From NCBI RefSeq assembly GCF_039541115.1, contig NZ_BAABFP010000002.1:62001-126000 (forward strand): a stretch of DNA of 64,000 bases, in the 5' to 3' direction. Both the position numbers and the translations under genes were made by a program. The stretch comes from Angustibacter luteus. Its GTDB lineage: Bacteria > Actinomycetota > Actinomycetes > Actinomycetales > Angustibacteraceae. The notes beneath the pieces are model-generated. The model saw only the letters and a list, made by a program, of their open reading frames with translations, was not told where the DNA came from and did no database searches. This document shows, piece after piece, positions 1 through 64,000 of this stretch (position 1 is the stretch's first letter; every line of letters begins with the position of its first letter).

Positions 1-971
1 ACGACGTCCTCGTGGTGACCGGCCCGCCGTCCGAGGTCACCCACTTCGCGCTCGCTGAGGGCCTGGCGGTGCACATGACTGGTTCGGCCGACGCCGCGGA
101 CCTCCTGACCCGCGAGGGTGGCGTGGCCGAGGTCGTTGTGCCACCACGCTCCCGACTGGTCGGCGAGACGGTCTACCCGGGGATGCAGCGCCAGCACGAG
201 CTGGTGATCCTGGCCGTCCAGCGGCTCGGCAAGGACCTGGGCAGCGGTCCGCTGGAGCTCGCCGAGGGTGACGCGATCCTCCTGCACGGGCGCTGGTCGG
301 CGCTCGACCAGCTGAACCGGGACCGGGACGTGCTGCTGGTGGACTCCCCTGACGTCGTGCGACGGCAGGCCGTGCCGTGGGGGCCGAAGGCGACCCGGGC
401 GGTCGTGGTGCTGGCCGGGCTGGTGGCGATGCTCGCCTCGGGACAGGTCCCGCCCGCGATCGCCGGACTGGCCGCCGCGCTGGCGATGGTGCTGGCCCGG
501 GTCGTGACCGTCCCGCAGGCCTACCGCTCCGTCTCGTGGCAGACCGTGGTGCTGGTCGGCGCGATGATCCCGTTGTCCACCGCGATCCAGAGCAGCGGAG
601 CGGCGGACCTGGTCTCGGGCTGGATCATCGACCTGGTCGGCGGCGGCAGCCCGTACCTGCTGCTCGTCGCGCTGTTCGTCCTGACCGCCACCCTGGGGCA
701 GGTGGTGAGCAACACCGCGACGGTGCTCGTGGTCACGCCGATCGCGGTGGCGGCCGCGCAGGCCACCGGCACCTCGGTCCAGCCCGTGCTGATGCTGGTC
801 GCCGTCGCCGGCTGCGCCGCCCTGCTCACCCCGATCGCCACCCCGGGCAACATGATGATCATGACGCCCGGCGGCTACCGGTTCGGCGACTACTGGAAGC
901 TCGGCCTGCCGGTGATGCTGTGGTGGTTCGCGGTCGCGATCGGGGTGATCCCGCTGGTCTGGCGGCCCTAG
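1..971 (+). CDS. SLC13-type permease with RCK_C-like domain (5' truncated)
   Basis: The frame is already open at base 3, so the start lies outside the window. The first ~115 visible residues are soluble and look like the end of an RCK_C/TrkA-C ligand-binding domain. From ~125 onward there are hydrophobic helices with the SLC13-family signatures SNTATVLVVTPIA and TPGNMMIMTPGGY. Members are sodium- or proton-coupled importers of anions such as sulfate or dicarboxylates; the substrate cannot be told here. The TAG stop overlaps the end of the convergent stress-protein gene by four bases. Confidence 0.8.
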   Translation, partial: DVLVVTGPPSEVTHFALAEGLAVHMTGSADAADLLTREGGVAEVVVPPRSRLVGETVYPGMQRQHELVILAVQRLGKDLGSGPLELAEGDAILLHGRWSALDQLNRDRDVLLVDSPDVVRRQAVPWGPKATRAVVVLAGLVAMLASGQVPPAIAGLAAALAMVLARVVTVPQAYRSVSWQTVVLVGAMIPLSTAIQSSGAADLVSGWIIDLVGGGSPYLLLVALFVLTATLGQVVSNTATVLVVTPIAVAAAQATGTSVQPVLMLVAVAGCAALLTPIATPGNMMIMTPGGYRFGDYWKLGLPVMLWWFAVAIGVIPLVWRP

Positions 972-1369
972 CCGACGCCGGCTCGCTTGACCGCGAGGAC
1001 CGGGCAGTCCGCCTCCAGCAGGATGCGCTGGGCGGTGCTGCCCAGGATGAGCTTGCCCACGGGGGTGCGCCGGCGCAGCCCGATCACGATCATCGAGGCG
1101 TCGCGCGAGCGCGCCTGGGTCAGGATCTCGGTGGCCGGGTCGGCGGTCGGGTCGTGCGGGACGACGACGTTCTGGAGGTCCAGCCGGTCAAGCTTGTCGC
1201 TGAGCGCGTCCGCGTGCTGCTCGGGCGAGATGTCGAAGTCGCTGTCACTCACGGCGTCGACGCCGCTGACGACCACGAGGCCCGCCGCGAGCCGGCGCGC
1301 CTCGACGATCGCGGCTTCGAGCGCCGCTTCGCCCTCGGGGGTGGGTAGGTAGCCGATCACGATGGTCAT
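968..1369 (-). CDS. Universal stress protein (UspA family)
   Basis: A single 133-residue Usp domain, the usual length for the family. It opens with the beta strand MTIVIGYLPTPEG and ends with the nucleotide-binding glycine pattern seen in GLRRRTPVGKLILGST followed by CPVLAV. Usp proteins of this ATP-binding type are small cytoplasmic dimers linked to stress survival; the exact role is unknown. The start has an AAGGGA-type ribosome site about eight bases upstream. It does not obviously belong with the sugar genes on its other side. Confidence 0.85.
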   Translation of the reverse strand: MTIVIGYLPTPEGEAALEAAIVEARRLAAGLVVVSGVDAVSDSDFDISPEQHADALSDKLDRLDLQNVVVPHDPTADPATEILTQARSRDASMIVIGLRRRTPVGKLILGSTAQRILLEADCPVLAVKRAGVG

Positions 1370-1400
1370 GACGCCGTCCCTTCTCGCTGCGCTGGATCGT

Positions 1401-2900
1401 TCACGTCAGGCTCTTGATGGCGCCTCGTGCGCCGTGTCGTTGCAGGCTGGTCCGGGCGTCGGCGAACGCGGCCCGCAGCACCGGATCCGCGCCGAGGTCG
1501 CCGAACACCGGAGGGTAGTCCAGGAAGGCTCCGGGCTCGTCCTGCTCGGCCGCCACGGCGCGGAGCAAACCGTCGATCCGCTTGTCCTGCACCGAGATCG
1601 GTGCACCGGCATCGTCCACGCCCTCCAGGAACCGGCACCAGGCCGCCAGCACGAGGGCACTCCGGGCGATCGACCTCCCGGCGGCGAGCTGGTCGCGCAC
1701 CACCGGCAACAGGAACTTGGGGATCCGGTCGGACCCGTCCACGACCTGGCGTCCCAGCGTGTCGCGGATGGCTTCGCTGCTGAACCGCGCGATCAGCTGG
1801 TCGCAGTAGGCGTCGACGTCGATGCCGGGCACGTCCCGCAGCGTCGGGATCGCCTCGTGGTGCATGTAGTCGAGCAGGAACCCGGCGAACAGCGGGTCCC
1901 GGCACACGTCGTGGACGAAGGTCTCGCCGGCCAGGACGGCCAGGTAGCCCATCGCCTGGTGGGACGCGTTGAGCAGCCTCAGCTTCATCAGCTCGTACGG
2001 CAGGACGTCGTCCACGAGCTGCACGCCGACGGCGTCCAGGGCGGGGCGACCGTCGCTGAAGCGGTCCTCGAGGACCCACTGGGTGAACGACTCCGACCGG
2101 ACCGGCCAGCGGTCCTGGACGCCGAGGGCCGCCACCGCGGCCACGGTCTCGTCCGTCGTCGCGGGGGTGATCCGGTCGACCATGGAGCTCGGGAACGCGA
2201 CGTGCTCGGAGATCCACTCCGCCAGGTGGGGATCGCGGCGACGGGCGAAGGCCGTCACCGCCTGCTCGGCCACGTGCCCGTTCCCCTGGATGTTGTCGCA
2301 CGACAGCACCGTGAACGGCGCGGTCCCGGCGGCTCGCCGGGCGGACAGCCCGGCCACGACCAGACCGAGGACACTGGACGGCGGCTCGACGCCGGCGGCG
2401 TCGGTCAGGTCCCCCAGGTCCGCCAGGTCCGCGAGGTCCGCCAAGGTCGCCGGGTCGTGCGGGTCGAACTCGCCGGTGGCGTCGTCGATCCCGTACCCAC
2501 CCTCGGTGATCGTCAGGGAGACGATGTGCGTCGCGGGGTCGGCGAGCCGGTCCACGACGGCCTGCCGGTCGTCCGGTGCGTGCAGGTGGGCGACGTGCGA
2601 GCCGATCACCCGGGCGTCGGTCACGCCGTCCGGGGACACCGTGAGCAGCGTGTAGAGGCCGTCCTGCTCGTCGAGGACGTCGGCGATGGTGCGATCCCCG
2701 GCCAGCACGCCGACGCCGCAGATGCCCCAGTGCGACTGGCCGTTGGACAGCAGCCGGTCGACGTACATCGCCTGGTGGGCGCGGTGGAACGCGCCGACTC
2801 CGAAGTGCACGATGCCGGCCGCCACGGCGTCGCGGTCGTACGCCGGAACCGGCACTCCCCCAGCGATGTCGCTGAGTCCGGCCGCATCGAGGTGGGTCAT
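1401..2900 (-). CDS. Mannitol dehydrogenase family polyol oxidoreductase
   Basis: A 499-residue member of the polyol-specific long-chain dehydrogenase family, which oxidises sugar alcohols or sugar acids with NAD. The N-terminal NAD domain begins with GIVHFGVGAFHRAHQ. The catalytic triad pattern K-x5-N-x2-H is present in KLRLLNASH near residue 305. I chose the ATG at 2900 because homology begins just after it, with CAGGAC upstream; the frame is open further upstream without recognisable protein. A low-complexity stretch LADLADLADLGDLTD lies near residues 150-165. It follows the ABC importer genes, so it probably oxidises an imported polyol to a ketose. Substrate not known. Confidence 0.88.
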   Translation of the reverse strand: MTHLDAAGLSDIAGGVPVPAYDRDAVAAGIVHFGVGAFHRAHQAMYVDRLLSNGQSHWGICGVGVLAGDRTIADVLDEQDGLYTLLTVSPDGVTDARVIGSHVAHLHAPDDRQAVVDRLADPATHIVSLTITEGGYGIDDATGEFDPHDPATLADLADLADLGDLTDAAGVEPPSSVLGLVVAGLSARRAAGTAPFTVLSCDNIQGNGHVAEQAVTAFARRRDPHLAEWISEHVAFPSSMVDRITPATTDETVAAVAALGVQDRWPVRSESFTQWVLEDRFSDGRPALDAVGVQLVDDVLPYELMKLRLLNASHQAMGYLAVLAGETFVHDVCRDPLFAGFLLDYMHHEAIPTLRDVPGIDVDAYCDQLIARFSSEAIRDTLGRQVVDGSDRIPKFLLPVVRDQLAAGRSIARSALVLAAWCRFLEGVDDAGAPISVQDKRIDGLLRAVAAEQDEPGAFLDYPPVFGDLGADPVLRAAFADARTSLQRHGARGAIKSLT

Positions 2901-2932
2901 GTCCTGGTCTCCAGACGGTCTGCCGACACGGA

Positions 2933-2974
2933 CGGCACGCGGCTCCCCCGCCGGGGCAGGGAAACCGCGTGCCG
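2933..2974 (-). terminator. Stem-loop between binding-protein gene and dehydrogenase gene
   Basis: Perfect 10-base arms CGGCACGCGG (2933-2942) and CCGCGTGCCG (2965-2974) enclose a second short CCCC/GGGG stem. The hairpin lies just after the stop of the solute-binding protein gene. Such hairpins often protect or end the binding-protein message so that it is made in excess over downstream genes. There is no U tract. Confidence 0.55.
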
Positions 2975-2991
2975 CTTCACCGAAGGTCCGT

Positions 2992-3963
2992 TCAGCAGCT
3001 GGACTTGTACAGGTACTGGGCGCCCTCACCGTCGACGTTGTCCTTGGTGACGATGTGGAACCCGGTCTGGATCTTCGCCTCGGTCGCGCCGCCGGTCAGG
3101 GAGGCGACCGCCTGGTCCACGCCGTCGACGCCGATCTGGTACGGGTCCTGGGCGATGAGCGCCTGGACGGTGCCGTCCTTCAGCTGGCCGACCTGGTCCG
3201 GACCGGCATCGAAGCCGATGACCTTGACCTGGTCCTGCTTGTTGGCCTGCCGGACGCCGGTGGCCGTACCGGCCGCGGAGAAGGTGTTGGTGGCGAAGAC
3301 GCCCACGATGTCAGGGTCCTTGGCCAGCGCTGCCGTGATCAGCCGGGCGGCCGTCGCGGTGTCGTTGTGGCTGTACTGGACGCCGAGGTAGTTGAACTTG
3401 GAGTCGGCCTTGGCCGCCGTCTCGAAACCCTTGACCCGGGCGTCCACGGTGGAGATGCCGGGGTCGGTCGACATGATGAGGATCTTGCCGCCATTGGGGT
3501 TCAGGTCGGAGATGGCCTTGAACGCGGCCGCCCCACCACCCTCGTTGTCGGAGGCGATCTGGGAGACCGCGAACGACGGGTCGTTGACGGTGGTGTCGAC
3601 GAGCACGACCTTGATCTTCTGCGACGCGGCGGCCTGCAGCGGTGCCTGCATGGCCGAGACGTCCGTGGGGGCGATCAGGATCGCGTCGGGCTTGCTGGCC
3701 ACGACGGAGTCGACGATCGGCTTCTGCAGCGTCGGGTCGAACTTCGCCGGTCCCTGGGTGTTGACCGTGACGCCCTTCTTCTTCGCCTCGGCCTCGATGC
3801 CGCACTGCATGGTGACGTAGAACTCGTCACCGGCGACGCCCTGGATGAAGCTGAGCTTCTTGGCGCCGCTCGAGCCCGCGCTGTCGCTGTCGTTCCCGCC
3901 GCACGCACTGAGCGCCACGGCGCTCACGACGAGCAGCGGCACGAGCTTGGTGGTGGTCTTCAT
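2992..3963 (-). CDS. Sugar ABC transporter substrate-binding lipoprotein
   Basis: A 323-residue periplasmic-binding-protein-type receptor of the ribose/fructose class (Peripla_BP_4). It has a lipoprotein signal: MKTTTKLVPLLVVSAVALSA is followed by the lipobox cysteine of LSACGG. A good ribosome site, GGAGGAA, sits eight bases before the ATG at 3963 and decides this start; the frame is open much further upstream without meaning. It is the binding component for the permease and ATPase encoded just upstream. Ligand unknown: the family takes monosaccharides and polyols, and the following dehydrogenase suggests a polyol or ketose. Confidence 0.9.
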   Translation of the reverse strand: MKTTTKLVPLLVVSAVALSACGGNDSDSAGSSGAKKLSFIQGVAGDEFYVTMQCGIEAEAKKKGVTVNTQGPAKFDPTLQKPIVDSVVASKPDAILIAPTDVSAMQAPLQAAASQKIKVVLVDTTVNDPSFAVSQIASDNEGGGAAAFKAISDLNPNGGKILIMSTDPGISTVDARVKGFETAAKADSKFNYLGVQYSHNDTATAARLITAALAKDPDIVGVFATNTFSAAGTATGVRQANKQDQVKVIGFDAGPDQVGQLKDGTVQALIAQDPYQIGVDGVDQAVASLTGGATEAKIQTGFHIVTKDNVDGEGAQYLYKSSC

Positions 3964-4046
3964 GATGTGCTTCCTCCGGGGTGTCGGGTGGTGCGCGCCG
4001 GTGGCGCCGTCGGGGTGACTGGTTCGGTGCAGCTGCGACGGCGTTC

Positions 4047-5216
4047 TCACGCGGACCGTCGGAACAGGTGTGCGAGCGAGCGCTTGCCAGTGCCAGAGGC
4101 ACGGGAGGCGGCCGCCCGGCGGCGCTGGTCGATGTAGACCGCGACGACGAGGACGGCGCCGACAGCGACCTGCTGCCAGAAGGGCTGGACGCCGGTGATC
4201 ACGAAGCCGTTCTGCAGGATCGCCGGGATGAACAGGCCGACGACCGTGCCGAAGATGGTGCCGATGCCGCCGAACAGGCTCGTCCCGCCGATGACGACGG
4301 CCGCGATGACCGCCAGGCTGGTGTTGGACTGACCGGCGATCGCGGTCGTCGAGTACTGGGCGAGGGACAGGATGCCCGCGACGCCGGCCATCGCGCCGGA
4401 CAGGGCGTAGATCAGGATCAGGTGCTTGTCGACCTTGACGCCGACCCGTCGCGCCGACTCCTCGTTGGAGCCGACGGCGTAGGTGTACAGGCCGAACTTC
4501 GTCTTGTGCAGGATGATCCCGAAGACGATGACGAAGACCAGGGCGATGACCGAGATGGTCGGGATGGTCGTCCCGGGGATGTTCCCGTAGCCGATGTTGG
4601 TGGCCAGGACCGACGGCACCTCGCGGATGTCGACGCCGTCGGTGATCACCTGGGCCAGACCAAGCGCCCCGCTCAGGGTGCCGAGCGTCACGATCAGCGG
4701 CGGCACCTTCGCCTTGGCGATGAGGTACCCGTTCAGGACGCCCCACAGGATCCCGCAGATGACGGACAGGACGATGCCCAGGATGGCCGTCCCCCACCCG
4801 TCGCCACCGGAGGCCTGCATCGCCTTCGCGGCGACGACGCCGGAGAACACGAGCACCGAGCCGATGGACAGGTCGATGCCGCTGGTGATGATCACGTAGG
4901 TCATGCCGACGCCGAGCACCGCGAGGATCGAGACGTTCTGGATCACCAGTCGCATGTTCGCCCAGGTGGGGAACGTGTCCGGGGCGAGCGCCGCGAAGAT
5001 CAGGAAGATCGCGAACAGGACGAGCAGGATCTGGAACGACTGGACCTTGACGACCCGGCCCAGCAGGCCGCGCACACCCCCGCTGGTGTCGTGCGAGGAC
5101 AGGGCGGCGTCGGGGCTGACCGCCGCCTCGCTGCGGGGCTCACCCGAGGGCTGTGCGTCCGCGGGGGCCCCGACGGCGTCGGCGGTCGCGTTCTTGGCCG
5201 GCATGCTGTCGCTCAT
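4047..5216 (-). CDS. Sugar ABC transporter permease (RbsC/FrcC type)
   Basis: A 389-residue integral membrane protein with a ~55-residue polar N-terminus followed by many hydrophobic helices. It carries the family signatures GMTYVIITSGIDLSIGSV and AVIAAVVIGGTSLFGGIGT, and belongs to BPD_transp_2. It forms the membrane channel for the binding protein and ATPase next to it. The ATG at 5216 shares one base with the stop of the ATPase gene (TGATG), indicating translational coupling. Confidence 0.9.
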   Translation of the reverse strand: MSDSMPAKNATADAVGAPADAQPSGEPRSEAAVSPDAALSSHDTSGGVRGLLGRVVKVQSFQILLVLFAIFLIFAALAPDTFPTWANMRLVIQNVSILAVLGVGMTYVIITSGIDLSIGSVLVFSGVVAAKAMQASGGDGWGTAILGIVLSVICGILWGVLNGYLIAKAKVPPLIVTLGTLSGALGLAQVITDGVDIREVPSVLATNIGYGNIPGTTIPTISVIALVFVIVFGIILHKTKFGLYTYAVGSNEESARRVGVKVDKHLILIYALSGAMAGVAGILSLAQYSTTAIAGQSNTSLAVIAAVVIGGTSLFGGIGTIFGTVVGLFIPAILQNGFVITGVQPFWQQVAVGAVLVVAVYIDQRRRAAASRASGTGKRSLAHLFRRSA

Positions 5217-5992
5217 CACTTGGCTCCTGCGTCTAGGGCCCCGGTCATGGCGCCGACGAGCTGCTCGACGCTGGTGTCCTTGGCTTGGAAGGTGGCCACC
5301 CGCCGGCCGAGCCGCAGGACCTGCACGCGGTCCGACACCTCGATCACGTGCGGCATGGAGTGGCTGATGAAGACGACGCCGACGCCCTTGTCGCGAACCC
5401 GGCGGATCGTCTCCAGCACGTTCTTGGTCTGCACCACGCCGAGGGCAGCGGTGGGCTCGTCGAGGAACACGACGCCCTTGGCCCACGCGACGGCGCGGGC
5501 GATGGCGATCGCCTGGCGCTGACCACCCGACATGCTGCCGACCGGGCTGGTGAAGCTGCGGACCGTCGCGCCGAGCTCGTCGAACGCCACCTTCGACTTG
5601 GCCCGCATCGTCTTGTTGTCCAGGAACCCGAAGTGACCGAGGAACCCGGGAGCCGGGATCTCGCGGCCCAGGTACATGTTCTGCGGCGGGGTGAGGTGCG
5701 GGGCGAGGGCCAGGTCCTGGAAGACGGTCTCGATCCCCAGGTGGCTGGCCACGCTCGGCGAGCTGAGGTCGACCTCGGTGCCGTTGAAGAGGATGGATCC
5801 GGCGTCCAGGGCCAGGTTGCCCGACATCGCCTTCACCATCGTGGACTTGCCGGCGCCGTTGTCACCGATCAGGGCGACCACCTCGCCGGCGTGCACGTCG
5901 AAGTCGGCCCCGTCGAGGGCTCGCACGGCTCCGAAGCTGCGGGTGATCCCGCGGGCCTCGAGAATGGGAGTGGACGTGCTCGTCGACGTCAT
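5216..5992 (-). CDS. Sugar ABC transporter ATP-binding protein (single domain, FrcA-like)
   Basis: A 258-residue ABC ATPase with Walker A GDNGAGKST, signature SGGQRQA, Walker B VVFLDEPT and switch His in FISHS. Ribose-class importers usually have a fused double ATPase of ~500 residues. This one has a single domain, as in the fructose FrcBCA system, so the complex probably uses two copies. First gene of the operon ATPase-permease-binding protein-dehydrogenase. Its promoter region carries three operator-like palindromes. Confidence 0.9.
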   Translation of the reverse strand: MTSTSTSTPILEARGITRSFGAVRALDGADFDVHAGEVVALIGDNGAGKSTMVKAMSGNLALDAGSILFNGTEVDLSSPSVASHLGIETVFQDLALAPHLTPPQNMYLGREIPAPGFLGHFGFLDNKTMRAKSKVAFDELGATVRSFTSPVGSMSGGQRQAIAIARAVAWAKGVVFLDEPTAALGVVQTKNVLETIRRVRDKGVGVVFISHSMPHVIEVSDRVQVLRLGRRVATFQAKDTSVEQLVGAMTGALDAGAK

Positions 5993-6121
5993 CGTCAGCG
6001 CTCCTTCGATGGGTGGGACGGTTCAGATCCGGGAAGGGCACCAGCCGGGCGACTGGATCACCGGGCTGCGAGTGGCCTCGAACGGGCTCGAGGTCGATCC
6101 GTCGGTATCGAGTTGACGAGG

Positions 6122-6150
6122 AACCTATTCCTCCATGTCACCGGTGTCAA
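6122..6150 (-). promoter_or_regulatory. Likely promoter of the ABC importer operon
   Basis: On the minus strand TTGACA (6145-6150) and TAGGTT (6122-6127) are separated by 17 bases, a sigma-70-like layout about 130 bases before the ATPase start. The first of three palindromes (6136-6149) lies across the spacer and overlaps the -35 hexamer, so a bound repressor would block polymerase. Confidence 0.55.
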
Positions 6151-6196
6151 GGGTTTCTGTCACCGGTGACATAAATATCGATGTCACCGGTGACAT
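6136..6196. promoter_or_regulatory. Triple LacI-type operator cluster
   Basis: Three near-identical palindromes lie in the divergent control region: TGTCACCGGTGTCA at 6136-6149, TGTCACCGGTGACA at 6158-6171, and ATGTCACCGGTGACAT at 6181-6196. Centres are 22 and 24 bases apart, roughly two helical turns. The central CCGG-containing even palindrome is typical of LacI-family operators, and two LacI genes lie nearby. A fourth copy precedes the FGGY kinase operon at 12002. Confidence 0.75.
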
Positions 6197-6219
6197 GACG
6201 GTCGCTTCTGGGCTACATT
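6190..6219 (+). promoter_or_regulatory. Likely promoter of the SDR-lacI operon
   Basis: GTGACA (6190-6195) and TACATT (6214-6219) are spaced by 18 bases, ~78 bases before the SDR start. The -35 hexamer is part of the third palindrome, so the same repressor would control both divergent operons and its own gene. Confidence 0.45.
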
Positions 6220-6296
6220 GACGGCGTCCGACAAGGCCGGCAGCTGCGCGGCGCAGTCCCCGAGCAGGCCTTCCACCGCAAGCTGAGGATGCTCCC

Positions 6297-7025
6297 ATGA
6301 CGGATTTCGACGGCCGAACGATCCTGGTGACCGGCGCCAGCGGAGGCATCGGAGGAGCCACCGTCCGCCATCTCGTGCGGGCTGGTGCGGACGTCGTCGC
6401 GAGCGGCCGTTCCTCGGACGGGCTCGAGGCCATCGCCGCCGAGACCGGCGCCCGGACGCTCCCGTTCGACCTCACGTCGGAGGACAGCGTGCGCGACGCC
6501 CTGGACGGGCTCGACGTGTGGGGAGTGGTGAACTGCGGCGGCTGGGGCGGCGAGATCGCCACGCCGATGGACACCGACATCGACGTGTTCGACCAGGTCA
6601 TCGCGATCAACGCCCGGGGCACGCTGCTGGTCACCAAGTACGTGTCGCGCTCGATGATCCGGCTCGGCCGCGGCGGCTCGATCGTCAACGTGTCCAGCCA
6701 GGCCGGCCTCGTCGCCCTGTCCGGTCACATCTCGTACGGGTCGTCCAAGGCGGCGGTGGACAACATCACCCGGGTCAGCGCCCTCGAGCTGGGTCGGTAC
6801 GACATCCGGGTCAACAGCGTGAACCCGACCGTGGTGATGACCCCCATGTCGGCCTGGTACTGGGGCCGCCCGGAGATCGAGGGCCCGTTCCTGGAGGCGA
6901 TGCCGCTCGGCCGGTGGGCCACCGAGGACGAGATCGCCGCGCCGATCACGTTCCTGCTCAGTGACGCCGCGTCGATGATCTCCGGCGTCTGCCTGCCGAT
7001 CGACGGTGGCTACACCGCCCGCTGA
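6297..7025 (+). CDS. SDR family oxidoreductase (xylulose-reductase-like)
   Basis: A 242-residue classical short-chain dehydrogenase. It has the cofactor motif TGASGGIG near residue 12, the NAG-region equivalent VNCGG, active-site Ser in VNVSSQAG, YGSSK (the YxxxK pair), and the C-terminal GVCLPIDGGY. It resembles the L-xylulose reductase/carbonyl reductase branch, which interconverts ketoses and polyols with NAD(P)H. It starts the rightward operon with a lacI gene 36 bases later, and probably serves the same pathway as the dehydrogenase across the control region. Substrate not determined. Confidence 0.87.
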   Translation: MTDFDGRTILVTGASGGIGGATVRHLVRAGADVVASGRSSDGLEAIAAETGARTLPFDLTSEDSVRDALDGLDVWGVVNCGGWGGEIATPMDTDIDVFDQVIAINARGTLLVTKYVSRSMIRLGRGGSIVNVSSQAGLVALSGHISYGSSKAAVDNITRVSALELGRYDIRVNSVNPTVVMTPMSAWYWGRPEIEGPFLEAMPLGRWATEDEIAAPITFLLSDAASMISGVCLPIDGGYTAR

Positions 7026-7061
7026 CCACACGCTCCGCACCACCGGGAAGGGGGACCGAGG

Positions 7062-8054
7062 ATGGCGACCATGCGGGACGTGGCGGCCCTCGCAGGGGTC
7101 AGCGCGAAGACCGTCTCCCGGGTGTTCAACGACGACCCGCACGTACGCCCCGAGACGAAGGAGCGGGTCGACTCGGCGCTGCGCGAGCTCAGCTACGTGC
7201 CGAACACGCTCGCCACCACCTTCCGGTCCGGGCGCGCACCGGTCATCGGGGTCGCCGTCCCGGACATCGCCGACCCGTTCTTCGGCGCCATCGCCAAGGC
7301 GATCGAGACGTTGGCGGCGCAGCACGACATGTCCGTCGTCATCACCAGCCTGGGGGACGACGGGACGCGCGAACCGCGGATCGTGCAGTCGCTGCTGCGG
7401 CAGGCACTGAGCGGCCTGATCATCGCGCCGCTCTCGCACGACCAGTCGTACCTGGGCTCGTGGACCGATCGCACGCCACTGGTGTTCGTCGACCGTCAGC
7501 CCACCGGCGTGCTCGCCGACTCATTCACCGAGGACGACCACGCCGGCGCCCACCAGGCCACGACGCACCTGGTCGGGCACGGCCACGTCCGGATCGGCTT
7601 CGTCGGCGACGACGCGAGCATCCCGACGACGAGCGGCCGGCTCGCCGGCTACCGGGCCGCGCTCGACGAGGCAGGAATCGAGGCCGATGACGACCTCGTC
7701 GCGCTCGGCGCCTTCGACCGGGCGTCCGCTGCCGCGGCCTGCACGGCGCTCGCGGGGCTGGCCGACGGACCCACGGCGCTGTTCTCCTCCAACGCCCGGG
7801 CCACGATGAGCCTGGTCCCCCTCATCCGGACCGGCGGGCTCACTGTCGCGGGCTTCGGTGACTTCCCGATGGCGGACATGCTCACGCCCGCCATCACGGT
7901 CGTCGACCAGGACCCCGCCGCCCTGGGAACCCTTGCCGCCCAACGGGTGCTCGACCGGCTGGCCCACCCGCAGCGCCGGTACCGGCGCCGGACCGTGCTG
8001 CCCGTCAGGCTGGTCGAGCGTGAGTCATGCCGGAGTCGCGCACCACGAGGCTGA
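7062..8054 (+). CDS. LacI family transcriptional regulator (copy 1)
   Basis: A 330-residue LacI/GalR repressor. The N-terminal helix-turn-helix reads MRDVAALAGVSAKTVSRVF with the hinge YVPNTLATTFR, followed by a Peripla_BP_3 effector domain ending FGDFPMADMLTPAITVVDQD. GGGGACCGAGG precedes the ATG. It is the likely repressor acting on the TGTCACCGGTGACA sites, with a sugar or sugar phosphate as inducer. Its last 50 bases overlap the end of the convergent second lacI gene, and the two proteins are clearly paralogues. Confidence 0.9.
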   Translation: MATMRDVAALAGVSAKTVSRVFNDDPHVRPETKERVDSALRELSYVPNTLATTFRSGRAPVIGVAVPDIADPFFGAIAKAIETLAAQHDMSVVITSLGDDGTREPRIVQSLLRQALSGLIIAPLSHDQSYLGSWTDRTPLVFVDRQPTGVLADSFTEDDHAGAHQATTHLVGHGHVRIGFVGDDASIPTTSGRLAGYRAALDEAGIEADDDLVALGAFDRASAAAACTALAGLADGPTALFSSNARATMSLVPLIRTGGLTVAGFGDFPMADMLTPAITVVDQDPAALGTLAAQRVLDRLAHPQRRYRRRTVLPVRLVERESCRSRAPRG

Positions 8055-9006
8055 CCGGCAGGACGGTCCGCCGGCGCATCCGGCGGTCCGGTGACTCGAT
8101 CCGCGCGAAGAGCCGCTCCGCCGCGAAGCGCCCGACCCCCGCCGGGTCCTGGTCGATCACGGTGACCGGTGGGGTCAGCGACTCCGCCATCGGGAAGTCG
8201 CCGAAACTGACCAGCCCGACGTCCTGCCAGTACAGCCGGCGCAGCGCCGGGACGACGTCCAGCGTGCAGCGCGCGTTGGAGGAGAAGATGGCGGTGGGCG
8301 GATCGGGGAGGGACCGCAAGGCCTGCAGCGCAGAGTCCACGGCCTGCGGGTCGGTCGCGCCGAGGTACACGAGCGCCTCGTCGGCCAGCGCCCCCGCCGA
8401 GCTCAGCGCGGCCCGGTAGCCCTCGAGCCGCAGCGCGGTCGTGCGGAACCGGTAGTCGTCCCCGATGAACGCGATCCGCCGGTGACCCAGCTCCAGCAGG
8501 TGCGCGGTCGCGACCTCGCCGCCGCCGCGGTCGTCCTCGATCACCGAGTCCGCGACGAGCCGGCCGGGGGTCCGGTCGATGAACACCATGGCCGTCCGCG
8601 ACTGCCAGGGCCGCAGGTAGGACTGGTCAGGGCCGACGGGGCACGTGATGAGCCCCACGATCTGGCGCTTCAGCAGGTTCTCGACGGCCTCCTGCTCGTG
8701 CGCCGCCTCGTTGCCGAGGCTGCTCACGATGACCCCGATGTGCCGCGCCTTGGCCTCGGCCTCCACCGCGCGGATGATCTGGGCGAAGAACGGGTCGGCG
8801 ACGTCGGGCACGGCGACCCCGATGGCCGCCTCACGACCGGCCCGGAAGCTGACCGCCAGCGAGTTGGGGACGTACTGGAGCTCCTTGACAGAGGCCTGCA
8901 CCCGCTCGCGCACCTGGTCGCGGACGTAGCCCTCGTTGCGCAGCACCCGAGAGACGGTCTTGGTGCTGACGCCGGCGTGCAGCGCGACGTCGCGCATCGT
9001 GACCAT
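8005..9006 (-). CDS. LacI family transcriptional regulator (copy 2)
   Basis: A 333-residue LacI/GalR repressor opening MVTMRDVALHAGVSTKTVSR, with the same downstream landmarks as copy 1: DQSYL, SSNAR, FGDFPMAESLTPPVTVIDQD and a final RRRTVLPVSLV. GGAGGGAG lies upstream of the start. It ends the operon FGGY kinase-aldolase-P-loop kinase-lacI. The shared recognition-helix residues KTVSRV suggest both copies bind the same or similar operators. Whether one is redundant or senses a different intermediate is unknown. Confidence 0.9.
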   Translation of the reverse strand: MVTMRDVALHAGVSTKTVSRVLRNEGYVRDQVRERVQASVKELQYVPNSLAVSFRAGREAAIGVAVPDVADPFFAQIIRAVEAEAKARHIGVIVSSLGNEAAHEQEAVENLLKRQIVGLITCPVGPDQSYLRPWQSRTAMVFIDRTPGRLVADSVIEDDRGGGEVATAHLLELGHRRIAFIGDDYRFRTTALRLEGYRAALSSAGALADEALVYLGATDPQAVDSALQALRSLPDPPTAIFSSNARCTLDVVPALRRLYWQDVGLVSFGDFPMAESLTPPVTVIDQDPAGVGRFAAERLFARIESPDRRMRRRTVLPVSLVVRDSGMTHARPA

Positions 9007-9046
9007 GGATGGACTCTCCCTCCGACCGGGTGGCTCAGGGACACTA

Positions 9047-9060
9047 TGACACCGATGCCA
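9047..9060. promoter_or_regulatory. Degenerate copy of the locus operator
   Basis: TGACACCGATGCCA differs from the operator consensus TGTCACCGGTGACA at three of 14 positions. It lies 41 bases before the second lacI start and could allow weak autoregulation. It may also be chance. Confidence 0.3.
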
Positions 9061-9066
9061 GAGCCC

Positions 9067-9624
9067 TCAGGGCAGCATCTGCTGAATCGCCTCGGCGATC
9101 TCGCCCGGCGACCGGGCGGCGTCGGCGCGAAGGTGCGGGACGTCCGGCGGCGCCAGGTCCACCGCGACCGCGCCAGGTGCTCGTTCGGCCTTCCAGGCGT
9201 CACGGTCGGCGCCGCGCCGGCGCAGCCGTTCCGCGACCGCAGGGGCATCGACGTCCAGCCACACCAGGGACGGCGTCCCCCCGGCGGCGCGAAGGCGGGC
9301 CTCGAGCGCCGCCCAGGCCGCGCCGTGCCGGCGCTCCGTCGTGAACGGCGCGACGAGGACGACGCTCAGGCCCAGCCGCAGGTTCTCCACCGCGACCGAG
9401 ACGATCGCCTCGTACCGGGCCCGTCGGGTGAGCTGGGCCAGCCGCGGGTCGTCGAGGTCGCGCACGCCTACCTGGTCGGCGACCACCGCCGTCAGGTCGG
9501 CGGTCGCGGTGTCCAGGTCGAGCAGCGCCGCGGAGAGCCGCCGGGCGAGCACGGCGCCCACCGTGCTCTTCCCGGCCCCCGGCGCACCCGTCACGAGGAC
9601 GGCGCGGACGACCGGCTCAGTCAC
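9067..9624 (-). CDS. P-loop kinase (gluconate/shikimate-kinase-like AAA ATPase)
   Basis: A 185-residue protein with Walker A GAPGAGKST at residues ~13-21 and an Asp-rich strand LLDLDT after it, of the gluconokinase/shikimate kinase fold. The GTG start at 9624 overlaps the aldolase stop in a GTGA quadruplet, which decides the start; the open frame continues upstream only as shadow of the aldolase. Position between an FGGY kinase, an aldolase and a repressor suggests it phosphorylates a sugar intermediate. The exact substrate cannot be read from sequence. Confidence 0.75.
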   Translation of the reverse strand: MTEPVVRAVLVTGAPGAGKSTVGAVLARRLSAALLDLDTATADLTAVVADQVGVRDLDDPRLAQLTRRARYEAIVSVAVENLRLGLSVVLVAPFTTERRHGAAWAALEARLRAAGGTPSLVWLDVDAPAVAERLRRRGADRDAWKAERAPGAVAVDLAPPDVPHLRADAARSPGEIAEAIQQMLP

Positions 9625-10517
9625 CCTGCTCGCGGACCCTCGACGGCCGCCGCGAGCTCGCGCAGGCGGGGCAGGGCCCGGGTGGTCAGCAGGTCCTCCC
9701 GGGTCTCGGGCGACACCGCGAGGCTGTCCTTCCACAGCGAGCGGCCCGCCATCGCCCCGCTGGCGCCGTTGGCGACGGCGATCGCCACCTGCTTGATGAA
9801 CGTCTCGTGGTCGACGCCGGCCGAGAGCACGGCCCACGGCACGCCTGCGGCAGCCGCCGTGACGGCAGCGCTGGCCTCGGCCGAGCCGGGGTACGGAAGC
9901 TTCAGCACCTTGGCGCCGCACTCGACGCTGATGCGCGCGGCGTCGGCCACCAGCTGCGGGAACGCCGCCTGGTAGTCGGCCTCGCTCTCACCCTCGAGCC
10001 GGTAGGTGAGGATCTCGACGATGAGCAGCAGCCCCTCGGCCTCGCAGGCCTTCACCAGGTCGCGGATCTCGTCGCCCACCCGGGACTGGGCGTCCTGCTT
10101 GTCCGGCCGCAGGTACCAGAGCATCTTGGCGACGTCGCCGCCGAGCTCGCGCACCGTCCGGGCGGTCACTCCCTCGACGAAGTGCGTGTACTTCAGGCCG
10201 TCGACCGTCTCGAAGCCCGAGGCGTCCATGCCGACGACGAGAGCCGTTCCGCGGGCGAGCGTCCCGTCGTCCACCAGGGCGGGCAGCGCGACCTCCGGGT
10301 CGAGCAGGATCGCCGGCGCCTCGTTGCCCAGGTACCGCACGAGGTCGGACTTCGCGGCCGCGAGCTGCTCCAGCGTCACGGAGCCGGGCCCGTCCGGCGC
10401 GTCGGTCATCACGGCCTTCATCCCGTTGCGCTGGTCAGCGGCGACGATCAGCATCCGTCCCGAGTCGGTCGAGATGGCGGCCATGGCCCGTCGCTCGAGC
10501 GTCGTGAGTTCGTTCAT
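9621..10517 (-). CDS. Class I aldolase, LacD/YihT-like
   Basis: A 298-residue TIM-barrel aldolase related to tagatose-1,6-bisphosphate aldolase LacD and sulfofructose-1-phosphate aldolase YihT. Recognisable parts are LIVAADQRNGMK near the N-terminus and GAKVLKLPYPG, with a probable Schiff-base Lys near residue 206. I prefer the ATG at 10517, with GGAGA seven bases upstream, over the ATG at 10535, which has no ribosome site but is coupled to the kinase stop (TGATG). Likely cleaves a phosphorylated ketose to triose phosphates. The sulfo-sugar alternative cannot be excluded. Confidence 0.82.
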   Translation of the reverse strand: MNELTTLERRAMAAISTDSGRMLIVAADQRNGMKAVMTDAPDGPGSVTLEQLAAAKSDLVRYLGNEAPAILLDPEVALPALVDDGTLARGTALVVGMDASGFETVDGLKYTHFVEGVTARTVRELGGDVAKMLWYLRPDKQDAQSRVGDEIRDLVKACEAEGLLLIVEILTYRLEGESEADYQAAFPQLVADAARISVECGAKVLKLPYPGSAEASAAVTAAAAGVPWAVLSAGVDHETFIKQVAIAVANGASGAMAGRSLWKDSLAVSPETREDLLTTRALPRLRELAAAVEGPRAG

Positions 10518-10534
10518 TGCGGTTCTCCGATTCA

Positions 10535-11902
10535 TCAGGTGTTCGAGCAGGTGCTCGTGGTCTGGAGGAGGCCCAGGGCGAACATCGCCGCTCCGTAGGC
10601 CGTGTCCTGCGCGCGGTCGGACACGATCAGTCCGGGCAGGACGGTGCTGCGTGCGCGCTGCACGCTCTTCATCGCGGCCCAGCCGCCGGTGAGCAGCGTC
10701 GAGCGGGCGGGCGGGATCTCGGCGTCCATGGCCTCGATGAGCAGCTGGACCTCGTCGTTGCCGTGTCGCAGGACGGCGTTGAACAGCTCCGCGCTGGTGA
10801 CGCCGTCACCGCGGACGGTCAGGGACAGCACGCCGTCGTCGTTGCGAGCACCGCGGACGTCGACGGCGCCGTCGCCGAGCTCGCCGTCGAGCGGGAGCGC
10901 GGAGGCCTCCCGGTCCAGCCGGTCGCGGCCCTCGTGGTCGGAGATCCCGGACAGCAGCAGGGCGCGGCGCATCAGCAGCCCCGTCTTCACGCCGGCGACG
11001 ACCACCGTCTTGCCTGGCACGACATGGCGCACGCAGTTGATCAGGTGGTCGGCCAGCCGGGCCCGGGCCGCGAACGGCAGCGGCTCGTCCAGGACGCGCA
11101 GCAGCACCTCGGCCGTGCCCATCGAGACGTGGTAGCGGTCGTCAGGGATCGCGCCGGCGGAGACCGCCGAGACCAGGTGGTCGTGGCCGGCCACCGTGAC
11201 CCGCGCACCGTCGAAGCCAGCGGGGACCCAGTCCGCGTCGGCGACGCCGAGGTTGGCGCCCGCCTCGACGAGCGGGGGCAGCAGGTCGGCACCGACTCCG
11301 AGGTGCTCGAGGAGCTCGGGCCAGGGCTGCCCGGTGTCCTGGTCGATCAGGCCGGTCCGTGAGGTGAGCGAGTACTCGCTGACCTCGTCCGCCCCGAGGG
11401 CCGCGGCGACGAACTCGGGAAGGTTGAACCAGCGCAGGCCGCGCAGGTCCAGGCCCGCGTCCCGCAGGTGGAGCAGCTTCGCGACCGAGACCTGGGCGCC
11501 GGCGGGCAGCCCCGTCCGGCCGGCGAACTGGGCCCGGAGGACGATCGGCAGCGCGTCGATCTGGTCGACCCCGCGCGGGTCGAACCAGGCGAAGCCCGGC
11601 GCGACGGCCTGCCCCCGACGATCCACCAGGAAGCCGGTCTCCCCCATGCCCGACACGGCCAGGGCGGCAACGGACGCGTCGGCTTCGCCCGGGCTCTTGC
11701 GCAGCTGCGCGGCGGCGGCAGTGAGCAGCTGGCGCACGCTGTCGACGAGGCTCGTGGCGTCGATCTCCGTGGTCCCGTTGGCACCCTGGCGCCACGGCGT
11801 CGGGCACTGCCGGACGAGCACCTCCGCGCCGTCCTCGTCCACGACGAGCACCTTGAGCCCGGTGCTGCCCAGGTCCAGACCCGCGACCAGTCGACGACTC
11901 AC
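10535..11902 (-). CDS. FGGY family carbohydrate kinase
   Basis: A 455-residue sugar kinase of the xylulokinase/gluconokinase/glycerol kinase family. The N-terminal phosphate loop is GLDLGSTGLKVLVVD, the middle has GHDHLVSAV, and the C-terminal ATP domain shows LTGGWAAMKS and TAYGAAMFA. Slightly shorter than the ~500 usual. The GTG start at 11902 fits the beginning of homology; AGGAGG lies ~16 bases upstream, rather far, so the exact start is uncertain. First gene of the leftward kinase-aldolase-kinase-lacI operon, under an operator at 12002. Confidence 0.85.
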   Translation of the reverse strand: MSRRLVAGLDLGSTGLKVLVVDEDGAEVLVRQCPTPWRQGANGTTEIDATSLVDSVRQLLTAAAAQLRKSPGEADASVAALAVSGMGETGFLVDRRGQAVAPGFAWFDPRGVDQIDALPIVLRAQFAGRTGLPAGAQVSVAKLLHLRDAGLDLRGLRWFNLPEFVAAALGADEVSEYSLTSRTGLIDQDTGQPWPELLEHLGVGADLLPPLVEAGANLGVADADWVPAGFDGARVTVAGHDHLVSAVSAGAIPDDRYHVSMGTAEVLLRVLDEPLPFAARARLADHLINCVRHVVPGKTVVVAGVKTGLLMRRALLLSGISDHEGRDRLDREASALPLDGELGDGAVDVRGARNDDGVLSLTVRGDGVTSAELFNAVLRHGNDEVQLLIEAMDAEIPPARSTLLTGGWAAMKSVQRARSTVLPGLIVSDRAQDTAYGAAMFALGLLQTTSTCSNT

Positions 11903-12001
11903 GATCCCTGCACCGCTTCCTCCTGTGTGCGATTGATCCCGTTGCGCCAGAGCGGGTCCTGCTCCGTGAGCGGTCGCTTGCCGCTCGAGGTTCGAACTTT
12001 C

Positions 12002-12057
12002 TGACACCGGTGTCACATTGGCCACCATGGTACGCAGGGGAAGGCAGGGGTTGTCAA
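12002..12057 (-). promoter_or_regulatory. Operator and promoter of the FGGY kinase operon
   Basis: The perfect palindrome TGACACCGGTGTCA lies at 12002-12015, the same type as the three sites at 6136-6196. On the minus strand TTGACA (12052-12057) and TACCAT (12027-12032) sit 19 bases apart, placing the palindrome just after the expected transcription start. This ties the kinase operon to the ABC/SDR operons as one regulon. Confidence 0.65.
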
Positions 12058-12069
12058 TCGTCCGGAGGG

Positions 12070-13158
12070 CTACCGGTTGGGCAGGGCGAGGCGGATGACC
12101 TTGGACCAGGCCGACGCGACCTGCTTCGGCAGCGGGCCGGTCGTGTAGGTCAGGCCGTACTCCTCGAAGATGCCCTGCACCTGCGGCGCGATCTCCTGGT
12201 AGCGGTTGCTCGGCAGGTCGGGGAACAGGTGGTGCTCGATCTGGTACGAGAGGTTGCCCGTCATGATGTGCATCGCCCGGCCGCCGGAGATGTTCGCCGA
12301 GCCGAGCATCTGGCGCAGGTACCACTCGCCGCGGGTCTCGCCATCGATCGAGTGCCGCTCGAAGGTCTGCACACCCTCGGGGAAGTGCCCGCACATGATC
12401 ACCGAGTGGGTCCACAGGTTGCGGACGAGGTTGGCCGTCGCGTTGGCGCCCAACGTGTGCAGGAACGACGGGCCGGACAGCAGCGGGTGCACGACGTAGT
12501 CCTTGGTGACCTGGCTGCGGATCTTCTTCAGCACCTGGCGGGTCCGGGCCTTGAACTCCGGGCTCTGCCGGCGCTTCTTCGAGCGCAGGTTCTTGCCCAG
12601 CTCGAGGTCGTACGCCGCGATGCCGTACTCGAAGAAGCAGGCGTTGAGGAAGTTCCACAGCGGCTGGGCAAGGTAGATCGGGTACCAGCGCTGGTCCTCG
12701 TCGACCCGCATGATGCCGTAGCCCAGGTCGTTGTCCCGGCCGATCACGTTGGTGTACGTGTGGTGCAGCTCGTTGTGCGAGTGCTTCCACTGCTCGGACG
12801 GCGAGGCGTTGTCCCACTCCCAGGTGGTGGAGTGGATCTTGGGGTCACGCATCCAGTCCCACTGGCCGTGCATGACGTTGTGGCCGATCTCCATGTTCTC
12901 CAGGATCTTGGCCACCGACAGTCCCACCGTGCCGACGAACCAGGCGGGCGGGAACAGCGAGAACAGCAGCACCCCGCGGCTGGAGAGCTCGAGCTTGCGC
13001 TGCACGTCGATCACCCGTCGGATGTACGCCGCGTCGCTGGCGCCGCGGGCGGCGACGACGTCCGCGCGGATCGCGTCGAGCCGCCGGCCGATCTCCTCGA
13101 CGTCCTCGGCGGTCAGGTGCGCGACCGGGCTCACGGCCTTGCTCTGCATCACGGTCAT
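12070..13158 (-). CDS. Membrane fatty-acyl desaturase (DesA3-like)
   Basis: A 362-residue di-iron fatty acid desaturase with the three histidine boxes HNVMHG, HNELHH and QIEHHLFP. It introduces a double bond into acyl chains in the membrane using electrons from a partner reductase. The ATG at 13158 has GGAGG eight bases upstream; 26 codons of open frame before it are the overlapping reductase end. The gene begins 13 bases after the reductase, the same pairing as Rv3230c-DesA3 of mycobacteria, which makes oleate from stearoyl-CoA. Confidence 0.9.
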   Translation of the reverse strand: MTVMQSKAVSPVAHLTAEDVEEIGRRLDAIRADVVAARGASDAAYIRRVIDVQRKLELSSRGVLLFSLFPPAWFVGTVGLSVAKILENMEIGHNVMHGQWDWMRDPKIHSTTWEWDNASPSEQWKHSHNELHHTYTNVIGRDNDLGYGIMRVDEDQRWYPIYLAQPLWNFLNACFFEYGIAAYDLELGKNLRSKKRRQSPEFKARTRQVLKKIRSQVTKDYVVHPLLSGPSFLHTLGANATANLVRNLWTHSVIMCGHFPEGVQTFERHSIDGETRGEWYLRQMLGSANISGGRAMHIMTGNLSYQIEHHLFPDLPSNRYQEIAPQVQGIFEEYGLTYTTGPLPKQVASAWSKVIRLALPNR

Positions 13159-13171
13159 GGTTGGTCCTCCG

Positions 13172-14272
13172 TCACAGGTCGATGTCGCAGGCCCCGGCCG
13201 CAGCCGAGACGCAGGTCTGGATGAGCACGCCGTCACCGGGCGCGGCGGTGGTCAGGTCGCCGGAGCGCAGGTCGCGCACCGTCCCCTCGCGCAGCGGCAG
13301 GACGCACGAGTAGCAGATCCCCATCCGGCAACCCGAGGGCATCAGCAGGCCGGCCTGCTCGCCGGCGTCCAGGATCGGGGTGGCGCCGTCCACCTCGAGT
13401 ACGGTCCCGCTGCCGCTGAAGGTCAGCGTGCCGCCGTCCCCCGGTGCGGCGAGCGCGGTACGGAACCGCTCGGTGTGCAGCTGGTCCGGGCCGAGGGTCG
13501 ACCAGTGATCCTCGATCGCGTCGAGCAGCCCGGCCGGGCCGCACGCCCACGTCTGCCGTTCGGCGAGGTCGGGGACCAGGGCCGCCAGCTCGGCGACGTC
13601 CAGCCGGCCGTGCTCGTCGGTGTGCTGCTCCACCAGCCGCAGCCGCCCCGCATCGGCGAGGGACCGCAGCTCGGCGCCGAAGATCACGGCGTCCGCGCTG
13701 GCCTCGGAGTGCACGAGCACCACGTCGTCCAGCCGGTCGAGGCCGGCGCGCAGCATCCCCATCACGGGGGTGATGCCGCTGCCGCCGGTGATGAACAGGA
13801 CCTTGCCCGGCGCCGGGTCGGGCAGCACGAAGTCGCCGAGGGCCTGGTCGATCTGCACCAGCTGGCCCGGTCGCAGGTGCTGGGCCAGGTGGGCGCTGAC
13901 CAGGCCGTCCGGCACGGCCCGCGCGGTGATCGTGATGAGGCCGTCGGCGGAGCCGGGCACGGAGGTGAGCGAGTACGAGCGCCACAGCCGGACGCCGTCC
14001 ACGTCGAGCCCCACCCGGACGTACTGGCCGGGCCGGTGACCGCGCCAGGCGGCCCCTGGCTGGAGCACGACGGTCACGGCGTCCGCGGTCTCGGGACGGA
14101 CCTCGACGACGCGGGCGCGCAGGTCCGCTCCGGCGCGCAGCGGTCGGAACATGTCGAGGTAGTCCGCCGGGGTACGTGGGTACGCCGCGGCCTCCGCCAC
14201 CCGCCAGAGCCGGTCGCGCAAGCCGCGTCGCGGTCCGCCGGCGGCACCGGGGTCACGCAAGAGAGTGGCCAT
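13172..14272 (-). CDS. Ferredoxin reductase partner of the desaturase
   Basis: A 366-residue flavodoxin-reductase-type electron transfer protein. It has FAD motif RSYSLTSVP near residue 98, NAD motif ITGGSGITPVMGML near 160, and a C-terminal plant-type 2Fe-2S domain with cysteines in SGCRMGICYSC and a final IQTC. It resembles Rv3230c, the NADPH-dependent donor for DesA3. First gene of the two-gene operon, divergent from a regulator. Confidence 0.9.
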   Translation of the reverse strand: MATLLRDPGAAGGPRRGLRDRLWRVAEAAAYPRTPADYLDMFRPLRAGADLRARVVEVRPETADAVTVVLQPGAAWRGHRPGQYVRVGLDVDGVRLWRSYSLTSVPGSADGLITITARAVPDGLVSAHLAQHLRPGQLVQIDQALGDFVLPDPAPGKVLFITGGSGITPVMGMLRAGLDRLDDVVLVHSEASADAVIFGAELRSLADAGRLRLVEQHTDEHGRLDVAELAALVPDLAERQTWACGPAGLLDAIEDHWSTLGPDQLHTERFRTALAAPGDGGTLTFSGSGTVLEVDGATPILDAGEQAGLLMPSGCRMGICYSCVLPLREGTVRDLRSGDLTTAAPGDGVLIQTCVSAAAGACDIDL

Positions 14273-14353
14273 GTACCTAGGGTGCGCCCCGCTGCGAGTA
14301 AGTTCATGACCGCAGGAAGTGAATCAACGGCTCAAAACTGTGCGGAGCGAACA

Positions 14354-15595
14354 ATGAGTGAGAACGACGCGTCCCAGCAGCCCAGCCACACCGCACGTGG
14401 CGCGGCCGAGCTCGAGCTCGGCCAGGACACGCTCGACCTCCTGCGGTCCCGACTTGCCGCGGTCGCCGAGGACACGGTCCGGGCGATCACGGAGGAGGTG
14501 CCTGGGTACGCCGGCGCGTTCACCGGTCCGATGGGCGCCACCATCCAGGCCGCGGTGCAGCTCGCACTCGGCGGGTTCCTGAACCTGGCCGGGCAGCCGC
14601 GGGCCGGTGACCCCGGTACGCCGATGGCACCGGCCCTCGAGGGCGCCTACGCACTGGGCCGAGGTGAGGCGCGCGGAGGGCGCAGCATGGACGCCCTGCT
14701 CGCCGCCTATCGGGTCGGCGCCCGCGTCGCCTGGCGCGACCTGTCGGCGACCGCCGTCGACGCGGGCCTGCCGGCCGGCACCGTCTCGAAGTTCGCCGGC
14801 CTCGTGTTCGCCTACATCGACGAGCTGTCCGCCGCCAGCGTCGCGGGCCACACCGACGAGCTGGCGACCACGGGGCGGGTTCGACAGCGGTACCTGCAGC
14901 GCCTCGGCCACAGCCTGCTGCGTGGCGACCCGGTCGACCGCCTGGCCGCCGCGGCCGAGCGCGCTGACTGGGCACCCCCGCGCACGCTCACGGCCGTCGT
15001 CCTGCCGGCTGGGCGGGTCCGCACCCTGCTGACCGCCCTCGATCCGCGCACCCTGCGCCCGGACGAGGACCTGCCCGACCTCCAGGCGGACGAGGACGAG
15101 TCCGAGCTCGGCGTCCTGCTCGTGCCGGACGCCGACGGGCCGCGTCGGCGCGCGCTCCTGCGCACCCTGCAGGGCCACGACGCCACCGCCGGACCGGCCC
15201 GACCGTGGGCCGACGTCCGGGAGTCGTACCTGCGGGTGCTGCGCGCCCGACGGCTCGGCCTCATCGATCAGCCCGGCCAGGGCGAGGCAGCGGTCGACAC
15301 CGAGCAGCACCTCGCCGCGCTCGTCGTGAGCAGCGACCCCGCGGCGCTGGCCGACCTGCGCCGCCGCGCCCTCGCGCCGCTGGACGGCGTGCGACCGAGC
15401 ACCGCCGAGCGGCTCGCCGAGACGCTCCGCGAGTGGTTGCTGCACCAGGGTCGGCGGGACGACGTCGCAGCGGTGCTGCACGTGCACCCGCAGACCGTCC
15501 GCTACCGCATGGGCCAGATCCGCGAGCTCTACGGTGACCGGCTCCAGGACCCGGACGTCGTCCTCGACCTCACCGTCGCGCTGGCGCGCGGCTGA
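14354..15595 (+). CDS. PucR/CdaR-like transcriptional regulator
   Basis: A 413-residue regulator. The N-terminal two thirds form a helical, probably RsbRD-like or ligand-sensing region. The C-terminal ~60 residues match the PucR-type helix-turn-helix domain: LREWLLHQGRRDDVAAVLHV, HPQTVRYRMGQIRELYG, and DLTVALA at the end. GGAG sits ~8 bases before the ATG at 14354. Only 81 bases separate it from the divergent reductase-desaturase operon, so it probably controls membrane desaturation. No clear palindrome is visible in that gap. Confidence 0.83.
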   Translation: MSENDASQQPSHTARGAAELELGQDTLDLLRSRLAAVAEDTVRAITEEVPGYAGAFTGPMGATIQAAVQLALGGFLNLAGQPRAGDPGTPMAPALEGAYALGRGEARGGRSMDALLAAYRVGARVAWRDLSATAVDAGLPAGTVSKFAGLVFAYIDELSAASVAGHTDELATTGRVRQRYLQRLGHSLLRGDPVDRLAAAAERADWAPPRTLTAVVLPAGRVRTLLTALDPRTLRPDEDLPDLQADEDESELGVLLVPDADGPRRRALLRTLQGHDATAGPARPWADVRESYLRVLRARRLGLIDQPGQGEAAVDTEQHLAALVVSSDPAALADLRRRALAPLDGVRPSTAERLAETLREWLLHQGRRDDVAAVLHVHPQTVRYRMGQIRELYGDRLQDPDVVLDLTVALARG

Positions 15596-15600
15596 GGTCG

Positions 15601-17835
15601 CTAGTCCTCGGTGACCGTGAGCTCTCCGACCAGCGGGGCGTCCGAGTCGCCGCCGACCCAGATGTCGAAGGTCGTGGGCTCGCCCACCCAGTCCCGGACG
15701 GCGGCGTTCCAGTACCGCCGCTCGTCCGGGCCGACCGTGAACTGGACCGTGCGGGACTGCCCCGCCTCGAGGCGGATGCGCTGGAAGCCCTTGAGCTCGC
15801 GGACCGGGCGGGAAGCGGACCCGTACCGCTGGTGCAGGTAGAGCTGCACCACCTCGTCGCCCGCGCGCTCCCCCGTGTTGGTGACGTCGACCGACACCGT
15901 GACCGTGCCCTGCGTCGGCACCGTCGGCGGATCCACGACCAGGGCGCTGTACTCGATCCGGCCGTAGCCGAGCCCGAAACCGAACGGGAACAGGGGGGTG
16001 CTGACCTCGTCCCAGTAGCGCTGCGCCTGCTTCTCCGGCTCGTGGGACCTGGAGTGGGAGTAGATCATCGGCACCTGCCCGACCGTCCGCGGCCAGGTGA
16101 ACGGCAGCTTGCCGCCGGGCGCGACGTCGCCGAAGAGCAGGTTCGCCACGGCCTCGCCGCCGCGGGTTCCGGGGTACCAGATGTCCAGGATCGACGGCAC
16201 GTGCTCCGCGGCCCACCGCAGGTCGAGCGGACGCCCGTTCATCACGAGGAGCACCACGGGCGTGCCGGTCCCGACCACGGCCTGCAGCAGCTCGAGCTGG
16301 CGTCCGGGCAGGTCCAGCGACGACCGCGAGGCCGCTTCGCCGATCATGTTCTGCCACTCGCCGACCACCACGACCGCGACGTCGGCGGCGGCGGCCAGGT
16401 CGACGGCCCGGCGGAGCTCGGCCTCCTCGTCGAAGCCCTCGGGGTCCTGCGGCCGGTTCCGCCCGAACATGTCGAACATCGAGGCGAACTCGCGCTGGAC
16501 GACCGGCACACCCTGGGCGTAGTCGACCCGAAGTGCGTCGCCCGCTCGGGCGCGCAGGCCGTCGAGCACCGTGACCGTCTCGTCCAGGTCGAAGTCGAAC
16601 ACCCACGGCCCGAGGATGTCGCGACGGGAATCGGCCAACGGCCCGATCACGGCCACCGAGCCGAGGGTGCTGATGTCGAGCGGCAGGAGGTCACCCTCGT
16701 TCCGCAGCAGGACCGCGGAACGCTCCGCCGCCGTGCGGGCCACGTCCCGGTGCGCGGGATCGGCGAGCACCTCACGCGCGCGGTCCTCGTCGACGTACGG
16801 GTCGTCCAGCAGACCCAGCCGGATCTTGGCCTCGAGCACCCGCCGGACGCTGGCGTCCACGGCCTGCGCGCTCGCCGCACCGGAGTCGAGCGCCTCGGGC
16901 AGGTGCGCGAACGCCGGGTCCGCGATCGCCATCTCCAGGTCCACCCCGACGTTCACCGCCCGTGCCGCCGCATCGGGCAGGTCGACCGCGAAGCGGTGGT
17001 TGACCAGGCTCCGCACGACGTTCGCGTCGCTGACGACGAAACCCTCGAAGCCCCAGGTCTCCCGCAGCACCTCGGTGAACAGCCAGTGGTTGCCGCCGGC
17101 CGGGATCCCGTTCAGCGGCATGTACGCGGTCATCACGTTGCCGGCACCGGCCGCGACCGCGGCGGCGAACGGCGGGAGGTACACGTTCCACAGCTCGGAG
17201 TCGGAGAGGTTGACCTCGTCGTAGTCCCGGCCGCCGAGCGCGGCGCCGTAGCCGGCGAAGTGCTTCGGACCAGCGATGACCCGCTCGGGGGCGCCGAGCT
17301 CCGTGCCCTGGAACCCCCGCACCTGGGCGGCCGCCACCGCCGCGCCCAGGAACGGGTCCTCGCCGGCGCCCTCGACCATCCGGCCCCACCGCGGGTCGCG
17401 GGCGATGTCCACCATGGGTGCAAAGGTCCAGTGGATGCCGACGGCGCGGGCCTCACGGGCAGCCACGGCCTGCCCTCGTTCCACGGTCTCCGGGTCCCAG
17501 GAGGCCGCCATCGCAATCGGCACCGGCAAGATCGTGCGGAGCCCGTGGATGACGTCGAAACCGAACAGCACCGGGATGCCGAGGCGGTTGCCCTGCACGG
17601 CCATCCGCTGCAGCCGGTTGATCTCGGCCGGATCAGTGACAAAGAGCAGCGAGCTCGCCCCGCCGGCCCGCAGCGCCGACTCCACCATCAACGGCTGGGC
17701 GTCCGCCTCGAAGCCGGCGGGCGGCTCAGCCCCGGCGGGCAGCCGGAAGTAGAAGTACTGGGTGAGCTGAGCCGCCTTCTCGGTCGGCGTCATCTGGGCG
17801 ACGAGCGCGTCCACCCGTGACTCGATGGATCCCAT
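15601..17835 (-). CDS. bglX: Beta-glucosidase, glycoside hydrolase family 3
   Basis: A 744-residue GH3 enzyme with the N-terminal TIM-barrel domain (GFDVIHG, KHFAGYGA, catalytic nucleophile Asp in GFVVSDANVV near residue 268). A C-terminal alpha/beta domain (VVVVGEWQ) and a fibronectin-III-like domain with the conserved RELKGFQRI follow. No signal peptide is visible, so it probably acts in the cytoplasm on imported beta-glucosides. It stops six bases past the end of the convergent regulator and has no visible link to the sugar locus. Confidence 0.9.
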   Translation of the reverse strand: MGSIESRVDALVAQMTPTEKAAQLTQYFYFRLPAGAEPPAGFEADAQPLMVESALRAGGASSLLFVTDPAEINRLQRMAVQGNRLGIPVLFGFDVIHGLRTILPVPIAMAASWDPETVERGQAVAAREARAVGIHWTFAPMVDIARDPRWGRMVEGAGEDPFLGAAVAAAQVRGFQGTELGAPERVIAGPKHFAGYGAALGGRDYDEVNLSDSELWNVYLPPFAAAVAAGAGNVMTAYMPLNGIPAGGNHWLFTEVLRETWGFEGFVVSDANVVRSLVNHRFAVDLPDAAARAVNVGVDLEMAIADPAFAHLPEALDSGAASAQAVDASVRRVLEAKIRLGLLDDPYVDEDRAREVLADPAHRDVARTAAERSAVLLRNEGDLLPLDISTLGSVAVIGPLADSRRDILGPWVFDFDLDETVTVLDGLRARAGDALRVDYAQGVPVVQREFASMFDMFGRNRPQDPEGFDEEAELRRAVDLAAAADVAVVVVGEWQNMIGEAASRSSLDLPGRQLELLQAVVGTGTPVVLLVMNGRPLDLRWAAEHVPSILDIWYPGTRGGEAVANLLFGDVAPGGKLPFTWPRTVGQVPMIYSHSRSHEPEKQAQRYWDEVSTPLFPFGFGLGYGRIEYSALVVDPPTVPTQGTVTVSVDVTNTGERAGDEVVQLYLHQRYGSASRPVRELKGFQRIRLEAGQSRTVQFTVGPDERRYWNAAVRDWVGEPTTFDIWVGGDSDAPLVGELTVTED

Positions 17836-17951
17836 TCCGCGTCTTCCCTTCGGTGGGCAGTGCCATCGTCACCTCACCACGGGAGCCCTTCGTCCCGGAA
17901 CCCCGGCGTGCTGGCGAGCCCTCTTCGGCCGATCACGCGGTCTCCGCAGCG

Positions 17952-18074
17952 CTAGCTCGCACCATGGGGTCGCCGGTGCATCGCATCCAGGCGCTCGCAG
18001 CCGCCGAGGAAACCAGCGATCACGGTGCCGGCAGCGAACCACAGCATCGCGAGGATGATCAGGATCAAGATCAC
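17952..18074 (-). CDS. Possible 40-residue membrane peptide
   Basis: From the GTG at 18074 the peptide starts with one strongly hydrophobic helix, VILILIILAMLWFAAGTVI, and ends with a short basic tail. AGGG lies ~10 bases upstream. It sits between the beta-glucosidase start and the tRNA gene. The 319-base gap 17836-18154 has no other support for a gene. Function unknown; it could be chance. Confidence 0.25.
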   Translation of the reverse strand: MILILIILAMLWFAAGTVIAGFLGGCERLDAMHRRPHGAS

Positions 18075-18154
18075 GAGGCCGACCCTAGGGGCGCAGCGAC
18101 AGAATGCACGCCGACGCGCCGCAGCCGGAGGCGCCGTCCTCGCGGTTTCTCGGG

Positions 18155-18228
18155 TGGGGCGGGTGGGGCTCGAACCCACGACCGACGGATTATGAGTCCG
18201 CTGCTCTGACCGGCTGAGCTACCGCCCC
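18155..18228 (-). tRNA. tRNA with CAU anticodon (Met, or lysidine-type Ile2)
   Basis: A complete cloverleaf of 74 bases without encoded CCA: acceptor GGGGCGG/CCGCCCC, D stem GCTC/GAGC, anticodon arm GCGGA-CTCATAA-TCCGT with anticodon CAT, T arm GTGGG-TTCGAGC-CCCAC, discriminator A. CAU reads Met, or Ile AUA after lysidine modification; I cannot separate elongator Met from Ile2 with confidence. The 5' half is duplicated at 20584-20617, marking it as an integration target. Confidence 0.93.
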
Positions 18229-18229
18229 G
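18196..18229. repeat. Attachment site, tRNA-side copy
   Basis: This 34-base segment covers the tRNA from the anticodon stem to the 5' end plus one base. It is repeated without mismatch, in the same orientation, at 20584-20617; similarity continues further left with scattered mismatches. The integrase remnant ends right beside it. Confidence 0.85.
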
Positions 18230-18470
18230 TCAACTACAAGAGCCCAGGTCAGACGGCGTCAACCCACCGCGACGACCCAGGTCAACCACACGAGCGGCCT
18301 CCCTGGTCCGCAGGTAGTCCGCACCGGCCCGGGTAGCCGCCTCGCCCAACCTGTCGACGAACTGGTGGACGTCGCCCGGGTACAAGAAACCGTAGCGGTC
18401 CAGCGTGATGGCCACGGACGAGTGTCCCTTGCCGGATGTGCAGGCTGGCGCGCGTGTGCTTGAGGTCCTC
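18230..18470 (-). pseudogene. Tyrosine integrase C-terminal remnant
   Basis: Two pieces of one integrase C-terminus are read in different frames. EDLKHTRASLHIRQG (from 18470) matches the HxLRHTxAS region with the catalytic RxxH context. Then, after a frame change near 18425, come GHSSVAITLDRYGFLYPGD and a tail to the TGA at 18230. The dozen residues normally between these motifs are missing and a stop lies just upstream, so the gene is broken. It reads toward the tRNA and ends one base from it, the usual int-att arrangement. Confidence 0.75.
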
Positions 18471-18736
18471 GGCCGCTGGACATCCCCGTCACGCTGGGCG
18501 ACGATACCGCCGAGACCCCGAGGCGCGCGGTCGCGGGACGTTCGACCGCTGCCCTTAGTCTTGAGCTGGCCTCCACGAACCGGCGACTTTAGGGTCAGGT
18601 CGTCGGATAGCTACGCCGGAACAGTCACGGTGCAGGCGTGCTCCACCGAGCTCAACCAGTTGGTCCAAGTTCCGGCGATCTCGCAGCCGGGTGGCTAGCT
18701 TCGATTCGCCGCGCCCAAACGCTTCCGGAGGATCAC

Positions 18737-19181
18737 ATGCGCCGCCTGCTCACCGCCGCCGTCCTGACACCCCCACAAACTCCACCGTGGCTCTGACCAC
18801 GCACGCTGACGCTACGACGGGCGGGGTGCGCATCTCGAAGGTGCAGTACGACTCGCCTGGGGCGAGCTGCCTGTGACGAACTGCAAAGCTCAACGCCGAG
18901 TGGGTCCGGCTCACGAACACGAGCAAGACCAGGAAAACGATCACCGGCTGACGTTGCGCGACAAGCAAGCGACACGCCTACAAGTTCCCGACCACGAAGC
19001 TCGGGCCGGGCAGGTCCCTGGAGCGAGCACCGGCAAGGGAACCAACTCGTCGTCTATGCGTTTCCAGACCGCACCTAACACATCTAACAACGACGGCGAC
19101 CAGGCGTGCCTGCGGCACGCCCTTGGGCGCACTCGTCGCCTCAGCGCCTGGGGCGACGCGAAGGGCTACACATACTGCTAG
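18737..19181 (+). pseudogene. Lamin-tail-domain surface protein, frameshifted
   Basis: The ATG at 18737 has GGAGG upstream and starts a signal-peptide-like MRRLLTAAVLT. Afterwards, fragments of an actinobacterial lamin tail domain appear in successive frames: VRISKVQYDSPG (18826), NAEWVRLTN (18891), TLRDK with a base missing in the preceding Trp codon, KFPTTKLGPGRSL, STGKGTNSSSMRFQ, NNDGDQACLRHA and the typical end AWGDAKGYTYC before TAG at 19179. Several frameshifts make it non-functional. Intact relatives are small secreted proteins of unknown role. Confidence 0.7.
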
Positions 19182-19256
19182 ACGCCTACCGGTTCGGGTA
19201 GATCAGACTGAGGCGGGCCAAGCTCCCCAGAGGTGTCGCCTCCGCGCCAGCGATTC

Positions 19257-20243
19257 CTATCTCGTAGGTCCGACAAGCTGCGGTATCCCGCCTCTGTTAT
19301 CCGTTGACCAGAGACCGCCAAGTGCGTCCATCCAATAGGCCTCTACCTGCGCCCTCGAGTTGAGCTCGGGTGTCATGATGAACGGCTGACGCTCGCCATC
19401 CACATACCTATACCAGTTTCCAATAACTTGGATCATATTGCCGACGCCGATTTCTCTAGCGTAATCCTGATGCTCTGAGGGCGCAAAGCTACATACGTAT
19501 GAATTGCCGTCTATTACCTTTCCCTCAAGAACTACGAAAGACCGAATGCCACCAGCTGAACTATTCTTCACTTCCAGTATTCCGATATCATCGGCTGGAG
19601 AATTCGATCGAAACCCGAAGAAGACATGGCGTCCCAGTGCCAACTTCTCCAGGATGGCCTCCTGAACTATCTCCTCTGCGCAAGGCGAAGGGTCGGCCGT
19701 GTCGGCCGCTGCCGACCTCGTCGGGGAGTCCGTCCTAGCACGAGTCAACTTCTCGACGTCGAGTACAAGCGCCTGCTGGACGTGATAGCCCAATCCTTCA
19801 GGCGATGAAAAGGTACCATTCAGCCCCATCTTGTCGACTCTCTTGCGAAATTTGCGGAGCGCTTTGAGTTGACCCTCAGCAACGTCTCCCGGATGGGACG
19901 CTTCTGAAAAGTAGATATGTGTCGGCTTGCGCGCCGAAAGGCCTAGCAGTACTTCCTCGGCGGTGCCAGATTCGTGTTCCTTCGTCGGCGTTCCAAGACG
20001 ACTGTGGAATACGGCCACCACAATGTCGCATAGTGCCGCTTGTGCGTTGATAGCGTCCTGGGCTGGCTCACCTAAAATAGCGGCGGAGTCCAACTCCCAG
20101 CGCCACGGTCTCAGAATTGTGCCGGAAGTTGTGCTGTGTAGGCTGTTCCAAGCGCGGATTTGATCCTCTATCACCCTTCGCTCGGAGGCGCAGTCGCCTG
20201 GTGAAGAGATCATCACCGTTAGCACAGTGGCCGCATAGCTCAT
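19257..20243 (-). CDS. DUF4062 (TIR-like) domain protein with unknown C-terminal domain
   Basis: A 328-residue intact protein. Residues ~5-165 match DUF4062, a Rossmann-like domain related to TIR/SEFIR folds: VMISSPGDCASERRVIEDQI, LRPWRWELDSA, ALCDIVVAVFHSRLGTPT, SGTAEEV, KPTHIYFS. In known proteins this domain usually sits in front of NACHT or other signalling modules. Here a Ser/Thr-rich linker leads to a ~130-residue C-terminal domain, GRHVFFGFRSN to YWMDALGG, that I do not recognise. Codon use is poorer in GC than the surroundings and no strong ribosome site is seen. As the sole intact cargo of the element, it may be a defence effector; that is inference. Confidence 0.8.
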   Translation of the reverse strand: MSYAATVLTVMISSPGDCASERRVIEDQIRAWNSLHSTTSGTILRPWRWELDSAAILGEPAQDAINAQAALCDIVVAVFHSRLGTPTKEHESGTAEEVLLGLSARKPTHIYFSEASHPGDVAEGQLKALRKFRKRVDKMGLNGTFSSPEGLGYHVQQALVLDVEKLTRARTDSPTRSAAADTADPSPCAEEIVQEAILEKLALGRHVFFGFRSNSPADDIGILEVKNSSAGGIRSFVVLEGKVIDGNSYVCSFAPSEHQDYAREIGVGNMIQVIGNWYRYVDGERQPFIMTPELNSRAQVEAYWMDALGGLWSTDNRGGIPQLVGPTR

Positions 20244-20583
20244 GTGCGGATACTAGAACGTGTCGCGGCCACAGGGCGGTGGCCATGGCGGCCAATAGCC
20301 AGAACGGCTGGCCAAAGGAGACCAGTACCGGAGAAATACTTCACGAGACGGTAGTCGGGGAGTTGGCCGACGGTTAAGCATGCCTTGGTCAAGCGGGAAC
20401 TCCGCCTCAGTAGGATCAGAGCCACGCGCGTCCGTCCGCATGCGGTCCGCAGGTCGACAGAACCAGGCGAAAGCCCTGACCAACCGGCGGCCCTGCGCTC
20501 GGAGCATTGGACCCGGCCGCGCATCGGACGGGCCAGGCATCAACGCTCGGGGGGCAGCCGAGAAGGATCCGAGCGGACTATGC
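20244..20583. other. Gap inside the element without a supported gene
   Basis: Between the DUF4062 gene start and the right-hand repeat, all frames give only short ORFs with no recognisable protein. The stretch presumably holds the promoter of the DUF4062 gene and decayed element sequence. Confidence 0.5.
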
Positions 20584-20617
20584 GTCCGCTGCTCTGACCG
20601 GCTGAGCTACCGCCCCG
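20584..20617. repeat. Attachment site, distal copy (5' half of the tRNA)
   Basis: Identical over 34 bases to 18196-18229. It preserves only the acceptor 5' strand, D arm and part of the anticodon stem; there is no 3' half, so this is not a second tRNA gene. Beyond it normal high-GC chromosomal sequence resumes. Confidence 0.85.
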
Positions 20618-20668
20618 ACGTCCGGCCCTGCTCGGCGGTCGTCGGGACGAGAGTATCGGCTCGCCTCC

Positions 20669-21193
20669 CTACCTCGGCTGAGCCTCGGCCTTCGTGGACC
20701 ACGCGGCCTTCGCGCCGCTGTGCCCGATGCGGGCGACCTGCACGACGGTGCCGGCCACACCGACCACGGTGAGCACCGCGACGACCGCGCTGACCAACCG
20801 AGCGCGTTGCAGCACAACGGATCTGGCCCAGCCGAACCGTGCGTGCCAGCGCACCTCGGGGTCGGAACCGTGGATCCACTGCACCGCGTGGAGCGCGGCG
20901 GCAGCGACCGCCAGGACGATGACCCAGACGAGCAACCCGTCGGCGATCTGGGTGTGCTCGCGCAGCAGGGCGGTCTGCGGGACGCGACGCTCCAGCGACT
21001 CCCCCGAGCTGGTGGACAGCGGCACGAGCACCACCGCGAGGAGCGAGAGCACGAGTGGCAGCGGACCGGCCCAGCGCCGGAAGCGCGGCCAGGCGGCAGC
21101 CGTACCCACGGCGACAGCGGCCGTCGGCACCACGACGACCGTCGCGTGGACCACCAACGGGTGCATGGGCAGGCCGAAGATCGTGTCGAGCAT
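20669..21193 (-). CDS. DUF2231 membrane protein
   Basis: A 174-residue protein with four predicted helices and the DUF2231 opening FGLPMHPLVVHATVVVVPTA. The family is found in many bacteria as a predicted membrane protein, sometimes with haem-binding conserved His residues (MHPLVVH here); function unproved. It follows the sensor kinase gene on the same strand, with a candidate response-regulator box 67-84 bases upstream, so it is probably a target of that system. Confidence 0.8.
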   Translation of the reverse strand: MLDTIFGLPMHPLVVHATVVVVPTAAVAVGTAAAWPRFRRWAGPLPLVLSLLAVVLVPLSTSSGESLERRVPQTALLREHTQIADGLLVWVIVLAVAAAALHAVQWIHGSDPEVRWHARFGWARSVVLQRARLVSAVVAVLTVVGVAGTVVQVARIGHSGAKAAWSTKAEAQPR

Positions 21194-21259
21194 GCGCGTC
21201 CCCTCGTCGCGGCGGACCCGGACGGTCCACCGCCTGGTGCCGCCAGCATCAGTTGACGC

Positions 21260-21277
21260 TCTCGGAGGTTTCTCAGA
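21260..21277. promoter_or_regulatory. Candidate response-regulator box before the DUF2231 gene
   Basis: TCTCGGA and TCTCAGA are spaced 11 bases start-to-start. The same 7-mer pair with the same spacing occurs upstream of the response-regulator gene at 23193. OmpR-family regulators bind head-to-tail repeats with this spacing. Confidence 0.45.
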
Positions 21278-22490
21278 GCGCGGGACGCGGCGCCCGAGGC
21301 AGTCGCAGCGTCAAGGTCGCACCCTGGCCGGGCTCACCTTCGACCAGCAACGTGCCCCCGTGCGCCCGGGCGACCTCGGCGACCAGGGACAACCCCAGGC
21401 CGAACCGGCGGCCCGCGTCGCCCGTCGTGCCCCGGCTGAACCGGGCCAGCAGCCGGTGCGCCTCGCGCGGGTCGATGCCGTCGCCGGCGTCGGCCACGCT
21501 CAGCCGCACGGCCGCCGCGTCGACGGCGACGTCGACCACTACCCGGCCACCGTCGTCGGAGTGCGCGATCGCGTTGTCCAGCAACGAGGTCAGCGCCCGG
21601 CGCAACGCCGCCTCGGCGCCGCGCACCACGGCCGGTTCCCGGCCGACGTGCACCGTCAGCCCGATACCGCGCGGGTCCGCGAGCGCCTGCAGGCTCGTCG
21701 TGACGTCGACGGCGAGTGCAGCGACGTCGACGTCCTCCCCACCCTGCGGTCGGTGGTCCAGCTCGGCCGACAGCAGCAGGTCGTTGACGACCCCGCCGAG
21801 GTTGCGGGCGTCGTCCACCAAGCGGTCGACCTCACCGACCCGCTCCTCCGGGACGACGCCACGCAGGTGGCGGCGCAGCAGCTGCGCCCGGGTGAACAGC
21901 ACGGTCGTGGGGGTGCGCAGCTCGTGGCTGGCGTCGGCCACGAAGCGTCGTTGCAACGCGAGCGCCTCGGCGAGCGGCTTGACGGCGCGCCGTCCGATGA
22001 TCGCGCCGACCGCCGCCGCCCCGAGGACGCCGACGAGCGCAGCGATCCCGAGCGAGGCGAGCAGGCGGCGCTCCTCGGACTCCCGAGGTGTCAGGTCGTA
22101 GACGGCGCTGACCCGCCCGATGTCGCGCTGACCCGTCCACACCACGAGCTCTCGGTCGTCGCGCTCGAGCCGGGTGACGCCGTCGGGCAGGCTCGCCGGG
22201 TCGAGGTCGTCCAGCCCGTCCGGCGCGCCGGCCGTGACCTCGCGCTCTCCGCCGGTGCCGAGGGCGATCAGCCAGGTGCCGGCGGGCGGGTCCCGGACGT
22301 CGTCCGCGGTTGCCCAGGCGCTCCGAGCGCTCTGGTCCGCCTGCCGGTGCTGCTGGCGCTCGTCGAGCAGGAGCACCGAACCGGCCATGACCAGGACGAC
22401 GAGCGCTACGGCGGCGGCGGTCTGCACGGCGACGGTGCGGGCGGCCCGGCGCAGCAGCGCCTCGTCCGGGTCGGTCGCCCGGGAGCTCAC
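21273..22490 (-). CDS. Two-component sensor histidine kinase
   Basis: A 405-residue membrane kinase. Helices near residues ~20-40 and ~145-170 flank an extracytoplasmic sensor. H box DASHELRTP carries the phospho-accepting His; N box DNAIAHS, G1 DAGDGIDP and G2 GLGLSLV form the ATP domain. The GTG at 22490 overlaps the regulator stop (GTGA), fixing the start. It forms a standard pair with the OmpR-type regulator; the signal is unknown. Confidence 0.9.
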   Translation of the reverse strand: MSSRATDPDEALLRRAARTVAVQTAAAVALVVLVMAGSVLLLDERQQHRQADQSARSAWATADDVRDPPAGTWLIALGTGGEREVTAGAPDGLDDLDPASLPDGVTRLERDDRELVVWTGQRDIGRVSAVYDLTPRESEERRLLASLGIAALVGVLGAAAVGAIIGRRAVKPLAEALALQRRFVADASHELRTPTTVLFTRAQLLRRHLRGVVPEERVGEVDRLVDDARNLGGVVNDLLLSAELDHRPQGGEDVDVAALAVDVTTSLQALADPRGIGLTVHVGREPAVVRGAEAALRRALTSLLDNAIAHSDDGGRVVVDVAVDAAAVRLSVADAGDGIDPREAHRLLARFSRGTTGDAGRRFGLGLSLVAEVARAHGGTLLVEGEPGQGATLTLRLPRAPRPAL

Positions 22491-23170
22491 GCGGACCCCA
22501 TCCGGTACCCGCTGCCGCGCACGGTGCGGACGACGTCGCGGCCGAGCTTGCGGCGCAGGTAGTAGACGTAGGTGTCGACGGCGCCGGGGGTGTCCGCGTC
22601 GTCGAACACCCGGTCCAGCAGCTCCTCGCGGGTGAACACGCGGGTCGGACGGCGGGCCAGCACCTCCAGCAGGCCGCACTCCCGCGGCGAGAGGTCGACC
22701 GGACCGTGCGGCCCGTCGACCACCCGGCGGTCGGCCACCAGCAGGCGGGACTCCCCCAGCGCGAGCTTCTCGGCCACCTCGCCGTGCCGGCGCAGCAGCG
22801 CGCGCAACCGGGCGAGCAGCTCGTCGACGTCGAAGGGCTTGACCAGGTAGTCCTCGGCGCCGGCGTCCAGGCCCTCGACCCGGTCGCGGACGGTGCCGCG
22901 GGCGGTGAGCACCAGCACGGGGGCCGCGATGCCCTGCCGGCGCAGCCGTCGCACGAGGTCGAGCCCCTCGATCGCGGGCAGCCCACGGTCCACCACGAGC
23001 ACGTCCGGTCGGTGCGTCAGGGCCAGGTGCAGGCCCCGCTGCCCGTCGCGGGCGACGTCCACCTGGTACCCCTCGTCGGTCAGGAGCTCGGCGAGCATGG
23101 CGGACAGCTGCCGGTCGTCCTCGACGACGAGGACGCGCGGTCCGGCGGTGCCCTGCGCGTTCGAGTCCAC
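22487..23170 (-). CDS. OmpR-family response regulator
   Basis: A 227-residue regulator. The receiver domain has acidic pair EDD, phospho-acceptor Asp in VLVVDRGLP near residue 60 and Lys in LVKPFD. The C-terminal winged helix has RVFTREELLDRVF and DTYVYYLRRKL with the end VRTVRGSGYRMG. Translation starts at GTG 23170. Upstream lies an 18-base repeated motif that may be its own binding site. Confidence 0.92.
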   Translation of the reverse strand: MDSNAQGTAGPRVLVVEDDRQLSAMLAELLTDEGYQVDVARDGQRGLHLALTHRPDVLVVDRGLPAIEGLDLVRRLRRQGIAAPVLVLTARGTVRDRVEGLDAGAEDYLVKPFDVDELLARLRALLRRHGEVAEKLALGESRLLVADRRVVDGPHGPVDLSPRECGLLEVLARRPTRVFTREELLDRVFDDADTPGAVDTYVYYLRRKLGRDVVRTVRGSGYRMGSA

Positions 23171-23192
23171 ACCGGGATCGTGGCACGCGGAC

Positions 23193-23210
23193 TCTCAGAT
23201 CCCTCTGAGA
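23193..23210. promoter_or_regulatory. Candidate autoregulatory box of the two-component operon
   Basis: TCTCAGATCCCTCTGAGA holds two 7-mers, TCTCAGA and TCTGAGA, 11 bases apart start-to-start, and is also a palindrome with a four-base centre. It lies 23-40 bases before the regulator start and matches the layout at 21260-21277. Confidence 0.5.
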
Positions 23211-23347
23211 TGTCGGGAACAGAACGGGCCCGTTCAGTGCTGAACCACCTGGATGGGACGCAGCCGCGGCCAGCAGCCGTTGAGCGCGACCGTCCACACC
23301 ACGGCGGGTCATCGGCTCGCTCCACCGCACCGTCGTCAGGAGACGCC

Positions 23348-23509
23348 ATGTCCCCCCAGCAGAGCTCATGCACCCAGACCGAGCCCAACGAGCACGGCGA
23401 CAACGTGGTGGACCTGCGCGACCTGCCGCTCGCCGCCCAGGGCCGTATCGCCCAGCGGCTGCTGGCGACCCGACCGGCCAAGGGTCAGGCCGCGCGCTCG
23501 TTCGGCTGA
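23348..23509 (+). CDS. Small hypothetical protein (53 residues)
   Basis: The ATG at 23348 has AGGAG six bases upstream. The peptide begins MSPQQSSCTQTEPNEHG and has a helical second half, DLRDLPLAAQGRIAQRLL. I recognise no family. It is divergent from the response-regulator operon and shares that control region. Its last 25 bases overlap the convergent small ORF at 23485-23658; both may be real, or only one. Confidence 0.45.
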   Translation: MSPQQSSCTQTEPNEHGDNVVDLRDLPLAAQGRIAQRLLATRPAKGQAARSFG

Positions 23510-23658
23510 GCGAGCGCTCGCATGGCGAGCGTGCGACGGCGGTTGCGCCGCACGGCGGCGCTCTCCACGGCCATCGCGGCGGGGACGCCGAGCGCGGCTG
23601 CGAGCAGTCCGCCCAGCACCCCGCCGGCGACGGCGAGGCTGCGTTCGGTGGTGGTCAT
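23485..23658 (-). CDS. Small membrane peptide (57 residues), hypothetical
   Basis: From the ATG at 23658 (AAGGGA upstream) the peptide reads MTTTERSLAVAGGVLGGLL and continues as one hydrophobic helix, followed by an Arg-rich cytoplasmic tail (VRRNRRRTLAMRA). One-helix proteins of this type are common in actinobacteria. No family recognised. The end overlaps the convergent ORF 23348-23509 by 25 bases. Confidence 0.4.
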   Translation of the reverse strand: MTTTERSLAVAGGVLGGLLAAALGVPAAMAVESAAVRRNRRRTLAMRALAQPNERAA

Positions 23659-23827
23659 GGCTGGTTCCCTTCACGTGGTCTCTCCAGGAGATGACCCGGC
23701 TGGGGCGTGCGGTGATACGTCGGCCCATCGAGGATCCGGTGCTGGCCGGTCACAAAGCAGCCACATCCGTCACACGAGAGGCGCAACGTCGACCCGGTTG
23801 GCGGCGATCCGGGGCTAGGTTGCCGCT

Positions 23828-24487
23828 ATGCCTTTCGGACTTGAGCTGATCGTCCAGACCGTCGTCGACGGTGAGCTGCGCGAGCGCACCTGGGACGCCT
23901 ACAGCGACTCCTTCGCCGAGCTGCGGTCAGCCGCGATCCAGCGGCACGTGATGACCCGCGAGGAGTTCGACGCGGTCATGGCGGACGAGCGCGTCACCAT
24001 CTACCTGGCGGTCCGGCCGGACGGCGTGGTGGCCGGCATCGCGTCCCTGTCCAACGACCTGCGCTCGATGCCGTTGGTCTCCCCCGAGTTCTTCGAGGCC
24101 CGCTGGCCGCGGGAGTACGCGGCCGGGCAGTGCTGGTACATCGGCTTCGTCGGGGTGCGGCCCAGCGAGCAGGGTGGCGGCGCGTTCCAGCTCATCGTCG
24201 GCACGGTCGCCAGCACGCTGGGCCCGCGCGGCGGCGTCCTGGTGCTCGACGTCCCGCAGCGCAACATGGAGGGCTTCCACGTCCCCCGGGCCGTCAAGCG
24301 GATCGCCGACGCGGTGGTGGCCGACGTCTCGTACGAGATGGTCGACAGCCAGGGCTACTGGGCGTACACCACGCCGGTACCGGCCGAGATCGACCTGCGC
24401 GATCCCGCGCCGTCCACCATCGACCTGCGCGAAGGCGTCAGTCGGACGACGGACGAGGGGCCGGGGGCAGCCCCATCGCCACGTTGA
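23828..24487 (+). CDS. GNAT-like hypothetical protein
   Basis: A 219-residue protein. The centre reads CWYIGFVGVRPSEQGGG, like the acetyl-CoA-binding motif A of GNAT acetyltransferases, preceded by a strand IYLAVRPDGVVAGIASL that fits the fold. The C-terminal ~35 residues are polar and probably disordered. Substrate unknown, and acetyltransferase activity is only inferred. Its last 50 bases overlap the end of the convergent GGDEF-EAL gene. Confidence 0.65.
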   Translation: MPFGLELIVQTVVDGELRERTWDAYSDSFAELRSAAIQRHVMTREEFDAVMADERVTIYLAVRPDGVVAGIASLSNDLRSMPLVSPEFFEARWPREYAAGQCWYIGFVGVRPSEQGGGAFQLIVGTVASTLGPRGGVLVLDVPQRNMEGFHVPRAVKRIADAVVADVSYEMVDSQGYWAYTTPVPAEIDLRDPAPSTIDLREGVSRTTDEGPGAAPSPR

Positions 24488-26744
24488 CGGCCGGCGTCCA
24501 CAGCTGACCGACGAGCTCGGCGGCTCCGCTGGCCGGCAACGGTCGCCCGAGCCACCAGCCCTGCCCGCGGGTGATGCCGAGCTCGACGAGCGACTGGCTC
24601 TGCTCGCGCGTCTCGATGCCCTCGGCGACGACGTCCAGCCCCAGGGCCTGGGCCATGGCGGCGGTCGCCCGCACGATCGCGTGGTCCTCGGGGCGGGTCG
24701 TGAGACCGGCCACGAACGAGCGGTCGATCTTGACCTCGTGGACCTGCAGCTTGCTGACGTAGCTCAGCGAGGAGTAGCCGGTGCCGAAGTCGTCGACGGA
24801 GACGCGCACCCCGGCGCGCTCCAGGTCACGCAGTGACTGGACGGCGACGGCGTCGTCCCCGACGAGCGTGGACTCGGTGACCTCCAGCCGCAGCGAGCAC
24901 GCCGGCAGGTCGCGGTGGGCCAGGGCGGCGAGCACCCGTCCGGTGAACTGCGGGTCCTGCAGCTGGCGTCCCGACACGTTCACGTTCACGCTGATCTCGC
25001 GGGGGGATGTCGAGCGCCAGGTCAGCAGCTCGTCGAGGGCGCGACCCAGGATGAAGTCGCCGATCGGCAGGATCAGGCCGTTCTCCTCGGCGGCGGCGAT
25101 GAAGACGTCCGGGGTCGAGGGGCCTTCGTCCGGCCGGTTCCAGCGGGCCAGCGCCTCGAAGCCCAGCAGGTGCCCGGTGACCAGGTCGACGATCGGCTGG
25201 TAGGCGACGTCCAGCTCGCCGCGGCCCATGGCCTGGCGCAGCGCGCGGTCCAGCTCGACCCGGCCGCGCACCAGCGCGCCCATCGACGGCTCGTAGACCA
25301 CGGCCCGGTTGCGGCCGGCGTCCTTGGCCCGGTACATCGCGGTGTCGGCGTCCCGGATCAGGTCGCTGGCGCCGCGCTTGACCAGGGCGGACGACGACGC
25401 GATCCCGATCGAGCAGGTGATCGTGGCCTCGCCGACCGACAGCAGGTACGGCTGGGACAGCTCGGCGATGACGTTCTCGGCGAACACCAGGCCGTCGGGG
25501 TCCTGTCGGCGGACCGGCAGCACGAGGATGAACTCGTCGCCACCGGCCCGGGAGACCAGCACCTGGCCCGGCAGCACGCCGCGCATGCGCTCCGCGACCT
25601 GCTGGAGCAGCTCGTCACCGATCGCGTGGCCCCACGAGTCGTTGACCAGCTTGAACCCGTCCAGGTCCAGGAACAGCACGTTGACGGCGCGACCCAGGTC
25701 GAGCTGCTCGTCGAGTCGGTCGCTGACCGCGCCACGGTTGGCCAGGCCGGTCAGCGCGTCGTGCGTGGCCATCTGCTCGAACACCTGCCGCGAGCGGGTC
25801 TGCTGCCCGACGGCTCGACCGGCGCGGACCAGGATCGCGCCCATCAGCGCCGCCGTGCCCACCGCCTGCACCCAGCGGACGGCCAGCGGCAGGTTCGCGT
25901 CCGGCAGGATGAGCAGGGACGGCACGAGCAGCGCCGGGACCAGCACCAGCAACCGCTGCCAGGACCACGCCTGGACCTGCTGCTGGCGGCCGGCGGTCAA
26001 CCGCACCATCGAGGGGTGCAGCGCCGCCACGCCGAGCAGGCCGAACGAGACCAGGAACGGGACGTCGAGCAGGGCCGGGCCGGCCAGCAGCCCGCGCCGG
26101 GCCAGCACCTCGTAGCCGAGGTCGCCGATGAGCAGGCAGATGGCTGACGCGCGGATCAGCTGCAGGGACGGGACGCGGTCACCGGCGGTGAAGGACAGCG
26201 TCACCAGCAGGGCGAGCACGACGACGTCCAGCACCGGGTAGACCGCGGTCATCACGGAGATCCACTGCGGCAGGCGGTCCTGCTCCACGGTGGGAGCGAT
26301 GAGGTAGCTGATCGACAGCAGCGTCGCGCCACCGGTGATCACGGCGACGTCCAGCACGGCGTCGGCGTCGCGGGCGCCGCGCAGGCGCAGCACACGCATC
26401 ATCGTGGCGAGCAGCAGCAGGTACCCCGGGAGCAGGACGAAGTCCGGCAGGGCCACCGCGATCCCGCCTGCGTCCGGGTTCGTCCGCAGCGCGGGACCGA
26501 TGGCGAACAGCACGCAGACCAGCAGGAGGCGACGCCAGGTGACCATGTCGTCCGGGCGGTGCAGGCGCGGTCCGATCACCATCGCCAGGCAGGTGGACAG
26601 CCCGGTCAGCAGCATCGCCGCGGCCCGCAGCTCGCTCGGCAGGGGCAGCAGCCACACCACGACGCACGCGGACACCAGCACCACGTGCGCGCGGATCCAC
26701 GCACGGGCGCTCGGTCGCGCGCCGTCGGCGACTGCCTCGCTCAT
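24438..26744 (-). CDS. Membrane GGDEF-EAL cyclic-di-GMP protein
   Basis: A 768-residue protein. The first ~310 residues contain about nine hydrophobic helices, a membrane sensor like those of actinobacterial GGDEF proteins. A diguanylate cyclase domain follows with the intact motif RAGGDEF, then a phosphodiesterase domain with GFEALARW and the later DDFGTGYSSL. Both active motifs are canonical, so it could make and degrade cyclic di-GMP; which dominates is unknown. ATG 26744 is preceded by GGGGACC. Confidence 0.88.
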   Translation of the reverse strand: MSEAVADGARPSARAWIRAHVVLVSACVVVWLLPLPSELRAAAMLLTGLSTCLAMVIGPRLHRPDDMVTWRRLLLVCVLFAIGPALRTNPDAGGIAVALPDFVLLPGYLLLLATMMRVLRLRGARDADAVLDVAVITGGATLLSISYLIAPTVEQDRLPQWISVMTAVYPVLDVVVLALLVTLSFTAGDRVPSLQLIRASAICLLIGDLGYEVLARRGLLAGPALLDVPFLVSFGLLGVAALHPSMVRLTAGRQQQVQAWSWQRLLVLVPALLVPSLLILPDANLPLAVRWVQAVGTAALMGAILVRAGRAVGQQTRSRQVFEQMATHDALTGLANRGAVSDRLDEQLDLGRAVNVLFLDLDGFKLVNDSWGHAIGDELLQQVAERMRGVLPGQVLVSRAGGDEFILVLPVRRQDPDGLVFAENVIAELSQPYLLSVGEATITCSIGIASSSALVKRGASDLIRDADTAMYRAKDAGRNRAVVYEPSMGALVRGRVELDRALRQAMGRGELDVAYQPIVDLVTGHLLGFEALARWNRPDEGPSTPDVFIAAAEENGLILPIGDFILGRALDELLTWRSTSPREISVNVNVSGRQLQDPQFTGRVLAALAHRDLPACSLRLEVTESTLVGDDAVAVQSLRDLERAGVRVSVDDFGTGYSSLSYVSKLQVHEVKIDRSFVAGLTTRPEDHAIVRATAAMAQALGLDVVAEGIETREQSQSLVELGITRGQGWWLGRPLPASGAAELVGQLWTPAVNVAMGLPPAPRPSSD

Positions 26745-26890
26745 GCCGCTTGGTCCCCGGGGTACGGGCAACGTCCGGGACCTGGGGCGCCCGCGATGCC
26801 GTGAGTGGTGTCCCTGTCTTCTTCGACACCCCGGACGGAGTTCTGTAGGGCGCCCAACAAACTCGACGGGAGACCGGAGCGGGACGTGCG

Positions 26891-26919
26891 AGGCCCCCGT
26901 CCACGCAGGACGGGGGCCT
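26891..26919 (-). terminator. Terminator hairpin after tRNA-Asn
   Basis: Perfect 11-base arms AGGCCCCCGTC and GACGGGGGCCT enclose a seven-base loop, 13 bases past the tRNA 3' end. It lacks a U tract, which is common in actinobacteria. Confidence 0.7.
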
Positions 26920-26931
26920 GACACCTGAGGC

Positions 26932-27006
<75 letters not shown>

Positions 27007-27048
27007 TCGGCGGCGCAAACACTAGCAAGGAAAATCGCGAGGTCCGAA

Positions 27049-27597
27049 TCACACCGACAGACCGGCCTGCTCCGCCAGCTCTCGGGTCAGCGAGGCGACC
27101 TGGTCCGCGACCGGCGGACGCTGCGTGCTGACGCCCTGGTCAGGCACGGTCTGGGTGAACAACGACCCGGTCACCGCATGACGGCGCACCGCGACCGTCA
27201 CGCCGCGCCGGCCCTGCACCGGGATGCGCTGGGACAGCACGAACGTGCTCATCACGCGTTCGCGCAGTACCTCGGGGAACCGGCCCAGCGGCTCGCTGAG
27301 GCCGATCGTCGTGTCGGGGTCGCCATCCGCCCAGCGGACCTCAACGGCCTGGGCGTCCGGGTCCCAGGACGCCTCGGCGATCTCGTGCCACAACCGGCGC
27401 AGCGACGGCGTCCCCGGGCCCGGGACGGGACCGTCGACCGGGTCGACCAGCACCATCGCGTTGGTGGTCGCGATGGCCCAGCCGCCGTCCGGCCGCAGGG
27501 CGTGCGCGAGCACGCGCTCCCCCCGCGGCAGGCCCAGCCCCTCACGGACCATCGCCGGCAGCGGCAGGACGCGCTCGGAGCGGTGCCACCACGACAT
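27049..27597 (-). CDS. Conserved actinobacterial hypothetical protein beside dnaG
   Basis: A 182-residue soluble protein beginning MSWWHRSERVLPLPAM. It alternates beta strands (GGWAIATTNAMVLVDP, AVEVRWADGD) and resembles an uncharacterised family found next to dnaG and tRNA-Asn. No catalytic motif is seen. The start at 27597 fits the homology but has only a weak ribosome site. Confidence 0.6.
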   Translation of the reverse strand: MSWWHRSERVLPLPAMVREGLGLPRGERVLAHALRPDGGWAIATTNAMVLVDPVDGPVPGPGTPSLRRLWHEIAEASWDPDAQAVEVRWADGDPDTTIGLSEPLGRFPEVLRERVMSTFVLSQRIPVQGRRGVTVAVRRHAVTGSLFTQTVPDQGVSTQRPPVADQVASLTRELAEQAGLSV

Positions 27598-27697
27598 GGT
27601 GAAAGGGTAAGCAGGCCCGAGGCGGTGCCCGCTCCTCCGGGCATCACATCTCCGCAACAGGTTGGACACGCCTGGTGGGTGCCGAGGGGCGGTGCGC

Positions 27698-29599
27698 TCA
27701 GTCCGTGCGCGCGGTGAGCGCCCGCCGTCGCTCGACCAGCACCTGGGCCTCGCGCAGGGCGGCGTTGTAGCCGATCGCGTCGCCCGCCGCGTCCAGCCGC
27801 TGCATCCGGCTGTGCACGTCCCGCTCGCGGCGCACGAGATCGCGCTGGGCGATCTCGATCTGCAACGACGCCCCGAGCCGGGCCAGCCCCTCGTCGGAGA
27901 CGACGGGGAGCTCGGCCACGGTCAGGTCCGTCACGTAGCTGCGGACGTCGTCCGGAACCGCGGCGGCCACCTGCTCGTGCCAGCCCGCGCCGGCCTGCGC
28001 CAGGCCACCGAGACCGCGCACCGCGACGTGCACGACGCGGTGCATCTCGGCGGTGAAGGCATCCTCCCCCAGGGCATCGAACTCCGTGGTGTCCAGCACC
28101 CAAGGAGCCTGCAGCACGCACTGCAGGAGCTGCCGCTCCATGGCCACCGTCGGGTCGCGCGGGTCGGGGCGAGGGACCACCGGGCGCTCGACCACCTGGT
28201 CGGGGGCCGCGGGCTGCAGCTCGACGCTCGAGCGTCCCCGATCGGGCGCGGACTCCGCGGCGCGCCCGGCGGCGGCGACGGCCCGCCGGGCCTCCTCGAC
28301 GTCGAGCCCGACGTGCCCGGCCAGGCGGCGCGCGTACTCGGGGCGCAGCGACCGGTCCTTGATCTGGGCGACCACCGGGGCAGCGGCGCGCAGTGCCTGG
28401 ACGCGCCCCACCGCCGTGTTCAGGTCGAACCGCGCGATGGTGGTGGCGATCGCGAACTCGAAGAGCGGCACCTTGCTCGCGATGAGCTGGCGGACCGCCT
28501 CGTCACCGTGCTGCTGACGCAGCTCGCAGGGGTCCAGACCGTTCGGCTCGACCGCCACGTAGGTCTGCGAGACGAACCGCTGGTCCTCGCCGAACGCCCG
28601 CAGCGCGGCCTTCTGGCCGGCCGCGTCACCGTCGAACGTGAAGACGACCTCAGCTGGGTACACGTCGTCGTCGTCGCGCATCAGCCGCCGCACCACCTTG
28701 ATGTGGTCGGTACCGAAGGCGGTGCCACAGGTGGCGACGGCGGTCTCGACGCCGGACAGGTGGCAGGCCATCACGTCGGTGTAGCCCTCGACGACGACCG
28801 CCTGGCGCTGCGTCGCGACCGCCTTCTTGGCCAGGTCGAGCCCGTAGAGCACCTGGGACTTCTTGAACAGCGGTGTCTCGGAGGTGTTGAGGTACTTCGC
28901 CTCGATGCGGTCGTCGTCGAACAGCCGCCGCGCACCGAAGCCGACGCAGTCCCCCGTGACGTCGTGGATGGGCCACACGAGCCGGCCACGGAAGCGGTCG
29001 TAGAGACCGCGCGAGCCCCGAGCCGCCAGACCGACGGTGACGATCTCGTCGTCGGTGAACCCCTTGTCGCGCAGGTGCCGGGTCAGCGCCTCGCCCGAGC
29101 GCGGCGCGTAGCCGACGGTGAAGCGGGCCGCGGCCTCACGGTCGAAGCCGCGCTCGGCCAGGAAACGGCGGCCGGGTACGGCCTCGGCGCCGGACGCCAG
29201 CTGCTCGGCGTACCACTGCTCGGCGACCCGGCCGGCCTCGACCAGCCGGGTCCGCCGCCCGACGTCCTCGCGCCGGCGCGGTGCGCCGCCGCCCTCCTCG
29301 TACTCCACCGCGATGCCGGCCCGGTCGGCGAGCCGCTCCACGGCCTCGCTGAACGTGAGGTGGTCCACCTTCTGCACGAAGGACAGGACGTCGCCGCCCT
29401 CGCCGCAGCCGAAGCAGTGCCAGACGCCGAGCTGCGGCCGCACGTTGAACGACGGTGACTTCTCGTCGTGGAACGGGCACAGCCCCTTGAGCGAACCGAC
29501 ACCACCCTGACGCAGGGTGACGTGCTCCCGGACGACGTCCTCGATGGACGTCCGCTCCTTGACGGCCGCGACGACCTCAGCCTTGATCCGACCCGGCAC
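27698..29599 (-). CDS. dnaG: DNA primase
   Basis: A 633-residue primase that makes RNA primers at the replication fork. The N-terminal CHC2 zinc finger has CPFHDEKSPSF and WHCFGCGEGGD; the TOPRIM core has VVVEGYTDVMACH and VFTFDGDAAGQ; the C-terminal region serves DnaB interaction. GTG start with GGAGGG upstream. It follows a TetR gene by 30 bases. In related genomes dgt usually lies close upstream; here dgt is 15 kb away. Confidence 0.95.
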   Translation of the reverse strand: MPGRIKAEVVAAVKERTSIEDVVREHVTLRQGGVGSLKGLCPFHDEKSPSFNVRPQLGVWHCFGCGEGGDVLSFVQKVDHLTFSEAVERLADRAGIAVEYEEGGGAPRRREDVGRRTRLVEAGRVAEQWYAEQLASGAEAVPGRRFLAERGFDREAAARFTVGYAPRSGEALTRHLRDKGFTDDEIVTVGLAARGSRGLYDRFRGRLVWPIHDVTGDCVGFGARRLFDDDRIEAKYLNTSETPLFKKSQVLYGLDLAKKAVATQRQAVVVEGYTDVMACHLSGVETAVATCGTAFGTDHIKVVRRLMRDDDDVYPAEVVFTFDGDAAGQKAALRAFGEDQRFVSQTYVAVEPNGLDPCELRQQHGDEAVRQLIASKVPLFEFAIATTIARFDLNTAVGRVQALRAAAPVVAQIKDRSLRPEYARRLAGHVGLDVEEARRAVAAAGRAAESAPDRGRSSVELQPAAPDQVVERPVVPRPDPRDPTVAMERQLLQCVLQAPWVLDTTEFDALGEDAFTAEMHRVVHVAVRGLGGLAQAGAGWHEQVAAAVPDDVRSYVTDLTVAELPVVSDEGLARLGASLQIEIAQRDLVRRERDVHSRMQRLDAAGDAIGYNAALREAQVLVERRRALTARTD

Positions 29600-29629
29600 T
29601 CACCCTCCCGACGACGCGCTGCGGCGAGT

Positions 29630-30391
29630 CTAGGTGGCGCGTCGGACAACGAGTGCCTCGACTCCGTCGAGGATGCGCTCGAGGCCGAAGCCGAAGTCCA
29701 GGTCCGGGTCCTGGTCGTCCGACCAGGCGCCCGCCGCGATGGTCGCCGACAGCGCCGGGAAGCGGGCCGGGTCGACGAGCCGGGCCAGCACGACGTCGTC
29801 CGGGGTCCTGGGCTGCCCCTTCGCGATGGCGGCTCGCACCGCGGCGGTGATGTCCGCCCGGATCAGCGTCTCGTGCCGCACAAAGCTGGCGATCAGCCCG
29901 ATCACGCCCACCTTCTCGATCTCGGTGAGCCCGATGCCGTCCAGCTCGGCCAGTCCCTGGTCCACCCAGGTCAACGTGTTCGGCGTGTTGGGTGCCCCGG
30001 TGATCGGCAGCTGGACGATCCACGGGTGCACGGCCAGGCCAGCCATCTGGGCCCACACCCACGCGGCGAGCCGGTTCCGCCAGCCGACGACGTCCGGACC
30101 GATCACCGGTGGCGGGCCGGTCGCGGTGTCCGCCAGCAGCACCAGCAGCTCGTCCTTGCTCGAGACGTACCGGTAGAGCGACATTGTGGTGAAGCCGAGC
30201 TCCTTGGCGAGCCGGCTCATGGACAGCGCGTCCAGGCCCTCGGCGTCCGCGATGGCGATGCCGCGCTCCAGGATGCGGTCCAGGCTCAGCCCGGGCTTGG
30301 GCCCGGGCCGGGGCCGCGTCCCCAGGCCCCACAGGGTCTGCAGGGCGCGTGGCAGCTGCTCGACCGCCTCGATGTGGGCCTCGTCCGGCAT
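29630..30391 (-). CDS. TetR family regulator of the DrrAB-type exporter
   Basis: A 253-residue repressor. The helix-turn-helix IAIADAEGLDALSMSRLAKELGF is preceded by a ~40-residue extension, and MSLYRYVSSKDELL completes the domain; the C-terminal ligand region is of the TetR_C type. Divergent from the ABC exporter genes, with palindromic sites between them. It probably releases the exporter when it binds a drug-like ligand. Confidence 0.88.
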   Translation of the reverse strand: MPDEAHIEAVEQLPRALQTLWGLGTRPRPGPKPGLSLDRILERGIAIADAEGLDALSMSRLAKELGFTTMSLYRYVSSKDELLVLLADTATGPPPVIGPDVVGWRNRLAAWVWAQMAGLAVHPWIVQLPITGAPNTPNTLTWVDQGLAELDGIGLTEIEKVGVIGLIASFVRHETLIRADITAAVRAAIAKGQPRTPDDVVLARLVDPARFPALSATIAAGAWSDDQDPDLDFGFGLERILDGVEALVVRRAT

Positions 30392-30437
30392 CCGCAGCGC
30401 GCTCCTCCCGATCGTCCTTGACCGCCAACCCTAGGCG

Positions 30438-30475
30438 TGTGTATAACGTACACAGTTGAGTGTGCGACATACACA
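30438..30475. promoter_or_regulatory. TetR operator(s) between the regulator and exporter
   Basis: TGTGTATAACGTACACA (30438-30454) has perfect six-base arms around five bases. A second, weaker site TGTGCGACATACACA follows at 30461-30475. The AT-rich palindromes stand out from the GC-rich surroundings and sit in the divergent gap, as TetR operators do. Confidence 0.65.
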
Positions 30476-30509
30476 GATCGTGTCGCAACCGAGGCAGAAG
30501 GGGGCCACC

Positions 30510-31495
<986 letters not shown>

Positions 31496-31499
<4 letters not shown>

Positions 31500-32299
31500 G
31501 CACTGTTCCGTTGCCGCGCAACGAGTCCGTCCGGCTCGAGCAGAACCGCCCGCGCTTCGTGGCCGACTCCGCGCAGATGATCGGGCGCAGCCTGCGGCAC
31601 ACCGTCCGCGGCGTCGAGACGCTCCTCGTCTCGGTGATGCTGCCGGTGATCCTGCTGCTGCTGTTCGTGTACGTGTTCGGCGGCGCCATCGGCGGTGCCG
31701 GCTACGTCGACTACGTGGTGCCCGGGATCATCGTGCTGTGCGCGGGCTTCGGTGCGTCCCAGACCGCGGTGAGCGTGGCCACCGACCTGTCCAGTGGCAT
31801 CATCCGCCGCTTCCGGACCATGGCGATCGTCAGCTCGGCCGTGCTGACCGGGCACGTCGTGGCCAGCGTGGCGCGCAACATCGTGTCGACGCTGCTGGTG
31901 TTCGGGGTCGCGTTCCTCGCCGGCTTCCGGCCGCACGCCGGAGCGGCCGGGTGGCTGGCCGTCGCCGGCGTGCTGCTGCTCTTCGTGGTGGCCATCTCGT
32001 GGCTCTCGGCCGCGCTCGGACTGCTGGCCGGGAACCCGGAGGCCGCGAACGGCGTGACCTTCGCGGTGATGTTCCTGCCCTACCTGAGCAGTGCGTTCGT
32101 GCCGATCGACACCATGCCCGGTGTGCTGCAGGCGATCGCGCGGCACCAGCCGCTGACCCCGGTGGTCGACACGCTGCGCGGGCTGCTCCTCGGCACACCG
32201 GTCGGCAGCAGTGGCTGGCTTGCCGTGGTGTGGCTGGTGGGCATCGGGCTGGGCTCGGCCGTGCTGTCCGCCTGGCTGTTCCGCCGTCGCACCACCTGA
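31496..32299 (+). CDS. DrrB-type ABC-2 exporter permease
   Basis: A 267-residue ABC-2 membrane protein with six hydrophobic helices. It has the family pattern GIIRRFRTM with VLTGHVVASVARN, and a C-terminal FVPIDTMPGVLQAIARHQP region. It pairs with the coupled ATPase upstream. The cargo is unknown; regulation by a TetR protein suggests a toxic small molecule. Confidence 0.9.
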
Positions 32300-32325
32300 G
32301 GCCTGCTCACCCCGGGCCGCTCTGC

Positions 32326-33288
32326 TCAGCTGCTCTCGGCCCTGCCCTCGCGCCAGTAGCCCATGAACGCGACCCGGCGCCGGTCGATGCCGCACTCCCC
32401 CACGAGGTACCGGCGCAGGTCGCGCACCATCGCGGCCTCTCCGGCCAGCCACGCGTACCAGCCGTCGGCAACCGGCTCCCCCGTCTCCCAGAGGATCTCC
32501 TCGTCCACGTCCACCTCGGGCAGCGCCTCGGCGGCGGCCGGGCTCACGCCCACGTCGGCGGACGCCAAGCCCGTCCGCACGAGCTCGGACAGGGCCTGCC
32601 CACGCGGCCGTTCGCCACGGACGCACCACCGGACGTCGACGCGGGCGGCGGTCGCCAGGTCGAGGACGTCGGCCGCGTCCGGCACCTCGATCAGCGCCTG
32701 GCCACGGACGTCGGCGGGCAGCGTGGCGAGGACGGACCCGATCGCCGGGACCGCCGTCTCGTCGCCCACCATCAGCACCTGGACGCCGGACCCGGTCGGC
32801 GGCGCCCACTCGACGCCGGGCGGCGCACCCCCGGTCGCGGCGGCCGCGTTGGGCCCGAGCAGGACCAGCCGGTCCCCCACCCGGACGTCGGCCGCCCAGC
32901 GGGCCGCCGGGCCTACCGGGCCCTGCCCCGGATGCAGCACGAAGTCGATGTCGATCTGCGGCGGTCGGTCCCCGCGGACCCGGGCCGCCCGGATCGTGTA
33001 CGTCCGCATCGACCCGCGCCGGGCCGGGTCCATGGCCAGCCACTGGCTGTACCAGCCGCCGGAGAGGTCGCCGAAGTCCGGCAAGGCGAAGCCGGGCGAG
33101 GCGAACATCAGCTTGACCCGCAGGTCCCGCGGGCCCAGGTGCCCACCGTCGTCCAGGCCGGCGAGGTCGTCCCCGCCGAACGTCACCCGCAGGAAGTGCG
33201 GCGACAGCCGGGTGAGCGCCACCACCTCGATCTCGAAGGCCAGCAGCGGCGACACAGCAGATGCCTTCTCGCTCGGCTGCGCGCTCAC
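32326..33288 (-). CDS. Siderophore-interacting FAD reductase (ViuB/SIP family)
   Basis: A 320-residue flavoprotein of the FAD_binding_9/SIP family. MRTYTIRAARV is the FAD-binding RxYT motif, and the C-terminal domain ends with the typical YWREGRAE. It reduces ferric siderophore in the cytoplasm to free the iron. The GTG start overlaps the stop of the ATPase gene (GTGA), making it the last gene of the iron uptake operon. Confidence 0.9.
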   Translation of the reverse strand: MSAQPSEKASAVSPLLAFEIEVVALTRLSPHFLRVTFGGDDLAGLDDGGHLGPRDLRVKLMFASPGFALPDFGDLSGGWYSQWLAMDPARRGSMRTYTIRAARVRGDRPPQIDIDFVLHPGQGPVGPAARWAADVRVGDRLVLLGPNAAAATGGAPPGVEWAPPTGSGVQVLMVGDETAVPAIGSVLATLPADVRGQALIEVPDAADVLDLATAARVDVRWCVRGERPRGQALSELVRTGLASADVGVSPAAAEALPEVDVDEEILWETGEPVADGWYAWLAGEAAMVRDLRRYLVGECGIDRRRVAFMGYWREGRAESS

Positions 33289-34130
33289 GCCGACGCCCCG
33301 GAGGCGAGCGACCGGGACGACGCCCCGTGGTTGGCGGTCCGATGACGGCCGACCGGCACGACCAGCGGGGTCCCGGACACGGGGTCGGTCAGCACCCGGC
33401 TCTCCATCCCGAACACCAGGCGCACCAACGCCTCCGTGACGACCTGGGACGGCGGCCCCTCGGCGACCAGCCGTCCCTCCCGCATGGCTACCAGGTGGTC
33501 GGCGTAGCGCGCGGCCAGGTTCAGGTCGTGCAGCACGATGACGACCGTGGTGCCGTGGGTGCGGTTGAGGTCGGTCAGCAGGTCCAGCACCTCCACCTGG
33601 TGCGCGACGTCCAGGAAGGTGGTGGGCTCGTCGAGCAGCAGCAGGTCCGTCTCCTGCGCGAGCGCCATGGCGATCCAGACCCGCTGCCGCTGACCGCCGG
33701 ACAGCTCGTCGACCGGTCGGTCAGCGAGGTCCAGCGTGTCGGTCGCCGTCATGGCGCGGGCCACGGCCTCGTCGTCCTCGTGGGTCCACCGGCGCAACCA
33801 GCCCTGGTGCGGGTACCGACCGCGCCCTACGAGGTCGGTCACACTGATCCCCTCCGGCGCCATGGGTGACTGCGGGAGCAGGCCGAGGGTGCGGGCCACA
33901 TCGCGGGTGGGCAGCTCGTGGATGGACCGCCCGTCGAGCAGCACCGCTCCGGTGGTCGGCTTCGCCAATCGCGCCAGGCCACGCAGCACCGTGGACTTGC
34001 CGCAGGCGTTCGCCCCGACGACGACACTGATCAGGCCCGGCGGCACCGCCAGGTCGAGGTCGTGCACCACCGTGCGGTCGTCGTAGGCCAGGCTCATCCG
34101 CTGCGTGTGCAGCGTGTGCTCGGTCGTCAT
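33285..34130 (-). CDS. Iron-siderophore ABC transporter ATPase (FecE/FepC type)
   Basis: A 281-residue ATPase with Walker A GANACGKST (Ala-Cys where Gly-Ala is usual, still a valid loop and common in FepC proteins), signature LSGGQRQR, Walker B LLLLDEPTTFLD and switch His in VLHDLN. GGAGG precedes the ATG at 34130. It drives the two permeases encoded just upstream. Confidence 0.92.
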   Translation of the reverse strand: MTTEHTLHTQRMSLAYDDRTVVHDLDLAVPPGLISVVVGANACGKSTVLRGLARLAKPTTGAVLLDGRSIHELPTRDVARTLGLLPQSPMAPEGISVTDLVGRGRYPHQGWLRRWTHEDDEAVARAMTATDTLDLADRPVDELSGGQRQRVWIAMALAQETDLLLLDEPTTFLDVAHQVEVLDLLTDLNRTHGTTVVIVLHDLNLAARYADHLVAMREGRLVAEGPPSQVVTEALVRLVFGMESRVLTDPVSGTPLVVPVGRHRTANHGASSRSLASGASA

Positions 34131-34131
34131 C

Positions 34132-35190
34132 TCAGCCTCCCCGGCCGACTCGGTTGGTGGACACCAGCAGGTAGAGCAGGAACGGCGCACCCAGCGCACC
34201 GGTGACCACCCCGACGGGCAGCGCCGTGCCGCGGACCAGGTTGGTCGCGACGAACTCGGCCGTCAGCATGATCAGGGCGCCGACCAGGGCCGACGCGACG
34301 AGCGAGACGTTGCCGCGCAGCAGCCGGCGCGCGATGGGGCCGGCGAGGAACGCGACGAACGCGACCGGCCCCGCGGCGGCGGTCGCGATCCCGGTCAGCA
34401 GCACGGCGACCACCAGGAGCGCCAGCCGGGACCGGTCCACCGGCACCCCGACCGCGCTGGCGACGTCCGGCCCGAGCTCCAGCGCACCGAGCTGGCGCGC
34501 CCACAAGCCCGTCGCGGGCAGCAGCACGAGCAGGCCGAGCAGGAGCAGGACGACCCGCGGCCAGGTGCTGCCGCCGAGCGAGCCGTTGAGCCAGACGAAG
34601 GCGGTCGCCGCGGTGTTCATGTCCGAGCGGCTGAGCAGGTAGGTCGTGACGGCGCCCAACATCGCCGCCACGCCGATCCCCATGAGGATCAGCCGCTGCC
34701 CCGGCGCGGCACCACCGCGGGCCAGCAGGTGGATCAGCAGGGCGATCGCGAGGCCACCGACCAGCGCGGCGAGCGAGACGCTCGAGCCGGCCGCGCCGAG
34801 GACGACGATCGCGAACACCGCGCTCGCGCTGGCCCCGGCACTGATGCCGATGATGTCCGGGCTGGCCAAGGGGTTGCGCAGCATCGTCTGGAAGATCGTG
34901 CCCGAGACGCCGAACGCGATGCCGACGCCGACCGCGGTGACTGCGCGCGGGAGCTTGTCCTCCATCACGATGAACGTCGCCCCCGGGATCTGCGCACCGT
35001 CGAGGATCCGGACGAGGTCGGCGAACGTGACGGTGTAGCTGCCCAGGAGCACGTCGGCGAAGAACAGCCCGACGGCCAGGAGCACCAGTGCTCCGACGAC
35101 GACCCGCCCCCGGCGCTTGGAGCGCGAACGGCTGGACCGCACCACCTCGGCCGGCGACGCCGCCGGGCGGCCGAGCACCTCGGTCACCAT
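34132..35190 (-). CDS. Iron-siderophore ABC permease, second (FecCD family)
   Basis: A 352-residue FecCD-type permease with a basic N-terminus and about ten helices. Family marks include RNPLASPDIIGISAGASA, VGVPVDRSRL and AAAGPVAFVAFLAGPIARRL. It overlaps the first permease gene by seven bases and stops one base before the ATPase start. It forms a heterodimer with the first permease. Confidence 0.92.
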   Translation of the reverse strand: MVTEVLGRPAASPAEVVRSSRSRSKRRGRVVVGALVLLAVGLFFADVLLGSYTVTFADLVRILDGAQIPGATFIVMEDKLPRAVTAVGVGIAFGVSGTIFQTMLRNPLASPDIIGISAGASASAVFAIVVLGAAGSSVSLAALVGGLAIALLIHLLARGGAAPGQRLILMGIGVAAMLGAVTTYLLSRSDMNTAATAFVWLNGSLGGSTWPRVVLLLLGLLVLLPATGLWARQLGALELGPDVASAVGVPVDRSRLALLVVAVLLTGIATAAAGPVAFVAFLAGPIARRLLRGNVSLVASALVGALIMLTAEFVATNLVRGTALPVGVVTGALGAPFLLYLLVSTNRVGRGG

Positions 35191-36251
35191 CCCGGCACCC
35201 GATGACGTCGGACCAGCCAGATGAACACGGGCGCACCGATGACGGCGGTCGAGATCCCGGCCGCGACCTCGGCCGGCGGCAGGACGACACGGCCGACGAC
35301 GTCCGCACCGAGCACCAGCACCGGCGCCACCAGCAGGCTGAGCGGCAGCACCCAGCGGTTGTCCGCACCGACCAGGGCACGAACGGCGTGCGGGACGACG
35401 AGCCCGACGAAGGCGATCGGCCCCGCGAGCGCGGTGGCGGCGCCGCACAGGATCACGACGCCGAGCGCCGTCACGGCACGACCGAGCCCCACCCGCTGCC
35501 CCAGACCGCGCGCGACGTCGTCCCCCAGCGCCAGCCCGTTCAGCAGCGGGCCGGTGCCCAGGGTGATGGCGATGCCGACCACGAAGAACGGCGCGGTCGC
35601 CCGGATCGCCTGCCAGTCGTGCAGCCCGACGGACCCCACCTGCCAGAACCGGTAGCTGTCCAGGGTCTGGCGGCTGGTCACCAGCAGCGCGTTGGTCAGC
35701 GAGGCCAGACCCGCCGTCATCGCCGCGCCCGCCAGCGCCAGCTTGACCGGCGTCGCCCCCTCTCGACCCAGGCTCGCGACGCCGTAGACGACGACCGCCG
35801 CCAGCGCCGCGCCGACGAGCGCGAACCACACGTAGGCCGAGATGCCGGACAGCCCGAAGACCGCGAGCGCGACGACCACGGCGAGCGCCGCACCCGCGTT
35901 CACCCCCAGGATGCCCGGGTCGGCCAGCGGGTTGCGGGCAACGGCCTGCATCGCCGCCCCGGCCAGACCGAGCGCGCCGCCGACGAGCAGGCCGGCCACC
36001 GTGCGCGGCAGCCGAGCCCGCACGACCACCTGGTCGCCGTTGGTCGGGTCGAAGTGGAACCACGCGTCGTACAGGGTCTGCGCCGAGACGTGCTTGGCGC
36101 CGATGGCCAGCGAGCAGACCACCAGGACCGCGAGCAGCAGCACGACCGGGACGAGCAGCGCGAACGGCGAGATCCGGCGTCGGCGGCCGAGGGACGGGTC
36201 GTCCCCCGGGCCGGCCGGCGCCGGACTCGTCGTGAGGGTGGAGTGGGCCAC
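35184..36251 (-). CDS. Iron-siderophore ABC permease, first (FecCD family)
   Basis: A 355-residue FecCD-type permease. The motifs LPRTVAGLLVGGALGLAG, RNPLADPGILGVNAGAA and ALAGPIAFVGLVVPHAVR are textbook for the family. GTG start three bases after the binding-protein stop. Part of the iron-regulated operon binding protein-permease-permease-ATPase-reductase. Confidence 0.92.
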   Translation of the reverse strand: MAHSTLTTSPAPAGPGDDPSLGRRRRISPFALLVPVVLLLAVLVVCSLAIGAKHVSAQTLYDAWFHFDPTNGDQVVVRARLPRTVAGLLVGGALGLAGAAMQAVARNPLADPGILGVNAGAALAVVVALAVFGLSGISAYVWFALVGAALAAVVVYGVASLGREGATPVKLALAGAAMTAGLASLTNALLVTSRQTLDSYRFWQVGSVGLHDWQAIRATAPFFVVGIAITLGTGPLLNGLALGDDVARGLGQRVGLGRAVTALGVVILCGAATALAGPIAFVGLVVPHAVRALVGADNRWVLPLSLLVAPVLVLGADVVGRVVLPPAEVAAGISTAVIGAPVFIWLVRRHRVPGW

Positions 36252-36254
36252 GCG

Positions 36255-37304
36255 TCAGCTGGCGGTGTCGGCCGCCGCTCCCAGCTGCGGCAGGACCTTG
36301 TCCAGTGCCCAGGGCAGGCTGAGCGGGTTGGACGCCGAGATGGACAGCGTGAGCGTGTTGTCTGAGTCCGCCACCAGCGCGCCGCTCTTGACGGCGGGGA
36401 TCTGGCCGATCAGCGGGTCCTTGGTGATCGCGGCCTTGGTCTTGGCGTCCGGCACCCACGTGACGAACACGTCGGAGGCGAGCTCGCTGGCCCGCTCCGG
36501 CGACCACTCGATGAAGAACTCCTTGCCGCCCTTGGTCTTGTCCTCGATGACCGGCGCGAGCTTCATGCCGATCTCGGTGAGAAACCGCGGCCGGTTGTCG
36601 TTCGGCGTGTAGATGTTGATCCCGGCGCCGCTGTCGGGCTCGAGGTTGCCGTAGATGAAGGTCTTGCCGGCCAGCTGCGGGTAGGCGGCCGCCTTGTCCT
36701 TGATGGTCTGCTCGGTGTCGGCGACGAGCTTCTCCGCCTGGGCCGACTTGCCGAGCGCCTTGCCGATCATCGCGGTGGACTGCTGCCAGGGCGTCCCCCA
36801 GGCGACGTCGGGGTAGGCGACGACCGGCGCGATCTTGCTGAGCTTGTCGTAGTCGGCCTTCGTGAGGCCCGAGTAGGCGGCCAGGATGACGTCGGGCGTG
36901 GTCTTGGCGATCTCGGCAAAGTTGATGCCGTCCGCCTCGGAGTACTGCGCGGGTGCCTTGGCCGTGCCGATCGCGGCGCCGAGCTTGTCTAGCGCGGCGT
37001 CCTTCCACGGCGTGGAGCCCTTGTCGTTGCCGCCCCACTCGTCCTTGGGCATCCCGACCGGGACGACGCCGAGGGCCAGGGCGGTGTCGGCGTTGACCCA
37101 GGCGACGGTGGCGACGCGCTGCGGCTGCTTCGCGATGGTGGTCTCACCGAAGGCGTGCGTGATGGTGACGGGGAAGGCGTCCGCGGCGGCGGGGGCGGTG
37201 GCGGCCTCGTCCGTGGAGCCGGCCGAACCGGTCGAGCAGGCCCCGAGGGCCAGGACGGCGACGGCCGCGGCGGCGATGGCTCCGCGCAGGCGAGTGCTGG
37301 TCAC
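36255..37304 (-). CDS. Iron-siderophore binding lipoprotein
   Basis: A 349-residue FepB/FecB-type receptor. The lipobox is LALGACS, with Cys near residue 23, and the mature protein has the family start VTITHAFGETTIAKQPQRV. AAGGAG lies five bases before the GTG at 37304. First gene of the operon and directly behind two overlapping iron boxes, so it is expressed when iron is scarce. Siderophore type unknown; the sequence resembles receptors for hydroxamate or mixed-type siderophores. Confidence 0.92.
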   Translation of the reverse strand: MTSTRLRGAIAAAAVAVLALGACSTGSAGSTDEAATAPAAADAFPVTITHAFGETTIAKQPQRVATVAWVNADTALALGVVPVGMPKDEWGGNDKGSTPWKDAALDKLGAAIGTAKAPAQYSEADGINFAEIAKTTPDVILAAYSGLTKADYDKLSKIAPVVAYPDVAWGTPWQQSTAMIGKALGKSAQAEKLVADTEQTIKDKAAAYPQLAGKTFIYGNLEPDSGAGINIYTPNDNRPRFLTEIGMKLAPVIEDKTKGGKEFFIEWSPERASELASDVFVTWVPDAKTKAAITKDPLIGQIPAVKSGALVADSDNTLTLSISASNPLSLPWALDKVLPQLGAAADTAS

Positions 37305-37312
37305 GCTTCTCC

Positions 37313-37346
37313 TTAGGTCAGGCTTACTTAGGTCTGCCTAACCTAA
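37313..37346. promoter_or_regulatory. Two overlapping DtxR/IdeR iron boxes
   Basis: TTAGGTCTGCCTAACCTAA (37328-37346) matches the 19-base DtxR/IdeR consensus at 17 positions. A weaker copy, TTAGGTCAGGCTTACTTAG, lies at 37313-37331. They sit 9-42 bases before the binding-protein start, where an iron-loaded repressor would block transcription. Confidence 0.85.
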
Positions 37347-37414
37347 CATCACCCGCCTTCGTCACACCACGCCCTCCCCCACCAGCACCCACGCACCCAC
37401 CCCCTCCCCGCAGA

Positions 37415-37465
37415 TGTCCCGCTATCGGGTGCTATCAGACCGGTTTCGCACCGGATAGCGGGACA
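37415..37465 (-). terminator. Long hairpin after the LuxR-type regulator gene
   Basis: Arms TGTCCCGCTATC (37415-37426) and GATAGCGGGACA (37454-37465) are perfect, with further pairing GGTGC/GCACC inside. It begins eight bases after the regulator stop and shields the iron operon promoter. No U tract. Confidence 0.65.
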
Positions 37466-37472
37466 CGTGCGG

Positions 37473-40208
37473 TCAGGGCGGGGACGACGGGAGCTTGGCC
37501 GAGAGCTCGGCCCGCGAGGTGATGCCGAGCTTGATGTACACGTTGCGCAGGTGGTACTCGATCGTCTTCGGGCTGAGGAAGAGGGCCGCCGCGGCTTCCC
37601 GCGTCGTCCGACCACCGGCGAGCAGGCGGGCGACCTGGAGCTCCTGCGGGGTGAGCTCGCGGATCCCGCTGGCGTCCCGGCGCTGGGCGCTCTCCCCCGT
37701 CGCCAGCAACTCGGCCGCCGCCTGCTCGGCCCACGGGGCGGCGCCGAGCCGGTCGAACGTCGCGAGCGCGGCCCGCAACGGTTCGCGGGCGTCCGTGCGC
37801 CGGCGCGCCCGCCGGAGCCGCGCGCCGTGCGCCAGCTGCGTGCGGGCGACCTCGAAGGAGTCCAGGGTGTGCTCGTGGTGCCGCAAGGCTTCGGTGATCT
37901 GCTGGTCCACCTCGTCGTCCGGGCAGGTCATCGCGAGGGCGCGCGCGGCCCGGGCGAGCGACCAGGGCTGCCCCTTCGCCACCGCCCCCTGGGCGTAGCC
38001 GGCGGCCAGCTCGCGTGCGTCGTCCGGGCGACCGAGCCGGACCAGCGCGTCCACCAGCTCGGGTGCCGGCGACAGGTCGACGTCCTCGAACCCGAGCCCG
38101 ACCAGCAGCTGCTGCAGCTGCTGGAAGTGCTGCAGCGCAACGTCCGGACGGCCGAACCCCAGCTCGAGGTCGCCGAGCGCGAACAGCGACCACGCCTCGA
38201 ACAGGCCCAGGTGTCGCTCCCGGGCGATCAGCAGCGCCTCCTGGGCATGCTCTCGACAGCGCGTCTCGTCACCGCGACGCGACTCCAGCCAGGTCAGTCC
38301 GGCCAGGCAGGCCACCAGGTCCGTGGTGTGCCCGGCCTCACGAGCCAGGTGGATCCCTTCGCTGTACGTGGCCTCCGCGTCCTGCCACCGGTCCGTCGTC
38401 GCCTGGTCACGACCGACGGCGAACAGCAGGAAGGGCAGGTCGCCGATCGCGCTGGCTCGGCGCAGCGAGGCCATCACGGCGCTGACCAGCTCGCGGCTGA
38501 TCCCGCTCTCGCGCAGGAACAGCGGCCCGATCACCAGCCACGGTGCGAGCACCGTGTCGTGCCGCAGGACGTCGTCCGCCACCGCCCGCTGGACCGCGCG
38601 GCGGATGCGTTCGGGGCCGCCATGTCCCGTGAGGACCCCGGCGACGCCGGCAGCCATCTGTCCGAGCCAGCGCGCCCGGGTCGAGGTCGCCCTCGCGTCG
38701 AGCTCGTCGATGGCGGCCGCAGCGCGCACGACCGTGGCGGTGTCGGCCAGGAAGAGGCAGTCCACGATCGCGTCGGCGAGCAGCGAGATCGCGGCATCCG
38801 GGTCGGCGTCGGCGAACTCGAGGCCGGCTCTCAGGTGGACGTCCCGGGCGTCCTGAAGCGAACCCGTACGCGCCGCGACGGCACCCGACAGCGCGGCCGC
38901 TCGGATCCTCAGCCCGACCCGGTCCAGCGGGCCGGCCCGCGCCAGCAGGTCGACGGCCGTCGCCGTCAGCCCCGCCAGCCAGGCGCACTCCGCCGCGCTG
39001 ACCAGCCGCTCGACCTGGCGGTCCGGATCCGGGCTGAGCCGGGCGGCGCGCTCGTACGCGGACGCCGCGACCGCCGGCCCGGACCGGTCCCGGGCCCGCT
39101 GCGCCGCGGCGTCCAGCAGGGCCGCGGTGCTCTCGTCGGGGCCGAGGGTCGCCTCACCGAGGTGCCAGGCCCGCCGGTCGGCGTCCGCCTCGGGGAGCGC
39201 GTCGGCCAGCGCCCGATGGACCGCGCGGCGCTGGGCCGGCGTGGCATCCGTGTAGACCCCCGACCGAACCAGGTCGTGCCGGAACCGCACCGTGCCCAGG
39301 TCGAGCCGCACCAGCTCGACCTGCTCGGCCTCGTCCAGGTCCTCGACGGACACCCCCAACGCGGTGCAGGCCCGAGAGACCACCACCAGGTCCCCCGCAC
39401 CGGCGGCCGCCACCAGGAGCGCGGTGCGCGCCGCCGGTGAGAGCCGGTCGGCGCGGCGCGCGAACGCCCGGGCCAGCGACGCGGGCACCCGGACCGGCAC
39501 GTCCGGGGCGAGCGACTCCAGTGAGTCCGCCTCGTCGGCCAGCTCGATCAGCGCCAGCGGGTTGCCCCCGGTCGCCGCGCACAGCCGGGCCACCACGTCC
39601 GGGGCGAGTCGTCGTCCGGACGTCGTCACCAGCGTCCCGGAGTCCGACTCCGACAGCCCCACCACCAGGCGGGTCGGCAGGCCGGCCTCGATGACGGCGC
39701 ACGGGACGTCGTCCCGGGCGGCGAGCAGCAGCACCACCGGGTCGGCGGTCAACCGTCGCGCGGCGAAGCAGAGGGCCTGGGCCGACGGGCGGTCGAGCAG
39801 GTGCGCGTCGTCCACCAGCACGGCGACCGGCTGCTCCTCGGCCAGCCGGCTGAGCAGGCTGAGGGTGGCCGCTCCGATGGCGAACCGGTCACCACCGGTG
39901 CCTGGTCGCAGCGCCAGGGCGGAGGCCAGTGCCTCGGCCTGCGGCTGCGGGATCCGGTCCAGCAGGTCGAGGCCGGGGCGCAGCACCTGCAGCAGCGCGC
40001 CGAACGGCACCTCGGACTCCGACTCCGCACCGGTCGCGCGCAGCAGCCGCATCCCGGCCGCCGCGGCCGTGGCGGCCGTGTCCTCCAGAAGTGCGCTCTT
40101 GCCGATCCCCGCCTCGCCGATCAGCAGCAGGGACCCGCTCTCACCCACCCGCGCACCAGCGACCAGGGCCTCGATGGCCTGGCGCTCGGCCTCGCGACCC
40201 ACCAGCAC
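37473..40208 (-). CDS. Large LuxR-family ATPase regulator (LAL type)
   Basis: A 911-residue regulator. N-terminal AAA/NACHT-like ATPase with Walker A GEAGIGKSA near residue 30 and Walker B VAVLVDDAHLLD near 130; a long helical TPR-like middle; and a C-terminal LuxR helix-turn-helix (LTPQELQVARLLAGGRTTRE, SPKTIEYHLRNVYIKLGI). LAL regulators often activate specialised-metabolism or sugar genes in response to a small molecule. Divergent from the methyltransferase gene with a palindrome between, so these are its probable targets. Confidence 0.88.
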   Translation of the reverse strand: MLVGREAERQAIEALVAGARVGESGSLLLIGEAGIGKSALLEDTAATAAAAGMRLLRATGAESESEVPFGALLQVLRPGLDLLDRIPQPQAEALASALALRPGTGGDRFAIGAATLSLLSRLAEEQPVAVLVDDAHLLDRPSAQALCFAARRLTADPVVLLLAARDDVPCAVIEAGLPTRLVVGLSESDSGTLVTTSGRRLAPDVVARLCAATGGNPLALIELADEADSLESLAPDVPVRVPASLARAFARRADRLSPAARTALLVAAAGAGDLVVVSRACTALGVSVEDLDEAEQVELVRLDLGTVRFRHDLVRSGVYTDATPAQRRAVHRALADALPEADADRRAWHLGEATLGPDESTAALLDAAAQRARDRSGPAVAASAYERAARLSPDPDRQVERLVSAAECAWLAGLTATAVDLLARAGPLDRVGLRIRAAALSGAVAARTGSLQDARDVHLRAGLEFADADPDAAISLLADAIVDCLFLADTATVVRAAAAIDELDARATSTRARWLGQMAAGVAGVLTGHGGPERIRRAVQRAVADDVLRHDTVLAPWLVIGPLFLRESGISRELVSAVMASLRRASAIGDLPFLLFAVGRDQATTDRWQDAEATYSEGIHLAREAGHTTDLVACLAGLTWLESRRGDETRCREHAQEALLIARERHLGLFEAWSLFALGDLELGFGRPDVALQHFQQLQQLLVGLGFEDVDLSPAPELVDALVRLGRPDDARELAAGYAQGAVAKGQPWSLARAARALAMTCPDDEVDQQITEALRHHEHTLDSFEVARTQLAHGARLRRARRRTDAREPLRAALATFDRLGAAPWAEQAAAELLATGESAQRRDASGIRELTPQELQVARLLAGGRTTREAAAALFLSPKTIEYHLRNVYIKLGITSRAELSAKLPSSPP

Positions 40209-40226
40209 CCCACGAGTCTAGGAGGG

Positions 40227-40245
40227 ATCAGGGGGGTCCCCTGAT
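40227..40245. promoter_or_regulatory. Palindrome between regulator and methyltransferase
   Basis: ATCAGGGGGGTCCCCTGAT has perfect eight-base arms around three bases. It lies 19 bases before the regulator start and 64 before the methyltransferase start, placed to act on both divergent genes. Confidence 0.5.
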
Positions 40246-40308
40246 GCGAGCGGACCGGCCCAACGCGCAGCCTCGAACGAGAGACACCATCCGAACGAGG
40301 AGAAGCCC

Positions 40309-41418
40309 GTGACCACCATCGATCGACCGACCACCCCGACGACCCCGACCACCACCGAGCGCCCGATCGACCCGTACAAGCTGATGGCGTTCGTGTTCCG
40401 CGCCGTGGACGAGGTCGGCGCCGCGCTGAACACCGCCCTCGTCGTGATGGGCGACGAGCTCGGCTACTACCGCGCGCTGGCCGACGGCACCCCGACGACG
40501 CCGGCCGAGCTGGCCGAGCGGACGAGCACCGACGAGCACTACGCCCGGGAGTGGCTGAGCGCGCAGGCGGCCGGCGGCTACGTCGAGTACGACGCGCAGA
40601 CCCGACGCTTCACGCTGCCCGCCGAGCAGGCCGCGGCGCTGACCGACCCGAGCAGCCCGGCGTACCTGCCAGGGTTCTTCCAGATCGCGCACGGCACGGT
40701 CCGGGACGCCCCGAGCATCATCGAGGCCGCGCGGGACGGCGACGGACTCGGCTGGCACGCGCACAACGCCGACGTGCACGTGGGCTGCGAGCGGTTCTTC
40801 CGCACCATGTACAACGCGCACCTGATCGGCGAGTGGCTGCCGGCGCTGGACGGCGTGGTCGACAAGCTCGAGCGGGGCGGCAAGGTCGCGGACGTGGGCT
40901 GCGGCCACGGTGCGTCGACGATCCTGATGGCCCAGGCGTTCCCGAACGCCACGTTCGTCGGCTCGGACTACCACGAGGGGTCCATCGAGATCGCCCGCCA
41001 GCGCGCGCAGGAGGCGGGGGTGGGCGACCGGATCACGTTCGAGGTGGCTCCGGCCACGGGCTTCAGCGGGTCGGACTTCGACCTGGTGACGATGTTCGAC
41101 TGCCTGCACGACATGGGTGACCCGGTCGGTGCGGCCCGGCACGTCAAGGAGGCCATCGCCGCCGACGGCACCTGGATGGTCGTCGAGCCGATGGCCGGCG
41201 ACCACGTGGAGGACAACCTCAACCCGGTCGGCCGGGCGTTCTACGGCTTCTCGACGCTGCTGTGCACGCCGGCCTCGCTCTCCCAGGACGTCGGGCTCGC
41301 GCTGGGCACCCAGGCCGGCCCGGCCAAGATCCGGGACGTCGCCACCGCAGCCGGGTTCGGACGTTTCCGTCCGGCCGCGAGCACCCCGTTCAACAACGTG
41401 CTCGAGGTCCGGCCTTGA
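40309..41418 (+). CDS. Class I SAM-dependent methyltransferase with winged-helix N-terminus
   Basis: A 369-residue protein. A Thr/Pro-rich start is followed by a winged-helix dimerisation domain (residues ~40-110, LAERTSTDEHYAREWL). The Rossmann methyltransferase fold has motif I VADVGCGHGAST and acidic strand VGSDYHEGSI. Layout resembles Rv2258c and O-methyltransferases of natural-product pathways. GTG start with AGGAG seven bases upstream. Coupled to the hydrolase-glycosyltransferase gene; substrate unknown. Confidence 0.85.
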   Translation: MTTIDRPTTPTTPTTTERPIDPYKLMAFVFRAVDEVGAALNTALVVMGDELGYYRALADGTPTTPAELAERTSTDEHYAREWLSAQAAGGYVEYDAQTRRFTLPAEQAAALTDPSSPAYLPGFFQIAHGTVRDAPSIIEAARDGDGLGWHAHNADVHVGCERFFRTMYNAHLIGEWLPALDGVVDKLERGGKVADVGCGHGASTILMAQAFPNATFVGSDYHEGSIEIARQRAQEAGVGDRITFEVAPATGFSGSDFDLVTMFDCLHDMGDPVGAARHVKEAIAADGTWMVVEPMAGDHVEDNLNPVGRAFYGFSTLLCTPASLSQDVGLALGTQAGPAKIRDVATAAGFGRFRPAASTPFNNVLEVRP

Positions 41419-41477
41419 GCGCGGCCAGCGCGACGCCGGCTGCTGACGCGGACGCCGCGCAGGAGCACACTGCCAGG

Positions 41478-43616
41478 GTGGGACACGACCCCAGCCGGGC
41501 GGCCGACCCCGACGTCGAAGGCGTCGTGGAGCGGGACGGCGTCGCGCTGGCCTACGAGGTGTACGGCCAGGACCACCGCCCGACGGTGGTCCTGGTCCCG
41601 ACCTGGTCGATCGTGCCGTCGCGGTTCTGGAAGGCGCAGATCGGCTACCTGTCCCGGCACTACCGGGTCGTGACGTTCGACGGGCGAGGGAGCGGTCGGT
41701 CCGGTCGGCCGGAGGGGGCGGCCGCGTACAGCAACGAGGAGTACGCCGCGGACATCGTGGCGGTGCTGGACGCGACCGAAACCGACCGGGCTGTGCTGGT
41801 CTCGTTGTCCTGCGGGGCGGCGTGGACCGTGCACGTCGCCGCCGGTCACCCCGACCGGGTGCTCGGCCTGTTCTCCATCGCCCCCTCCTGCGGCCTTCGC
41901 GTGCCGAACCAGCAGCGCGACCACATCCCCTGGCTCGAGCCGATCGAGTCCCATGAGGGCTGGGAGAAGTACAACGCGCCGTACTGGCTGGGTGGTGGCT
42001 ACGACGACTTCGTCGACTACTTCTTCGGACGCATGTTCACCGAGCCGCACTCGACGAAGCAGGTCGAGGACTGCGTCGGCTGGGCCCACGAGATCAGCCC
42101 GAACACGCTGGCGGACACCGTCTCCGGCCGGATCGGCTGCGACGGCGCCGTGTGCACGGACATCGAGCCGCTGTGCGCTCAGGTGACCTGCCCGGTGACC
42201 GTCGTGCACGGCACCGAGGACCAGATCAGACCGCACTCCATCGGCGAACGGCTGGCCGAGCTCACCGGCGGGTCGCTGGTGCTGCTGGACGGCGTCGGGC
42301 ACGGCCCGCCGGCCCGGGACCCGGTGCGCACCAACCACTTGATCGCCGAGTTCGTCGACCGGGTCTGCCCGCGTCCGCCCGCCACCACCACGTGGGTGCG
42401 CGCGGCCCGGCGTCCGCGCCGCGCCCTGTACCTGTCCTCCCCCATCGGCCTCGGGCACGCGCAGCGCGACGCCGCGATCGCGGCCGAGCTGCGCCAGCTG
42501 CACCCCGACCTGCAGATCGACTGGCTCGCCCAGCACCCGGTCACCACGGTGCTGGGCGAGCGCGGCGAGCGGGTGCACCTGGCCTCCGCCCTCTTGCGCA
42601 ACGAGTCGGGTCACATCGAGCACGAGTCCGGCGAGCACGACCTGCACGCGTTCCAGGCGATCCGGCGGATGGACGAGATCCTGGTCCACAACTTCATGGT
42701 GTTCGCCGACGTCGTCGAGCAGGAGCCGTACGACCTGGTGATCGGCGACGAGGCCTGGGACGTCGACTACTTCCTGCACGAGAACCCCGAGCTGAAGCGG
42801 TTCTCGTTCGCCTGGATGACCGACTTCGTCGGCTGGCTGCCGATGCCGGACGGCGGGGCGCGCGAGGCCGCGCTGACCGCCGACTACAACGCCGAGATGC
42901 TCGAGCAGCGCGCCCGGTTCTCGCGGGTGCGGGACCGATCGGTCTTCGTGGGCAACCCGGACGACATCGTGGACGACGAGTTCGGGCCGGGCCTGCCCCG
43001 GATCCGGGACTGGACCGAGCAGAACTTCGACTTCGCCGGCTACGTCACCGGCTTCGACCCGGCCGCCGTGCAGGGCAGCGAGCGGGTGCGCGAGCACCTC
43101 GGGATCTCCCCGGACGAGCGGCTGTGCCTGGTCACCGTGGGCGGCTCCGGGGTCGGCGGCTCGCTGCTGCGCCGCGTGGTGGACGCCGTCCCGCTGGCTC
43201 GTCAGCTGGTGCCCGAGCTGCGGTTCGTGTTCGTCACCGGTCCGCGGATCGACCCGGCGTCGTTGCCGATGCCGGCCGGCGCCCAGGTGGTCGGCTACGT
43301 GCCGGACCTCTACCGGCACCTCGCCGCGTGCGACCTGGCCGTGGTGCAGGGCGGTCTGACCACGTGCATGGAGCTGACCGCGCTGCGGAAGCCGTTCGTG
43401 TACGTGCCGCTGCGGAACCACTTCGAGCAGAACCGGCACGTGCGGCAGCGGCTCGACCGCTACGAGGCCGGACGCTTCCTACCGTACGAGGACGCCGTGG
43501 ACCCGGACGGGCTCGCCGAGGCGATCGGCAAGGAGGTCACCCGCTCGGTGGCGTACCGGCCGGTCGAGACGGACGGCGCCGCGCGGGCTGCCGCCCTGCT
43601 CGCCGACCTCCTCTGA
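41478..43616 (+). CDS. Fusion: alpha/beta hydrolase + GT-B glycosyltransferase
   Basis: A 712-residue fusion. Residues ~18-300 are an alpha/beta hydrolase: RGSGRS loop, nucleophile Ser in VSLSCGAAW, acid Asp in HGTEDQI, His in DGVGHGP. From ~residue 315 a GT-B glycosyltransferase follows, with a MurG-like start (SSPIGLGHAQRD) and donor site (VQGGLTTCMELTALRKPF, then HFEQNRH). I chose the GTG at 41478 (AGGAG 12 bases upstream); a TTG at 41415 overlapping the methyltransferase stop, with GAGG upstream, is a real alternative adding 21 residues. Probably a tailoring enzyme that transfers a sugar and hydrolyses an ester or lactone; not established. Confidence 0.83.
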   Translation: MGHDPSRAADPDVEGVVERDGVALAYEVYGQDHRPTVVLVPTWSIVPSRFWKAQIGYLSRHYRVVTFDGRGSGRSGRPEGAAAYSNEEYAADIVAVLDATETDRAVLVSLSCGAAWTVHVAAGHPDRVLGLFSIAPSCGLRVPNQQRDHIPWLEPIESHEGWEKYNAPYWLGGGYDDFVDYFFGRMFTEPHSTKQVEDCVGWAHEISPNTLADTVSGRIGCDGAVCTDIEPLCAQVTCPVTVVHGTEDQIRPHSIGERLAELTGGSLVLLDGVGHGPPARDPVRTNHLIAEFVDRVCPRPPATTTWVRAARRPRRALYLSSPIGLGHAQRDAAIAAELRQLHPDLQIDWLAQHPVTTVLGERGERVHLASALLRNESGHIEHESGEHDLHAFQAIRRMDEILVHNFMVFADVVEQEPYDLVIGDEAWDVDYFLHENPELKRFSFAWMTDFVGWLPMPDGGAREAALTADYNAEMLEQRARFSRVRDRSVFVGNPDDIVDDEFGPGLPRIRDWTEQNFDFAGYVTGFDPAAVQGSERVREHLGISPDERLCLVTVGGSGVGGSLLRRVVDAVPLARQLVPELRFVFVTGPRIDPASLPMPAGAQVVGYVPDLYRHLAACDLAVVQGGLTTCMELTALRKPFVYVPLRNHFEQNRHVRQRLDRYEAGRFLPYEDAVDPDGLAEAIGKEVTRSVAYRPVETDGAARAAALLADLL

Positions 43617-43704
43617 CCAAGGTCTGTCCCACGTCGCCGACCGGCGAGGCAGCGCGCCTGGGGCCCTGGCGCCCTGGCGCCGATGAGACTGGGGTGCTCG
43701 CGAG

Positions 43705-44643
43705 CTAGGTGAGCGAGCTGCGATAGGAGTTCAACGACGCATGAAGAGCGAGCAGGCGCTCACATGCCTGCCCGGCCTGCACCTTGCCGAGGTCGGTGTC
43801 GATGCGCGCAGTGGCGTTGTACACGAGCCAGCCGCCTTGCGAGGAGACCCAGCCGCCGAAGGGCCACAGCTCGCCCACGACGTCCGTGTCCGTGGCGCGG
43901 CAGTAGGAGGCCAGGACTCGTCGGAACCCCTCGGCGTCGGTCGACCAGTCAAGCGCCACCGAGACGGCCTCCCGGATGACCGGCTGGGCACCGGCAGCGT
44001 CCCAGTCCAGCGCTACCAACGTGCCCCCGACCACCAGGGTGTTCTTGGGGTCCAGGTCCCCGTGGGACATCGCGTGCGCAGTGACCAGCCCAGGTGCTGC
44101 AGTCGCTGCCTCGAGCGCCGCGAGATCCGGGGCCGCCCGCCACAGCCGATCGGCGAGATCGCCAGGCATGCTGGCGTGGTGGGCCAAGGCCGCCCACCGA
44201 TCGACGTCCCACGGCTCGTCGTCCAACGGCTGGTTGAAGGTCCTTCCAGCTCCGTGGATCTGCGCGAGGAGCGCACCCGCGTGCTCCAGGTGGTCGAGGG
44301 GTTCCGGTGGTCGTCCGTCACACCAGCGGTGAACCCGCACGAGATCGCCATCCACCTCGGCCAGACACCGTCCGTCCGGAAGCTGGATCGGCTCGGGACA
44401 TGGGACCCCCCGCTCGAACGCGGCCGCCTCGACGGCGTAGGCAGCCTCGATATTGCCCCTGAAGTCGGCGCGATCCGCGTTGGCGCGCATGACCTTCACC
44501 GCGAACGTCCCAGCATCGGCCTCAAGCTTCCACAGCTCGTTGGACAGACCCCCTGCCACCTGCTCGACGGCGTACGAGCTCCCCAGACCAAAGGCTTGCG
44601 CGACCTGGCTCGAGTTGCTCAGCACGATGGGAGCCTGCCCCAC
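43705..44643 (-). CDS. Aminoglycoside-phosphotransferase-family kinase
   Basis: A 312-residue APH/choline-kinase-fold protein. The ATP region has FAVKVMRA, the catalytic loop SHGDLDPKNTLV has HxD and Asn, and the metal Asp lies in ALDWD. Most members phosphorylate small molecules such as sugars, homoserine or antibiotics; resistance should not be assumed. GTG start without a clear ribosome site. Gene composition is a little less GC-rich than the neighbours. Confidence 0.8.
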   Translation of the reverse strand: MGQAPIVLSNSSQVAQAFGLGSSYAVEQVAGGLSNELWKLEADAGTFAVKVMRANADRADFRGNIEAAYAVEAAAFERGVPCPEPIQLPDGRCLAEVDGDLVRVHRWCDGRPPEPLDHLEHAGALLAQIHGAGRTFNQPLDDEPWDVDRWAALAHHASMPGDLADRLWRAAPDLAALEAATAAPGLVTAHAMSHGDLDPKNTLVVGGTLVALDWDAAGAQPVIREAVSVALDWSTDAEGFRRVLASYCRATDTDVVGELWPFGGWVSSQGGWLVYNATARIDTDLGKVQAGQACERLLALHASLNSYRSSLT

Positions 44644-44672
44644 TCAAACGTCGTCGAGCAACGCAGTCGTGC

Positions 44673-45830
44673 TCAGGGACCGCGCGGCAGGTCGATGCCG
44701 ACCGGCAGCTGGTCGACCGGCCAGTCCAGCCGCTCGACGGCGGTGTGGAACGCGAAGCGGTCCGTCATGCCCCCGACGTAGGTCACGGCCGCGGCCACGG
44801 CGGGGTCGACGTCCAGGCTGCTGGGCAGGCGCGGTGCACCGGGCTGGAAGTCGGCCGGCAGGTCCTGCGGGTGGGCGAGGTAGTACTCGACCAGGGCACG
44901 CAGGATCCGGACGACGGAAGCGCTCTGCGCCAACGCTTCCGGCCTGGTGTAGATGCGCTCGTAGTTGAAGGTCCGCAGGCCGGCGAGGGCGGCCGCGTAC
45001 TCCGCGCGCATGCCGATCACGCCGGTCTCGCTGGTGCAGCGCACCAGCTCGCCGACGAACGTGCCGAGCTGGTCGCGCCGGGTGCGCCCGCAGACCGCGG
45101 CCACGTCGTCCGGCAGGTCCGCGGCGTCCACGATCCCGGCGTGCACGGCGTCCTCGAGGTCGTGAGCGGTGTACGCGACCCGGTCCGCCCAGCTCACGAC
45201 CACGCCCTCGGGGGTGCCCGGCGAAGGACGCGACCACGAGTGGTTGCGGATGCCGTCCAGCGTCTGGGTGCACAGGTTCAGCGGCGTCAGCACGACGTCG
45301 GCGCCCCACACGGCGTGGTCGTAGCCGTCCGGCAGGAAGGTGTCGAACGCCTCCTCGCTGGCGTGCCCGCCAGGGCCGTGGCCGCAGTCGTGACCGATCG
45401 CGATCGCCTCGGTGAGCGCCACGTTGAGCCCGCAGCCGCGCGCCACCGCGGTGGCCACCTGGGCGACCTCCAGGGCGTGGGTCAGCCGGGTGCGCTGGTG
45501 GTCGGCCGGGTAGACGAACACCTGGGTCTTGCCGGCCAGCCGCCGGAACGCCGCCGAGTGCAGGATCCGGTCCCGGTCGCGCTCGAAGCAGGTGCGCTCG
45601 GGGTCGGCCTCCTCGGCGCGGGCCCGGTCGCCCGCACCGCGGGCCCGGGTCGCACCGGGTTGCAGGACCTGCTCCTCCAGCTCCTCGCGCTGTTGGCGGC
45701 CGCGGGGGGCCCGCGGGGTGACGGTCGGCTCGGCGTCGGAGTGCGCGGTCGTCACGCCGCCGGTGACCTGGTGACCCTCGGCAGTCGACGCCCAGGCCTG
45801 GCTGCGTCGGGACGGTCCCGCGCCAGTCAC
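44673..45830 (-). CDS. dgt: Deoxyguanosinetriphosphate triphosphohydrolase-like protein
   Basis: A 385-residue HD-domain enzyme. H and HD metal ligands are in LTHALEVAQVA and GHDCGHGPGGHA, with Asp in VVSWADRVAYTAHD. It hydrolyses dNTPs to nucleoside and triphosphate. The N-terminal ~45 residues look disordered. GTG at 45830 overlaps the stop of the YdcF-like gene (GTGA), so dusB, ydcF and dgt form one operon. Confidence 0.9.
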   Translation of the reverse strand: MTGAGPSRRSQAWASTAEGHQVTGGVTTAHSDAEPTVTPRAPRGRQQREELEEQVLQPGATRARGAGDRARAEEADPERTCFERDRDRILHSAAFRRLAGKTQVFVYPADHQRTRLTHALEVAQVATAVARGCGLNVALTEAIAIGHDCGHGPGGHASEEAFDTFLPDGYDHAVWGADVVLTPLNLCTQTLDGIRNHSWSRPSPGTPEGVVVSWADRVAYTAHDLEDAVHAGIVDAADLPDDVAAVCGRTRRDQLGTFVGELVRCTSETGVIGMRAEYAAALAGLRTFNYERIYTRPEALAQSASVVRILRALVEYYLAHPQDLPADFQPGAPRLPSSLDVDPAVAAAVTYVGGMTDRFAFHTAVERLDWPVDQLPVGIDLPRGP

Positions 45831-46495
45831 GACAGGGCTCGGTGGAAGCGGTAGTACAGGTACGCGGCGGCCTCCCGGACCACGTACTTGGCGTCGGCCG
45901 CGGGGCTGGCCACGCTCGGGCCGGTCGTGGTCGGTGAGCCGTAGGCGGTGATGCCCTGGTCGGCGAGCATGGTCGTGCTGCGCAGCTCGTGCCAGCGGTC
46001 GGTGACGACCACCGCCGACGTCCAGTGGTGGGCGCTCAGGACGGGCGCGGCCAGCTGGACGCTCTGCAGGGTGTCCCGGCCCTTCTCGACGGCGACGACG
46101 TCCCCGGCGGGCACACCGTGCCGCACCAGCCAGTCGCGCCCGCTGCCACCCTCGGTGTAGGTGTCCCCCGGCTGCTTGCCGCCGACGGTCACCACCTTCG
46201 TGGCCGTGCCCGACTGGTAGAGCGCCAGGGCGTGCTCCAGGCGGGCGAGCAGGTACGGCCCCGGGGTGCCGTTGAACTGGGCGGCACCGAGGACCACCAC
46301 GGTGTCGGCTCCGCGGGCGTCGTCGGCCCGGCCGTGGGTCACCACGAGCGCCGCGCTCCAGACGAAGAGCGCCACCGCGACCGCCAGCAGCGCGACCAGG
46401 GCGCCCAGGACCAGGCGCAGCGGCGAGCGGCGCCGGCGCGATGGCGCTGCTGGTGGCGTGCTCGGACGCGACGCGGTCGCCGCGCCGCTACCCAC
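45827..46495 (-). CDS. YdcF/SanA family (DUF218) membrane-anchored protein
   Basis: A 222-residue protein with a Pro/Arg-rich start, one helix (LGALVALLAVAVALFVW), and a DUF218 domain with VVVLGAAQFNG, SRDTLQS-like GRDTLQSVQLA and VVTDRWHELRS. DUF218 proteins are linked to envelope integrity; biochemistry unclear. It overlaps dusB by eight bases. Confidence 0.8.
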   Translation of the reverse strand: MGSGAATASRPSTPPAAPSRRRRSPLRLVLGALVALLAVAVALFVWSAALVVTHGRADDARGADTVVVLGAAQFNGTPGPYLLARLEHALALYQSGTATKVVTVGGKQPGDTYTEGGSGRDWLVRHGVPAGDVVAVEKGRDTLQSVQLAAPVLSAHHWTSAVVVTDRWHELRSTTMLADQGITAYGSPTTTGPSVASPAADAKYVVREAAAYLYYRFHRALS

Positions 46496-47720
46496 CGCTC
46501 ACCGACAGCTCGGCCTCGCGGATCATCCGGGCGGACTCGCCCTGCAGCTCACGGCTGTCCAGCCAGCCGTCCGGCAGGGCAACCCGCTTCTGCGGCGTGC
46601 CGGCCCGACCCCGCTGGCCCTCGGCCGGGTCGCCCGGCCACGGCTGGCTGAGGTCGAGCTCGGCGACCAGCGCGTCGAGGTCGGCGAGCGTGTCGACCAT
46701 CGCGAGCGCGGCGCGGGACGGCTGGCCGACCGCGAAACCCTTGAGGTACCAGGCGACGTGCTTGCGGATGTCGCGGCAGGCCTTGCGTTCGCCGTCCGGG
46801 TAGCCGGCCTCGGCGTAGTGCTCGGCCAGCAGCTCGACGTGCCGGCGCATCGCCGCAGTGACCTCGGCGAGGGTGGGCGTCACCCGGACCTGCTGGCCCG
46901 CGAACGCGGCCGCGAGGTCGGCGAACAGCCACGGCCGGCCCAGGCAGCCGCGGCCCACGACGACGCCGTCGCAGCCGGTCTGGCGCACCATCTCGAGCGC
47001 GTCGTCGGCGCTCCACACGTCACCGTTGCCGAGCACCGGGATGCTGGTGACGGCCTCCTTCAGCTGGGCGATCGCCGTCCAGTCCGCGCGCCCCGAGTAG
47101 TACTGGGCCGCCGTGCGGCCGTGCAGGCTGACCGCAGCGACGCCCTCCTGCTCGGCCGTGCGTCCGGCATCCAGGAAGGTCAGGTGGTCGTCGTCCACGC
47201 CCTTGCGCATCTTGACCGTGACCGGGACGCCGGCCGGGCCGGCCGCGCGAACCGCCTCGCGGACGATGTCGCGAAAGAGGGTGGCCTTCCAGGGCAGGGC
47301 CGAGCCACCGCCCTTGCGGGTCACCTTGGGGACAGGGCAGCCGAAGTTGAGGTCGATGTGGTCCGCGCGGTCCTCGTCGACGAGCATCCGGACGGCCGCG
47401 CCCACGGTCGCCGGGTCGACGCCGTACAGCTGGACGCTGCGCGGGCTCTCGCCCGGGCCGTGCTGGATGAGCCGCATCGACTCCGGCGAGCGCTCCACCA
47501 GCGCCCGCGACGTCACCATCTCGCTCACGTACAGGCCCGCGCCGACGCCGGGCAGGCCGGCGTCCGCCAGCGCCTGGCCAGCGAGCTCGCGGCAGAGCTG
47601 ACGGAACGCCGCGTTCGTGATGCCCGCCATCGGCGCCAGCACCACGGGCGTGCCGATCCGGTGCGGCCCGATCGACAGCTCGGGCACGGCCGGTGCCTCG
47701 GGCAGGGCGATCGTGGTCAT
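46488..47720 (-). CDS. dusB: tRNA-dihydrouridine synthase
   Basis: A 410-residue FMN enzyme that reduces uridines in tRNA D loops. It has LAPMAGITNAAFR near residue 28, the active Cys in NFGCPVPKVTRKGGGSAL, VSLHGRTAAQYYSG and GNGDVW. ATG 47720 is preceded by a G-rich run. First gene of the dusB-ydcF-dgt operon. Confidence 0.92.
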   Translation of the reverse strand: MTTIALPEAPAVPELSIGPHRIGTPVVLAPMAGITNAAFRQLCRELAGQALADAGLPGVGAGLYVSEMVTSRALVERSPESMRLIQHGPGESPRSVQLYGVDPATVGAAVRMLVDEDRADHIDLNFGCPVPKVTRKGGGSALPWKATLFRDIVREAVRAAGPAGVPVTVKMRKGVDDDHLTFLDAGRTAEQEGVAAVSLHGRTAAQYYSGRADWTAIAQLKEAVTSIPVLGNGDVWSADDALEMVRQTGCDGVVVGRGCLGRPWLFADLAAAFAGQQVRVTPTLAEVTAAMRRHVELLAEHYAEAGYPDGERKACRDIRKHVAWYLKGFAVGQPSRAALAMVDTLADLDALVAELDLSQPWPGDPAEGQRGRAGTPQKRVALPDGWLDSRELQGESARMIREAELSVSGG

Positions 47721-47783
47721 CCCCCCATTGTCCCAGGTTCGGCCGAGTGATCGAAATCCTCGACCCGCCACGGGCCCCAGGTG

Positions 47784-47837
47784 TGTCGCGGCGCAACGCC
47801 ACTGCGCACCTATTGGAGTAGCGGCACGCAGTCCCAA
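47784..47837. repeat. Left arm of 54-base inverted repeat
   Basis: The 54 bases are the reverse complement of 48937-48990 with one mismatch. Matching extends four bases further outward with one more mismatch. It lies between the dusB start and the AbiEi/endonuclease-like gene, so it must overlap or lie close to promoters on both sides. Confidence 0.95.
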
Positions 47838-47912
47838 CCGAGCCGGCCGCCCCTTGTCCACAGATTCGCGTCCGGAGCGTTGGGACCCGCACAGGACCGG
47901 CAGAGTGATCCA

Positions 47913-48893
47913 GTGCCCCGCCGCCGCGACGTCGACCCCGCCGCAGTCGACGAGCTCCTTCGATCGCGAGAGCGAGTCGTCACGCACGCCGAGCTCGTCG
48001 CCGCCGGGATGCCGTTGAGCACCGTGTGCTCGCGGATCCAGCGAGCCGGCGCATGGCAGCGCCTCCACCCCGGCGTCGTCCTGGCCCACTCCGGCGTCCC
48101 GGCCCGTCGCGAACGCCTGCTGGGGGCCCTCGCATACGCCGGCCCGGGAGCCGTCCTCACGGGCAACGCGGCGCTCGGCCTCCACGGCCTGGGTGCGGCA
48201 CGCCACCACCGCGATCTGCATGTGCTCATCCGTGAGAAGGCGCGGCGTCAGTCACGACCTGGCCTCATCATCGAGCGCACGAGACGGCTCCCCGACCCGG
48301 TCGTCCGCGGCGGGCTGCCGGTCGCCCCGCCGGCTCGAGCACTCATCGACGCGTGCCGGCAGATCGAGCGGCTGGACGATGTCCGGGCCCTGGTCGCGGA
48401 CGCCGTCCAGTCACGTTTGTGCTTGGTGTCCGACGTCCAAGAGGCTCTGGTCGCCTCCGCACGCCAGCGCACCGCCTTGGCCCGGGAGGTGCTGGCCGAG
48501 GTCGCGGCAGGTGTGCGATCCGCTGCGGAGGCTCGAGTGCGGGTGGTCTTCGCCAGGCACCACATTCCGCAGCCGAGGTGGAACTGGGCGCTCCACGGCG
48601 AGGACGGCACGCACCTGCTCACGCCCGACGGATGGTGGCAGGACATCGGGTGTGCGCTGCAGATCGACTCGATGGCATGGCACCTGCTGCCGGCGCTCTA
48701 CAAGAGGACCCAGCAGCTGCAGCGGCTGATGAGCGTGCACGACATCCCGTTCCTGCCGGTAGCGCCGGGGGATGTCTTCACCGACGAGGCGGCCTTCGTG
48801 CGCGAGGTCCGAGCCTTTCTGGCCAGGCATGCCGACCACGTCCCCAGTCCGGGGGTCGTGGCCCGCCCGCCTCTGACCGACCTCCGCCGCTAA
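47913..48893 (+). CDS. AbiEi-antitoxin-like / DUF559-like endonuclease-fold protein
   Basis: A 326-residue protein of a family frequent in actinobacteria, often annotated as AbiEi antitoxin domain protein. The N-terminal winged helix RERVVTHAELVAAGMPLSTV is followed by RLHPGVVLAH and ALIDACRQ. The C-terminal ~110 residues resemble the Vsr/DUF559 nuclease fold (SAAEARVRVVF, PDGWWQDIGCALQIDSMAWH). No AbiEii toxin partner lies next to it. GTG 47913 fits the homology start; ribosome site weak. Enclosed by inverted repeats. Confidence 0.7.
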   Translation: MPRRRDVDPAAVDELLRSRERVVTHAELVAAGMPLSTVCSRIQRAGAWQRLHPGVVLAHSGVPARRERLLGALAYAGPGAVLTGNAALGLHGLGAARHHRDLHVLIREKARRQSRPGLIIERTRRLPDPVVRGGLPVAPPARALIDACRQIERLDDVRALVADAVQSRLCLVSDVQEALVASARQRTALAREVLAEVAAGVRSAAEARVRVVFARHHIPQPRWNWALHGEDGTHLLTPDGWWQDIGCALQIDSMAWHLLPALYKRTQQLQRLMSVHDIPFLPVAPGDVFTDEAAFVREVRAFLARHADHVPSPGVVARPPLTDLRR

Positions 48894-48936
48894 CCTCATC
48901 TGCCACGAGCTTCGACCCTTTTGCGGCGCCCGCCCA

Positions 48937-48990
48937 TTGGGACTGCGTGCCGCTACTCCAATAGGTGCGTAGTGGCGTTGCGCCGCGACA
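48937..48990. repeat. Right arm of 54-base inverted repeat
   Basis: Reverse complement of 47784-47837 with one mismatch. It begins 44 bases after the AbiEi-like gene stop and ends 33 bases from the DUF2469 stop. Confidence 0.95.
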
Positions 48991-49022
48991 GACCAGAGTG
49001 GCCCGCGCCACAGTGGGGGCGG

Positions 49023-49340
49023 TTAGAAGCCGGAGCCCTTGGGGAGCTCGATGTCGGGCTTGGCGAGCTCCTCGACGTTGACGTCCTTGAACGTGATCAC
49101 CTTGACGTTCTTGACGAAGCGGGCCGGACGGTAGACGTCCCACACCCACGCGTCGTTCATGGTGACCTCGAAGTACACCTCGCCGCCCTCGCTGCGGGCC
49201 TGGACGTCGACCGAGTTGGCCAGGTAGAACCGGCGCTCGGTCTCGACCACGTGCGAGAACAGGCCGACGACGTCCCGGTACTCCCGGTACAGCGAGAGCT
49301 CCATCTCGGTCTCGTAGTTCTCGAGGTCCTCGGCGCTCAC
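49023..49340 (-). CDS. DUF2469 domain protein
   Basis: A 105-residue acidic protein, [20 protein letters not shown] onward, closely matching the actinobacteria-specific DUF2469 family (Rv2901c). Function unknown; it always follows rnhB. The GTG start overlaps the rnhB stop (GTGA). Confidence 0.92.
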
Positions 49341-50089
49341 AACGACACCTCCGTCATCAGGCCATCATCGACCACGACGGCCGCGGGCGCCTCGCCGGGC
49401 GCGCCGACGGGCACCAGGTCGTCGTAGGGCGGCAGCCGCCACGAGCGGCGGTGGTGCTCGCTGGCGCCCAGCTCGGTCAGCGCGGCGAGGTGCTCGGGGG
49501 TGGCGTAGCCCTTGTTCACGTCCCACCCGTAGGCGGGGAAGGCGGGCGCGAGCTCGGTCATCATGGCGTCCCGCTCGACCTTGGCCAGCACGCTCGCCGC
49601 GGCGACGGACGAGCACTTCAGGTCGGCCTTGATCATCGTTCGCACCGGGGGGCACGGCTCGGCGTCCGCGGCGAAGGCGAGCAGCCCGGCGGACGACGGG
49701 TCGGTCAACCAGTCGTGGTTGCCGTCCAGGAGCACCAGGTCCGGGACGGCGGGGAGCGTAGCCAGCGCCCGTCGAGCCGCCAGCCGCAGCGCACCCAGGA
49801 TGCCGACGGCGTCGACCTCGTCCGGGCCGGCGTGCCCCACCGCGCTGGCCAGCGCCCACCGCTGGATGCGCGGGACCAGCGACTGCCGGGCCGCGGGCGT
49901 GAGCAGCTTGGAGTCCCGGACGCCGGACGGCGCGGTCCGCACGGTGGCGTTCACCAGCACCACGCCCACGCTGGCCGGCCCGGCCAGCGCACCGCGGCCG
50001 ACCTCGTCCATCGCGGCGAGCAGCAGGCACCCATCGCGCAGCAGGGAACGCTCGACACGAAGGGACGGCGCCCGGCCGGCGGGGCTCAT
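49337..50089 (-). CDS. rnhB: Ribonuclease HII
   Basis: A 250-residue type 2 RNase H that removes ribonucleotides from RNA-DNA hybrids. The metal site has [11 protein letters not shown] near residue 28, then LVLLDGNHD and KVERDAMM. The C-terminus has a ~35-residue extension. Coupled to DUF2469. Confidence 0.93.
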
Positions 50090-50197
50090 CGCGCTGCCTG
50101 CGGCATCGCCTGCACGGGTACCTGGCGGGCTGAGGAGGTCATGTCACCTGTCGGGTGTCGGAGTCGTCGACGTCCGGAACAGCCTACGTCGTGCGCC

Positions 50198-51154
50198 TCA
50201 GGGACCGACGTCGACCGGCGGGCGGCCGTCGAGCAGGCCCGCGCGCTCGTCCGCGAGCAGCTGGGGCAGCAGCGCACCGAGCGCACGCGGCGCGAAGACG
50301 TCGGAGTGCTCGGCGAGGATCTCGTCGACCGTCCACCAGCGCACGTCCTCGATCGTGGCCACCTCAAGGTCCGTCCAGCCCGAACGGTCGACGTCGATGC
50401 CCTCGACCCGCAGCAGGAACCAGCGCTCCCGGACGTCGAGCCCGCCGTCCTCGACGGGCAGCACGTGCCGGCGGCGCCACACGCAGTCCCCGAGGGCCGA
50501 CGGCCCGACGTCCAGCCCGAGCTCCTCGCGCAGCTCGCGGCGAGCGGCGTCGAGGGTGCTCTCTCCGGGGTCGACCCCGCCACCGGGCGGGAACCAGAAG
50601 GCGTGCCGGGCGTTGTGCGCACGCATCAGCAGCGCGCGGTCCTGGCGGTCGACGACGAGCACCCGAGCGGTGGGGCGCACCGGCTGGACGGGCAGCCGGT
50701 GGTGCACGTCGCGAACCCACCCGGCCATGGCTGACGGGGCGACGTCCGCACCGTCGGCCAGCAGAGCGTCCAGCTGGTCCGGCGTCCACCAGGCCACCCC
50801 GCGGGTGAAGCCCCGCTCGACGTCGTCCATCCCGCGCGGAACGGGCTCGAAGCGCTCGGTGCGCAGCGCGTAGAAGGTGTTGTGGCCGAGGTAGCGCTGC
50901 CCGTCGAAGCCGAACTCGTTGCTCATCACCTCGACGGGCTCGCCCAGGTCGTCGAGGGTGAGGCCGAGCTCCTCCCACGCCTCCCGGCAGGCCGCGTCGT
51001 GCGCCGACTCGCCCGGGTCGATGCCACCGCCCGGGCTCACGTAGCGCAGGACGTCCGGGACGGCGGGGTCGACCACCGACTGCAGCAGCACGGCGCCGCT
51101 CGGATCGATGCAGAGCAGGCGGGCGGCACGGCGGTCGATCACCGACACGCTCAC
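50198..51154 (-). CDS. Twin-Nudix hydrolase
   Basis: A 318-residue protein with two Nudix domains in tandem. The Nudix boxes start GGGIDPGESAHDAACREAW and GGGVDPGESTLDAARREL, each with the catalytic REXXEE core intact. Nudix enzymes hydrolyse nucleoside diphosphate derivatives; the substrate is unknown. GTG 51154 overlaps the signal peptidase stop (GTGA). Inserted between lepB and rnhB. Confidence 0.88.
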   Translation of the reverse strand: MSVSVIDRRAARLLCIDPSGAVLLQSVVDPAVPDVLRYVSPGGGIDPGESAHDAACREAWEELGLTLDDLGEPVEVMSNEFGFDGQRYLGHNTFYALRTERFEPVPRGMDDVERGFTRGVAWWTPDQLDALLADGADVAPSAMAGWVRDVHHRLPVQPVRPTARVLVVDRQDRALLMRAHNARHAFWFPPGGGVDPGESTLDAARRELREELGLDVGPSALGDCVWRRRHVLPVEDGGLDVRERWFLLRVEGIDVDRSGWTDLEVATIEDVRWWTVDEILAEHSDVFAPRALGALLPQLLADERAGLLDGRPPVDVGP

Positions 51155-51912
51155 GGCCCGGACGCCTCGACCTTCTCGAACGTCGCCGCGTGGCGCGACA
51201 GCCAGGTCGCCCGGGAGAACGGCCACACCAGTGCGACCGCCCGGCCGGTGACGTGGTCGATCGGCACGAAGCCCTTGTACCGCGAGTCCTCCGAGTGCTG
51301 GCGGTTGTCGCCCATCACCCACAGGCTGTTCGCCGGGACCGTGGCATCGAACGGGTCCTGCGACGGCTCCGAGCCCGGCTTGAGGTACGGCTCGTCGAGC
51401 GGGACGTCGTTCACGCTGACCCGGCCCTGCGCATCACAGCACACGACGTGGTCGCCGGGTAGGCCGATGATGCGCTTGATCAGGTGGTTGCCGGAGTCGT
51501 TGGGCAGCAGGCCCACGAAGGTCAGTGCCTTGCGCACCGGCCCCGCCGGCGCGGCTGGCGGCTGCTGCTCGAGCCAGTCGTTCGGGTCGACGAAGACCAC
51601 GACATCGCCGTGCTTGAGGTCGAACGGTCCGGGGGTCAGCTTGCTCACGATGACCCGGTCGCCCACCTGGAGCGTGTCCTCCATGGACTCCGACGGGATG
51701 TAGAACGCCTGCACCAGGAACGTCTTGATGAGCAGGGACAGCCCGAGGGCGATCACGACGACGATGACGGTCTCGCGCAGCAGCGCCATGGGGCCGGTGG
51801 CCTGCTTGCGCGGGCGGTGCCGCGGCTCGCCGAGCGCCTCGCGGCGGGTCTGTGGCTGGTCTGAGGACTCAGGCTGGTCGGACGCGTCCGCCTGCTCGGG
51901 AGGGGTGCTCAT
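51151..51912 (-). CDS. lepB: Signal peptidase I (second copy)
   Basis: A 253-residue membrane peptidase. One N-terminal helix (VIVVVIALGLSLLIKTFLV), catalytic Ser in YIPSESMEDTL and Lys in HLIKRIIGLPGD, then WVMGDNRQHSEDSR. It cleaves signal peptides outside the membrane. ATG overlaps the stop of the first copy (ATGA). Confidence 0.92.
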   Translation of the reverse strand: MSTPPEQADASDQPESSDQPQTRREALGEPRHRPRKQATGPMALLRETVIVVVIALGLSLLIKTFLVQAFYIPSESMEDTLQVGDRVIVSKLTPGPFDLKHGDVVVFVDPNDWLEQQPPAAPAGPVRKALTFVGLLPNDSGNHLIKRIIGLPGDHVVCCDAQGRVSVNDVPLDEPYLKPGSEPSQDPFDATVPANSLWVMGDNRQHSEDSRYKGFVPIDHVTGRAVALVWPFSRATWLSRHAATFEKVEASGP

Positions 51913-52682
51913 TTCCCGCTCACCGACGTCCCGTCGTCCAGCCCGCCGAAGTGGCTGAGCGGCCAGAACCGCAGCACGATCTTGCCGATGACCCGGTCGA
52001 CTGGGACCGTCCCGCCACCCGGGTCCCCCAGGTGCGAGCGGGAGTCCGCGGAGTCGCTGCGGTGGTCCCCCATGACCCAGAGGCGACCCGGCGGGACGAC
52101 GACGTCGAACGGGCTGGCGCTGGGGGCGTCGCCCTCCATCACGTACGGCTCCTCGACGCCGACGCCGTTCACGCTGACCCGGCCGGCGGCGTCGCAGCAG
52201 ACGACGTGGTCACCGGGCAGGCCGATGACGCGCTTGGTGAAGTCCTTCTCGGACGCGGAGACGCCGAAGAACGAGCCGATGCCGCGCACGACCTTGGCCA
52301 CGACGCCGTGGGCGGGCTCGACCTCGCCCGAGCCGGCGAACGAGTCCGTGCCGTCGAAGACGATGACGTCGCCGCGCTGGATCTCGCCCACCCGGTAGGA
52401 CAGCTTCGAGACCAGCACCCGGTCGCCGACCATCAGCGTCGGCTCCATCGAGCCGGACGGGATGTAGAACGCCTGCACCAGGAAGGTCCGCACGATGAGC
52501 GTGACGAGCAGCGCGGCAATAATCAGCGTGGGCAGCTCCTGCCACCACGCGCGGTTGCCGCTGTGCAGCCGCCCACCGAACGGCCCGCGGGACGACGGCG
52601 CGACCTCCGTCGGGTCAGCGGAGGTGTCGGCAGGTTCGGCAGCAGGAGCGGCCGAGGCCGCGTCGCCTCGGGCAACGTCCAT
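51909..52682 (-). CDS. lepB: Signal peptidase I (first copy)
   Basis: A 257-residue type I signal peptidase with a longer disordered N-terminus, catalytic Ser in YIPSGSMEPTL and Lys in FTKRVIGLPGD, and WVMGDHRSDSADSR. ATG 52682 is my choice; GTG 52688 is possible. Tandem lepB genes occur in several actinobacteria and may have different substrate preferences. Confidence 0.92.
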   Translation of the reverse strand: MDVARGDAASAAPAAEPADTSADPTEVAPSSRGPFGGRLHSGNRAWWQELPTLIIAALLVTLIVRTFLVQAFYIPSGSMEPTLMVGDRVLVSKLSYRVGEIQRGDVIVFDGTDSFAGSGEVEPAHGVVAKVVRGIGSFFGVSASEKDFTKRVIGLPGDHVVCCDAAGRVSVNGVGVEEPYVMEGDAPSASPFDVVVPPGRLWVMGDHRSDSADSRSHLGDPGGGTVPVDRVIGKIVLRFWPLSHFGGLDDGTSVSGK

Positions 52683-52789
52683 CAGCACGAGCCTATCTCG
52701 CGGGCCGGGTCCGACGACGGCGCGTCGGGTGCCGGGCTGGGTGCCGCGCTGGGGAGGGGACGGGGGCGGGTCGTGCCAGTCCGGACACG

Positions 52790-52827
52790 GCACCGCCCGG
52801 GCCGCTTGAAGCGGACCCGGGCGGTGC
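52790..52827 (-). terminator. Terminator hairpin after rplS
   Basis: GCACCGCCCGGG (52790-52801) pairs with CCCGGGCGGTGC (52816-52827), with CCGC/GCGG pairing inside. It starts 21 bases after the rplS stop, ahead of the lepB promoter region. Confidence 0.75.
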
Positions 52828-52848
52828 CGGAGAGCAGATCCGTGAGGA

Positions 52849-53208
52849 TCAACGCGTGACCGGGGTCTCGCGCTTCTCCTTGATCTTGGCGGCCTTGCCG
52901 CGCAGGTCGCGCAGGTAGTACAGCTTCGCGCGGCGCACGTCACCACGGGTGACGACCTCGATCTTGTCGAGGACCGGGGAGTGCAGCGGGAAGGTGCGCT
53001 CGACACCCACGCCGAAGCTGACCTTGCGGACGGTGAAGGTCTCACGCACCCCGTCGCCCTGCCGGCGGATGACCGCGCCCTGGAAGACCTGGACGCGCGA
53101 GCGGCTGCCCTCGACGACCTTCACGTGCACCTTGAGGGTGTCACCGGGGCGGAAGTCGGGGACGTCGTCGCGCAGGCTGGCGGCGTCGAGTGAGTCGAGG
53201 ATGTGCAT
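52849..53208 (-). CDS. rplS: 50S ribosomal protein L19
   Basis: 119 residues, the normal length. Contains [30 protein letters not shown] and VKLYYLR-type [18 protein letters not shown]. It binds 23S rRNA at the subunit interface. Last gene of the rpsP-trmD ribosomal operon, followed by a hairpin. Confidence 0.96.
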
Positions 53209-53351
53209 GGCTCTTCACTTTCTCGCAGGTGCCACGGGTCACCCACGACTTCGGTTGGTCTGAGGTCGCCACCCGATCGGCGTGCGTCACCCCCGTGGCG
53301 GGGACGCGGCCGGTACGTGGCGCGACTGCCCAGTCTGCCACAGCAGGGGGT

Positions 53352-54116
53352 TCAGCCTGAAATCGAGCGTCCCGGGTCCGGGTTGGGCGGCGGGCTGATC
53401 CGCGCGGACGGGTCCAGCAGGTCAGGACGCCTGGACGCGGTGCGCGCGAGTCGCTGCTCGTGCCGCCACCGGGCGATCGCGCCGTGGTGCCCGGACAGCA
53501 GGACGTCGGGCACGTCCCGACCCCGCCAGGACGCGGGCTTGGTGTAGACGGGGTACTCCAGCAGGCCGTCCTCGTGGCTCTCCTCGACCAGGCTCTCCGC
53601 GTTGCCCACGACGCCAGGCAGCAATCGGGCGACGGCCTCGACGATCGCCAGCACGGCCACCTCGCCGCCGTTCAGCACGTAGTCGCCGAGGCTGATCGGG
53701 GTGACCCGCCAGCGGCTCGCGGCGTCCTCGACGACCCGCTCGTCGATGCCCTCGTACCGGCCGCAGGCGAACGCGAGCCACGGCTCGTCCGCGAGCTGGT
53801 GCGCCATCGCCTGGGTGAACGGGGTGCCGGACGGGCTGGGCACCAGCAGGTACGGCGAGGCGTCGGGCCGGTCCAGCGCCGTGCGACCGGCCGCCTCGAC
53901 GTGGTCGAGCGCAGCGCCCCACGGCTCGGGACGCATGACCATGCCCGGTCCCCCGCCGTACGGGGTGTCGTCCACGGTCCGGTGCCGGTCGTGGGTGAAG
54001 TCCCGCAGGTCGTGCACGGCCAGGTCGAGCAGCGCCTGCTCGCGCGCCTTGCCGATCAGGGACAGTTGCAGCGGCTCCAGGTACGCCGGGAAGATGCTGA
54101 CGACGTCGACCCGCAT
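53352..54116 (-). CDS. trmD: tRNA (guanine37-N1)-methyltransferase
   Basis: A 254-residue SPOUT methyltransferase. It has [40 protein letters not shown] and the knot [14 protein letters not shown]. It methylates G37 of tRNAs to keep frame. ATG shares a base with the rimM stop (TGATG). Confidence 0.96.
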
Positions 54117-54640
54117 CAGCGCTGGTCCTCGATCGCGTTCTCCGGGTCGAAGAGCCCGCCGGGCGGGTCGACGACGACGAAGCCGCCGGGCACGTCGACC
54201 TCCGGTACCAGGGCGTGCACGAACGGGACGAGCACGTTCGGGCCGTCCGCGCGGCGCACCACGAGCAGGTCCTGCGCGCCGCCGGTGTCGAGCCGCGCCA
54301 CCTCGCCGAGGTCCTCACCCTGCGGGCTGCGCACCCGCAGCCCGACCAGCTCGTCCTCGTACCAGGCGTCGTCCTCGTCCGAGGCCGGCGTGCTGACCAG
54401 CAGCATCACCCCGCGCAACCCCTCGGCCGACGTCCGGTCGGTGCTCTGCTCGAACCGCAGGAGCAGCGTGCCGCTGTGCTCGTGCACGTCGGCGAGGGTC
54501 AGCGGCCCGGCCGCCGCGGGATCGGTGACGAACACCGCGCCGGGGACGAATCGCTCCTCGGGGACGTCGGTGCGCACCTCGACGGTCACCTCGCCACGCA
54601 GCCCGTGGGCCCGGCCGATCCGGCCGACGACGCGCTCCAT
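54116..54640 (-). CDS. rimM: Ribosome maturation factor RimM
   Basis: A 174-residue two-domain protein, [19 protein letters not shown] at the start and a PRC-barrel C-terminus with [12 protein letters not shown]. It assists 30S assembly by binding S19. I chose ATG 54640 because GGGAG lies five bases upstream; GTG 54646 is two codons earlier. Confidence 0.94.
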
Positions 54641-54687
54641 GCTCACTCCCGTTGGTGGTGCACCCGTGCTGGGTGCGCAAACGACGA

Positions 54688-54727
54688 CGTCCGAGGTCCC
54701 GGCCGGTCAGGCCAGGATCCTCGGACG
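54688..54727 (-). terminator. Hairpin between khpA and rimM
   Basis: CGTCCGAGG (54688-54696) pairs with CCTCGGACG (54719-54727), with extra GGCC pairing inside. Within the ribosomal operon it may be a partial terminator or processing site that lowers rimM-trmD relative to rpsP. Confidence 0.55.
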
Positions 54728-54740
54728 CACGCCGTACGGT

Positions 54741-54983
54741 CTAGCGGACCCGGTCGGTGTCGACGATGTCGACCCGGATCGAGCGGCCGTTCGCGAGCGC
54801 CCCGACGACGGTGCGCAATGCGCTGGCCGTGCGGCCGGCGCGGCCGATGACCCGACCGAGGTCGTCCGGGTGCACGCGAACCTCGAGCATCTCGCCGCGG
54901 CGGCCGTCGTGCCGACGGACGACGACGTCGTCCGGGTGCTCGACGATGCCGCGGACGAGGTGGTCGAGCGCGTTCTCGAGCAC
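54741..54983 (-). CDS. khpA: KH-domain RNA-binding protein KhpA
   Basis: An 80-residue single KH domain with the GxxG-type loop VIGRAGRTASALRTVV. Small RNA-binding protein conserved between rpsP and rimM. GTG start two bases before the rpsP stop end, tightly coupled. Confidence 0.93.
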   Translation of the reverse strand: MLENALDHLVRGIVEHPDDVVVRRHDGRRGEMLEVRVHPDDLGRVIGRAGRTASALRTVVGALANGRSIRVDIVDTDRVR

Positions 54984-54985
54984 GC

Positions 54986-55531
54986 TCAGGCCTCGGTGCT
55001 GTCGCCGGTCGCGGCCTCGTCGGCCTTGGGCTCCTCAGCCTTGACCTCGTCGGCCTTGGCCTCGTCAGCCTTCGGCTCCTCAGCCTTGACCTCGTCGGCC
55101 TCAGCCTTGGGCTCCTCAGCCTTCGGCTCCTCGGCCTTCTTGGCGCTCTTCTTGGCCTTGGCCGTGGTCGCGCCCTCCTTGGGCTCGTCCGCGGACTGCT
55201 TCGCAGCAGCGTTGAACAGCTCGTCACGCGACGGCTTCGCCTCGGCGACGCGCAGGGTGCCCTCGGCGCCCGGCAGGCCCTTGAACTTCTGCCAGTCACC
55301 GGTGATCTTGAGCAGCACGAGCACCTGCTCGGTCGGCTGCGCGCCGACACCGAGCCAGTACTGCGCCCGCTCCGAGTCGATCTCGATGACCGACGGGTCG
55401 TGGGTGGGGTGGTACTTGCCGATCTCCTCGATCGAACGACCATCACGCTTGGTGCGCGAGTCGGCGACGACGACGCGGTAGTACGGGGCCCGGATCTTGC
55501 CCAGGCGCTTGAGACGGATCTTGACGGCCAC
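54986..55531 (-). CDS. rpsP: 30S ribosomal protein S16 with long acidic-lysine tail
   Basis: 181 residues. The first ~85 are the conserved S16 ([29 protein letters not shown]). The tail is a low-complexity Ala/Glu/Lys/Asp repeat built from units like KAEEPKADE. Tails occur in actinobacterial S16 but this one doubles the protein. GTG 55531 is the S16 start; AGGAG lies 12 bases upstream, and a TTG four codons earlier is possible. First gene of the operon. Confidence 0.94.
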
Positions 55532-55704
55532 GGGTGTGGTCAACTCCTGAATCTGCAGTGGGTGGCGCGGCGGGCTCCCGGGTGGGGGTTCTCGGGTGCC
55601 GTGGCGCTCGGGACACGGTGCGAGACGGAGAGAGGGGCCGTCACCACCGGGTACGGCGGACCATTCTGCCAGATCCTGGCCCCGCCCACGACCACGCACC
55701 CACC

Positions 55705-55800
55705 CGCTTCCGCCGCTCAGTCCGGTTTCCGCCGCTCGAACCGGATCCCAGCCTCGAAGACCGGACTGAGCGGCGGAAACCGGACTGAGTGGCGGAAGCG
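55705..55800. repeat. Long inverted repeat with 33-base arms
   Basis: 55705-55737 and 55768-55800 are reverse complements with one mismatch. Each arm itself holds two near-copies of a ~17-base unit (CCGGACTGAGCGGCGGAAA type). It lies five bases beyond the stop of the GNAT-kinase gene and ahead of the rpsP promoter side, so it may end that transcript. Strand-symmetric structure; no coding. Confidence 0.85.
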
Positions 55801-55804
55801 TGGG

Positions 55805-56929
55805 TCAGGGGGTGAGGGCGCGGACGTCGAGGGCGAGCCGCGCGACGGCGGCCCGGCTCAGCGCGGGGCGGGTGTCGAATCGCACGACCGGCCCCAACGC
55901 CAGCGGCGCAGCGGCGGCGGGTGCCGGCCCGTCCCACCACGGAAGGTCGAGCGAGGGCCCGTGGACGACGGATCTGGTGCGCGTCTCGTACCGCTGGCGC
56001 GCCACGGCCGCGGGGACATCGCACCAGACCTCCACAGCCGATTCCGGGTTGACGCCGGCCGAGTGCAAGCCGGTCAGCGCCAGGTCGACGTACTCACGCG
56101 CCCACCAGTTCTCCACGACCGCCCCGGACGGGCAGCCGGCCAGCAAGGCCCACACCGCCTCGATCGACCCCGCGCCCAGCAGCGAGCTCGATCCGCCGAG
56201 CCGGGCCGCGTCCCCCGGCGGGAGCCGGTCGCCGACCGCCTCCTTCACCAGGTCCTTCGACAACAGGGGCAGCGCCAGCTCCTCGGCCAGCGCGCCGGCC
56301 AGCGTCGTCTTGCCGGACCCCGGCAGGCCGTTGACCAGGACCACCCGGCGGGCCCGGCGGTGCGGGGCGTACGGCGTCGCTGGCCACTCCTCGATCGTCA
56401 CGGCGTACCGCTCGTGACCGCGCCAGGCGTGCCCGCCCGGACCGTTCAGCCAGAGCATCCGTGGGGTCTCGCCCTCGTGCCGGAACCCCAGCGACCGCAG
56501 CACCCCCGCGGATCGGCTGTTGGCCGGCTGCACGTTCGCCTCGATCCGGTGCAGGCCCAGCCCGCCCTCGTCCTGGGACCGGAACGCCAGGTCCACGACG
56601 AGACCGAGACCCTCCCGGAACAGCCCGCGCCCGGCGTACGGGTCGTAGGCGTCGTACCCCATGGACGCGGACTGGAAGGTGCCGCGGACCAGGTTGGACA
56701 CGTTCACCCGGCCGACCAGGCCGTGCGCTCCCCCGGGGTCGTTGGCCACGATCATCAGCGTCCGGCGGGTGGGCGACTGATCGGCCAGGTCGAGCTGGAT
56801 CCGCTCGGCGTCGACCGGGTTCCAGCGGCTGATCCGCTCGTTGGACGCGGCGACGGCGGCGCGGAACGGCTCGACGTCCTGCGGCGCGACCGGACGCACG
56901 TGCACCCGCTCGCCGCGAGCGCTCAGCAC
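55805..56929 (-). CDS. Fusion: GNAT acetyltransferase + P-loop kinase
   Basis: A 374-residue fusion. Residues ~8-190 are a RimJ/RimL-type GNAT domain (GRVNVSNLVRG, LGLHRIEANVQPANSRSAGV, LRSLGFRHEG). Residues ~195-374 are a kinase with Walker A VNGLPGSGKTT. GTG 56929 overlaps the amidohydrolase stop by seven bases. The kinase half resembles small-molecule kinases of the zeta-toxin/chloramphenicol-kinase fold; target unknown. Confidence 0.78.
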   Translation of the reverse strand: MLSARGERVHVRPVAPQDVEPFRAAVAASNERISRWNPVDAERIQLDLADQSPTRRTLMIVANDPGGAHGLVGRVNVSNLVRGTFQSASMGYDAYDPYAGRGLFREGLGLVVDLAFRSQDEGGLGLHRIEANVQPANSRSAGVLRSLGFRHEGETPRMLWLNGPGGHAWRGHERYAVTIEEWPATPYAPHRRARRVVLVNGLPGSGKTTLAGALAEELALPLLSKDLVKEAVGDRLPPGDAARLGGSSSLLGAGSIEAVWALLAGCPSGAVVENWWAREYVDLALTGLHSAGVNPESAVEVWCDVPAAVARQRYETRTRSVVHGPSLDLPWWDGPAPAAAAPLALGPVVRFDTRPALSRAAVARLALDVRALTP

Positions 56930-58011
56930 GTGCGTCCACGCAGGACGACGGCGCTCGGCTGCCCCAGCACGGCGAGCTCCTCGCGCGGGTCGGCGGGGTA
57001 GACCACGAGGTCGGCACTGGCGCCCTCGACCAGGCCTTCGCGACCCAGCCAGTCGCGGGCCGCCCACGTCGCGGCCGCGAGCGCGTCCAGCCGGGGCAGC
57101 CCGGCGGCGTGCAGCTCGGCGACCTCCTGGGCCACCAACCCGTGCGGCAGTGAGCCGCCGGCGTCCGTGCCGCAGTACACCCGCACGCCCTCCTCGAACG
57201 CCGAGCGCACGGTGTCGTACCGCCGGGAGTGCAGGTCGCGCATGTGCCGCGCGTACGTGGGGAACTTGGCCTCCCCGCTGTCCGCGATCGACGGGAACGT
57301 CGCGATGTTGACCAGCGTGGGAACGATGGCGACGTCGCGCGCCACGGCGGCCGCGACGGTGTCGGCGGTGAGGCCGCAGGCGTGCTCGATGCAGTCGATG
57401 CCGGCGGCGATGAGGTCCGGCAGGCAGTCCTCGCCGAAGCAGTGCGCGGTGACCCGCGCCCCGTCTTCGTGGGCGGCGGCCATGGCCGCGGCGAGCACGT
57501 CCGCCGGCCAGCACGGCGCGAGGTCGCCGGTGTCCCGGTCGATCCAGTCCCCGACGAGCTTGACCCAGCCGTCCCCCGCCCTCGCCTCGGCCCGGACCTG
57601 CTCGACGAGCTGGTCGGGCTCGACCTCCCAGGCGAAGTTGCGGATGTACCGGCGGGGGCGGGCGATGTGCCGACCCGCTCGGATGATCCGCGGCAGGTCC
57701 GGCTCGTCGTCGACCCAGCGGGTGTCCGCCGGGCTGCCGGCGTCCCGGATCAGCAGCGTGCCCGCGTCGCGGTCCGCCTCGGCCTGGGCGCGCGAGGTCG
57801 CGTCGTCCACGGCGCCGTGCGCGTCCAGACCGACATGGCAGTGGGCGTCCACCAGGCCGGGCAGCACCCACCCGTCGACCCGGACGACGTCGGCGCCGCT
57901 CGCCTGCGGCACGTCGAAGGTCAGCCGACCCCCCACCACCCACGCCTGCTCGCGCTCCTCGAGCGGGCCGACGAGCACCGGACCGGTCAGGTGCAGCACG
58001 TCGTCGGACAT
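56923..58011 (-). CDS. Amidohydrolase (imidazolonepropionase-like)
   Basis: A 362-residue metal-dependent amidohydrolase. It has WVLPGLVDAHCHVG with metal His, RVTAHCFG, CIEHACGL and the Asp in YCGTDAGGSLPHG. Hydrolyses amide or imide bonds in small cyclic compounds; substrate unknown. ATG 58011. Often found between ffh and rpsP in related genomes. Confidence 0.86.
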   Translation of the reverse strand: MSDDVLHLTGPVLVGPLEEREQAWVVGGRLTFDVPQASGADVVRVDGWVLPGLVDAHCHVGLDAHGAVDDATSRAQAEADRDAGTLLIRDAGSPADTRWVDDEPDLPRIIRAGRHIARPRRYIRNFAWEVEPDQLVEQVRAEARAGDGWVKLVGDWIDRDTGDLAPCWPADVLAAAMAAAHEDGARVTAHCFGEDCLPDLIAAGIDCIEHACGLTADTVAAAVARDVAIVPTLVNIATFPSIADSGEAKFPTYARHMRDLHSRRYDTVRSAFEEGVRVYCGTDAGGSLPHGLVAQEVAELHAAGLPRLDALAAATWAARDWLGREGLVEGASADLVVYPADPREELAVLGQPSAVVLRGRTC

Positions 58012-58080
58012 GCGCGCCACCCTAGTTGGGGGCTGCTTCGTCCACCTGCCGAGGGCGCCGCACCGACGTAGCCTGACGAG

Positions 58081-59322
58081 GTGCGTCCGAACCTGGTGGC
58101 AGCGACGGTCGTCCTGCTCGCCGCCGTTGCGTCGTGCACGGGCGCCGGGTCCGACGACGCAAAGACCGGCGACACCCCGTCGTCCTCCAGCACCTCGTCC
58201 CCGAGCGCCACGTCGTCGACGACGTCTGCACCGACCACAGCCACCGACGGCGCGACGTCCACCCCGACCCCGACGCCGGACGCCGCCGAGCGCGCCCTCG
58301 CGACGATGTCGTTGGCGCAGCGGGTGGGCCAGCTCGTGATGGTCGGCACCCCGGCCACTGGCACCGGCGGCACGGCCCGCGCGGCGATCAGCGAGCAGCA
58401 CGTCGGCAACGTGATGCTCACCGGCCGCAGCACCCGCGGAGTCGCCGGGACGGCGGCCACCACCGCTGCGCTGCAACGCAAGGCGACGAGCAGGGCGACC
58501 GGCGGGGTGCGGCTGTTCGTCGCCACCGACCAGGAGGGCGGCGACGTCCAGGTGCTGTCCGGCTCGGGCTTCTCGCAGATCCCGACCGGCACGACGCAGG
58601 GCGGCTGGTCGGCCGCGCAGCTGCAGGCCAGGGCCGAGACCTGGGGCCGGCAGCTGCGCCGCGCCGGGGTGGACGTGACGCTCGGCCCGGTCGCGGACAC
58701 CGTGCCGGCGAGCCTGGGCACCGCCAACCCGCCCATCGGCCGCTTCCACCGCGAGCTGGGGCACACGCCGTCCGCGGTCTCGCGGGCCGTGGTCGCCTAC
58801 GACGCCGGCATGCGGGACGCCGGGATCGCCGTGGTGCCGAAGCACTTCCCTGGTCTCGGGCTGGTGCGTGCGAACACCGACACCGCTTCGCGGGTGACGG
58901 ACTCGGTGACGACGGCGAGCAGCCCGTCGCTGCAGCCGTTCCGCGCCGCGGTGGACGCGGGGGCGCCGTTCGTGATGATCTCCAACGCCGCCTACCCGCG
59001 CATCGACGCCGCGCACCCGGCGTGCTTCTCGCGCGCCGTCATCACGACGCTGCTGCGCGGAACGCTCGGCTTCGACGGCGTCGTGATCAGCGACGACCTC
59101 GGGGCCGCCGGGGCCGTGCAGCGCTGGAGCCCCGGCTCGCGGGCCGTGCAGTTCGTCGCGGCCGGCGGGGACGTCGTCCTCACCGTGACGCCCGCGCTGG
59201 CCGCGCCGATGGCCAGGGCACTCGTGGCGAAGGCCAAGCAGAGCAAGGGATTCCGGGACCAGGTCGACGCCGCCGCCCTGCGGGTGCTGCGCGCGAAGGA
59301 CGACGCCGGCCTGCTCCCCTAG
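58081..59322 (+). CDS. GH3 family lipoprotein, NagZ-like, with altered catalytic loop
   Basis: A 413-residue lipoprotein: signal AATVVLLAAVAS then Cys, and a Ser/Thr-rich spacer of ~45 residues. The GH3 barrel has ATDQEGGDV, KHFPGLG near residue 254 and nucleophile Asp in VVISDDLG near 337. NagZ normally has KHFPGHG and a DSH acid/base pair shortly after; here these are KHFPGLG and DTAS, so activity may be changed or lost. Likely acts on, or binds, cell-wall sugars outside the membrane. Confidence 0.82.
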   Translation: MRPNLVAATVVLLAAVASCTGAGSDDAKTGDTPSSSSTSSPSATSSTTSAPTTATDGATSTPTPTPDAAERALATMSLAQRVGQLVMVGTPATGTGGTARAAISEQHVGNVMLTGRSTRGVAGTAATTAALQRKATSRATGGVRLFVATDQEGGDVQVLSGSGFSQIPTGTTQGGWSAAQLQARAETWGRQLRRAGVDVTLGPVADTVPASLGTANPPIGRFHRELGHTPSAVSRAVVAYDAGMRDAGIAVVPKHFPGLGLVRANTDTASRVTDSVTTASSPSLQPFRAAVDAGAPFVMISNAAYPRIDAAHPACFSRAVITTLLRGTLGFDGVVISDDLGAAGAVQRWSPGSRAVQFVAAGGDVVLTVTPALAAPMARALVAKAKQSKGFRDQVDAAALRVLRAKDDAGLLP

Positions 59323-59339
59323 CCCGACGCCCCCTCCAC

Positions 59340-59400
59340 GCACCATTCGCGCTACACGTGGCTATGGAGGCCCGAAAACCACGTCAAGCGCGAATGGTGC
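59340..59400. terminator. Bidirectional hairpin between GH3 lipoprotein and ffh
   Basis: Arms 59340-59361 and 59379-59400 pair over 22 bases with two mismatches around a 17-base loop. It fills the 83-base gap between two convergent genes and probably ends both transcripts. Confidence 0.75.
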
Positions 59401-59405
59401 GGGGG

Positions 59406-60989
59406 TCAGGTGCCGAGGAACTTCTCGAAGCCGGCGGGCAGCTTGCCCAGCGCCGGCTGCTCGGCCTCGGGGGCCGGGGTGCCGAACGACGAGCCGATGG
59501 CGCTCTCGCGGGCCTCGACCGCCTTCTGCGACGCCGCCCGCTCCTGCTCCGCGCGCTTGGCGGGGTTGCCGCTCTTGCCCTTCTTGCGCTGCGGCGCCTT
59601 GCCCTTGGCCTTGCGACCCGGGCCCATCCCCGGCATGTTGCCCATGCCCGGGACGCCACCCATGCCGCGGCGCATCTGCTTCATCATCTTCTGCGCCTCG
59701 GTGAGCCGGGTGAGCAGCTCGTTGACGTCCGAGACGGACCGGCCCGACCCGCGCGCGATGCGGGCCCGGCGCGAGCCGTTGATGACCTTGGGGTGCTGAC
59801 GCTCGTACGGCGTCATCGACTGCACCATGGCCTCGACCCGGTCGAACTCGCGCTCGTCGATGTTGTCGAGCTGCTCCTTCATCTGGGCCATGCCGGGCAT
59901 CATGCCGAGCATCTTCTTGAGCGAGCCCATCTGCTTGACGGCCTGCATCTGCGCGAGGAAGTCGTCGAACGTGAACTCCTCCTCGTCGACGAACTTGCGC
60001 GCCATCTTCTGGGCCTGGTCGGCGTCGAACGCCTTCTCGGCCTGCTCGATGAGCGTCATGACGTCGCCCATGTCGAGGATGCGGCTGGCCATCCGGTCCG
60101 GGTGGAAGACCTCGAAGTCCTCGAGCTTCTCGCCGGTGCTGGCGAACATGATCGGTCGACCCGTCACCGTGGCGACGGACAGCGCGGCGCCACCGCGGGC
60201 GTCGCCGTCCAGCTTGGTGAGGACGACGCCGGTGAAGTCCACGCCCTCGAGGAAGGCGTGCGCGGTGTTCACCGCGTCCTGGCCGATCATCGCGTCGATG
60301 ACGAACAGCACCTCGTCGGGCTGCACGGCCGTGCGGATGTCGGCGGCCTGCTGCATGAGCACCGTGTCGATGCCGAGACGGCCGGCGGTGTCGATGATGA
60401 CGACGTCGTGCTGGCGCGCGGCCGCCTCGGCCACACCGTCGCGGGACACCTTCACCGGGTCGCCGAGACCGGTGGCGTCGGGGTCGCTGCCCTGGTTGCC
60501 CTTCTCGGGCGCGAACACCGGGACGCCGGCCCGCTCGCCGACGACCTGCAGCTGGGTCACCGCGTTGGGGCGCTGGAGGTCGGCCGCGACGAGCAGCGGG
60601 GTGTGGCCCTCCGAGCGCAGGCTCAGCGCGAGCTTGCCGGCCAGGGTCGTCTTACCCGCACCCTGCAGACCCGCGAGCATGATCACGGTCGGCGGGTTCT
60701 TGGCGTACTGGATGCGCCGGGTCTGGCCGCCGAGCACCGCAACGAGCTCGTCGTTGACGATCTTGACGACCTGCTGGGCCGGGTTCAGCGCACCGCTGAC
60801 CTCCGCCCCGAGCGCCCGCTCACGGACCGCCTCGGTGAACTGCTTCACCACGGGCAGCGCGACGTCCGCCTCCAGCAGGGCGGTGCGGATCTCGCGCACC
60901 GTGGCAGCCACATCGGCTTCGGACAGCCGCCCCTTGCCGCGCAGGTTCTTGAACGTCGCGGTCAGGCGGTCGGAGAGGGTCGCAAACAC
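59406..60989 (-). CDS. ffh: Signal recognition particle protein Ffh
   Basis: A 527-residue GTPase that targets nascent membrane and secreted proteins. It has the N domain, G1 LAGLQGAGKTTLAGKLA, DTAGRLGID, TKLDGDARGGAAL and the Met-rich M domain (MKQMRRGMGGVPGMGNMPG) binding SRP RNA. ATG at 60989. The tail after the M domain is Lys-rich and longer than in E. coli. Confidence 0.96.
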   Translation of the reverse strand: MFATLSDRLTATFKNLRGKGRLSEADVAATVREIRTALLEADVALPVVKQFTEAVRERALGAEVSGALNPAQQVVKIVNDELVAVLGGQTRRIQYAKNPPTVIMLAGLQGAGKTTLAGKLALSLRSEGHTPLLVAADLQRPNAVTQLQVVGERAGVPVFAPEKGNQGSDPDATGLGDPVKVSRDGVAEAAARQHDVVIIDTAGRLGIDTVLMQQAADIRTAVQPDEVLFVIDAMIGQDAVNTAHAFLEGVDFTGVVLTKLDGDARGGAALSVATVTGRPIMFASTGEKLEDFEVFHPDRMASRILDMGDVMTLIEQAEKAFDADQAQKMARKFVDEEEFTFDDFLAQMQAVKQMGSLKKMLGMMPGMAQMKEQLDNIDEREFDRVEAMVQSMTPYERQHPKVINGSRRARIARGSGRSVSDVNELLTRLTEAQKMMKQMRRGMGGVPGMGNMPGMGPGRKAKGKAPQRKKGKSGNPAKRAEQERAASQKAVEARESAIGSSFGTPAPEAEQPALGKLPAGFEKFLGT

Positions 60990-61019
60990 GGGGTCAAGCC
61001 TACGTGACCGGAGGGCCGG

Positions 61020-63368
61020 TCAGCGCACCTCGGCCGCATCGACCAGCGCGGCGACCACCCGGGCCACCCGCGGAGGGTCGAGCTGACCCTTGCCGGCCTC
61101 GGCCAGGTAGAGCGTGTCGACCGCCTGACCGGCGTGGGTGGCGACGTGCGCCGACCGGACGTCGACCCCGGCCGCCGCGAGCGCGTGACCGAGCGCGTGC
61201 AGCAGTCCGGGCCGGTCCGCGGCCCGCACCTCGACGACGGTCGCGTGCTCGGAGGCCCCGGGCACCAGCACGACCCGCGGCTGTGCCGGCACGTGCCGCG
61301 GCTGGACGTAGGCGGAGTCGCGGCGGCGCAACCGGTCCAGCACGCTCTGGTCACCGTCGGCCATCCGGCGCAGCGCCAGGGTCAGCGTGGTCACCGGCGG
61401 CAGGTCGCCGTAGGGGGCCGTGACCCACCAGCTGTCCACCGCGATCTCGTCGACGGTACGGACCAGCGCCGAGCGGACCGACAGCCCGTGCGAGGCGAGC
61501 AGCCCCGCGACGTCGCCGAACAGGCCGAGCCGATCCCTGGAGACGACGGTGACCACGTGCATGCCGTCCACCTGGTCGACGTCCACCAGCGGCGCACCGT
61601 CCGCGCGCACCCGCTCGAGGAGCTCGCCCTCGCGCTCGGTCAACGGCGCCGGCTCCGGGACCCCGGCGCCGGTCAGCACGGACCGGGCCCGCGAGACCAG
61701 GTCGTCGACCAGCCGGGCTCGCCAGGCGCTCCAGGCGGCGGGGCCGGCGGCGATCGCGTCGGCCTCGGTGAGGGCCCGCAGCAGGTCCAACACGTCGGAG
61801 CGCCCGTCGACGGCGGCCACCACGGCCTCGACCGTGCGGGGGTCGTCGGGGTCGCGGCGGGTGGCGAGGTCCACCAGCGTGAGGTGCTCGCGCACCAGTC
61901 GTTCGATGACGTCGACGTCGCCCGGCGCGAAGCCGAGGTGGGCGGCGGCCTTGCGCGCCAGCGGCGCGCCGGTTGCGCTGTGGTCCGCCGCTCCCGGCAG
62001 CTTGCCGAGGTCGTGCAGCAGGCCGGCCACCAGCAGCAGGTCCGGCCGGTCGACGTCGCGCAGGGACCGCCCGCACTCGACGACCGTCTCGACCAGGTGC
62101 CGGTCGACGGTGTGCCGGTGCACGGCGTTGCGCTGGGGTCGCGAGCGCACCCCGGCCCAGCCGGGCACCCACTGCTGCACCACACCTGCGAGGTCGAGCG
62201 CCTCCCACACCTGGACCAGCGCGGGTCCCGACCCGAGCAGCTCGAGGAACGCCTCGCGGGCCGGTGCGGGCCACGGCTCGGGCAGGGGCGCGGCGTCGGC
62301 CGCCAGGTGGGTCACGGTGACCGGCGAGAGCGGCAGCGCGTGCTGGGCCGCGGTGGCGGCGGCGCGCAGCGCGAGCACCGGGTCCTGGCTCGGGCGGACG
62401 CCGGCGCCGAGCACCAGCTCGCCGTCGTGCTCGACGAGCCCGTGGCCGAGAGGGCGCAGCTGGGGACGGCGCGGGCCGCGGCGCAGCCGCCGGGTCGGCA
62501 CGGCCTGCCGGGCCCGGCGCACGGTGATGTCCACGGCGTACGAGATGGTCCGGGCGGCGCCCGAGACGCGGGTCAGCAGGTCGTCCGCGTCGTCCGCGCC
62601 GACGAGCCCGGCGACGGTGTCCTGCTCGGCGAGCACGAGCGTGTCGGTGGCCCGTCCGGTCACCACCTGAAGAGCGTCCCGGACGTCGAGCAGCACCCGC
62701 TGGGCGTCGTCCACCGGCGCGTGCGGCCGGTCGGCCAGCCAGGACGCCGAGAGCGCGCGGAGAAGGGTGACGTCACGCAACCCGCCGCGGCTCTCCTTCA
62801 GATCGGGTTCGAGCAGGAACATGGCCTCGCCGAACCGCTCGGCCCGCTCCTCGAGGGCCCGCAGCAGCTCGGGCAGCCGGCGTCGAGCGGCACCCCGCCA
62901 GTCGTCCAGCAGCCGGCTGCGGGTGGCCGCGACGAGCTCCGGGTCACCGGCCACGACCCGGAGGTCGAGCAGTCCCACCCCGGCGGCCAGGTCGTGTCCA
63001 CCCACGTCCCGGCACTGGGCCGGCGTCCGGACGGAGTGGTCGAGCTTCACCCCGGCGTCCCACACCGGGTACCAGATGCGCTCGGCGAGCTCGGCCACCT
63101 CACCCATGGACAGCGTGTGCCCGTCGTGCAGCAGCACCAGGTCGAGGTCGGACGCCGGCCCGGCCTCGCCGCGGGCCAGCGACCCCACCGCGGTGAGGGC
63201 GACTCCCGCCTCCGCGGCCGGGCTGCCCTCGGTCGCGCTGGCCCACAGGTCGCAGAGCCACCCGTCCACCAGCTCGGTGAGCGCCTGCCGGCGACCCGCC
63301 CCGTCGTGGCTGTGCCACGACGGGGAACGGGCCGCCGACGTCAGACGCTCGGCGCGCAGGTCACGCAC
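61020..63368 (-). CDS. glnD: PII uridylyl- or adenylyltransferase
   Basis: A 782-residue enzyme. The nucleotidyltransferase domain has [19 protein letters not shown]; then [14 protein letters not shown], an HD domain ([11 protein letters not shown]) and two C-terminal ACT domains ([31 protein letters not shown]). In actinobacteria this enzyme adenylylates GlnK. GTG 63368 has GGGGGGA four bases upstream; the frame is open further with shadow of glnB. Confidence 0.93.
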
Positions 63369-63396
63369 CAGTCCCCCCCTCGGCACGGCACGAACC

Positions 63397-64000
<604 letters not shown>

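Follow-up and report, generated by a model that had tools for sequence, protein, structure and literature searches.

A predicted AbiEi-nuclease gene enclosed by inverted copies of a dispersed palindrome in Angustibacter luteus and its possible partnership with mobile DNA repeats

We analysed a 64,000-nucleotide stretch of the Angustibacter luteus genome (hereafter the window), in which a single gene coding for an AbiEi-like protein is enclosed by two inverted copies of a short repeat (Table 1). In a repeat search over a 4-kb region, these two arms (58 nt each, 97% complementary, with a spacing of 1099 nt) were the best inverted pair, the runner-up being 40 nt long at 70%. The left arm ends 75 nt upstream of the start codon, the right arm begins 43 nt downstream of the stop codon, and the window arm is an imperfect palindrome. 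A preliminary description of this DNA had reported inverted repeats around one gene, at coordinates that correspond to the core of the arms (47784-47837 and 48937-48990); this was borne out, only one gene being located between them. The site of the gene lies between two ordinary genes, in neither an intron nor an intein. A Pfam scan of its three neighbours (the Dus, DUF2469 and RNase HII genes) detected no recombinase, toxin or methylase. As no AbiEii-type toxin gene adjoins it, a toxin-antitoxin pair was ruled out, and a known RNA family was discarded on the basis of an Rfam search without match within 46500-50500. Elsewhere in the window (51151-53045), two tandem signal-peptidase-like reading frames were noticed by eye.

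Table 1. Position of the gene, its two arms and the adjacent genes in the window
Feature	Position	Strand	Description
Dihydrouridine synthase gene (PF01207)	46488..47720	-	Context; divergent from the AbiEi-nuclease gene
Left arm	47780..47837	-	One copy of the ~54-nt dispersed repeat; - strand sequence TTGGGACTGCG..GCGCCGCGACA
AbiEi-nuclease gene	47913..48893	+	326 codons, GTG start
Right arm	48937..48994	+	Second unit of the same dispersed repeat, inverted relative to the left arm
DUF2469 gene (PF10611)	49023..49340	-	Context; convergent with the AbiEi-nuclease gene; followed by the RNase HII gene (PF01351)

The gene product matched the Pfam family AbiEi_4 weakly (E 5e-4, 20.5 bits, under the 25-bit cut-off), and its N-terminal part was clearly matched by the PADLOC models of the AbiEi defence family (E 1e-12). 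In the structure predicted by AlphaFold2 from 58 input sequences (mean pLDDT 90.9, pTM 0.83), residues 6-198 resemble the AbiEi antitoxin 6y8q (Z 11.6, rmsd 5.8, 184 aligned residues), and residues 203-308 resemble both the homing-endonuclease domain of I-Bth0305I (3r3p; Z 11.3, rmsd 2.5, 96 aligned) and Vsr (1cw0; Z 9.6, rmsd 2.8, 102 aligned). The top ranks of a Foldseek search were occupied by Rv2827c (1zel, E 3e-4) and 6y8q (E 5e-4), 3r3p being found further down (E 0.03). According to this model, the protein is an AbiEi-antitoxin-like fold joined to a Vsr/EDxHD-type nuclease fold, in agreement with the AbiEi/endonuclease-like label that the gene had initially received. The residues E206, D239 and H257, which we take to be catalytic by reference to Vsr and EDxHD enzymes, are present in the window protein and were kept in all 31 aligned rows having flanking arms; position 250, an E or D in most homologues, is a Q in the window protein and in L094. 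The likeness to Vsr and to the EDxHD enzyme I-Bth0305I thus concerns the predicted fold and the conserved E, D and H; the genomic context differs, as the window gene is neither in an intron or intein nor beside a methylase gene. No Y1 domain turned up when the window protein and 11 homologues were scanned with Pfam. Some homologues had DUF559 or MTES_1575 Pfam matches, mostly weak, and no family was assigned by Pfam to the 4 proteins tested from Amycolatopsis and Rhodococcus or by NCBIfam to the 5 homologues tested. A profile search of PDB sequences gave two matches (E 0.1-0.6), taken as chance.

Using one arm as query against the own 4.16-Mb genome (G000), we retrieved 12 units at 8 places, gene locus counted (E<=1e-3), 10 of which sit away from the gene. 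The preliminary description had named several copies, each flanking a gene, as support for a mobile cassette: several copies were present, and no gene enclosed by other units was seen at the other 7 places. The repeat unit reads approximately TTGGGACTGCGTGCCGTTACTCCAATAGGTGCGTAGTGGCGTTGCGCCGCGACA in one direction. Units form head-to-head pairs at three places (C2:295 kb, C2:703 kb and C7:34 kb) and are single or broken at the remaining four, and their GCGACA ends face outward both in the head-to-head pairs and around the gene. The nearest genes at the 7 other places (14 scanned, 14 with Pfam matches) were ordinary chromosomal genes, and no transposase was found among the nearest predicted genes at all 8 places. 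No target-site duplication was seen by eye at the paired copies, whose empty sites lie in drifting DNA. An insertion sequence was discarded as an explanation, neither a transposase among these genes nor a visible target duplication having been found.

These numbers bear on a self-marking defence, in which the palindromes would shield host DNA from a nuclease acting on unmarked DNA. The PADLOC match of the N-terminal part and the fast turnover of gene and arms (see below) would suit such a role, but 12 units are too sparse for a genome of this size and neither toxin nor methylase accompanies the gene among the three neighbours scanned, so that we regard it as extremely improbable.

Dispersal of the gene's own arm was observed in the five genomes searched (G000, G001, G086, G119 and G123). 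The arm of the congener G001 had 38 matches in its own genome and 1 weak match in G000, and that of G000 matched a single genome among 39, its own, with none in G001. The arm of G086 gave 36 matches at home, with 16 in G114, 23 in G009 and 6 in G072, which are relatives of that genome; that of G119 gave 33 and, in three further Rhodococcus genomes, 35, 12 and 2. For G123, at least 80 matches were obtained in the genome itself (40 scored of 192 first-look candidates), at least 81 in G124 (40 scored of 306) and at least 74 in G125 (40 of 200). As match counts of palindromic arms include both strands, the number of sites is lower. Eleven 20-kb stretches sampled from G124 contained 17 copies, which were assigned to five arm types.

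Empty sites were sought between the two congeners by comparing 7 G000 loci with 14 G001 stretches and 16 G001 loci with 6 G000 stretches. Both flanks were alignable at three places, all head-to-head pairs (L007 and L014 in G000, L064 in G001), and in these 3 of 3 pairs the repeat was missing from the orthologous site of the other species, in agreement with the genome searches, which listed no match at the three empty sites. Concerning the remaining G000 loci, four were without alignable stretch in the DNA compared and L005 aligned on one side; as for G001, one-sided alignment was obtained for the pair L065/L069 and a short aligned stretch for L058, and the others did not align. The difference between the species may correspond to a gain or to a loss of the repeat.

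Homologues of the protein were found in 29 of 119 genomes, own genome counted. Self-comparison of their loci indicated that most are enclosed by inverted repeats, the sequence of which differs from locus to locus. A flanking score was defined as the best inverted match between DNA upstream and downstream of the gene, with a threshold of >=30. In a first set, controlled by cross-genome pairs only, 19 of 32 loci exceeded the 99th percentile of 984 such pairs; L031 and L041, with misplaced gene ends, were scored as misses, their flanking repeats being visible in self-comparison. For the second set, we took the top 80 among 129 named loci (from Rhodococcus, Amycolatopsis, Quadrisphaera, Geodermatophilaceae, Pseudonocardia, Kutzneria and others), minus L106 and L144, excluded as too short. 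A score >=30 was reached by 44 of these 78 loci, versus 0 of 278 controls in which the two stretches compared were displaced by 1.5-2 kb at the locus concerned; among cross pairs, 13 of 1152 reached it. Several of the other 34 loci had a long palindrome upstream only. In the third set, scored without a control of its own, arms were present at 26 of the 30 best Amycolatopsis homologues (one per genome). Repeats thus occur around many homologous genes as well as elsewhere in the genome, the opposite of what, according to the preliminary description, would have refuted its reading.

The downstream arm of high-scoring loci mostly starts 0-25 nt past the stop codon, and the palindromes of homologue arms are mostly 45-60 nt long. 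Many homologue arms are palindromic in themselves: when L106, L144 and L153 were excluded, stem scores >=14 were recorded downstream at 24 of 77 loci (shifted stretches: 0/275), upstream at 33/77 (7/275) and on both sides at 18/77 (0/275). The wider MTES_1575 family had matches in 43 of 119 genomes of the phylum; 16 of its loci were examined, and of the 15 long enough to be scored, L229 (47) and L220 (33) reached 30, without shifted control. Plasmids yielded one match, 34% identical, in Rhodococcus ruber.

The position of the copies was assessed on five sets by a crude frame-composition method (50 rows, some of them two units of one pair; one clipped locus excluded): 41 rows were intergenic, 7 apparently coding and 2 undecided. 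The intergenic rows were divided into 23 between convergent genes, 16 between tandem genes and just 2 between divergent genes. According to PMC7319586, the promoter of Streptococcus agalactiae AbiEi contains two 23-bp inverted repeats, spaced by 3 bp, to which the protein binds; Rv2827c binds four such repeats, and both proteins autoregulate via these paired repeats. The window protein shares with type IV toxin-antitoxin components the predicted fold of residues 6-198 and the PADLOC match; it differs by the lack of an AbiEii neighbour, the fused nuclease domain and the occurrence of repeats also downstream and genome-wide. An imperfect palindromic arm of ~54 nt lies upstream of its gene. Because one arm approximates the size and symmetry of the paired 23-bp repeats, the N-terminal part probably binds it.

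A purely regulatory role could account for some of these features: the upstream palindrome would be an autoregulatory operator, the palindrome after the gene would terminate transcription or serve as another operator, the dispersed copies would be terminators or a regulon, and the nuclease fold a relic. The precedent of AbiEi and Rv2827c, the preference of dispersed copies for convergent gene ends and the Q at position 250 all agree with it, as do the homologues with a palindrome solely upstream, several of which have E206, D239 and H257 intact; the latter count against the explanation that we favour below, being what plain autoregulation would give. Regulation only nevertheless explains poorly why near-copies occur across one species and are missing from the congener's orthologous site, why arms match across the gene and differ among species, why so few copies lie between divergent genes and why the three presumed catalytic residues are kept in every arm-flanked row. 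We consider it rather unlikely.

The link between gene and repeat was further explored in Amycolatopsis. Among 60 genomes, the L142-type repeat was abundant in 18 (at least 25-30 matches with 15 candidates scored, for 62-386 candidates) and absent at E<=1e-6 in 42. All 13 genomes with a homologue >=66% identical were rich in this repeat, versus 5 of the 47 others (G256, G283, G281, G286 and G257), kinship being ignored in this count; the best homologues of G257 and G286 are just 48-52% identical. At the best homologue of 17 repeat-rich genomes, the arms were L142-like in 7 (similarity 36-60), between in 2 (30 and 32) and unlike in 8 (8-24). Repeat-rich genomes carry 4-9 homologues each at E<=1e-20, and 8 of 29 further Amycolatopsis homologues from seven genomes had both arms (score >=30). 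Kinship again ignored, arm type tracks protein identity at the best-homologue locus, 76-100% corresponding to one type and 66-70% to others. As a separate observation, G281 has the most first-look L142-type candidates (386), yet a weaker best match (8e-13), a 59% homologue and other arms.

The upstream neighbour of the reference gene was kept in 23 of 29 other Amycolatopsis loci, at 88-97% DNA identity, whereas the gene products at loci sharing this neighbour are only 58-78% identical and their arms differ. Turnover of the gene and its arms at this position is therefore rapid. Along L244-L268, the downstream neighbour exists in at least two versions, independent of arm type, next to the strongly conserved upstream neighbour, a pattern that may point to alleles being exchanged at a constant position.

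The preliminary description had envisaged a mobile cassette or an invertible switch. What holds of the former concerns the repeat: its recurrence, the flanking of homologues and the three copies absent from the congener's site are as expected of mobile DNA. The gene itself was not seen to move as a cassette; it adjoins the same DUF2469 gene in G000, G001 and G003 and, in 23 of the 29 Amycolatopsis loci mentioned above, keeps the upstream neighbour of the reference locus. Nor do these loci support the switch, only one orientation being found, with the same neighbour on the same side. More generally, an invertible or homing cassette, in which the gene would be flipped by recombination between the arms or would home together with them, would fit the long inverted arms, the C-terminal fold (in the predicted structure nearest to a homing endonuclease) and the divergence of the Amycolatopsis gene products next to conserved DNA, as if alleles had been replaced in place. 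It is very improbable in view of the constant orientation and position of the gene in the loci compared, the lack of a recombinase in the three neighbours scanned and the 10 of 12 G000 units located away from the gene.

Downstream palindromes were also examined for covariation, on 21 rows (20 distinct) from the 25 hairpin-bearing of 30 loci, L255, L256, L261 and L272 being excluded as their arms did not align. Among 25 pairs, 20 changed on both sides, and 94.0% of cells pair. The covariation score was 0.498, versus a shuffled mean of 0.157, and was reached by 0 of 500 shuffles. Since rows were picked for having a hairpin, it is the compensatory changes, not the pairing, that carry weight.

The repeats could also be MITEs or REPs whose movement depends on an unrelated enzyme elsewhere in the genome, repeat copies having been captured at both ends of the gene. 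As with MITEs and their parent insertion sequence, there is a gene-bearing unit with terminal inverted repeats and there are gene-free relatives of the same arms, and pairs made of arms only look like MITEs or REPINs; no transposase signature links the gene to movement, and several Amycolatopsis genomes have repeats unlike the arms of their closest homologue. In contrast with MITEs, the arms are palindromic, with no transposase among the nearest genes scanned and no target duplication seen. Capture must then have happened repeatedly, with other repeat families in each of many lineages and on both sides of one gene family, and no transposase is encoded by the 14 genes nearest to the 7 other G000 places, which makes this reading improbable.

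We then considered the E/D/H triad in relation to the palindromes, for 55 of the 58 alignment rows. A flanking repeat or palindrome was kept in none of the 11 rows in which the triad was lost, versus 37 of 44 intact rows (Fisher p 3e-7); 7 intact rows were thus without palindrome, and 18 of the 55 rows had neither flanking repeat nor palindrome. On the tree, the link corresponds to about 2 changes, and an independent-pairs test gave 1 pair the same way, 0 against and 4 without difference. The link is suggestive only, because of these few changes and of the lack of support once kinship is allowed for.

Dispersed palindromes accompanied by a partner gene are of a known kind. According to PMC3733652 and PMC3116915, REPs and REPINs are short extragenic palindromes, single or in inverted pairs, genome-specific and present in a dozen to hundreds of copies, and the RAYT gene is flanked by the same repeat, with which it appears to co-evolve. 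The CGTC-type REP superfamily is described in PMC3733652 as apparently without dedicated transposase; the words Actinobacteria and Streptomyces are absent from the text of that article. The system analysed here resembles RAYT/REPtron and TIRYT/TIRtron elements by its palindromic, extragenic, many-copy repeats and by a gene enclosed by the same repeat. It differs by its protein, for which Pfam detects no HUH/Y1 transposase and whose predicted fold is AbiEi plus a Vsr/EDxHD nuclease, and by the length of its palindromes, mostly 45-60 nt. Because the HUH/Y1 domain is absent, the protein does not belong to the RAYTs, and the unrelated candidate partner would be the new part. We found no link between this protein family and repeats in the open-access literature searched, nor any link between DUF559 and inverted or dispersed repeats, PMC12907096 included.

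The explanation that we favour, with slightly better than even confidence, is a REP-like system of independent make-up, whose partner would be the AbiEi-nuclease instead of a RAYT transposase and would bind and cut the palindrome so as to spread it. The gene lies between two copies of a 45-60-nt palindrome (imperfect in the window), further copies of which, single or in head-to-head pairs, are scattered mostly intergenically. By analogy with known AbiEi proteins and their paired ~23-bp inverted repeats, the AbiEi part would most likely bind the palindrome, and binding to the upstream arm would probably entail autoregulation of the gene as a by-product. The nuclease part would nick or cut the palindrome or the target DNA; through such cuts, palindromes might be copied, exchanged or transferred to new sites, much in the way proposed for REPs and RAYT proteins. 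What the analysis documents is the enclosure of the gene, the scatter of its repeat, sites filled in one congener and empty in the other, covarying palindromes, rapid turnover and the predicted fold; binding, cleavage and copying, as well as the assignment of these steps to this protein, are inferred. Weighing against this explanation are the loci below the flanking threshold, the intact-triad rows lacking a palindrome, the low share of further Amycolatopsis homologues with both arms, the repeat-rich Amycolatopsis genomes with arms unlike the L142 type or with a distant best homologue (G257 and G286), the Q at position 250, the absence of a visible target duplication and the low share of MTES_1575 loci reaching the threshold.

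These observations suggest an undescribed partnership between the AbiEi-nuclease family and mobile DNA repeats. In a broader proposal, to which we attach a confidence a little short of even, AbiEi-nucleases would form a second, unrelated class of REP-forming enzymes, each copying its own palindrome across Actinomycetota, with binding domain, palindrome and arms co-evolving quickly; proteins at present labelled AbiEi-like or hypothetical would be the missing partners of dispersed palindromes in RAYT-less genomes. Dispersed palindromes are common in bacterial genomes and RAYT is the partner enzyme proposed for them; the AbiEi-nuclease family, whose genes lie between repeats of their own in many lineages of actinobacteria, is a concrete candidate partner for repeats without a dedicated transposase. 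If true, this would assign a function to proteins currently classed as orphan antitoxins or as hypothetical. The system also offers ready-made protein-DNA pairs that covary naturally, and two species in which sites are filled or empty.

Several minor observations complete this survey. By eye, the arm centre is CCTATTGG or a near variant in several lineages whose stems differ (window arms; L025 of G001; L095, L097, L028 and L029, with Geodermatophilaceae among these lineages), other centres being GTAGGAC-like in G086 and G072 and CTAGG-like in some Amycolatopsis; as judged from sequence, the common arm core may be a contact or cut site. A gene-free copy of the window repeat in G000 (L010, C5:375784) adjoins a BldD-like gene, and in G077 a homologous gene and its arms (L030) lie, by eye, between bldD-like and nusB genes; these neighbours possibly reflect a shared landing place or a remnant. 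Finally, G000 contains two more homologues, 29-32% identical, L023 (C7:300 kb) and L024 (C5:890 kb). The former is enclosed by palindromes of another sequence (score 44), and the palindrome 3' of the stop codon of the latter has CGTGGCAAC in common with the palindrome upstream of L023.
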